33,749 nt of DNA from an uncultured Ectothiorhodospiraceae bacterium (GTDB lineage: Bacteria > Pseudomonadota > Gammaproteobacteria > XJ16 > Halofilaceae): positions 1 through 33,749 of the forward strand of contig CAJXKK010000028.1 of NCBI GenBank assembly GCA_913055615.1, read 5' to 3'. The position numbers were made by a program, and so were the translations under genes. Positions 1-33,749 of the stretch are shown here, in pieces; positions within the stretch are counted from its first letter, which is position 1; every line of letters starts with the position of its first letter. The notes beneath the pieces are model-generated. The model ran no database searches. It was not told the DNA's origin and saw only the letters and a program-made list of their open reading frames with translations.

Positions 1-23
1 GCCGGCATTGAGCCGGCTTTTTT
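1..23 (+). terminator. Intrinsic terminator at left edge
   Basis: Two GCCGGC arms (1-6 and 12-17) enclose a 5-nt loop and are followed by six T residues (18-23). The T run lies on the plus strand, so it would end a plus-strand gene lying left of the window. It could also act on the minus strand for the tRNA, but the bases needed to judge that are outside the window. Confidence 0.6.
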
Positions 24-28
24 ATGTC

Positions 29-105
29 TGGCGCGCCCGGGAGGATTCGAACCCCCGACCTCATGGTTCGTAGCCATGCGCTCTATCCAACTGAGCTACG
101 GGCGC
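29..105 (-). tRNA. tRNA-Arg (anticodon ACG)
   Basis: Read on the minus strand, a 7-bp acceptor stem joins GCGCCCG (from 105) to CGGGCGC (to 33), followed by discriminator G and an encoded CCA (31-29). The anticodon arm is CATGG-CTACGAA-CCATG, giving anticodon ACG. The T arm contains the GGTTCGAATCC signature. ACG normally becomes ICG by TadA deamination and reads CGU, CGC and CGA. The gene has its own promoter just upstream, so it need not rely on readthrough from the mnmC-like gene. Confidence 0.96.
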
Positions 106-121
106 CTGTCGAGAAGGCGGA

Positions 122-150
122 ATTATCCCGGGGAGGGCCGGTCGGGTCAA
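122..150 (-). promoter_or_regulatory. Sigma70-type promoter of tRNA-Arg
   Basis: On the minus strand TTGACC (150-145) and GATAAT (127-122) are separated by exactly 17 nt. Transcription would start near 115, about 10 nt before the mature 5' end. The stretch between the -10 box and the start is GC-rich, as in stringently controlled stable-RNA promoters. The promoter sits just past the stop codon of the mnmC-like gene. Confidence 0.7.
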
Positions 151-159
151 GGTGGTTGG

Positions 160-1263
160 CTATTTCAGATTGGCATCCGTGGGATGGCCGTCGCGACGGG
201 TCTCGGGGTCGAGGAGACGCAGGAGGGGGTGGTGGCGGCCTTCGAGGGCGTCGGCCAGCAGGTGTGCGGCCAGCGGTGTGGTCAGGAGGCCGTGGGCGCC
301 GTGCCCGGCAGTGATCCAGAGATGTTCGGCGAGACGTCCGACGAGCGGGATCCGGTTGGGTGTGGTGGCCCGGAAGCCGACGAATCGGTCCAGCGGGTCC
401 GGGACCTCGTCCAGACCAAGACACGTCCGGGCGAACTCAAGGTTCGTCCGGTCATCTTCGGCGCGGGGTAGCGGGTCGGTATCGCCGCGCTGCAGCGTCG
501 CGCCCGCCCAGTGGATGCCATCGATTGCGGGGGTAATATAGCCGCCGCCGGAGATCGGCAATCGCGGACCCGAGATCGCCGCGGTTGCCCGAAACGCGGT
601 GGCCTGGCCGCGGGCGGGGAGCAGCCAGCGGCGGCTGTTCGGCCACAGCCGCGTGCACGCGGTTCCGGCCGCAAGGATCGCGGTCGGCTCCGTGGACAGC
701 GGCTCGCCCGTTGTGCTCTCCGCTGTCCAGCCATCGGCGTGCCGGACCAGGCGAGCGACCCGCCCGGGGACGAGGTGGATTGCGTCCACGTGGACTGATC
801 GCAGTGCGGTGGCGAGCCGATCGGGGAGAATGCAGCCCCCGCGGCCGTGCAGGACACCGTCGCTGGGCGACTCGATACCGGTGGCCGCGCGGGCCTCGGC
901 CGGTGTGACGTGGCGCGCGCTCGGATCGTCGGGCGGGACCCGCCCATGCCGGGCCCGATCCCGCTCGTTGCCCGGCAGCAACAGGCTGCCGCGTGCGATC
1001 CGGCCGCAGTCGAAACCAGCCCGCTCGAGGTGAGCGAGCCAGGCCTCGGTGACGTTCAGGCCGCGGCGGCGCAGCCGGGTCAGCGGATCGGTCGCGCCGC
1101 CGATGGTGGCCGCCATGACGGCGGCGGGGACATCCGATGCGCGCCCGGCACCGTCATCGGCAATCAGGGTGACGCGCCAGCTTCGCCGGACGAGGGCCGC
1201 CGCCACGGCGCTGCCAGCGAGGCCATCGCCGATGACCAGGGCGGTCCGGCGCGACCGGCTCAC
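160..1263 (-). CDS. MnmC-type FAD-dependent oxidoreductase, stand-alone
   Basis: This 367-residue protein belongs to the DAO-type FAD oxidoreductases and most resembles the C-terminal domain of MnmC, which removes the carboxymethyl group from cmnm5(s2)U at tRNA wobble positions to give nm5(s2)U. The N-terminal dinucleotide-binding signature GxGxxG is at residues 12-17, followed by an MnmC-like stretch (RRSWRVTLI). The C-terminal part carries [13 protein letters not shown] and a GHGAHGL motif, matching the family's VGxRxxxxDxxPxxG and GxGxxGL regions. The methyltransferase half of bifunctional MnmC is absent, so the last methylation would need a separate MnmD-type enzyme. The start overlaps the ispG stop by 4 nt (ATGA), implying translational coupling. 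A glycine-oxidase-like role on another amine cannot be excluded. Confidence 0.8.
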
Positions 1264-2504
1264 GCCGGGGTGTCGCTGTGCCCGTAATTGCGCTCGACGT
1301 AGTCCTCGACAATCGCCTCGAACTCTTCGGCGATATGGTCGCCCTTGAGCGTGACGGTCTTCTCGCCGTCGACGTAGACCGGCGCGACCGGGCGCTCGCC
1401 GGTGCCGGGCAGGCTGATGCCGATATGGGCGTTGCGGCTTTCACCGGGGCCGTTGACCACACAACCCATGACGGCCACGCGCATCTCCTCGACGCCCGGG
1501 TATACATCCTTCCACTCGGGCATTTTGCGACGCAGATGGCCCTGGATATCTTCCGCCAGCTGCTGGAAGTAGGTGCTGGTCGTGCGCCCGCAGCCGGGGC
1601 AGGCGATGACGCTCGGGACGAACGCCCGCAGGCCGAGGCTCTGGAGGATGTGCTGTGCGACCTCGACCTCACGGGTCCGGGGACCCCCGGGCTCCGGCGT
1701 CAGGGAGATGCGGATGGTATCGCCAATGCCCTCCTGAAGGAGGACGGACAGAGCGGCCGTGGAGGCCACGATGCCCTTGCTGCCGGTACCGGCCTCGGTC
1801 AGGCCCAGATGCAGGGCCCACTCGCCGCGCTCGGCGAGGTCGCGATAGACCGCGATCAGGTCCTGAACACCGCTCATCTTGCAGGAAAGGACGATCCGGT
1901 TCCGCGGCAGACCGAGTTCCTCGGCGCGCAGGGCGCTGCCAATCGCGGATTCGACCACGGCGTCGCGGTTGATCAGCGTGAGGTCGCGCGGTTCGTCGCG
2001 CTGCTGGTTCTCGTCGAGCAAGCGCGCCATCAGGTCCTGGTCAAGACTGCCCCAGTTGACACCGATGCGTACGGGTTTGTCGTGGTGACAGGCGAACTCG
2101 ATCATCTGCGCGAACTGCTCGTCGCGGCGCTTGCCCTTGCCTACGTTGCCCGGATTGATCCGGAACTTCGCCAGCGCCTCGCCACAGGCGGGGTGGTTCG
2201 ACAGCAGTTTATGGCCGTTGAAGTGGAAATCCCCGACCAGCGGCGTATTGCAGCCGACCGCGTCGAGGCGTTCGCGTATATGCGGCACCGCTGCCGCCGC
2301 CTCGTCGGTGTTGACCGTGATCCGCACGACCTCGGAGCCGGCTTCGTCCAGTTCGCGGACCTGCTGTACGGTCGCTTCGATGTCCGCCGTATCGGTGTTG
2401 GTCATCGACTGCACGACGACCGGATGGCCGCCGCCAATCGTGACGTCGCCGACCGGTACGCCCACGGTGGGGCGACGCAGGATGGGATTGAGGGGGTCGC
2501 TCAT
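1260..2504 (-). CDS. ispG: 4-hydroxy-3-methylbut-2-enyl diphosphate synthase
   Basis: IspG (GcpE) converts 2-C-methyl-D-erythritol 2,4-cyclodiphosphate to HMBPP, the penultimate step of the MEP isoprenoid pathway, using a [4Fe-4S] cluster. The 414-residue protein has a TIM-barrel N-terminal part with [11 protein letters not shown] (about 31-41) and RINPGN (about 115). The cluster-binding motifs ACPGCGRT (near 302-305) and GCVVNGPGE (near 345) are both intact. Its length fits the longer proteobacterial forms rather than the 372-residue E. coli enzyme. A GGAGG ribosome-binding site lies 5 nt before the ATG. It is divergent from hrcA, so the CIRCE-containing gap also lies upstream of ispG. Confidence 0.97.
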
Positions 2505-2597
2505 CGCGCCTCCGGTGTTCGGGCATAGCCCGTGGCGCCACTATTCTACCGCGCCGGCCGTGCCCGGAAATAGGCCATTGCGGCAATCAACCGGGTT

Positions 2598-2624
2598 TTG
2601 GCACTCGCCCGGCGGGAGTGCCAA
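2598..2624. promoter_or_regulatory. CIRCE operator (HrcA-binding site)
   Basis: A perfect 9-nt inverted repeat, TTGGCACTC and GAGTGCCAA, is separated by exactly 9 nt. This is the CIRCE architecture (consensus TTAGCACTC-N9-GAGTGCTAA) with one compensated change per arm. It lies 30 bp before the hrcA start and implies HrcA autorepression relieved by heat. It is the only CIRCE I find in the window; grpE, dnaK and dnaJ do not have one. Confidence 0.95.
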
Positions 2625-2641
2625 GGGTCCGGGTCGTTCGG

Positions 2642-2647
2642 TAGAAT
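2642..2647 (+). promoter_or_regulatory. Possible -10 box of hrcA
   Basis: TAGAAT matches TATAAT at 5 of 6 positions and lies 18 nt after the CIRCE element. No good -35 hexamer is visible at 16-18 nt; the bases there are the right CIRCE arm. Since the ATG is at 2654, this box would give a leaderless or nearly leaderless message. I do not see a strong ribosome-binding site before hrcA, which fits but does not prove this. Confidence 0.3.
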
Positions 2648-2653
2648 GACGCC

Positions 2654-3721
2654 ATGGTCGCCACCGATAACACCAGCCCGCTGAACGAGCGTAGCCGTCA
2701 CCTTCTGCAGGTGCTGGTCGAGCAGCATATCCGTGCAGGTGAGCCAATCGGATCGCGCAGCCTGGCCCGCGCTTCCGGGCTCGGTCTGAGTGCGGCGACC
2801 ATCCGCAACGTGATGTTCGACCTCGAGGAGCAGGGCTACATCCGCGCGCCCCACACCTCGGCCGGTCGCGTGCCCACCGAGCGCGGCTATCGCCTGTTCG
2901 TGGATCACCTGCTCGGGATGAAACCGGCGGGGCAGATCTCGGCGGCCGAGCTCCGCGAGCAACTGCAGCTGGATGCCGACGATGCACCGGAGAATCTGGT
3001 GGAGTCGGTCTCCTCGTTCCTGTCCGGATTCACCAGCATGGCCGGCGTCGTCACCCTGCCGCGGCGCGAGGTGTCGAAGCTGCGCTATATCGAGTTCCTG
3101 CCGCTCGGCGACCAGCGGCTGCTGGTGATCCTGGTGGTCAACGATCATGAGGTCCAGAACCGCGTCATCCACACGGATCGCGATTACAGCCGCACGGAAC
3201 TGGAACGGGCCAGCAATTACCTCAATCGCCAGTTCGGCGGCCGCGACCTGAACGACGTGCGCGCCTCGCTGCAGCGCGAACTGTGGGCGGCGCGCCGGGA
3301 GCTGGACCGCATGATGGACGCGGTCGTGGATATGGCCGGCAAGGCCTTCTCACCCGACACCGGCACGCGCGAGGACGCGAATTTCGTGCTCGTCGGCGAG
3401 ACCAACCTCATGAATTTCGAGGAACTCTCGGACGTCGACAAGCTCAAGTCGCTTTTCGAGACTTTCAACCGCAAACGCGATCTCTACGATCTCCTTGAGC
3501 GCTGCTCGCAGGCGGACGGTCTGCAGATCTACATCGGCCGGGAGTCGGGCTACGAGGTGCTCGACGACCTCAGCATCGTGGCTGCACCCTATTCGCAGGG
3601 CAACGACGTTGTCGGCGTGCTCGGCGTGATCGGTCCTACCCGCATGGAATACGACCGGGTGATCTCGGTGGTGGATGTCACCTCCCGACTGCTCGGTGCG
3701 GCCTTGAATTCCCGTTCGTGA
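2654..3721 (+). CDS. hrcA: Heat-inducible transcription repressor HrcA
   Basis: HrcA is the CIRCE-binding repressor whose folding depends on GroEL. The 355-residue protein begins with the typical winged-helix region: LNERSRHLL, an IGSRSLAR segment, SAATIRNVM (helix contacting DNA) and HTSAGRVPTERGYR. The rest is the GAF-like dimerisation region with insertion, ending in an ISVVDVTSRLLG segment. It opens the hrcA-grpE-dnaK-dnaJ cluster, and the CIRCE immediately upstream argues for autoregulation. The last codons of hrcA contain the -35 half of the grpE sigma32-type promoter. Confidence 0.97.
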   Translation: MVATDNTSPLNERSRHLLQVLVEQHIRAGEPIGSRSLARASGLGLSAATIRNVMFDLEEQGYIRAPHTSAGRVPTERGYRLFVDHLLGMKPAGQISAAELREQLQLDADDAPENLVESVSSFLSGFTSMAGVVTLPRREVSKLRYIEFLPLGDQRLLVILVVNDHEVQNRVIHTDRDYSRTELERASNYLNRQFGGRDLNDVRASLQRELWAARRELDRMMDAVVDMAGKAFSPDTGTREDANFVLVGETNLMNFEELSDVDKLKSLFETFNRKRDLYDLLERCSQADGLQIYIGRESGYEVLDDLSIVAAPYSQGNDVVGVLGVIGPTRMEYDRVISVVDVTSRLLGAALNSRS

Positions 3722-3730
3722 GCCCCATAT
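3703..3730 (+). promoter_or_regulatory. Sigma32-type heat-shock promoter of grpE
   Basis: CTTGAAT (3703-3709) and CCCCATAT (3723-3730) are separated by 13 nt, very close to the sigma32 consensus CTTGAAA-N13-17-CCCCATnT. The -35 box lies inside the hrcA coding end. The -10 box is the left half of a perfect 16-bp palindrome, AGCCCCATATGGGGCT (3721-3736), which could also fold as a hairpin behind hrcA. GrpE would start roughly 90 nt downstream. Confidence 0.75.
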
Positions 3731-3828
3731 GGGGCTGAGTCAAGTGGTGCGCCGCGTGTTCCCGGCCGCGTGCCGGGGGCCTGCGTCGGCGCACCCGATC
3801 GGTTTGCAAGCAGTAACGGAGGCGCAGC

Positions 3829-4458
3829 ATGGCGAACGAGCAGTCCGCGGATCAGCCGGAAACGGAGCGGGACGTGCGCGAAGAAGCGCGCGACGAAGAA
3901 CAGGAACAGGCCGGCGCGACGGAGGCTTCGGCACAGACGGGCGGAGCAGGATCTGGCGCGTCGGCCGACACGCCCGATGACCCGCAGGCCGAGATCGAGC
4001 GCCTGCGCGCGGAGCTCGAGCAGGCCGAGGCGCGTGCCGATGAGAACTGGCAGCGCGTGCTGCGCACGGAGGCTGAGAAAGAGAATATCCGCAAACGGGC
4101 GCAGAAAGACGCCGACAATGCGCGCAAGCAGGCGGTCGAGAAAGTAGCCAACGAGCTGCTCGGCGTCCGCGACAGCCTCGAGCTGGGCGTTGACGCGGCA
4201 CAGCAGGACGACGCCGACATCGCCAAGGTGCGCGAGGGCACCGAACTGACCCTGCGTATGCTCGGGCAGGCGATGGAGAAGTTCGACATCGTCGAGATCA
4301 ACCCCCTGGGCGAGAAGTTCGACCCGGACTACCATCAGGCGATGTCGATGCAGGAAGTCGAGGGCTACGACAGCAACACCGTTTTCCAGGTGATGCAGAA
4401 GGGCTATCGCCTCGAGGACCGGCTGCTGCGTCCCGCATTGGTGATGGTCGCCAAATAG
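3829..4458 (+). CDS. grpE: Nucleotide exchange factor GrpE
   Basis: GrpE releases ADP from DnaK and acts as a thermosensor in the chaperone cycle. The 209-residue protein has an unusually acidic, low-complexity N-terminal tail (about residues 1-55, rich in Glu, Asp, Ala and Gln), a long helical dimerisation segment (about 55-125) with NWQRVLRTEAEKENIRKR, and the C-terminal beta domain containing FDPDYHQAMS and a final RPALVMVAK. A GGAGG ribosome-binding site precedes the ATG. It lies between hrcA and dnaK and has its own sigma32-type promoter. Confidence 0.97.
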   Translation: MANEQSADQPETERDVREEARDEEQEQAGATEASAQTGGAGSGASADTPDDPQAEIERLRAELEQAEARADENWQRVLRTEAEKENIRKRAQKDADNARKQAVEKVANELLGVRDSLELGVDAAQQDDADIAKVREGTELTLRMLGQAMEKFDIVEINPLGEKFDPDYHQAMSMQEVEGYDSNTVFQVMQKGYRLEDRLLRPALVMVAK

Positions 4459-4462
4459 AGCG

Positions 4463-4490
4463 CTTGAAATGGGGCCAGCCGACCCCAACT
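4463..4490 (+). promoter_or_regulatory. Sigma32-type heat-shock promoter of dnaK
   Basis: CTTGAAA (4463-4469) matches the sigma32 -35 consensus exactly; CCCCAACT (4483-4490) follows after 13 nt, the same spacing as the grpE promoter. The spacer contains GGGG (4471-4474), which can pair with the CCCC of the -10 box. The site begins 4 nt after the grpE stop and 88 nt before the dnaK ATG. Confidence 0.75.
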
Positions 4491-4550
4491 TCGGTTACAG
4501 ACGGCGCAGCGCCGTAAACAGAATTTCGCAGAGCTGGAGGAAGCAACATC

Positions 4551-6473
4551 ATGGGCAAGATGATCGGTATCGACCTCGGGACGACCAACTCCTGTGTCGC
4601 CGTTATGGAAGGCGACACCACCCGGGTGATCGAGAACAGCGAGGGCGCGCGTACTACGCCGTCGGTCGTGGCCTTCGCCGAAGACGGCGAGGTACTCGTT
4701 GGCGCGCCGGCGAAGCGCCAGGCGGTGACGAACCCGCACAATACGGTTCACGGCGTGAAGCGCCTCATCGGCCGCGCGTTTGACGAGGACGAGGTCCAGA
4801 AGGACATCCGCTACGTCCCGTACAAGATTCTGAAGGCCGATAACGGCGACGCCTGGGTCGAGGCCAACGGCAAGCAGATGGCGCCGCCGGAAGTCTCCGC
4901 GCGCATCCTGCAGAAGATGAAGAAGACCGCCGAGGAGTATCTCGGTGAGGAAGTCACCGAGGCCGTGATCACGGTCCCCGCGTACTTCAACGACTCGCAG
5001 CGCCAGGCGACCAAGGACGCTGGGCGTATCGCGGGCCTCGACGTCAAGCGGATCATCAACGAGCCGACCGCGGCAGCGCTGGCCTATGGCCTGGACAAGC
5101 AGCGCGGTGACCAGAAGGTCGCGGTGTACGACCTCGGTGGCGGCACGTTCGACATCTCGATCATCGAGATCGCGGAGGTCGACGGCGAGCACCAGTTCGA
5201 GGTCCTGTCCACCCACGGCGATACGTTCCTGGGCGGCGAGGACTTTGACCTCGCGATGATCAATTACCTGGCCGAGAGTTTCAAGAAAGACAGCGGCATC
5301 GACCTGAACAATGATCCGCTCGCGCTGCAGCGCCTCAAGGAGGCCGCGGAGAAGGCGAAGATCGAGCTGTCGGCCGCGCAGCAGACCGAGATCAACCTGC
5401 CGTACATCACGGCCGACCAGAGCGGTCCCAAGCATCTCAACATGAAGATGACCCGGGCCAAGCTCGAATCGCTGGTCGAGGATCTGGTCAACCGCACCAT
5501 CGAGCCCTGCAAGACGGCGCTCAAGGATGCCGGCCTCAACGCCAACGGCGTGAACGAGATCATCCTCGTCGGCGGTCAGACGCGTATGCCGCTGGTGCAG
5601 AAGAAGGTCGAAGAGTTCTTCGGCAAGCAGCCGCGCAAGGACGTGAACCCGGACGAGGCGGTCGCCGTCGGCGCCGCGATCCAGGCCGGCGTGCTGGGCG
5701 GCGACGTCAAGGACGTCCTGCTGCTCGACGTGACGCCGCTGTCGCTCGGCATCGAGACCATGGGCGGCGTGATGACGCAGCTCATCGAGAAGAACACCAC
5801 GATTCCGACCAAGGCGTCGCAGGTCTTCTCGACCGCCGAGGACAACCAGTCCGCCGTGACGGTCCACGTCCTGCAGGGCGAGCGCCAGATGGCGAAGGAC
5901 AACAAGTCCCTGGGCCGGTTCGATCTGAGCGATATCCCGCCGGCACCGCGCGGCGTGCCGCAGATCGAGGTGACCTTCGACATCGACGCGAACGGTATCC
6001 TCAACGTCTCGGCGAAGGACAAGCAGACCGGCAAGGAGCAGTCGATCGAGATCAAGGCCTCCAGTGGTCTGTCCGAGGACGAGATCGAGTCCATGGTCAA
6101 GGACGCCGAGGCGCACGAAGAGGAAGACCGCAAACAGCGTGAACTGGTCGAGACCCGCAACCAGGCGGACAACCTGATTCACGCCACCGAGAAGTCGCTG
6201 CAGGAATACGGCGACCAGATCGATGCCGAAGCGAAGCAGAAGGTCGAGCAGGCGGTCGAGAATCTCCGCGAGGCCATGAAGGGCGACGACAAGGAGACCA
6301 TCGAGACCCGAACCCGTGAACTGTCCGAGGCATCGGGCGAACTGGCCCAGGCCGCCCAGAGCCAGGCCGGTGGCGATGCCGATGAGGCCGAAGGCCAGCA
6401 GAGCGGGCAGGATGACGAGGTCGTCGACGCCGAGTTCGAGGAAGTGAACGACAACGAATCGAAGAAGAGCTGA
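4551..6473 (+). CDS. dnaK: Molecular chaperone DnaK (Hsp70)
   Basis: DnaK is the ATP-dependent Hsp70 that binds exposed hydrophobic segments and works with DnaJ and GrpE. The 640-residue protein has the phosphate-1 motif [10 protein letters not shown] (residues 4-13), [26 protein letters not shown] and [12 protein letters not shown] in the ATPase domain. The substrate-binding domain follows the linker [15 protein letters not shown], and the helical lid leads to an acidic, disordered tail. No residues are missing from the nucleotide-binding motifs. A GGAGG ribosome-binding site is 10 nt before the ATG. The sigma32-type promoter upstream gives it heat induction independent of CIRCE. Confidence 0.99.
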
Positions 6474-6478
6474 TTCGG

Positions 6479-6498
6479 CGGCCCGCTGCGGCGGGCCG
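6479..6498 (+). other. dnaK-dnaJ intergenic hairpin
   Basis: Arms CGGCCCGC (6479-6486) and GCGGGCCG (6491-6498) form a perfect 8-bp stem with a TGCG loop 5 nt after the dnaK stop. No T run follows directly, only a T-rich stretch, so it is more likely an attenuator or an RNA-stability or processing element that lowers dnaJ relative to dnaK than a full terminator. Confidence 0.55.
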
Positions 6499-6613
6499 TG
6501 AAGTTGGTTGTCGCCGGGACGTCCCGGCCGGTCCCTGATCGGTCGCGGACGTTTCCGTTTGTGCGATCGGTCGGCGGGCAACGACCGGTGACCACAGGGG
6601 AGGATCCAGGATC

Positions 6614-7738
6614 ATGTCCAAGCGGGATTATTACGAAGTACTCGGGGTCGGCAAGAACGCCAGCGATACCGAGATCAAGAAGGCGTATCGGAAACTGGCG
6701 CAGAAGTATCATCCCGACCGCAATCCCGACGACGAGGACGCGCTTGAGAAGTTCCGCGAGGCCAAAGAGGCCGCGGAGGTCCTGTCCGATTCGCAGAAGC
6801 GCGCCGCCTATGACCAGTTCGGTCACGCCGGTGTCGACGGCAGCGCGGGCGGCGGTGCGGGCGGTGCCGGTTTCGGCGGCGCCGACTTCTCCGACATCTT
6901 TGGCGATATGTTCGGCGACATCTTCGGCGGTGGACGCCGCCGCGGGCGCGGCGCCGACCTGCGCTACAACCTCGAGATCAGCCTCGAGGACGCCGTCCAG
7001 GGGACCGAAACGGAGATCCGCATACCGACCCTCGTCGAGTGCGAGACCTGCAAGGGCTCAGGCGCGAAGCCCGGTTCGACGCCGAAGACCTGCGGCACCT
7101 GTCGCGGCATCGGTCAGGTGCGCATGCAGCAGGGCTTCTTCTCGATCCAGCAGACCTGCCCGACCTGTCAGGGCAGCGGTCAGCAGATCGACGACCCGTG
7201 CGGTCAGTGCCGCGGCAGCGGCCGCAGGGAAGAAGAGAAGACGCTGTCGGTCAAAGTCCCGGCAGGTGTGGATACCGGCGATCGCATCCGGCTTTCGGGC
7301 GAGGGCGAGCCGGGCGAGAATGGCGCGCCGTCCGGTGATCTCTACGTCGAGGTCCGGGTCAAACCGCATCCGATCTTCGAGCGCGACGGGGCCAATCTGA
7401 TCTGCGATGTCCCGCTCGATATCGCGACGGCCGCGCTCGGCGGCGAGGTCGATGTGCCCACGCTGGACGGGCGCGTGAAGCTCAAGATCCCGGCCGGGAC
7501 GCAGTCCGAGCGTGTCTTCCGGCTGCGCGGCAAGGGCGTGAAGCCGGTCCGCGGCGGCGCCAAGGGCGATGTGCTCTGCCGTGCGCGCGTCGAGACGCCG
7601 GTGAATCTCACCAATCGGCAGCAGGAAATCCTCGAAGAACTCCAGGCCAGCTTCGAAGACGATACGCGCAAGCACAGCCCCCGGCAGAACAGTTGGCTGG
7701 ACGGGGTGAAGAAATTCTTTGAAGATATCGGGCTTTGA
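6614..7738 (+). CDS. dnaJ: Co-chaperone DnaJ (type I Hsp40)
   Basis: DnaJ delivers substrates to DnaK and stimulates its ATPase. The 374-residue protein has a J domain with the essential HPD at residues 33-35, a Gly/Phe-rich linker (about 73-106), four CxxCxGxG zinc motifs (143-150, 160-167, 182-189, 196-203) and the C-terminal peptide-binding and dimerisation domains. The second zinc motif is CGTCRGIG, where Gly-x-Gly is kept. It has no recognisable sigma32 promoter of its own and lies 140 nt after dnaK behind a hairpin, so it probably depends on dnaK transcription. Confidence 0.98.
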
Positions 7739-7768
7739 TCCCCCCGACACTGCGGACGTGAGGCATCG

Positions 7769-8569
7769 ATGACCCGAGTCGCCATTAACGGTGCGGCCGG
7801 CCGCATGGGCCGGAATCTGGTGGCCGCCTGTCTGGAGCACCCGGACCTGGAGGTCAGCGCTGCACTGGAGCATCCGGGGCAGGCGGCCCTTGGGCAGGAT
7901 GCCGGCGTCCTCGCCGGTGGTGATCCGATCGGCGTGCTCGTCACGGACGATCCCGCCGCGGCGGCATTCGATGTCGTGATCGATTTCACCCGCCCGGAAG
8001 GCACGCTCGCGATGATCACACACTGCCAGGAGCGACAGGTGCCGATCGTCATCGGGACCACGGGGCTGTCTCCCGAACAGCGGGCCGAGGTCGCCACCGC
8101 CGGCCATTACGTCCCGGTTCTGATCGCGCCCAATACCGGTGTCGGGATCAATCTCCTCTCCGGTCTGGTTGAACAGGCCGCGCGTGCACTCGGGCCGGAG
8201 TACGACGCGGAGGTGATCGAGGCGCATCATCGCCATAAGGTCGACGCACCCTCGGGCACGGCGCTGTACCTCGGCGAGGCGATCGCCAGGGGCCGGGGCG
8301 AGGAACTCAGCGATCGGGCGATCTATGCGCGCGAGGGGCACACGGGTGAGCGGGCCTCCGGGGAGATCGGGTTCTCGACCATCCGCGGGGGCGATATCGT
8401 GGGCGAACATACGGTTCTGTTCGCCGGCCCCGGGGAACGCATCGAGATCACGCACCGTGCATCCAGCCGCATGCTCTTCGCGCGCGGCGCGGTCCGGGCG
8501 GCAGCGTGGATGGCCGGGCGGCGACCGGGCCTCTACGACATGCAGGATGTACTCGGCCTGACCCGCTGA
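7769..8569 (+). CDS. dapB: 4-hydroxy-tetrahydrodipicolinate reductase
   Basis: DapB reduces 4-hydroxy-tetrahydrodipicolinate with NAD(P)H in lysine and meso-diaminopimelate synthesis. The 266-residue protein has the Rossmann motif NGAAGRMGRN (7-16), the DFT motif (72-74) and the signature EAHHRHKVDAPSGTA (151-165) with catalytic His153 and Lys157. It follows dnaJ by 30 nt, as in many gammaproteobacteria, but is then followed by fabD rather than the common carAB. Confidence 0.97.
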   Translation: MTRVAINGAAGRMGRNLVAACLEHPDLEVSAALEHPGQAALGQDAGVLAGGDPIGVLVTDDPAAAAFDVVIDFTRPEGTLAMITHCQERQVPIVIGTTGLSPEQRAEVATAGHYVPVLIAPNTGVGINLLSGLVEQAARALGPEYDAEVIEAHHRHKVDAPSGTALYLGEAIARGRGEELSDRAIYAREGHTGERASGEIGFSTIRGGDIVGEHTVLFAGPGERIEITHRASSRMLFARGAVRAAAWMAGRRPGLYDMQDVLGLTR

Positions 8570-8621
8570 AGCCGGCCGAAACGCTTCCCGACAATCACGA
8601 ATCGACTACGGAGGACCACGC

Positions 8622-9569
8622 GTGAGTCGTATTGCAGCCGTTTTCCCGGGCCAGGGGTCTCAGAGCGTCGGTATGCTCAGCGCGCTTGCCGAGCAGTGGC
8701 CCGAGGTCGAGCAGACCTTTCAGGAGGCATCCGCGGCCCTCGGTTATGACCTCCATGCCATCGTCCGGGATAATCCGGATGACCGACTCAACCGCACCGA
8801 ATACACCCAGCCGGCGATGCTGGCGGCGGATGTCGCGGTCGCGCGTGTCTGGTCGGCGGCCGGTGGCCCCGCGCCGGCCCGTGTGGCCGGCCACAGCCTC
8901 GGTGAGTACGCCGCGCTCGTACAGGCCGGGTCCATCGGTTTCGCGGATGCGATCCGCCTGGTAGCCGAGCGCGCCCGGCTAATGCAGAATGCCATCCCGG
9001 CCGGTGAGGGCGGCATGGCCGCCTTGCTGGGGCTCGAGGACGATCGCGTCGCCGAGATCTGCGAGCACCTGCAGACCGAGCGCATCGTAGAGCCGGTGAA
9101 CTTCAACGCGCCCGGGCAGGTCGTGATCGCCGGCCATGCCGACGCGGTCGCCCAGGCGATCGAGGCGGCACGCGAAGCGGGCGCGAAGCGGGCGGTCGAG
9201 CTGCCGGTGTCGGTACCTTCCCACAGCAGCCTCATGAAGGACGCCGCGGCACGCCTTGGCCAGTACATGGCCACTATCGAATTCGCTGCGCCCGCAATGC
9301 CGGTGGTGCACAACGTCGATGCGGCGGAACACGTGGATGTGGACGGGATCCGTGAGGCGTTGCGGCGACAACTGTACAATCCCGTGCGCTGGACAGGTTC
9401 GGTCCAGGCGCTGCGTGACGCCGGAGCCGAGGTCTTCATCGAGCTTGGGCCCGGCAAGGTACTGACAGGCCTGGCGCGGCGGATCGATCGATCCATGACG
9501 GCTTTTGCCGTAGAGGATTCGGCCAGCCTCGAAAAGGCACTCGAATACTGCAGGGAGAACGGAGCATGA
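8622..9569 (+). CDS. fabD: Malonyl-CoA:ACP transacylase
   Basis: FabD loads malonyl groups from CoA onto acyl carrier protein for type II fatty acid synthesis. The 315-residue protein begins FPGQGSQ (8-14), has the nucleophile elbow GHSLGEY with Ser92 and the partner His201 (VPSHSS), matching E. coli numbering. The start is GTG, supported by the GGAGG 9 nt upstream and by the family's N-terminus. plsX, fabH and rpmF, which usually come before fabD, are absent here. The stop overlaps the fabG start by 4 nt. Confidence 0.98.
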   Translation: MSRIAAVFPGQGSQSVGMLSALAEQWPEVEQTFQEASAALGYDLHAIVRDNPDDRLNRTEYTQPAMLAADVAVARVWSAAGGPAPARVAGHSLGEYAALVQAGSIGFADAIRLVAERARLMQNAIPAGEGGMAALLGLEDDRVAEICEHLQTERIVEPVNFNAPGQVVIAGHADAVAQAIEAAREAGAKRAVELPVSVPSHSSLMKDAAARLGQYMATIEFAAPAMPVVHNVDAAEHVDVDGIREALRRQLYNPVRWTGSVQALRDAGAEVFIELGPGKVLTGLARRIDRSMTAFAVEDSASLEKALEYCRENGA

Positions 9570-10309
9570 GCCTCGATGGCGATGTAGCGCTGGTCACCGG
9601 AGCGAGCCGAGGGATCGGCCAGGCGATCGCGCAGGAGTTGGGTCGCCAGGGCGCGACCGTGATCGGCACCGCCACCAGCGAGGCGGGTGCCACCGCGATC
9701 GGTGAGAGCCTGGAGGCTGCAGGTATCCGGGGTGCGGGCCGGGCGCTGGATGTCCGTGACAGTGCCGGCGTCGACGCACTGGTGAAGTCCATCGCGGCGG
9801 AGTTCGGGCTGATCACGGTGCTCGTGAACAACGCGGGCATCACGCGCGATAACCTCCTGCTGCGCATGAAGGATGCCGAGTGGGAGGAAGTGATCGACAC
9901 CAACCTGGGTTCGATCTACCGTGTCGCACGCTCCTGTATCCGGGGCATGATGAAGGCGCGGCGCGGACGTATCGTGAATGTGGCCTCCGTGGTCGCGGCC
10001 ACCGGTAACGCGGGACAGGCGAATTACGCGGCGGCCAAGGCCGGTATGGTCGGCTTCACCAAGTCGCTTGCTCAGGAGATCGGCAGTCGGGGCATCACGG
10101 TCAATTGCGTTGCCCCTGGATTCATAGACACGGACATGACACGCTCGCTGCCTGAGGCGTCGCGGGCGTCGCTGCTGGAGGAGATCGCCGTCGAGCGCTT
10201 CGGGACCCCGGAAGAGGTCGCGCATGCTTGTGCTTTCCTGGCGTCGCCGGAGGCCTCCTATATCACCGGGCACACGTTGCACGTGAACGGTGGGCTGTAC
10301 ATGTCATGA
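9566..10309 (+). CDS. fabG: 3-oxoacyl-ACP reductase
   Basis: FabG reduces 3-oxoacyl-ACP with NADPH in each elongation cycle. The 247-residue short-chain dehydrogenase has the cofactor motif TGASRGIG (11-18), NNAG (88-91), Asn113 and the catalytic Ser141-Tyr154-Lys158 set, plus the tetramer-forming C-terminus (HVNGGLYM). It starts inside the fabD stop (ATGA) with a GGAG ribosome-binding site, so the two are translationally coupled. Confidence 0.98.
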   Translation: MSLDGDVALVTGASRGIGQAIAQELGRQGATVIGTATSEAGATAIGESLEAAGIRGAGRALDVRDSAGVDALVKSIAAEFGLITVLVNNAGITRDNLLLRMKDAEWEEVIDTNLGSIYRVARSCIRGMMKARRGRIVNVASVVAATGNAGQANYAAAKAGMVGFTKSLAQEIGSRGITVNCVAPGFIDTDMTRSLPEASRASLLEEIAVERFGTPEEVAHACAFLASPEASYITGHTLHVNGGLYMS

Positions 10310-10346
10310 CAGCATTCGCATGACCTGCTGTAGAGATATGTTTTTT
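10309..10346 (+). terminator. Weak terminator-like hairpin after fabG
   Basis: ACAGCA (10309-10314) and TGCTGT (10326-10331) can pair around an 11-nt loop; a run of six T residues (10341-10346) comes 9 nt later. The distance to the T run makes it a poor intrinsic terminator, but it may reduce readthrough into acpP, which appears to have its own promoter. Confidence 0.25.
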
Positions 10347-10409
10347 AAGGTATTGATAATAAAAACCCGTTCGGCGTCAGCGCTATGAACCGAACGGTAT
10401 CGAAGCGGG

Positions 10410-10438
10410 TAGATAGGCAGGGGTGATTCCCCTACAAT
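10410..10438 (+). promoter_or_regulatory. Probable acpP promoter
   Basis: TAGATA (10410-10415, 4 of 6 to TTGACA) and TACAAT (10433-10438, 5 of 6 to TATAAT) are 17 nt apart, giving a start near 10445 and a leader of about 48 nt. A strikingly AT-rich tract (10331-10366) and an inverted repeat CCGTTCGG/CCGAACGG (10367-10374 and 10390-10397) lie just upstream. A separate strong promoter is expected because acyl carrier protein is needed in much greater amounts than FabD or FabG. Confidence 0.45.
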
Positions 10439-10492
10439 ACGCCGCACGCAATCCAGGGGCTGCACCACCCAGGTTCGGAGGACCAACCCGAC

Positions 10493-10729
10493 ATGAGCAG
10501 TGTTGAAGAACGCGTCAAGAAAATCGTCGTCGAGCAACTCGGCGTCAAAGAAGAAGAAGTGACCAATGCCGCCTCGTTCGTCGATGATCTGGGCGCGGAT
10601 TCGCTCGACACGGTCGAGCTGGTCATGGCGCTCGAGGAAGAGTTCGAGTGCGAAATCCCGGACGAAGAAGCCGAGAAGATCACGACCGTTCAGCAGGCCA
10701 TCGATTACATCAACAACAATCTCGGCTGA
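10493..10729 (+). CDS. acpP: Acyl carrier protein
   Basis: AcpP carries the growing acyl chain on a phosphopantetheine arm. The 78-residue, strongly acidic protein has the invariant DSL motif with Ser37 as the attachment site and typical helix II ([13 protein letters not shown]). A GGAGG ribosome-binding site lies before the ATG. It sits between fabG and fabF as in most proteobacteria. Confidence 0.99.
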
Positions 10730-10883
10730 ACGGGCCTGACGACAGCCGGCCGACTCATTCCAGCGTGATGCACGATGGATTGCGCAGGGGTGAGCCGGCC
10801 GGGCAGGACTTTTCGCTGGTCCGTGCTCGGGGTTCTACCTGCAGGGCGACCGGCCGTGGCAACGTTCTGCCGGAACGCAGGGG

Positions 10884-12131
10884 ATGAACAGCTTGAGCAA
10901 ACGGCGTGTAGTGGTTACCGGACTCGGCGCGGTCTCGCCGGTGGGCAACACCGTTGAGGCGTCGTGGGAATCGATCCTGGCCGGCCGTTCCGGTGCCGCA
11001 CCCATCTCCGCGTTCGATGTATCGTCTTACAGTGTGCGCTTCTCGGCGTCGGTCAAGGATTTCGACGTATCTCAGTACCTGTCCCCCAAAGACGCCCGGA
11101 AAATGGGGCTGTTCATCCATTTCGGGATGGCGGCTGGCATCCAGGCGATCGAGGACGCGGGGCTTGAAGTGACCGACGGGAACCGGGACCGGATCGGTGT
11201 TTCGATCGGGTCCGGCATCGGCGGACTGCCCGAGATCGAGCATTCGGTCGATGTATTGGAGGAGGGCGGTCCGCGCAAGCTGTCACCTTTCTTCGTGCCA
11301 GCCACGATCATCAATATGATCTCGGGCAACCTGTCGATCCGCTACGGGTTGCAGGGGCCGAACATTTCCATCGTCACGGCGTGTACCACCGGCACGCATA
11401 ACATCGGCGACGCCGCGCGTTTCATCGAATACGGTGACGCCGACGTCATGGTGGCCGGCGGCGCGGAAAATGCGACCTCACCGCTTGGAGTGGCGGGCTT
11501 CGCAGCCGCACGTGCGCTGTCGACCCGCAATGATGACCCCGAGCGCGCGAGCCGTCCCTGGGATCGCGGCCGGGACGGCTTCGTACTCGGCGATGGCGCC
11601 GGTGTGCTCTTGCTGGAGGAGTACGAGCACGCCAAGGCGCGCGGTGCCCGGATCTATGCGGAGGTCTGCGGCTATGGCATGAGCGCGGATGCCCATCACA
11701 TGACCCAGCCGGCCGCCAATGGGGATGGGGCGTATCGCTGCATGCGCAACGCGATGGTCAACGCCGGCATGGATCCGGATGAGATCGACTACGTGAACGC
11801 GCACGGGACCTCGACCCAGGTGGGTGATGTCGCCGAGGTCCAGGCACTGAAGAGCTTGTTCGGCGATCACGCCTCGGCGCTTGCGGTCAGCTCCACCAAG
11901 TCCATGACGGGGCACCTCCTCGGCGCCGCCGGTGGTCTGGAGGCCGTTTTCTCGATCCTGGCCATCCGCGATCAGGTCGCACCGCCGACGATCAATCTCG
12001 ATGACCCGGATGAGGGCTGCGATCTCGACTTCGTGGCGCATGAACCGCGCTCGATGAAGATCGGCAGCGTGCTCTCGAATTCGTTCGGGTTCGGCGGCAC
12101 CAACGGCACACTGGTGTTCCGTCAGGTCTGA
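10884..12131 (+). CDS. fabF: 3-oxoacyl-ACP synthase II
   Basis: FabF condenses malonyl-ACP with acyl-ACP and carries out temperature-sensitive elongation of unsaturated chains. The 415-residue ketosynthase has the active-site Cys167 in [11 protein letters not shown], His307 in [11 protein letters not shown] and His344 in [15 protein letters not shown], and ends NSFGFGGTN. The gap of 154 nt after acpP contains no gene I can support. Confidence 0.98.
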
Positions 12132-12154
12132 CGGTACGCGGTGTCGCACCGCCC

Positions 12155-12985
12155 TTGAGCTCCCCAGACGCCCCCCGGATCATTGTCAACGGCAGGGAAT
12201 GCGCCTCGGTCGATGTGACCGACCGCGGTTTCTCGCTGGGCGATGGGCTGTTCGAGACCATTGCCATCCGCAATGGGGCGCCACGGTTCTGGCAGGCGCA
12301 TGCCGAGCGCCTGGTGGACGGGTGCCGGCGCTTGGCCATTCCCGTTCCCTCGATCGATGAGCTGGCGCATGAACTGGAGTGCGTCCGCGACGGTAGCGAA
12401 TCGGGCACTGCCCGGATCACGGTCAGTCGCGGACCCGGGCCGCGTGGTTATGCGCCGCCGCCGGAACCGTTGCCCACGCGGGTGGTCGGGTTCTACCCTG
12501 CAACGACCCCATCAAACCCCGCGCAACGGTTCTCGCTGCGCTGGTGCGAGACGCGCCTGGCGTTGCAGCCGGCGCTGGCTGGTCTCAAGCACCTCAACCG
12601 GCTGGAACAGGTGCTCGCGCGCTCGGAGTGGAGCGACCCGGCGATCGACGAAGGCATCATGCTGGCCACCGACGGGCGGGTAGTGGAATGCGTGATGTCC
12701 AACCTGTTCCTCGTTGTAGATCACACGCTGGTCACCCCCGCACTCGACGAATGCGGTGTCAGTGGCGTTATGCGCCGCCAGGTCCTGGAGGCAGCCACGT
12801 GCTTGGGAATCCACACCGAGGTCCGACGGGTCGAGCCGCCCGAGGTGGAACGCGCTTCGGCCGTCTTCGTGACCAGTGCGCTGCGCGGCATCGTAGCGGT
12901 CGAGCGCATCGGCGATCTGCAGTACAGTTCCCATGACCCGGTCGTGCAAGATCTGATCGATCGCCTGGAGACCCTTGATGGCTAG
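12155..12985 (+). CDS. pabC: Aminodeoxychorismate lyase
   Basis: PabC splits 4-amino-4-deoxychorismate into p-aminobenzoate and pyruvate for folate synthesis. The 276-residue fold-type IV PLP enzyme has RGFSLGDGLFET (24-35) and the PLP-binding Lys145 in LKHLNRLEQ, and later DGRVVECVMSNLF. The usual place of pabC between fabF and mltG supports the call. The start is TTG, the only plausible in-frame start that keeps the conserved N-terminus; no clear ribosome-binding site precedes it, which suggests coupling to fabF, 23 nt upstream. D-amino acid or branched-chain aminotransferases share this fold but fit the context less well. Confidence 0.92.
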   Translation: MSSPDAPRIIVNGRECASVDVTDRGFSLGDGLFETIAIRNGAPRFWQAHAERLVDGCRRLAIPVPSIDELAHELECVRDGSESGTARITVSRGPGPRGYAPPPEPLPTRVVGFYPATTPSNPAQRFSLRWCETRLALQPALAGLKHLNRLEQVLARSEWSDPAIDEGIMLATDGRVVECVMSNLFLVVDHTLVTPALDECGVSGVMRRQVLEAATCLGIHTEVRRVEPPEVERASAVFVTSALRGIVAVERIGDLQYSSHDPVVQDLIDRLETLDG

Positions 12986-14045
12986 ACGTCGCCGGAAGAC
13001 CTGGCTGGCGGGATTTGTCGTGCTGCTGGCCTCGGTGGGCGCCGGTGTGACCGCGGCCGACTTTTTCCGTTTCCTGCACAGCCCGATCAGGCTCGACACG
13101 GGGAGGGAGGTCGTATTCACGATCGACCAGGGTGATCCGGTGCGGCGGATCGCGGACCGTATGGCGCAGAGGGGGCTGATCGACCGACCGCTGTATCTCC
13201 GCGCAACGGCGCGTTTCACCGGTGACGCCAGGCGTATAAAGACCGGTGAGTATGTCATCGAGCCCGGGATGACCCCGTATCGGATACTGGAAAAGTTCGT
13301 CCGGGGGGACGTCAAACAGTATCGGTTCGCCGTGATTCCGGGCTGGACATTCGATCAGCTGATGACCGCGCTAGGCACGCACGGCGCGATCGATCAGACG
13401 CTCGAGGGGCTGTCGCCCGAGGAGATCATGGCGGAACTGGGTTATCCCGAACAGCATCCCGAGGGCCGTTTTTTCCCGGACACCTATCAGTTTTCGCGTG
13501 GACGCACCGACCGTGAACTGCTCGCGCGGGCGTACGACCGGATGCAGACCGTACTCGCCGAAGAATGGGAAAACCGCACGCAAGGGCTGCCACTGGATTC
13601 CCCATACGAGGCCTTGATCCTGGCCTCGATCGTAGAACGCGAGACCGGGGTCCCGGACGAACGCGCCCGGATCGCGGGGGTGTTCGTGGAACGCCTCGAA
13701 CGCGGCATGCGCCTGCAGACGGACCCGACCGTGATCTACGGTATGGGGGATGAATACGACGGCGATATCCGCTATCGCGATCTGCGTAAAGACACGCCCT
13801 ACAACACGTACACGCGTGGTGGACTGACGCCGACACCGATCGCAATGCCCTCGCGTGCCGCCATCCACGGCACTCTCCACCCCGAACGCCGCGGTGAGCT
13901 CTATTTCGTCTCCACCGGCGATGGTCGCCACGTCTTCTCGGAGACCCTGGAAGAGCACAACAAGGCCGTCGTGAAGTACCAACTGGGGGGCGACGCCACG
14001 CGTCTGCGCGGTAACAATCACGACGATGGGGGCGGGGAAGAATGA
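12978..14045 (+). CDS. mltG: Endolytic transglycosylase MltG
   Basis: MltG (YceG) cleaves nascent peptidoglycan at the inner membrane and is thought to terminate glycan chains. The 355-residue protein has a short basic N-terminus, one membrane segment (about 9-28), a LysM-like region (about 45-115) and the catalytic YceG domain with Glu220 in ASIVERETG, followed by LQTDPTVIYG and YNTY. I chose the ATG at 12978, which overlaps the pabC end by 8 nt; the TTG one codon earlier is less likely. Confidence 0.96.
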   Translation: MARRRRKTWLAGFVVLLASVGAGVTAADFFRFLHSPIRLDTGREVVFTIDQGDPVRRIADRMAQRGLIDRPLYLRATARFTGDARRIKTGEYVIEPGMTPYRILEKFVRGDVKQYRFAVIPGWTFDQLMTALGTHGAIDQTLEGLSPEEIMAELGYPEQHPEGRFFPDTYQFSRGRTDRELLARAYDRMQTVLAEEWENRTQGLPLDSPYEALILASIVERETGVPDERARIAGVFVERLERGMRLQTDPTVIYGMGDEYDGDIRYRDLRKDTPYNTYTRGGLTPTPIAMPSRAAIHGTLHPERRGELYFVSTGDGRHVFSETLEEHNKAVVKYQLGGDATRLRGNNHDDGGGEE

Positions 14046-14072
14046 ACCCGTTACCGCGCGCTGGCTTGCACC

Positions 14073-14696
14073 GTGTCTCGCGGTAATCGCTTTATCACGC
14101 TCGAAGGGATCGAGGGCGTCGGCAAATCGACCCATGTCGATGCCGTCGTCACCGCGCTGCAGGAGCGCGGTCAATCGCCCGTGCGCACGCGGGAGCCGGG
14201 CGGCTCGCCGGTAGCCGACCGGATCCGTTCGCTGCTGTTGGATCCCGACGGCGACGCGCCGCTCGCGGAGACTGAACTCCTGCTGTTGTTCGCCGCCCGC
14301 TCCGAGCACCTGGCGCGGGTGATCCAACCGGCGCTCGATAGTGGCCGGTATGTCGTCTGCGACCGTTTTACCGACGCGACCTATGCCTACCAGGGGGGTG
14401 GGCGCGGGTTGTCGTGCGAGCGTATCCGGGAACTCGAGGCCTGGGTCCAGGGCGAGCTGCGCCCCGACCGCACGATCCTGCTCGATGCGCCCGTGCCGGT
14501 CGCCCTGGAACGCGCCCGCGGCCGTAGCGCGGCCGACCGCTTCGAGCGCGAGACGGCGGTCTTCTTCGAGCGCGCCCGGGCGGTCTATCTGGAACGGGCA
14601 CGGGCCGAGCCCGGGCGCTTCCGGGTGGTCGATGCCAGCGGGCCGGTGGAACAGGTCCGCGAGCAGGTGGTCGCCGCCGCCATGGGGGACACGTGA
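14073..14696 (+). CDS. tmk: Thymidylate kinase
   Basis: Tmk phosphorylates dTMP to dTDP. The 207-residue protein has the P-loop EGIEGVGKST (11-20), the DRF motif (CDRFTDATYAYQGGGRG) and a lid region with RGRSAADRFE. The start is GTG at 14073, 27 nt after mltG; no in-frame ATG gives the conserved N-terminus FITLEG. Its stop overlaps the holB start (GTGA). Confidence 0.97.
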   Translation: MSRGNRFITLEGIEGVGKSTHVDAVVTALQERGQSPVRTREPGGSPVADRIRSLLLDPDGDAPLAETELLLLFAARSEHLARVIQPALDSGRYVVCDRFTDATYAYQGGGRGLSCERIRELEAWVQGELRPDRTILLDAPVPVALERARGRSAADRFERETAVFFERARAVYLERARAEPGRFRVVDASGPVEQVREQVVAAAMGDT

Positions 14697-15676
14697 CCGC
14701 TGCGTCGGTACTGCCATGGCAGCAGGCGCGCTGGGACCGCGTGCAGCGCCTGCGCGGCGGCGCTCGCCTGCCGCATGCTCTGCTGGTCAGCGGGCCGGGC
14801 GGGACTGGCGAGGGCCGCTTCGCCGACGTGCTTATGCAGGCGCTGCTGTGTACGGCGGCGACCGAACGGGCACCGTGCGGGGAGTGCCATGCGTGCCATG
14901 AATATACGGCCGGCACCCATCCCGACGCGGTCCGGATCGACCCGGAAGAGCCCGGCAAGGCGATCGGGATCGATCGGATCCGGGAACTCACCGGGCGCCT
15001 CAATCTCACCAGCGGCGGCCGTTCCAAGGTAGCCCGCATCGAACCGGCCGAGTCGATGACGCTGGCGGCGGCGAACAGCCTCCTCAAGACCCTTGAGGAA
15101 CCGCCCGGCGACAGCGTGCTGCTGCTCGTAAGCGAGCGCCCCGGGCGTCTGCCGGCCACCGTGCGTAGCCGCTGTCAGCGGATCACATTCGGTCTGCCCG
15201 AACGCGACAGCGCACTCGCCTGGCTGCAGGAACAGCCGGAAATGGAGCAGCCCGAATACTGGCTCGATCGCGCGGGCGGTGCGCCGCTGCGGGCACTGGA
15301 AATGGCAGCGGCCGGGTTCGACGAGACGCCGCTGGTGTCGGCGCTGGTGCAGGCACTGGGCGAGGGACGGATCGACCGCGGGGCGATCGATGCCGGCAGC
15401 GCGCTGCCGCTGTCCCGGAGCATCCCCGTCCTCGCCACCGCCGTTGAGGATATGATCCGGTTGCGCTCCGCATCCGATCCGCCGTTGCGCCTGCCGCTGG
15501 AACGCCGGCGGCTGGGTGAGGCGGCGGCGAAAGTGGACGTGCGCGCGCTGTTTGATTACCTTGATGAACTACGGCGCTCGATTCCCGGGCCCAGCAGTGC
15601 GCTGCGTGCCGATATCCAGTGGCACGGACTATTGGCCGACGCCGCCGAGACCGGCCGCGGCCGCAGAAACCGATAG
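14693..15676 (+). CDS. holB: DNA polymerase III subunit delta'
   Basis: The delta' subunit is the rigid stator of the clamp loader that opens the beta clamp. The 327-residue protein has a degenerate Walker A (GPGGTGEG, 34-41, Lys replaced, as expected for delta'), a zinc module with Cys53, Cys62, Cys65 and Cys68, and the SRC motif (Ser159-Cys161) that contacts the neighbouring subunit. It starts with GTG overlapping the tmk stop by 4 nt. The tmk-holB-pilZ order is typical of gammaproteobacteria. Confidence 0.95.
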   Translation: MTAASVLPWQQARWDRVQRLRGGARLPHALLVSGPGGTGEGRFADVLMQALLCTAATERAPCGECHACHEYTAGTHPDAVRIDPEEPGKAIGIDRIRELTGRLNLTSGGRSKVARIEPAESMTLAAANSLLKTLEEPPGDSVLLLVSERPGRLPATVRSRCQRITFGLPERDSALAWLQEQPEMEQPEYWLDRAGGAPLRALEMAAAGFDETPLVSALVQALGEGRIDRGAIDAGSALPLSRSIPVLATAVEDMIRLRSASDPPLRLPLERRRLGEAAAKVDVRALFDYLDELRRSIPGPSSALRADIQWHGLLADAAETGRGRRNR

Positions 15677-15688
15677 ACGGGGGAGCCG

Positions 15689-16048
15689 ATGGCAGCACAG
15701 CAGGGCGGCGGCGGCCGCCAGGGCATCATGTCCCTGACCATCAAGGACAAGGGGGCGCTCTACGCGGCCTATATGCCGTTCGTGAAGAACGGCGGTCTGT
15801 TTATCCCGACCAACAAGTCGTACAAGTTCGGCGACGAGGTCTTCATGCTGCTCACGCTCATGGACGACAAGGAACGCCTGCCGGTCGCCGGCAAGATCGT
15901 CTGGATCACGCCGCAAGGCGCGCAGGGGAACAAGACCGTCGGTATCGGCGTGCAGTTCTCCGACCAGGACGACGGCGCCACCCGCAAAAAGATCGAAACC
16001 TACCTGGCCGGCGCCCTCAACGCCGACCGCGCTACGCATACCATGTAG
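15689..16048 (+). CDS. pilZ: Type IV pilus PilZ-domain protein
   Basis: PilZ is a small cytoplasmic protein needed for assembly of type IV pili, acting with PilB and FimX in Pseudomonas and Xanthomonas. The 119-residue protein matches the family across LTIKDKGALYAAYMPFVKNG and FIPTNKSYKFGDEVF. As in pilus PilZ proteins, the RxxxR and D/NxSxxG residues that bind cyclic di-GMP are not evident, so it is probably not itself a c-di-GMP receptor. It follows holB by 12 nt with a GGGGGAG ribosome-binding site. No tatD follows, although that gene is common at this place. Confidence 0.93.
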   Translation: MAAQQGGGGRQGIMSLTIKDKGALYAAYMPFVKNGGLFIPTNKSYKFGDEVFMLLTLMDDKERLPVAGKIVWITPQGAQGNKTVGIGVQFSDQDDGATRKKIETYLAGALNADRATHTM

Positions 16049-16078
16049 CTTTTCGTGTCGTTCGGTGGTGTGCGTTCA

Positions 16079-16412
16079 GAACCACGAATGCACACGAATG
16101 GACACGAATGTTTTGCGGGTGCGGACAGGCATCGGGAGCTTCGCTGATGTTCCGTCACAGCATTACGCGTCTGTTTTTGAACCACAGATGAACACAGATG
16201 GACACAGATAAAGGCGAATAGGGACCACCCGACCGAATCCAGAAATCCCGCCGCTTACCAGGCCCCCGCGGTCTGACTAGAGACGGTTTTATCTGTGTCC
16301 ATCTGTGTCTATCTGTGGTTCTTCACATCCGGTTCCGCGCCCCACCACCGAACAGCGAAGCTCCAAACGCCGTAGCCTTCCCGAGAAACCATTCGTGTTC
16401 ATTCGTGGTTCC
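16079..16412. repeat. Nested inverted array of 10-nt repeats
   Basis: Between the convergent pilZ and fadJ genes (16049-16434, no coding gene) lie four short tandem arrays with 10-nt period. Left outer: three units ending CACGAATG (16081-16110). Left inner: three units of the CACAGAT type (16181-16210). Right inner: three inverted units ATCTGTG (16291-16320). Right outer: two inverted units ATTCGTG (16391-16410). Each left array is introduced by GAACC and each right array ends in GGTTC or GGTTCC, so the whole is a nested palindrome with a central spacer of 80 nt (16211-16290). The unit length equals about one DNA turn. It could form a cruciform or long RNA hairpin and act as a two-way transcription stop, but the function is unknown. 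Confidence 0.9.
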
Positions 16413-16434
16413 GGTTTTACAGCCCAGCGACGAC

Positions 16435-18402
16435 CTACCCGCGTTGCCCGGAGTGCTGCTCCCGGTAATGCAGTGGGCCGCCTGTGAAGGGCGCGAAGCC
16501 GGTGCCGAAGATGGTGCCGGCGTCGACGAGGTCGCCGTCGGCGACGATGCCCTCGTCGCGCGTGCGCTCGGCCTCGTCCAGGAGGGGTTTGATGAGGTCC
16601 TGGCCGAGGCGATCGAGTTCCGCCGGTTCGAGGGAAATGCGACCGCGGTCCGGTTTGCCTTTATTGTCGTAGACGTAGAAGCCGCGGCCGCTCTTGCGGC
16701 CCAGAGTGCCGTTGTCGACCATTGAGCGCATCGACGCGGGCACCTCGAGGCCGAGCGGTTCCGCCATCACATCGACGGCCGCCACGCAGACGTCCAGCCC
16801 GACCGCGTCCGCCAGCTCGAGCGGGCCCATGGGCATGCCGAAGCGCTTCGCCGCCTCGTCGAGCGATTCACGCTGGGTGCCTTTCGCGTACAGTTCCGCC
16901 GCCCTGATCATGTAGGGCATCAGGACGCGATTGACGAGGAACCCGGGGGCGCTCTTCACGCGCAGCGGCAGCTTGTCGGCGCTCGCGATCAGGGCCTGGC
17001 CGCGATCCAGGTTCGTGGCATCGCTGTGTTCGCCCGCCACGATCTCGACCAGCGGCATCTTCGCGACCGGGTTGAAGAAATGCAGGCCGATCAGTCGGCC
17101 CGGCTGCTGCAGGCCTTCAGCCAGTTGTTCCAGCGGCAGACTGGAGGTGTTGGTGGCGAGGATCGCATCCTCGCGCATACGGGGCTCGAGCGACCGGAAC
17201 AGGCCCTGCTTGGCATCCAGGTTCTCGACGATGGCCTCGATGATGATATCGGCGCCTTCGACCCCGCGGTTGCGAGGATCGGGTGTCAGGCGGTCGAGCG
17301 CGGCGGTCACGCGTTCAGGGCGTTTGAGCCGCTTCTGGAACAGCGATCGGGCACGTTTGAGGGTCGATGCCACCGCCTTGTCGTGTTCATCGAACAGCGT
17401 CACGCGGCAACCGTTCAGCGCCAGCCACGCAGCGATGTCGCCGCCCATGGTACCGGCCCCGATGACATGGACCCGATTGGGCACGACGACGTCACTCGAG
17501 CGGGCCTCACGCTTGAGGCGGTCCTGGAGCAGGAATACGCGGATCAGGTTACCGGCGGTCGGCCCGTCGATCAGCCGGGTCAACGATGTCCGTTCCGCCT
17601 TGATACGGCTCGGCGCCGATTCCCCGCCATGGCGCACCCAGAGGTCGAGCATCGCGTACGGCGCCGGATAGTGTTCCGCCCGCGCGCTCTGCTTGACCTG
17701 GCGCTGCATTATCGGTTTCAGGGCGTAGCGGCCGGGCAGGGTGCCTGCGAGGCGCTGCCACCACTTCGGGCGATGACGGCCCGGATCCCGGCGTATCAGG
17801 TCGCGCGTCGCATCGACGAGTTGCCACGGCGAGAGCGCGAAATCCACGAGTCCCATGCGCTGGGCGGCGCGGCCTTCCAGCGTGCGTCCGGACAGCATGA
17901 GATCGAGCGCGGCCGGCGCACCGATGAGGTCCGGCAGGCGGACGGTGCCGCCGAAACCGGGGTGGATCCCCAGACGCACCTCCGGCAGGCCGAGGCGCGT
18001 GGATGGATCGCGGTCAGCGACCCGGTAACGGCAGGCGAGAGCGAGCTCGAGGCCACCGCCGAGGCAGAAACCGCGAATCAGCGCGACGGTCGGGGCGGTC
18101 ATCGCCTCGATCCGGTCCATTACCCGCTGGCCCCGCTCGATCAGCGCGTCGGCCTCGGTGGCGTTCTCGATCGCGCCGAGTTCCTGCACGTTCGCCCCGG
18201 CGATGAAACCCGACTTTCCGGACTGGAACACGATCCCCTTCGGCCGGTCGCCCGAGTCGAGCTCATCGAGCGCAGCCTCGAGTTCTTTCAGCACCTCGGT
18301 GGAGAGGGAGTTCGCGGCCTCGCCCTGTACGTCCAGAGTCACCCATGCTATGCCGTCGGAATCACGCTCGATCGTGCAATGCTGCAGTTTCGTCCCGCTC
18401 AT
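16435..18402 (-). CDS. fadJ: FadJ-like enoyl-CoA hydratase / 3-hydroxyacyl-CoA dehydrogenase
   Basis: This bifunctional beta-oxidation enzyme hydrates 2-enoyl-CoA and oxidises the 3-hydroxyacyl-CoA with NAD. The 655-residue protein has an N-terminal crotonase domain with oxyanion-hole segment IAGAN (67-71) and catalytic Glu119 and Glu141, then a Rossmann domain with GAGTMG (315-320) and LHFFNPV with His441, then the helical C-terminal domain. It is shorter than E. coli FadJ (about 714). I chose the ATG at 18402, which overlaps the thiolase stop by 4 nt; a longer open frame upstream lacks family similarity. FadB cannot be excluded, but pairing behind a FadI-like thiolase favours FadJ. Confidence 0.88.
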   Translation of the reverse strand: MSGTKLQHCTIERDSDGIAWVTLDVQGEAANSLSTEVLKELEAALDELDSGDRPKGIVFQSGKSGFIAGANVQELGAIENATEADALIERGQRVMDRIEAMTAPTVALIRGFCLGGGLELALACRYRVADRDPSTRLGLPEVRLGIHPGFGGTVRLPDLIGAPAALDLMLSGRTLEGRAAQRMGLVDFALSPWQLVDATRDLIRRDPGRHRPKWWQRLAGTLPGRYALKPIMQRQVKQSARAEHYPAPYAMLDLWVRHGGESAPSRIKAERTSLTRLIDGPTAGNLIRVFLLQDRLKREARSSDVVVPNRVHVIGAGTMGGDIAAWLALNGCRVTLFDEHDKAVASTLKRARSLFQKRLKRPERVTAALDRLTPDPRNRGVEGADIIIEAIVENLDAKQGLFRSLEPRMREDAILATNTSSLPLEQLAEGLQQPGRLIGLHFFNPVAKMPLVEIVAGEHSDATNLDRGQALIASADKLPLRVKSAPGFLVNRVLMPYMIRAAELYAKGTQRESLDEAAKRFGMPMGPLELADAVGLDVCVAAVDVMAEPLGLEVPASMRSMVDNGTLGRKSGRGFYVYDNKGKPDRGRISLEPAELDRLGQDLIKPLLDEAERTRDEGIVADGDLVDAGTIFGTGFAPFTGGPLHYREQHSGQRG

Positions 18403-19724
18403 GCCGACGCCTCCGGGTTCTCGATCAGCATCGCGCCGCCCTGGCCGCCGCCGATACATTGCGTGGCCACGCCGCGGCGCCCGCCGAAGCGGCGCAGGAC
18501 GTGCGCGAGGTGCAGGGTAATGCGGGCACCGCTGGTGCCCACCGGGTGGCCGAGGCTGATTCCGCCACCATCGACGTTGAGCCGGTCGGGATCGATATCA
18601 CCCCATGGCTTCGACAGTCCGAGTTGCTCGCGGCAGTAGCTGCGGTCGCGCCATGCCGCCGTACAGGCAAGCACCTGGGCGGCGAAGGCCTCGTTCAGTT
18701 CCCAGTAATCGATGCTGCCGAGGGCGAAGCGGTGGCGCCGCAGCATGGGCGTAACGGCATGGACGGGGCCCAGCCCCATCTGGGCGGGATCGAGTCCGGC
18801 CCATTCGCTGTCGACGATCCGTGCAAGGACCGGCAGGCCGTGTTTCTCGACGGCCTCTTCGGAGGCGAGCATCACCGCGCAGGCGCCGTCGGTCACCTGG
18901 GCGCTGTTGCCCGCGGTGACCTTGCCATACGGTTTCTCGAATACGGGCTTGAGCCGGCCGAGGTCGTCGACCGTACTCTCGCGGCGCACGCCGTCGTCCA
19001 TGTCGTACGCCCGCCCGTCGGGACCGTGCAGCGGTTCCAGCTCCGTCAGCAGATCGTCGTCCTGGGCCTGGGCCAGCCGCTGATGGCTGCGGCAGGCGTA
19101 TTGGTCCATTTCATTGCGGGTAATGCCGAAGCGCCAGGCGATATTCTCGGCTGTCTGCCCCATCGACATGCCGCTTACCGGGTCGGTCAGACCCTTGAGC
19201 AGGGCGACCACGGGTTTGAGCATACCCGGGCGCAGGCGGCCGAGCTGCTTCGCCTTGGCCAGCGCGGTCTTGGCCCGGTTGAAGTCGGCCAGCCATTCGA
19301 CGAAGCGTGGATCGAACAGCAGCGGGGCGCGGCTCATCGCCTCGGTGCCGCCGGCGAGTACGAGCTCGGAGCGCCCGGCCTGGATGTCGTGGAGGCCGCA
19401 GTCGAGCGCCTGCATGCCGGAGCCGCAGTTGCGCTGCACGCTCCAGGCGGGCACCCGGTTGCCGCAGCCGAGCCGCAGGGCGATGATCCGGGCGATATTG
19501 GCCTCGTCAGCCGCTGGCCCCGCGCAGCCGAATATGACCTGGTCGAGCGCATCCGGTTCGAATGGCATCCGCAGCAGGAGCTGGCGGCCCGCGGCGACGC
19601 CCATATCGGCCGCACTGAAGGCGTTCGGTTTGCCGCGGAATTTGAGGAATGGTGTGCGGCTTCCGTCGACGATATAGACGGGGCGCGTGCGGTTTTTGGG
19701 TGAGGCGTTTCCGGATCGAGCCAA
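18399..19724 (-). CDS. fadI: FadI-like acetyl-CoA C-acyltransferase (thiolase)
   Basis: This thiolase cleaves 3-oxoacyl-CoA with CoA to release acetyl-CoA. The 441-residue protein has the acyl-accepting Cys100 in RNCGSGMQA, NEAFAAQ, His393 in GHPVGTSGAR and Cys423 in CIGGGQGG, a complete thiolase active site. Its length and insertions fit the FadI branch rather than the shorter FadA or PhaA. The start is TTG, supported by GAGGGAG ending 7 nt upstream. It is the first gene of the fadI-fadJ pair. It could also cleave acetoacetyl-CoA made by the AacS encoded 6 kb away. Confidence 0.88.
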   Translation of the reverse strand: MARSGNASPKNRTRPVYIVDGSRTPFLKFRGKPNAFSAADMGVAAGRQLLLRMPFEPDALDQVIFGCAGPAADEANIARIIALRLGCGNRVPAWSVQRNCGSGMQALDCGLHDIQAGRSELVLAGGTEAMSRAPLLFDPRFVEWLADFNRAKTALAKAKQLGRLRPGMLKPVVALLKGLTDPVSGMSMGQTAENIAWRFGITRNEMDQYACRSHQRLAQAQDDDLLTELEPLHGPDGRAYDMDDGVRRESTVDDLGRLKPVFEKPYGKVTAGNSAQVTDGACAVMLASEEAVEKHGLPVLARIVDSEWAGLDPAQMGLGPVHAVTPMLRRHRFALGSIDYWELNEAFAAQVLACTAAWRDRSYCREQLGLSKPWGDIDPDRLNVDGGGISLGHPVGTSGARITLHLAHVLRRFGGRRGVATQCIGGGQGGAMLIENPEASA

Positions 19725-19771
19725 CTGCCGACTCCCTCGCGGTTGGATTACCGCTCATCGCAGGATATTCG

Positions 19772-19780
19772 ATTCTAGCA
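19772..19780 (-). promoter_or_regulatory. Possible extended -10 promoter of fadI-fadJ
   Basis: On the minus strand TGCTAGAAT is an extended -10 box (TGn plus 5 of 6 of TATAAT), giving a start near 19765 and a 40-nt leader before the TTG start. No good -35 box is present, as is usual for extended -10 promoters. No fatty-acid regulator site is obvious. Confidence 0.35.
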
Positions 19781-19826
19781 GCACATACGTTGTTGGCCAT
19801 GGCCCGCGGGCCGGCGGCCTTGCCGA

Positions 19827-20573
19827 TTACCGCGATCGGGCACGCCCGCGTGACGCCTTGCGCCGGCGCAGCCAATGGCGGAGCCCAAGCAGCGTCGCGA
19901 GGAGACCCAGTCCGAGTGCGGATGCGATCGCAATCCGTGACGGATCCGGTTGCCGGGCGGCGGCCGCAAGGCTGTCGAGGAACGCGATCAGCACCACCAT
20001 GCCCGGTGCCATCCCCACGACGGTGCCGGCGAGGAACGGGGCGACGCGGATATGCGAGGTGCCGGCCGCCATGCTGACGACGGTGAAATGGGCCACGGGC
20101 ACCATCCGCAGCAATGCGATCGTCAGGAAGCCGTGGTGGCCGATACGCCGCGACAGATTATGGACGCGGGTGCCGGCAAGGCGCTCAACGTGGCGGTGAC
20201 CCAGGCCACGGCCGATCAGGAAACTGATACCGGCGCTGGCGATCGACGCGAGCAGCGCATAGACAAAGCCAAGGACCGGGCCGAAGGCTACGGCCGTCAG
20301 GATCACCATCAAGGTGACCGGAAGCATCAGCAGACTACCGGCGATAAACCCCGCGAGCACGGCGAGCGGGGCCCAGGGTTCATATCGGAACTGCGCGAGC
20401 CACTGTCCGAGTTCGCGCGGGTCCACAACTTCCCGCAGAGGGGACCACACCCACACCCCGGCCAGCAGCAACAGAGCAGACAGTACGAGGGCCCAGCGCA
20501 ACAGCCGTCGGCGCGCGGGGTCGGCCCCGTCCCGGGGCAGTACGGATGAGGGAAGTGGTCGCAGCCGATTCAT
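19827..20573 (-). CDS. VTT-domain (TVP38/TMEM64 family) membrane protein
   Basis: The protein belongs to the VTT/DedA-like superfamily, whose members act in lipid scrambling or small-molecule movement across the inner membrane; no substrate can be assigned here. Of 248 residues, about the first 25 are cytosolic and basic. Hydrophobic segments follow at LLRWALVLSALLLLAGVWVW, LAVLAGFIAGSLLMLP, LMVILTAVAFGPVLGFVYALLASIASAGISFLIGRG split into two helices, and two more near the C-terminus. The conserved GxxxG-type segment SFLIGRGLG and RMVPVAHFTVVSMAAG match the family core. I chose the ATG at 20573 because the 56 upstream codons are Arg-rich and unlike the family. It is transcribed in the same direction as fadI, 102 nt upstream. 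Confidence 0.85.
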   Translation of the reverse strand: MNRLRPLPSSVLPRDGADPARRRLLRWALVLSALLLLAGVWVWSPLREVVDPRELGQWLAQFRYEPWAPLAVLAGFIAGSLLMLPVTLMVILTAVAFGPVLGFVYALLASIASAGISFLIGRGLGHRHVERLAGTRVHNLSRRIGHHGFLTIALLRMVPVAHFTVVSMAAGTSHIRVAPFLAGTVVGMAPGMVVLIAFLDSLAAAARQPDPSRIAIASALGLGLLATLLGLRHWLRRRKASRGRARSR

Positions 20574-21123
20574 CGCGCGGCAGACCCGCAATCGTGCGCC
20601 CGGCCCGGCCGGGATACCGGGGCGCATGGCTCGTCGATGGGAGGCGACCGAACTGCACCGCAACCCGGGTTGTGCCGCGCGGCGGCGCTCACGGCGGCGA
20701 GGAATGGGCATCGAGGCATGAGAATGGATATCTCCATGCAACGATGATAACGGTTTCCGGCAACGATCCTCGCGCCCGGGTTATCAGTGCACTGCCGCGC
20801 GGCAGAGGCGAACGGGGCAGCGTGCGAACGGGACTCGCAGCGCTCGATGTCGACTCGCGATCGGCGCGGGTGTGGGGCCGGGATCCTGACGGCCGGTGGC
20901 GCCGGATCAGCCGGGCGGACTGACATTGCAACCTACGGGGGAAGATAATAGAGTCAGACTCGAGAACACGCATGAACAAGAACATACAAGCCCCTGCATG
21001 CAGGCGGGTTTCGTCCGCGGAACGTGTGTATGGTCAGGCGTGTCGAGGCGCGTGCTCGGGGGAGCGCGACCCGGCCGGGGACGGAGCCTGTCATACGCCA
21101 TACGCCGGAGAGAGTGGCAATCC
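20574..21123. other. Gene-free divergent region
   Basis: This 550-nt stretch separates the minus-strand VTT gene from the plus-strand gene at 21124. I see no gene I can support; short frames on both strands have Arg/Pro/Gly-rich shadow-type composition. It holds a plausible plus-strand promoter at 20920-20949 and a 12-bp perfect palindrome CCTGCATGCAGG at 20993-21004 inside the predicted leader. Confidence 0.6.
20920..20949 (+). promoter_or_regulatory. Probable promoter of the 21124-22493 gene pair
   Basis: CTGACA (20920-20925, 5 of 6 to TTGACA) and GATAAT (20944-20949, 5 of 6 to TATAAT) are 18 nt apart. The start would be near 20957, leaving a leader of about 167 nt that contains the palindrome CCTGCATGCAGG. 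Confidence 0.45.
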
Positions 21124-21651
21124 ATGAGTGAACTTGTCCCGCTGAGCAACCTCGTTTCCGCCCTGCGAGCGGCCACCGATGCCGGGAAATCGGGTGCCTT
21201 CTTTATTACGACCGACCAGCAGCACTCATCCATGGTCACGCTCTCCAGCGGGACGATAACCGGCGTCAAATTCCGCAACACCCGCGGCTATGACGCCGCC
21301 CGGTCACTCTCCCGGGTCGCCCAGCTCAAGTACCAGTCGGCCGCCGAGCCCACCGAACTGCCCGGTGAAACGGCGCTCAACACCGCGGCGGTGCTCGAGA
21401 TACTGACCACCGGTGAGAGCAGCGCCGTAGCCGGTGAGAGCGCCGCGCCCGCGATTGACGTCGATGCCGTACGCCAGCGTTACATATCAGCGATCGGACC
21501 GATCGGCGGGGCGCTGTTCGATGAGGCGGTGGAGGAAATCGGCGACGAATTGAGCAAGCCGGCCGGGGCCCGCCAGTTGATCGAGAAGCTCGTTGAGCAG
21601 ATCGACGATGAGGCCGAGGCGGCCAGTTTCCGGAACGACGTCGGGGTCTGA
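21124..21651 (+). CDS. Uncharacterised protein, DUF4388/PATAN-like N-terminus
   Basis: I do not recognise a named family with certainty. The 175-residue soluble protein has an N-terminal region (about 5-75) patterned like DUF4388/PATAN domains: a NLVSALRAA helix, GKSGAFFITT strand, LSSGTITGVKF strand and GYDAARSLSRV helix. After a low-complexity linker (about 90-118) comes an acidic helical C-terminal domain containing YISAIGPIGGALFDEAV, a pattern I associate with small helical domains in signalling proteins. There is no signal peptide or membrane segment. The start at 21124 has a GGAGAGAG ribosome-binding site; a longer open frame from 20896 lacks domain-like sequence. It lies 98 nt before the HAMP sensor gene and probably works with it. 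Confidence 0.8.
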   Translation: MSELVPLSNLVSALRAATDAGKSGAFFITTDQQHSSMVTLSSGTITGVKFRNTRGYDAARSLSRVAQLKYQSAAEPTELPGETALNTAAVLEILTTGESSAVAGESAAPAIDVDAVRQRYISAIGPIGGALFDEAVEEIGDELSKPAGARQLIEKLVEQIDDEAEAASFRNDVGV

Positions 21652-21749
21652 CAGGCGCCGGCGGTTTTCAGTAATCACAACCAATAACGACGCGAGCGGG
21701 TGCGGGTTTGAACGCCCTGTGAGGGTATTAAGGGGAGGGAAGGCCTGAC

Positions 21750-22493
21750 ATGGCAAAGAAAGAGCAGAAGGGCAAGCAGAAGAAAGTCTCCTGGTACCGA
21801 AGTGTACAGACCAAGATCCTGGTTACGCTGCTGGTCGTCACGACGCTGATTCTCGGCGGTTTCGCGATCTACAACCTGACCGAGGCGCGAGCCCGTCTCG
21901 AGAGCGAACTCCAGCGGGTCGCCGAGACCACCGTCCAGCGTCTGTCCCAGCAGGTCATCGGTCCGATGTGGTCGCTCAATGACGAGCAGCTGATCGAGTC
22001 GATCGAGGCCGCCATGCTGGAGCGGCGAGTCTATTCCGTAATCATCCGCGAGGAGGACCGCGAGTCGATCTATCTGGGGCGCCGTCGGGATGACAACTGG
22101 AATATCACTCCCGCCGACAGCGATCCGCAGGGGGATTACATCCTCAGCAAGACGACGCTGCTGCATGAGGGCGAGGAGATGATCGGCGTACTCGAGGTGT
22201 ATGTCAGCCGCCGATTCCTGCAGCAACAGTTCGACGAGCTGGTGATGACCGAGATCCGCCGTGCCGCGGTCCTCGATCTCGCGCTGATCCTGGTTACCCT
22301 ACTGCTGCTGCGGCGACTGCTGGTACGCCCGATCCGCGAACTCACCGATGCCTCGGAACGCATCAGTAGCGGTCAATTGAATACGAAGATCGAGATCCGC
22401 TCGAGGGACGAGATCGGTATGCTCGCCGGCGCCATCAATAAGCTGCAGACAAGCCTGCGCATCGCGATGGAGCGGATGAAGAAGAGCGGGTGA
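21750..22493 (+). CDS. HAMP-domain membrane sensor without output domain
   Basis: The 247-residue protein has a Lys-rich cytosolic start, a first membrane helix (about 23-42), a periplasmic sensor region (about 43-170) with the VAETTVQRLSQQVIGPMWSLND segment seen in sensors of this type, a second membrane helix (about 172-190) and a HAMP domain (about 190-242: RPIRELTDASERISSGQL, then DEIGMLAGAINKL). It stops right after HAMP, with no kinase, cyclase or chemoreceptor domain. An intact ribosome-binding site (GGGGAGGG) precedes the ATG. I infer that it passes a signal to a partner protein, most simply the product of the preceding gene. I see no lesion at the 3' end that would mark it as a truncated kinase. 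Confidence 0.88.
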   Translation: MAKKEQKGKQKKVSWYRSVQTKILVTLLVVTTLILGGFAIYNLTEARARLESELQRVAETTVQRLSQQVIGPMWSLNDEQLIESIEAAMLERRVYSVIIREEDRESIYLGRRRDDNWNITPADSDPQGDYILSKTTLLHEGEEMIGVLEVYVSRRFLQQQFDELVMTEIRRAAVLDLALILVTLLLLRRLLVRPIRELTDASERISSGQLNTKIEIRSRDEIGMLAGAINKLQTSLRIAMERMKKSG

Positions 22494-22567
22494 CGGTGAT
22501 CCTTCGATCCATGGTCCCGATACCGTCTGCGTGAGATCACGGCCGAGGGCATCAGTGCGGGGCAAGG

Positions 22568-22604
22568 GCGCGGTCCGCTCGGCGACATCGCCGGCGGACC
22601 GCGC
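22568..22604. terminator. Strong hairpin between convergent genes
   Basis: GCGCGGTCCGC (22568-22578) pairs perfectly with GCGGACCGCGC (22594-22604); after a single bulged T, CGGCG can pair further inside with CGCCG. It lies in the 144-nt gap between the plus-strand HAMP gene and the minus-strand SnoaL-like gene. There is no T run on either side, so it may be a two-way barrier or RNA-stabilising structure rather than a standard intrinsic terminator. Confidence 0.5.
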
Positions 22605-22637
22605 TCCCGGCGACGCCGGGGCGAAATGGCGCGTGGA

Positions 22638-23090
22638 TCAGTGGTGGCGCCGGCCCGGTTCGCCGATCGCGGTGAGCTGCTCTCGCAGGGCATGGAGGTC
22701 GCCGTGCACGGTTACCTCGACGATCCGTCCGTGGGCCGTGCGGAACAGGGCAACGCATTCGTGACGCACCTGCTGTCCGGATGGGGGGCATCCCAATACT
22801 TCACCGACGTGGGTACCGGTCCAGGCGATTCGCGCGGCCGCGCGGTCGCGGTCGACGATCACCTCCTGGATTTCCATGCGCAGGTCCCGGAACGCGCCAC
22901 TGAATTGCTCGGCGTAGCGCTCGAGGCCGCGCGGACCATCCGCGGTCGTACCCAGCGTCCCGCGGATGATCGCGTGTGGACCCACGATCCGCTCGGCAGC
23001 GCCGTAGTTGCGACTGTTCCAGAATTGATCGTAGAAGCGGCGCACGAGTTTACGGGTCGTGTCCGCGGCGGTCTTGCGTCCGGGGTACAT
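22638..23090 (-). CDS. SnoaL-like ester cyclase family protein
   Basis: The 150-residue protein has the compact alpha+beta barrel pattern of the SnoaL/NTF2-like superfamily: RRFYDQFWNSRNYGAAERIVGPHAIIRG, then GLERYAEQFSGAFRDLRMEIQEVIVDRDRAAARIAWTGTHVGE, with the conserved W-x-G-T-H-x-G segment, and a final strand HGRIVEVTVHGD. Members include polyketide cyclases and many uncharacterised proteins, so no reaction is assigned. I chose the ATG at 23090, with GGAG 7 nt upstream; the frame continues upstream but overlaps chaC and is not family-like. Confidence 0.8.
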   Translation of the reverse strand: MYPGRKTAADTTRKLVRRFYDQFWNSRNYGAAERIVGPHAIIRGTLGTTADGPRGLERYAEQFSGAFRDLRMEIQEVIVDRDRAAARIAWTGTHVGEVLGCPPSGQQVRHECVALFRTAHGRIVEVTVHGDLHALREQLTAIGEPGRRHH

Positions 23091-23247
23091 GCGCAGTCTC
23101 CAGTCCGGGGCCTTTGCTGTCCAGGAGATGCGGTATGGCCCCGCAGGAACACAGTATGCCGTATCGCTCCTGGCTTCTGCGACATCGCTCACGGATTGCT
23201 CAAGCGAATTCGCCCTTGGGTCGTTACGGGAGTATAGCTGCCGCAGG

Positions 23248-23871
23248 TCAGTCCGAGGGGGTATCGCGCCCGTTCGATCCTTCCAGGTGGTGCAGTACGC
23301 TGCGCAGTCCCTGATCCCGCACCCCGAGCTGCTCCAGGCCGGCGACTGTTTCACGGACATATTCCGGATTGGCACCACTCGCGCCCCGGGCGCCGAGGAT
23401 GTGGTCCGCTGCATGGTCGGGTTTCAGGGAACCCGAATACTGTTCATGCGCGCGGTCAAGGACGAAGGTCAGGGCGGTGAATCGGCCCGCGTCACAGTTG
23501 ACCGTGACGAGGCGCGGGATGTAGACGTCGGTGACCATTTCCCGCTCCCAGAGGTATTCCGCGGTCGCGCGTTTATCCCCTTCGGCGACCTCGAACATGC
23601 AGCCAAGGCATGAACCGCCGCGATCGAGTCCGAGCACGAGACCGGGGCGATCCGGCGTGCCGCGGTGATGGAATGACCACACCCGCAGGGCTCGATGGAA
23701 TCCATGGATCCGCGCCCGATGGGTGGAGAGGTAGTCGAATCCGGGGCGCCACAGGAGCGATCCGTAGCCGAACACGTAGAGTGGACCGGGTGGCAACTGG
23801 TCGATCCGTTCGATATCTCCTGCGGGCGTCATGGGTGCAGGCGTGGTCCATCGGGCGTTTGCGTGACTCAT
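23248..23871 (-). CDS. chaC: ChaC-type gamma-glutamylcyclotransferase
   Basis: ChaC enzymes split glutathione into 5-oxoproline and Cys-Gly in the cytosol. The 207-residue protein has the substrate-loop signature FGYGSLLW (34-41), SFHHRGTPDRPGLVLGLD, and Glu111 in WEREMV as the likely catalytic acid. It continues with the family's AHEQYSG and C-terminal NPEYVRETVAGLEQLG segments. The first ATG at 23871 has no clear ribosome-binding site, and Met14 at 23832 is an alternative start. It lies 157 nt upstream of the SnoaL-like gene on the same strand. Confidence 0.9.
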   Translation of the reverse strand: MSHANARWTTPAPMTPAGDIERIDQLPPGPLYVFGYGSLLWRPGFDYLSTHRARIHGFHRALRVWSFHHRGTPDRPGLVLGLDRGGSCLGCMFEVAEGDKRATAEYLWEREMVTDVYIPRLVTVNCDAGRFTALTFVLDRAHEQYSGSLKPDHAADHILGARGASGANPEYVRETVAGLEQLGVRDQGLRSVLHHLEGSNGRDTPSD

Positions 23872-24203
23872 GGCGCATGATAACGCATGTCCCGGGTCGG
23901 GCGGTTGCCGCTGTCTGGATCCGTGGCCCCAGCTCTGATGTCCTGTGCCGGGACGCAGCGAATCCGGTATGCCAGAAGGCGATTTTCGTCAAAATGCCGG
24001 CGAAACATGCCAAATATCCCCGGGACCGCTCGCGGAGCATAGGCGGCTGCGCCAGAGTGGGGATTCCAGCCCGCTTGGTGACGCCGCCCGGGCCAAAAAA
24101 GAGCCCGCCGGCAAACTTGTGCCGCCCCGGACGGACCCTGTCCGGGGGACAGCCGTAGCGGTCCGGTGATACGACCGCCAACCGGAGAGGAGGAACAACA
24201 GGC
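23872..24203. other. Divergent gap with leader hairpin
   Basis: This gap between chaC (minus) and the betaine-binding protein gene (plus) has no gene. Its main feature is a perfect 8-bp inverted repeat, CCCCGGAC (24125-24132) and GTCCGGGG (24140-24147), with a 7-nt loop, about 55 nt before the start codon. It may be a leader structure or an operator. A strong purine-rich ribosome-binding site (GGAGAGGAGG) follows. I see no convincing -35/-10 pair. Confidence 0.55.
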
Positions 24204-25145
24204 ATGAATCCATTCAGATTCTCCATGGCGCTTGCAGCCGCCATCACGATTTCGACCGTCACGGCGACCGCGACGGCGGCCGACGATACCCCCACGATCC
24301 GTTTCGGCACGCCGACCTGGCCGGGCGTGACAGTCAAGACAGAAATCGCCGCCCAGCTCATCGAAACGATGGGCTATGACGTCGAACAGACGAACGCCAG
24401 CCCGGCGTTCGCGTACAACGCGCTCAAGTCGGACGATCTCGATATCTTCTTCGGTGGCTGGATGCCCACACAGAAGGACATGGCGGACCCGTTGATCGAT
24501 GAAGGCTCGGTGAAGGTCATGGCCACCAACATCTCGGACGCGGTCATGGGTATCGCGGTGCCGGAGTACGTGCATGAAGCCGGGGTCGATACCGAGGCCG
24601 ATCTCGCCGAATTCCGCGACCGCTTCGATGGCAAGATCTATGGAATCGAAGCCGGCAGCGGCTTCAATGAGTCGATCAGCATGGCCATCAGCAACGATCG
24701 CCACGGCCTCGGCGACTGGGAAATGGTTCCCTCGAGCACCAGCGGCATGCTGAGCCAGGTCGGGCGTTCGATCGATCGGGATGAGTGGATCGTCTTCCTG
24801 GGCTGGGAGCCGCACTGGATGAACGTCGCTTATGATATCCACTATCTCGAAGCGGTCGGTGATCGCGAGATCGCGGATACGCGCAGCGATGTTCTCACCG
24901 TGGCGAATCCGCGGATGGTCGAGCAGGAGCGGCACATCGCCCGTTTCCTTGAGCAGTACACGGTAAGCAAGGATGATCAGTCGGAATGGGTCCTGGAATA
25001 CAGCTACAACGACCGGGCATCCGAAGAGGTCGCCGCCGAGTGGATCGGGGCGAACCTGAACACGGTCGCGAAATGGCTGGACGGCGTGGAAACCAGTGAT
25101 GGCGGATCCGCGATCGAGGCGGTCCGGGCGGCCTACGCCGACTGA
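24204..25145 (+). CDS. ChoX/CaiX-like betaine-type ABC substrate-binding protein
   Basis: This is a periplasmic binding protein of the OpuAC type for quaternary amines such as choline, glycine betaine or carnitine. The 313-residue precursor has a signal peptide (about 1-27, ending ATATAA). Aromatic-box candidates are Trp in FGTPTWPG, Trp in FFGGWMPTQKD and two Trp in FLGWEPHWMN; GKIYGIEAGSGFN and GMLSQVGRS match ChoX. No permease or ATPase gene is beside it; the next gene is aacS. Orphan binding proteins of this type (CaiX and BetX in Pseudomonas) use a shared transporter core, which I infer here. The ligand cannot be fixed from sequence alone. Confidence 0.88.
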   Translation: MNPFRFSMALAAAITISTVTATATAADDTPTIRFGTPTWPGVTVKTEIAAQLIETMGYDVEQTNASPAFAYNALKSDDLDIFFGGWMPTQKDMADPLIDEGSVKVMATNISDAVMGIAVPEYVHEAGVDTEADLAEFRDRFDGKIYGIEAGSGFNESISMAISNDRHGLGDWEMVPSSTSGMLSQVGRSIDRDEWIVFLGWEPHWMNVAYDIHYLEAVGDREIADTRSDVLTVANPRMVEQERHIARFLEQYTVSKDDQSEWVLEYSYNDRASEEVAAEWIGANLNTVAKWLDGVETSDGGSAIEAVRAAYAD

Positions 25146-25192
25146 AGCAGGGCCCGCCAGGGCCGTACAGACCCGGTGTCACGTCGCTACCG

Positions 25193-25213
25193 GCGGCGTG
25201 GCGCCGCGTTTTT
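25193..25213 (+). terminator. Intrinsic terminator after the binding-protein gene
   Basis: GCGGCG (25193-25198) and CGCCGC (25202-25207) form a 6-bp GC stem with a TGG loop, followed by G and five T residues (25209-25213). It ends the binding-protein message 48 nt after its stop and separates it from aacS. Confidence 0.75.
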
Positions 25214-25363
25214 GCCGGCTGCTTTTTCCGGAGATATTGTCGCCCCCGGTGACGCTATCTCCAGCAAAACCAGCCTGTATCGGTGTGGGGCATGAATGAT
25301 GCGCACAGCGCCCCAGGCGATCGCCAAGACAGGAGCACCCGGCGCCGGCAGACGGGGAATGCC

Positions 25364-27328
25364 ATGAGTGAAGCCAGCGAAGTCCTCCGCATACCGTCGA
25401 CGGCGGATGTGCACGACAGCCACATCGCCCGCTATATGCGTTGGCTCGCCGAGGCCGGTTACGGTCGCTTCGAAGACTACGCCTCACTGTATGAATGGTC
25501 CATCGCCGAGCCGGATCGATTCTGGGCCTCGGTATGGGACTGGACCGGTGTGATCGCGCACCGGGATGCGGAACGCGTACTCGCGGATCGCTCCATGCCC
25601 GGCGCGCGCTGGTTCCCCGGCGCACGCCTGAACTATGCGGAGAACCTGCTGCGCGAGGCGATCCACGGCGATCCCGGGCGTACCGCGGTGTATGCGGTGT
25701 CCGAGACCCGCGAGCCGCGCGCCGTAACCTATGGCGAGCTGCTCGCGGATGTCGCGGCGTTCCGCGCCTGGCTTCAGGCCCAGGGCGTCGGTCCGGGGGA
25801 TCGCGTCGCCGGGGTGGTCGCGCACGCGCCGGAGGCGATCGTGGCGATGCTCGCGACCACCGCGCTCGGCGCGATCTGGTCGTCAGCGTCACCGGATTTC
25901 GGTGTCAACGCGATCGTGGACCGCTTCGGGCAGATCGAGCCGAAGGTACTGGTCACGGTTAATGGCTATGGGTACAACGGCAAGATCCATAAGCGGGCCG
26001 AGGCCGTTGATGAACTGGCCGCGCGGCTACCGTCGCTGGCGCGCATCGTGGTCGTGCCCCAGCTGCCGCATGCGGCGATGCCCGCGACGAATCACGTAGC
26101 GTGGGATGCCGCACTGGGCGCGCACCGGGGCGCCGAGCCGGTATTCGAGCCGATGGCGTTCGACGATCCCGCGTTTATCCTGTATTCGTCGGGCACGACG
26201 GGGGTGCCGAAGTGCATCGTCCATGGTGGCGGCGGTACGCTGTTGCAGCATGCCAAGGAACTCATTATCCACGGTGATATCGGCCGCGATGATGTCTTTT
26301 TCTATTTCACGACCACCGGCTGGATGATGTGGAACTGGCAGGTCTCAGGGCTGATGACGGGGGCCGAACTGGTTGTGCTCGATGGTGCCCCGGCGTATCC
26401 GTCACTCGATGTCTGCTGGCGTCTCGCGGCCGAGCGTGGTGTCACCCATTTCGGCACCAGCGCGAAATTCATTGGTGCCTGCCGTAATCACGGGCTCTCG
26501 CCGGGGACGACCAACGACCTGTCGGCCCTGCGGGTCATCTTCTCGACCGGCTCACCGCTGCTGCCGGAGGATTTCGACTGGGTGCGTGGGCACGTCGGCA
26601 GCGACATCCTGCTGGCCTCGATCTCCGGCGGGACCGACATCGTCTCCTGCTTCGTGGGCGGATGTCCGCTCCTGCCGGTACGCCGGGGCGAGATCCAGTG
26701 CCGCATGCTGGGTATGGATGTGCAGGCGTGGAGTGATTCCGGTGAACCCTTGGTCGGCGAGAAGGGCGAACTCGTCTGCCGTCAGCCGGCACCGTCGATG
26801 CCGGTCATGTTCTGGAACGACCCGGACGGCGAGCGCTACCGGCGAGCCTACTTCGATACGTTCCCCGGCGTCTGGGCGCACGGCGATTTCATCACGGTCA
26901 CCGAAAGCGGCGGGGTGATCATCCATGGCCGCTCCGACGCCACCCTCAATCCGGGTGGTATCCGCATCGGTACCGCCGAGATCTACCGCCAGGTCGAGAC
27001 CATGGATGAAGTCGCCGACAGCATCGTCGCCGGCCAGGCATGGAACGACGACGAACGGGTTGTACTGCTGGTGGTGCTCAATCCCGGTTACGAACTGGAC
27101 CAGGATCTGCTCCAGCGTATGCGCGCACGTATCCGGGAAGGTGCGAGCCCGCGCCACGTCCCGGCCCGCATCGCCGCGGTGGACGAGGTGCCGTACACGC
27201 GCAGCGGCAAGAAAGTGGAACTGGCGGTATCGAGTGTCCTGCGCGGCGACACGGTCGGCAATCGCGATGCGCTCGCGAACCCCGAAAGTCTCGACCGCAT
27301 CGCCGGGATCAAGGAATTGTTCGAATAA
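25364..27328 (+). CDS. aacS: Acetoacetyl-CoA synthetase
   Basis: AacS activates acetoacetate with ATP and CoA to acetoacetyl-CoA, which a thiolase can split to two acetyl-CoA. The 654-residue ANL-superfamily enzyme has an N-terminal ACAS_N-like region (HIARYMRWL), GAIWSSASPDFG, the P-loop-like YSSGTTGVPK (near 270), FTTTGWMMWNW, HGRSDATLNPGGIRIGTAEIYR and the catalytic Lys region RSGKKVELAV (near 615). Length and the GWMMWNW segment separate it from acetyl-CoA synthetase. I chose the ATG at 25364, with GGGGA upstream; codons from 25283 are possible but unlike the family. Beside betaine/carnitine-type genes, it may recover acetoacetate from dehydrocarnitine cleavage. Confidence 0.93.
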   Translation: MSEASEVLRIPSTADVHDSHIARYMRWLAEAGYGRFEDYASLYEWSIAEPDRFWASVWDWTGVIAHRDAERVLADRSMPGARWFPGARLNYAENLLREAIHGDPGRTAVYAVSETREPRAVTYGELLADVAAFRAWLQAQGVGPGDRVAGVVAHAPEAIVAMLATTALGAIWSSASPDFGVNAIVDRFGQIEPKVLVTVNGYGYNGKIHKRAEAVDELAARLPSLARIVVVPQLPHAAMPATNHVAWDAALGAHRGAEPVFEPMAFDDPAFILYSSGTTGVPKCIVHGGGGTLLQHAKELIIHGDIGRDDVFFYFTTTGWMMWNWQVSGLMTGAELVVLDGAPAYPSLDVCWRLAAERGVTHFGTSAKFIGACRNHGLSPGTTNDLSALRVIFSTGSPLLPEDFDWVRGHVGSDILLASISGGTDIVSCFVGGCPLLPVRRGEIQCRMLGMDVQAWSDSGEPLVGEKGELVCRQPAPSMPVMFWNDPDGERYRRAYFDTFPGVWAHGDFITVTESGGVIIHGRSDATLNPGGIRIGTAEIYRQVETMDEVADSIVAGQAWNDDERVVLLVVLNPGYELDQDLLQRMRARIREGASPRHVPARIAAVDEVPYTRSGKKVELAVSSVLRGDTVGNRDALANPESLDRIAGIKELFE

Positions 27329-27469
27329 TTCGACCGCGATTACCGCAGGTCGGGCTTGCGGCCGCCCGCGAACCTCCCGCGTGAAAGCAAACGCAGGATT
27401 CCCGATAATCGATTTGCCCCGAACGCGTCGCAGCCGGAATCACACCCTTGGCCACGGAATCATGCCGCA

Positions 27470-28438
27470 ATGTCGGATAACACGATGGATACCGGGACCC
27501 GCGAGATCGGCTTTCTCCTGATCCCGGAATTCTCGATGATGGCCTTCTTTGCGGCGATCGAACCGTTGCGGATCGCCAACCGCTGCAGCGGCGAGACGCT
27601 GTACAGCTGGTCGATCTGGTCGCAAGACGGGAAGCCGGTCGCCGCCAGCAACGGTATGACCCTGCTGACGGACGGCGCGATCGGCGACCAGGTGGGGGCG
27701 CCTACGGTATTCGTCTGCAGTTCCTTCAACCACGAGAGCCATGCCTCGGCCGCGATCCTTCAATGGCTCAAGCGCCTGGCGGGGCAGGGCGTGGTGCTCG
27801 GCGGCATCGATACCGGGGCCTTCCTCCTCGCCCGGGCGGGCCTGCTGGAGGGCTACACGATCACCCTGCACTGGGAGAGTATTCCCGGCTTTCGCGAACT
27901 CTATCCCGGGATCGATACGACCACCGAGCTCTACGAGATCGACCGGCGTCGCCTGACTTCATCGGGCGGCACGGCCACGATGGATCTCATGCTGCGTTTC
28001 ATCGCCGAAGAGCACGGCACCGGGCTGGCGACCGCGGTATCCGAGCAGTTGATCCATCAGCGCGTGCGGAGCAAGAGTGATCACCAGCGCATGAACGTCG
28101 CCGCGCGCCTGGATGTGCACAATCCCACCCTGGTGCGCGCGGTGGAATTCATGGGGCGCAACATCGAGACGCCGGTAGCCGTCGGCGGTATCGCGGAGCA
28201 CTGCGACATCTCCCAGCGCCAGTTGGAACGCCTGTTCGCCGAGCAGCTCGGTGCCGGGCCCAACGCGTATTACGTCAGGTTGCGTCTCGAGCACGCACGG
28301 GAACTGCTGCACGATACCGACCGTAGCGTACTCGAGGTGGCGCTCGCCTGCGGCTTCGGCTCCTGCGCCAGCCTGTCGCGCGCCTACCGGCGTCACTATG
28401 GCATCCCGCCAAGCCGCGACCGGAAATGGACGGCCTGA
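27470..28438 (+). CDS. GlxA-family AraC-type regulator, GbdR/CdhR-like
   Basis: The 322-residue regulator has an N-terminal DJ-1/PfpI-like domain (IGFLLIPEFSMMAFFAAIEPLRIANR) and a C-terminal AraC helix-turn-helix pair (about 225-320: VAVGGIAEHCDISQRQLERLF and SVLEVALACGFGSCASLSRAYRRHYG). The nucleophile-elbow Cys of true DJ-1 enzymes is Asp here (GGIDTGAFLLA), as in regulators that use this domain only to sense ligands. GbdR (glycine betaine, dimethylglycine) and CdhR (carnitine) of Pseudomonas have this make-up, and the neighbours favour such a role. I chose Met at 27470; a longer frame from 27356 has a poorly conserved Pro/Arg-rich start. It is convergent with the acyl-CoA synthetase gene, 15 nt away, with no obvious terminator. 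Confidence 0.85.
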   Translation: MSDNTMDTGTREIGFLLIPEFSMMAFFAAIEPLRIANRCSGETLYSWSIWSQDGKPVAASNGMTLLTDGAIGDQVGAPTVFVCSSFNHESHASAAILQWLKRLAGQGVVLGGIDTGAFLLARAGLLEGYTITLHWESIPGFRELYPGIDTTTELYEIDRRRLTSSGGTATMDLMLRFIAEEHGTGLATAVSEQLIHQRVRSKSDHQRMNVAARLDVHNPTLVRAVEFMGRNIETPVAVGGIAEHCDISQRQLERLFAEQLGAGPNAYYVRLRLEHARELLHDTDRSVLEVALACGFGSCASLSRAYRRHYGIPPSRDRKWTA

Positions 28439-28453
28439 GGCGGTGCCGGGCGG

Positions 28454-30613
28454 TCAGACGGACCCGATATCGGGATCCAGGGTCTCGGCGCCAGTGGTGT
28501 CGACCAGTCGTACCAGAGCATCCGCCGCCACAGCCCCGAGTCCCCGTGGCCGCACCAGCAGCGGATTCACATCGAGCTCTGCGATCCGGTCCGCATGCGC
28601 CAGGGCAAAGCGACCGATCGCCGCGCAGGCCTCCACGGCCGCGTCCAGATCGCCACCGACGCGGCCACGGTAACCGGCCAGGATACGTCCCACCGACAGC
28701 GATTCGATGGCCCGACGGATGGCGTCATGGTCGGCGGGCAGGAGCAGGGTGCGGGTGTCGTGCACGAGCTCGGCGAGGATGCCGCCACTGCCGATGACCA
28801 GAACCGGCCCACAGGCCGGATCACGTACCACACCGACAATCAGTTCCGTGACCGCGTCGGGGACCACCTGTTCGACCAGCCATCGATCGTCGCCGTGTCC
28901 GACTTCGCGCAGGCGTGTGGCCATCGTATCCGCGGCCGCCAGGAGTTCGTCCGCATCCGCCAGACCAAGGGCCACGGCCCCGAGCTCGGTCTTGTGCCCG
29001 ATATCGCGGCCAATCGCCTTGAGAACGAGCGGGTATTCCAGGCTGGCCCCGGCGTCTGCCAGGCCCGCCCGGTCGGTCGTGGTTCCGGCGGGAATCGACA
29101 GACCGTACCCGGCAATCCGCTGTTTGCTCTCGGCTTCATCGAGCGCGTACGTAGCGCCCGGTAACGCGGCGAGGAATGGCCCCTCCCACGCCGGCTGCGC
29201 GAGGAGGGTAGCGCGCCGTTGCGTCCATTGTGCTGCATGTACCAACGCCCTGATGCCCTCGCTCAGACCCTGCAGCGGAGTTACGCCCGACGCAAGGCAG
29301 GCATCGCGTGCCGCGGCGGGCAAGGCCTCGGGCAGTGTCGACAGCACGGTGGCCGGCGCTCCTGTCCGCGCCTGCGCGCGAAGAAAACCGTCCAGCGCGC
29401 TGCGCCAGTTGTCGGGTCGCGCCCGCCCGGGTGGGGGAAAATCCAGCACCAGGATCGCGGCATCATAGTCGTCGGCGAGAGCGGCCTCGAAACCCGCGGC
29501 GGTGGCCTCGGTATCGCCCCAGGTCCGCGTGTTGTAATCGAGCGGATTGCCAACGCTCGCGGGCTGTATCCGGAACGCCTCGGCGATCCGCTGAATCGGT
29601 TTCGGTGGCGGACAGGCCAGACCCGCCGCACTCAGGCGGTCGCCCATAATGGCCGCTTCACCGCCCGAGCACGACAGCGACACGACCTCGTTGCCCTGCA
29701 GCGGTCCGGTTACACTGAACAGCTTCAGCGTCTCGATCAGTTCGGTGAGCGACTCCGCGCGCCGGATGCCGAGCCGGTCGAACAGGGCGTCGTAGACGCT
29801 GTCCGATCCGGTCAGCGCGGCGGTATGGCTCTGTGACGCGCGCGCGCCCTCGGCCGACGCACCGACCTTGATCGCCACAATGGGGATACCCGCCTCAAGT
29901 GCCCGCCGGGCGGCGCGCGCGAAATGGTCGACATCGCGCAGGCCTTCGACGAACAGCCCGATTGCGTGGATGCGCGGATCGTCCAGCAGGGCGTCGATGA
30001 AGTCCTCGATACCCAATTGCGCCTGGTTGCCCGTGCCGATCACGTAACCGAAAGGTGCAGACCGCTGCTGGAACGTGGCGCTGAGCGCCACGTTGCCGCT
30101 CTGGCTGATCAGCGCGAATCCGGACTCGGCCGGATCGCCACCGTGATCGTCCGGCCACAGCGCCACCCGATCGAGGCAGTTGATGATGCCGTGACAGTTG
30201 GGTCCGACGAGGGCTACGTCGCCAGCCGCCTCGACCAGACGCTGCTCGAGATCCGCGATGCCGTCCTCGGCGAAACCGGCTGCGAAGCAGATCCCGCCCC
30301 CGGCGCCGCGGGCATTCAGCGCCGCGAACACGTCGGGGCAGTGGCGGGCCGGGACCGCGACCACCGCGGCATCCGGGCCCTCGGGCAGGTCGGCGACCGA
30401 GGCATAGCAGGCCCGCCCCTCCATCGCCTCGCGCCTGGGATTCACCGGCCAGATGGCGCCAGTGAAACCGATATGATCGAGCTGGCGGATCGTCTCGACG
30501 GCAGCGGCGCCACCGATCACCGCGATCTGTCGGGGCCGCAGCATACGGCCCAGATTACGGCGTCGGAGTTCGGCGTGCTCACCCCCGCTTGCGTCAACCG
30601 CTTCCATCACCAT
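28454..30613 (-). CDS. ADP-forming acyl-CoA synthetase (acetate-CoA ligase family)
   Basis: This enzyme type forms an acyl-CoA from acid, CoA and ATP, releasing ADP and phosphate through a phosphohistidine. The 719-residue protein fuses the alpha part (CoA-binding domain about 25-155 with GPNCHG at 137-142, then the ligase domain with His263 in SQSHTAALTG) to a beta part with an ATP-grasp domain (about 490-719: YPLVLKAIGRDIGHKTELGAV and the C-terminal AELDVNPLLV). It is the last gene of a three-gene minus operon; its ATG follows the dehydrogenase TGA directly. With a CaiD-like hydratase in the operon, I infer activation of carnitine, crotonobetaine or gamma-butyrobetaine; pimeloyl-, acetyl- or other acids are possible. 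Confidence 0.9.
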   Translation of the reverse strand: MVMEAVDASGGEHAELRRRNLGRMLRPRQIAVIGGAAAVETIRQLDHIGFTGAIWPVNPRREAMEGRACYASVADLPEGPDAAVVAVPARHCPDVFAALNARGAGGGICFAAGFAEDGIADLEQRLVEAAGDVALVGPNCHGIINCLDRVALWPDDHGGDPAESGFALISQSGNVALSATFQQRSAPFGYVIGTGNQAQLGIEDFIDALLDDPRIHAIGLFVEGLRDVDHFARAARRALEAGIPIVAIKVGASAEGARASQSHTAALTGSDSVYDALFDRLGIRRAESLTELIETLKLFSVTGPLQGNEVVSLSCSGGEAAIMGDRLSAAGLACPPPKPIQRIAEAFRIQPASVGNPLDYNTRTWGDTEATAAGFEAALADDYDAAILVLDFPPPGRARPDNWRSALDGFLRAQARTGAPATVLSTLPEALPAAARDACLASGVTPLQGLSEGIRALVHAAQWTQRRATLLAQPAWEGPFLAALPGATYALDEAESKQRIAGYGLSIPAGTTTDRAGLADAGASLEYPLVLKAIGRDIGHKTELGAVALGLADADELLAAADTMATRLREVGHGDDRWLVEQVVPDAVTELIVGVVRDPACGPVLVIGSGGILAELVHDTRTLLLPADHDAIRRAIESLSVGRILAGYRGRVGGDLDAAVEACAAIGRFALAHADRIAELDVNPLLVRPRGLGAVAADALVRLVDTTGAETLDPDIGSV

Positions 30614-31777
30614 TCAGCCGCCGTACGGGCGCAGCAGATCGCGCGAGATGATGTGGCGCTGGATCTCGCTGGTGCCATCCCAGATGCGCTCGATGCGCGC
30701 GTCGCGCCAGAAGCGCTCAAGCGGCAGTTCGTCCATCAGGCCCATGCCGCCGAAAATCTGGATGCACTCATCGGTGACCCGCGCCAGCATCTCCGAGGCG
30801 TAGAGCTTCGCCTTGGCGGCATCGGAATCGGTCATGCGGTCCTGGTCATGCAGCCAGGCGGCGCGCAGGCAGAGCATCTCCGCGGCCTCGATTTCGGTCG
30901 CCATATCTGCCAGTTTGAAACCGATCCCCTGGAAACGCCCGATCGACTGGCCGAACTGCTTCCGCGATGCGGCCCATTCCACGGCCATTTCGTGCGCCCG
31001 GCGTGCGCGGCCGATACAGGTCGCGCCGACCGTCAGCCGGCTCGCCGAGAGCCACGTGCCGGCGAGATCGAAACCGCGGTGGACCTCCCCAAGGACCTGC
31101 GTGGCGGGGACGCGGCAGTTGTCGAACTCGAGAATCGAGTTGTGATAACCGTGGTGCGATACGGAGTTGTAGCCCGCACGGACCTGCATCCCGGGCGTGT
31201 CGTGGTCGACCAGGAACACCGTGATCTTTTTGCGCTTGCCGCGCCCCTGGACTTCCTCTTCACCGGTCGCCGCGAACAGGATCGTGAAGTCCGCCACGTC
31301 CGCGTGGCTGATGAAGTGCTTGGTCCCGTTGATCACCCAGTCATCGCCATCGGCCTCGGCCCGGGTCGCCATGCCGCGCAGATCCGATCCCGCGCCCGGC
31401 TCGGTCATCGCCAGACAGTCGATGCGCTCACCGCGGATCGCGGGATAGAGATAACGCTCGGCCTGCTCGTCATTGCACGCGCGCAGGATGTTGCTGGGGC
31501 GGTGCACCAGCATCTGAAGCGCGAATGAAGTACGCCCGAGTTCGCGCTCGACCATGGTCATGGTCAGTGCATCGAGGCCACCGCCGCCGAGTTCCTCCGG
31601 CATGTTCGCCGCATAGAAGCCATGCTCAATGGATTTGGCGCGGATCGCCTCGGCGACCTCCGCCGGGACTTCGCCGCGGCGCTCGACCTCGTTTTCATGC
31701 GGATAGCATTCTTCCTCGACGAAGCGGCGGACGCTGTCGACGATCATGTTCTGTTCGGTTGTGGATTCGAAGTCCAT
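30614..31777 (-). CDS. Acyl-CoA dehydrogenase (CaiA/gamma-butyrobetainyl-CoA candidate)
   Basis: This FAD enzyme would oxidise an acyl-CoA to a 2-enoyl-CoA, passing electrons to ETF. The 387-residue protein has the three domains in order: helical N-terminus, beta domain with MTEPGAGSDLRG and WVINGTKHFIS, and C-terminal helices with RKQFGQSIGRFQ, QIFGGMGLMDELPLERFWRDARIERI and DGTSEIQR. At the usual catalytic Glu position (E of YEGT in medium-chain enzymes) it has Asp367, and the alternative isovaleryl-type Glu is also absent. It lies between the CaiD-like gene (3 nt gap) and the acyl-CoA synthetase gene (0 nt gap). The substrate is inferred from the operon only. E. coli CaiA runs in the reductive direction and is not closely similar. 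Confidence 0.92.
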   Translation of the reverse strand: MDFESTTEQNMIVDSVRRFVEEECYPHENEVERRGEVPAEVAEAIRAKSIEHGFYAANMPEELGGGGLDALTMTMVERELGRTSFALQMLVHRPSNILRACNDEQAERYLYPAIRGERIDCLAMTEPGAGSDLRGMATRAEADGDDWVINGTKHFISHADVADFTILFAATGEEEVQGRGKRKKITVFLVDHDTPGMQVRAGYNSVSHHGYHNSILEFDNCRVPATQVLGEVHRGFDLAGTWLSASRLTVGATCIGRARRAHEMAVEWAASRKQFGQSIGRFQGIGFKLADMATEIEAAEMLCLRAAWLHDQDRMTDSDAAKAKLYASEMLARVTDECIQIFGGMGLMDELPLERFWRDARIERIWDGTSEIQRHIISRDLLRPYGG

Positions 31778-31780
31778 CGC

Positions 31781-32584
31781 TTATTTCCCCCGGAACTGTG
31801 CATGGCGTTTCTCGGCGAACGCGGCGACGCCTTCCTTCGCGTCCTCGCTCTGCAGAACCTTCGGGAAGTTCTCGAACTCCGCTTCGCGCATATACGAGAA
31901 CGTATCCTTGACCGACATCGATTCGGTCTCGCGCAGGATCTCCTTGATCGCCTGGACCGCGAGCGGCGCACCGGCGGCGATCGTGTCCGCCCATTCCCGC
32001 GCTGTCGGCATGAGCTCATCCGGAGAAACCACACGGTTGATCATGCCGTAATGCATCGCCTCTTCGACCTCCATGCGGCGGCCGAGCAACAGCATCTCCA
32101 TCGCGATGTTGTAGGGCAGGCGCTTGGGGACGCGCTGCAGACCGCCCGAATCCGGCACGATCCCCAGCGGGACTTCCGGCAGCGCGAAGTACGCGTGATC
32201 CGCGCAAACGATGAGATCGCAGGCGATCGCCAGCTCGAGGCCACCGCCGATCGCGAGGCCGTTGACTGCCGCGATGACGGGCTTGTTGAGGTCCCAGAGC
32301 TCGGTAATGCCGGCGAAGCTGCCGGGGCCGTAATCGGTGTGCCACCAGAGGCCGACCTCCTCGTCGTCGCCGGAGGCCGCGGCCTTGAGATCCCAGCCCG
32401 CGGAGAAGGCCTTGTCGCCCGCAGCGGTGACGATACCGACGCGCAACTCGGGATCATCCCGGAGTTCGCAGAAGGCGTTGCCCAGCGCGACCGAAGTGGC
32501 ACGGTCGATCGCGTTCACCTTCGGGCGGTTCAGCGTGATTTCCATTACGGCGCCACGGCGCTCGACTTGTACGGCGTCACTCAT
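31781..32584 (-). CDS. caiD: CaiD-like carnitinyl-CoA dehydratase (crotonase family)
   Basis: CaiD interconverts L-carnitinyl-CoA and crotonobetainyl-CoA. The 267-residue protein follows E. coli CaiD along most of its length: ITLNRPKVNAID, FSAGWDLKAAA (60-70), GPGSFAGITELWDLNKPVIA, GGGLELAIACDLIVCAD and LPEVPLGIVPDSGG, and ends SEDAKEGVAAFAEKR. Glu117 and Glu137 match the two catalytic Glu of CaiD (111 and 131 in E. coli), shifted by a short insertion near residue 75-85. A GGAGG ribosome-binding site precedes the ATG. It is the first gene of the operon. The similarity was judged by eye from memory of CaiD; a general enoyl-CoA hydratase is the alternative. Confidence 0.82.
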   Translation of the reverse strand: MSDAVQVERRGAVMEITLNRPKVNAIDRATSVALGNAFCELRDDPELRVGIVTAAGDKAFSAGWDLKAAASGDDEEVGLWWHTDYGPGSFAGITELWDLNKPVIAAVNGLAIGGGLELAIACDLIVCADHAYFALPEVPLGIVPDSGGLQRVPKRLPYNIAMEMLLLGRRMEVEEAMHYGMINRVVSPDELMPTAREWADTIAAGAPLAVQAIKEILRETESMSVKDTFSYMREAEFENFPKVLQSEDAKEGVAAFAEKRHAQFRGK

Positions 32585-32707
32585 TTGTTTCCTCCCGATG
32601 CATGGGGCAGGGGGTACCGGTCAGGATATGTCGTATGCCCGTTAACGCATTCTATCCTCGCGGAATCGCGTGGCGGCACGTTGATAAAAACCGCCATGAT
32701 TTTGCCT

Positions 32708-32719
32708 TTTGGCGCCAAA
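32708..32719. promoter_or_regulatory. 12-bp palindrome TTTGGCGCCAAA
   Basis: A perfect palindrome 124 nt before the CaiD-like start. It could be an operator of a regulator encoded elsewhere or a chance match; no family is assigned. Confidence 0.3.
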
Positions 32720-32783
32720 TCGCCTTCCTGAGGCGCACAGTTGTCCGGAATGGGATCGCGCTGATCTTGCTGTAGCGGCCAAG

Positions 32784-32803
32784 TTGATCGACTTGTCGAT
32801 CAA
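32784..32803. promoter_or_regulatory. Putative BetI-type operator
   Basis: TTGATCGA (32784-32791) and TCGATCAA (32796-32803) form a perfect 8-4-8 inverted repeat. Its size, spacing and TTGAT...ATCAA ends resemble sites of TetR/BetI-family repressors. It lies in the gap between the minus-strand operon and the betI-like remnant, the place expected for an operator controlling both. Confidence 0.5.
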
Positions 32804-32886
32804 TACTGGGCATGTTAAGTGTCAGATTCTTTTGGGCAGGCGAGAAAATCTATCAATTATCAGCCATAGTCCCGCGGGAGGCGAGG

Positions 32887-33464
32887 GTGGCAAATGCCGA
32901 ACCAGCGGTCTCCACCGACCGCAGAGACCTCCCTCGGAAACAACGGATCGAGGCAACGATCAGCGTAGGTGAACTACGGGGTCGTTGGTTTCTGGTTCCG
33001 AACCAGGCAGGATCTGCTGCTGGCGAGACTCCAGTGGCTCGCGGCTGAGTACACCAGCGAGTGGCGTGGCGCGGCCGAAAAGGCTGGACCCTCGCCGGTG
33101 TCGCGTCTTCAGGCGATCGTTGACACCGACCTCTCGCCACGCGATCGCCCGCGAAAAGAATATCGGGGTCTGGTATGCGTGCCGGGCGGAAGGCCGTACA
33201 CACCCGAGGTACCGTCACCTGTGCGCCCAGTTGTACAACGATTGCCACTGGCAGGTACGCACGATGATCGAGGAGGTCATCAAGCAAGTTGGCCACGAGG
33301 ATGTCGACGCGCGCCAAGTGACGGTCGCGCTCACTGCGATGACCGACGGGATGTGGCTTGATCTCCAGATCCAGCCGCGCGACTTCGCTCGCGAGGAGGC
33401 GAGGAAGCCGATCGAAATGTTTCTCGGCAAGGTTTCGCCGGTCGGGTTCGGTGGTCGAAAATGA
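32887..33464 (+). pseudogene. Broken betI-like TetR-family repressor gene
   Basis: Three reading frames together spell one BetI-like protein. Frame 1 from a GTG at 32887 (GGGAGG before it) gives the N-terminus with RRDLPRKQRIEATIS, the usual first helix. About 23 residues of the helix-turn-helix are then missing, and the sequence resumes in another frame near 32967 with YGVVGFWFRTRQDLLL and AEYTSEWRGAAEKAG. A second frame change near 33131-33145 leads to REKNIGVWYACRAEGRTHPR and the C-terminal half with ALTAMTDGMWLD, ending at TGA 33462-33464. No intact DNA-binding domain can be made. Sequencing error could explain the second change but hardly the roughly 70-nt loss. It lies 75 nt before the aldehyde dehydrogenase gene. 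Confidence 0.75.
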
Positions 33465-33539
33465 TGCACCTTTCGCCGGGCGCGTCCTGCCCGGCCAATC
33501 GCGGGGAAACAATTTTCAGAACTGTCTACGGAGATCCGA

Positions 33540-33749
33540 ATGAAGCTGAAAGACGCACGCTCTCTGAGCGCAAAAGACTGGCACGCCCGCGCTGAGGCGC
33601 TGAGCCCCGAAGGCCGGCATTTCATCGATGGCGCGTTCGTGGATTCGGCCGACGGCGCGACCTTCGATGACGTCAATCCGGCGACGGGGGCGCTCGTCGC
33701 CCGTGTCGCGCGCGGCGGTCAGGCCGAAATCGATCGTGCCGTCGCCTCA
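33540..33749 (+). CDS. Aldehyde dehydrogenase, 5' part only
   Basis: The first 70 codons of an NAD(P)-dependent aldehyde dehydrogenase run off the right edge. The ATG at 33540 has GGAG 6 nt upstream. The visible part has AKDWHARAEAL, FIDGAFVDSADGATFDDVNPATG and RGGQAEIDRAV, the N-terminal oligomerisation strands of the PuuC/BetB-like group; the opening resembles PuuC-type enzymes more than BetB. In this setting, betaine aldehyde or 4-trimethylaminobutyraldehyde would be natural substrates, but the catalytic Cys and substrate-binding residues are outside the window. Confidence 0.85.
   Translation, partial: MKLKDARSLSAKDWHARAEALSPEGRHFIDGAFVDSADGATFDDVNPATGALVARVARGGQAEIDRAVAS

Follow-up and report, generated by a model that had tools for sequence, protein, structure and literature searches.

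A probable operon for the upper half of aerobic gamma-butyrobetaine and L-carnitine catabolism in an uncultured Ectothiorhodospiraceae bacterium

The genes that lead from gamma-butyrobetaine (GBB) to carnitine in S. meliloti reportedly (work of Bazire, 2019) encode an acyl-CoA dehydrogenase, an NDP-forming GBB:CoA ligase, and a CaiD-like hydratase, and this trio is said to be linked to a carnitine dehydrogenase and a BKACE. The BcoAB protein of S. meliloti has served as a GBB:CoA ligase, producing GBB-CoA out of GBB, ATP, and CoA (PMC8364193). P. aeruginosa combines CaiX, CdhR, and cdh genes; its CaiX is an orphan binding protein that relies on a shared permease and is under the control of CdhR (PMC5806209).

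The locus described here lies at one end of the 33,749-nucleotide stretch of DNA that we analyzed (the window), which is the entire contig C28, one of the 87 contigs of a 3.0-Mb genome (G000). All eight genes named in a preliminary description were found, with the gene order and orientations that it had implied (Table 1). Within the minus-strand trio, the hydratase and dehydrogenase genes are separated by 3 bp and the dehydrogenase and ligase genes by 0 bp, which is consistent with a single operon. The segment that runs from the binding-protein gene through the hydratase gene recurs in a sister species of the same genus (G002) at 82–84% DNA identity, the encoded proteins being 86–98% identical to those of the window. 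Between operon and TetR gene, G002 possesses ∼6 kb that are missing in the window (L048:16961-19517 and L074:1412-4587) and that encode an MFS transporter, a GcvT-like protein, and two FAD oxidoreductases.

Table 1. Features of the locus (positions in the window)
Feature	Position	Strand	Basis
OpuAC protein; ChoX/CaiX-like orphan periplasmic binding protein, putatively for quaternary amines	24204-25145	+	Pfam, NCBIfam, alignment with structural relative
AacS, acetoacetyl-CoA synthetase	25364-27328	+	TIGR01217; start at 25364 most likely
GATase1/AraC regulator of the GbdR/CdhR kind	27470-28438	+	HTH_18 and DJ-1/PfpI; start at 27470 most likely
Fused NDP-forming acyl-CoA ligase, putative GBB:CoA ligase (BcoAB-like)	28454-30613	-	CoA_binding, Succ_CoA_lig, ATP-grasp
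Acyl-CoA dehydrogenase, putative gamma-butyrobetainyl-CoA dehydrogenase (BcoC-like)	30614-31777	-	Pfam Acyl-CoA_dh domains
CaiD-like hydratase, putative crotonobetainyl-CoA hydratase (BcoD-like)	31781-32584	-	NCBIfam, identity, tree
Intergenic region between the operon and the TetR pseudogene, presumed to contain the operon promoter	32585-32886	.	Position only
Pseudogene of a BetI-type TetR regulator	32887-33464	+	TetR_C_6; comparison with G002
Aldehyde dehydrogenase, 5' end, first 70 codons (PuuC/KauB/betaine-aldehyde group)	33540-33749	+	DNA identity to the G002 gene

The locus very probably represents the upper half of an aerobic system for GBB and L-carnitine catabolism, with GBB as the presumed betaine substrate. 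The ligase would convert GBB to gamma-butyrobetainyl-CoA at the expense of ATP, the flavin-dependent dehydrogenase would oxidize this thioester to crotonobetainyl-CoA, and the CaiD-like hydratase would yield L-carnitinyl-CoA. This sequence of CoA activation, oxidation, and hydration had been proposed in the preliminary description; with these presumed substrates, it is supported here and is the known route of S. meliloti. L-Carnitine would presumably be freed from CoA before entering a lower module, which is encoded elsewhere in the genome.

To compare the locus with other genomes, we used an alignment-based scan for the ligase in named genomes, which returned 80 loci, and added four plasmid loci (84 in total). 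A query of genome contigs with a single ligase sequence gave no match, in contrast to the alignment query. Because the loci were chosen by ligase similarity, neighbor counts apply to this set, and the case rests on contiguity and on annotated operons. Dehydrogenase, ligase, and CaiD genes are contiguous in 51 of the 84 loci, and the 46 full-length loci include a CaiD gene in 43 cases, an acyl-CoA dehydrogenase in 40, a carnitine dehydrogenase (CdhA) in 30, and a BKACE in 31. Of the 40 loci with both BKACE and carnitine dehydrogenase genes, 31 have the two side by side on one strand. In annotated loci, a single gene run encodes the acyl-CoA dehydrogenase, the ligase, a carnitinyl-CoA dehydratase, BKACE (as 3-keto-5-aminohexanoate cleavage protein), and carnitine 3-dehydrogenase. 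Since this gene grouping is found again in Alpha-, Beta-, and Gammaproteobacteria as well as in a few Actinomycetota, the gene association is far beyond chance. An Aminobacter locus unites BKACE, CdhA, and ligase genes with AacS and an aldehyde dehydrogenase, the latter two as in the window, and also contains an ABC transporter including an extracellular solute-binding protein.

The best NCBIfam model for the hydratase is CaiD (362.5 bits; next family, 256.8 bits), although the score stays below the equivalog cut-off of 500. Its identity to E. coli CaiD amounts to 57%, compared with 29–35% to PaaF, PaaG, and a paralogue from the same genome, and the protein retains both catalytic glutamates (Glu-117 and Glu-137), which we take to be equivalent to Glu-111 and Glu-131 of E. 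coli CaiD. In a phylogenetic tree, it is placed inside a 78-row CaiD group (SH-aLRT 98) that is separate from general enoyl-CoA hydratases. The CaiD-like identity proposed earlier was thus tested against a clustering with general enoyl-CoA hydratases, which was seen neither in the tree nor in the pairwise identities. Within the CaiD group, the hydratase branches near the base, beside and not within the E. coli CaiD subgroup, at a fork that is open. It features a 6-residue Trp-rich insert that is not found in E. coli CaiD and is common to a neighboring subgroup of the tree (Aminobacter, Shimia, Roseovarius, and others). Judged from its sequence, the protein may be labeled CaiD-like, but not a strict CaiD equivalog.

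All three Pfam domains of the ligase are combined within one protein, which contains the motifs SHTA (from residue 262) and HKTE (from residue 540) and shares ∼42–47% identity with ligases of annotated carnitine operons. As the direct stand-in for S. meliloti, we compared the operon on a plasmid of Sinorhizobium sp. B11. The acyl-CoA dehydrogenase gene immediately precedes the ligase gene in 66 of the 84 loci. Its product is only 29% identical to E. coli CaiA and possesses an aspartate (Asp-367, within IWDGTSEIQR) at the position of the usual catalytic glutamate. Among 80 aligned dehydrogenase homologues, 63 carry Asp and 16 carry Glu at this position, which is occupied by Gly in E. coli CaiA. 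This replacement of the catalytic glutamate in most of these dehydrogenases is a testable oddity.

The preliminary description had named a carnitine dehydrogenase and a dehydrocarnitine-cleaving enzyme as genes to look for, and both were found in the genome. Contig C2 carries genes for BKACE, L-carnitine dehydrogenase, a thioesterase, and a thiolase together. The L-carnitine dehydrogenase passes the equivalog cut-off of NF005471 (442.8 bits versus 414), and the product of the next gene corresponds to the thioesterase portion of the model for fused carnitine 3-dehydrogenases. In G002, this carnitine module is encoded on the same contig as the operon, at 126.7–129.1 kb versus 96.5–104.8 kb, about 23 kb beyond it. 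The L-carnitine dehydrogenase would oxidize L-carnitine to 3-dehydrocarnitine, BKACE would use acetyl-CoA to cleave the latter into betainyl-CoA and acetoacetate, and the thioesterase would release glycine betaine from betainyl-CoA. A search of the genome for the glycine-betaine demethylase GbcA returned only weak Rieske relatives below the cut-off, and the oxygenase genes related to GBB dioxygenase that occur elsewhere in G000 all score below the GBB dioxygenase cut-off. In genome G001, a GBB-dioxygenase-like gene is located beside a ligase/CaiD cluster (L050:10590-11705), and a second one lies near an aldehyde dehydrogenase gene related to that of the window, with a LysR-type gene between them (L206:2537-6294).

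The AacS of the window scores 868.7 bits against TIGR01217, well above the equivalog cut-off of 520.9 bits, and the Aminobacter carnitine locus likewise contains an AacS. Enzymes of the BKACE family release acetoacetate. AacS is therefore better explained by acetoacetate recovery than by a role in GBB activation, and we infer that it recovers the acetoacetate set free when BKACE cleaves 3-dehydrocarnitine. Together with the thiolase, it would return this acetoacetate to acetyl-CoA.

The binding protein matches Pfam OpuAC with 167 bits, and its score of 265.5 bits for the choline-binding subfamily TIGR03414 misses the cut-off of 379. Its best solved relative is ChoX of S. meliloti. In the alignment of both proteins, the tryptophans of the ChoX motifs WTD, NWMP, and GWEPH are retained, whereas the aspartate of WTD and Asn-129 (chain numbering) are replaced by Gly and Ser-152. 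The predicted pocket thus departs from that of the choline-specific ChoX. The gene has no adjoining permease gene, and a ChoW-like permease is encoded on contig C49; the orphan ChoX/CaiX-like protein would supply a shared permease.

The best NCBIfam model for the regulator, which consists of HTH_18 and DJ-1/PfpI domains, is the GbdR equivalog NF052371, at 339.2 bits and below the cut-off of 480. A role like that of CdhR would be compatible with this score, and a CdhR-like regulator gene is found beside 26 of the 46 full-length homologous operons. The P. aeruginosa CdhR site GGTCGC-N15-GGTCGC, searched throughout the window with up to three mismatches, gave 198 matches versus 143 expected, scattered over its whole length and none of them exact, and thus points to no particular regulator site. 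The regulator would act as a CdhR-like activator that turns the genes on, presumably in response to a ligand.

The betI-like remnant reported in the preliminary description is indeed a pseudogene. TetR_C_6 matches 32985-33464 with 59 bits, but compared with the intact G002 gene, the remnant has a 52-nucleotide deletion over the helix-turn-helix and a 1-nucleotide insertion, and its reading frame ends after 53 codons. In G002, the intact TetR gene is followed by a complete aldehyde dehydrogenase gene, for which PuuC is the best NCBIfam model (below cut-off) and to which the window gene shows 83% DNA identity. The end of the window is the end of contig C28, so that the aldehyde dehydrogenase gene runs off the contig. 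A second 5' end, 96% identical, is found at the start of contig C15 (C15:1-210), and 3' ends of aldehyde dehydrogenase genes are located at the end of contig C2 and at the start of contig C8. Similarity between the two copies extends from the start codon to near the stop codon, and the middle is absent from the assembly. The two 5' ends and the two 3' ends suggest that the G000 assembly was probably interrupted by a pair of near-identical aldehyde dehydrogenase genes. The gene order of G002 favors, and does not prove, a join of C28 and C2. Plausibly, the aldehyde dehydrogenase would convert trimethylaminobutyraldehyde to GBB, and its link to the operon hinges on how the contig end is joined. 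Judged by eye from the translations, the region beyond the 3' end on contig C8 (L087:1-4795) encodes a product like zinc alcohol dehydrogenases, a BetI-like TetR protein, an amidase-like product, and a further OpuAC-like binding protein.

Several observations count against the GBB/L-carnitine reading: scores for the CaiD, GbdR, and ChoX models stay under the respective equivalog or subfamily cut-offs, the hydratase branches outside the E. coli CaiD subgroup, the pocket of the binding protein departs from that of ChoX, and the lower module is encoded on another contig, the join to which is drawn from the sister genome. The enzymes might instead have a related betaine or cationic acid as their main substrate, such as a GBB homologue or a polyamine-derived acid, with GBB as a minor substrate. 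This would agree with a binding protein that is no strict ChoX and with the Trp-rich insert of the hydratase, which is common to a subgroup that includes the Aminobacter locus with its ABC transporter and solute-binding protein, AacS, and aldehyde dehydrogenase. However, an L-carnitine dehydrogenase above cut-off and a BKACE are encoded in the genome, and such genes are present in most homologous loci; the Trp-insert subgroup, too, is accompanied by CdhA-like and BKACE genes. We consider a main substrate other than GBB unlikely on these grounds. A variant operon adapted to a non-GBB betaine, with an Asp-base dehydrogenase and a Trp-loop hydratase and belonging to a subgroup in which cleavage is directly linked with AacS, likewise appears rather improbable.

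Acyl-CoA dehydrogenases, enoyl-CoA hydratases, and CoA ligases are common folds, and the genes could be parts of general fatty-acid or amino-acid β-oxidation that came together by accident. The identities of the hydratase to E. coli CaiD on the one hand and to PaaF, PaaG, and the paralogue on the other, and the conserved contiguous trio next to carnitine genes in diverse taxa, make this very improbable, and we rejected it. A reductive operon that uses carnitine as electron acceptor, like the cai system of E. coli, would be in line with a CaiD-like hydratase and with the reversible chemistry of CaiD and CaiA. Yet 24204-33749 contains no CaiB or CaiC gene, the dehydrogenase has little identity to CaiA, an NDP-forming ligase takes the place of CaiC, and the genome encodes the oxidative enzymes CdhA and BKACE; reductive operation is hardly credible.

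The pathway for GBB and L-carnitine catabolism that we favor for this locus is already known, and what is new here is a somewhat different gene neighborhood. Many Proteobacteria and a few Actinomycetota share the aerobic S. meliloti route from GBB to glycine betaine, in most cases with genes for carnitine dehydrogenase and BKACE alongside, and a step for acetoacetate recovery is suggested. The GBB dioxygenase route shares the start and end compounds, but it proceeds by hydroxylation with an oxygenase in one step. With caiTABCDE of E. coli, the locus has in common CaiD and identical CoA-thioester intermediates; in contrast, the window block lacks CaiT, CaiB, and CaiC and would operate oxidatively rather than in an anaerobic reductive direction. 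Similar to caiX-cdhCAB-hocS and cdhR of P. aeruginosa, the window encodes an orphan CaiX-type binding protein and a GATase1-AraC regulator, and carnitine dehydrogenase, BKACE, and a thioesterase are present in the genome. Different from P. aeruginosa, the trio from GBB to carnitine is located beside the regulator gene as an addition, and the cdh genes of G000 are located away from the binding protein. The bco genes of S. meliloti resemble the window in the grouping of dehydrogenase, ligase, and hydratase, the rhizobial ligases being about 43% identical to that of the window, whereas in G000, carnitine dehydrogenase and thioesterase are two genes that lie with BKACE on another contig, and AacS and a ChoX-like binding protein are encoded beside the operon.
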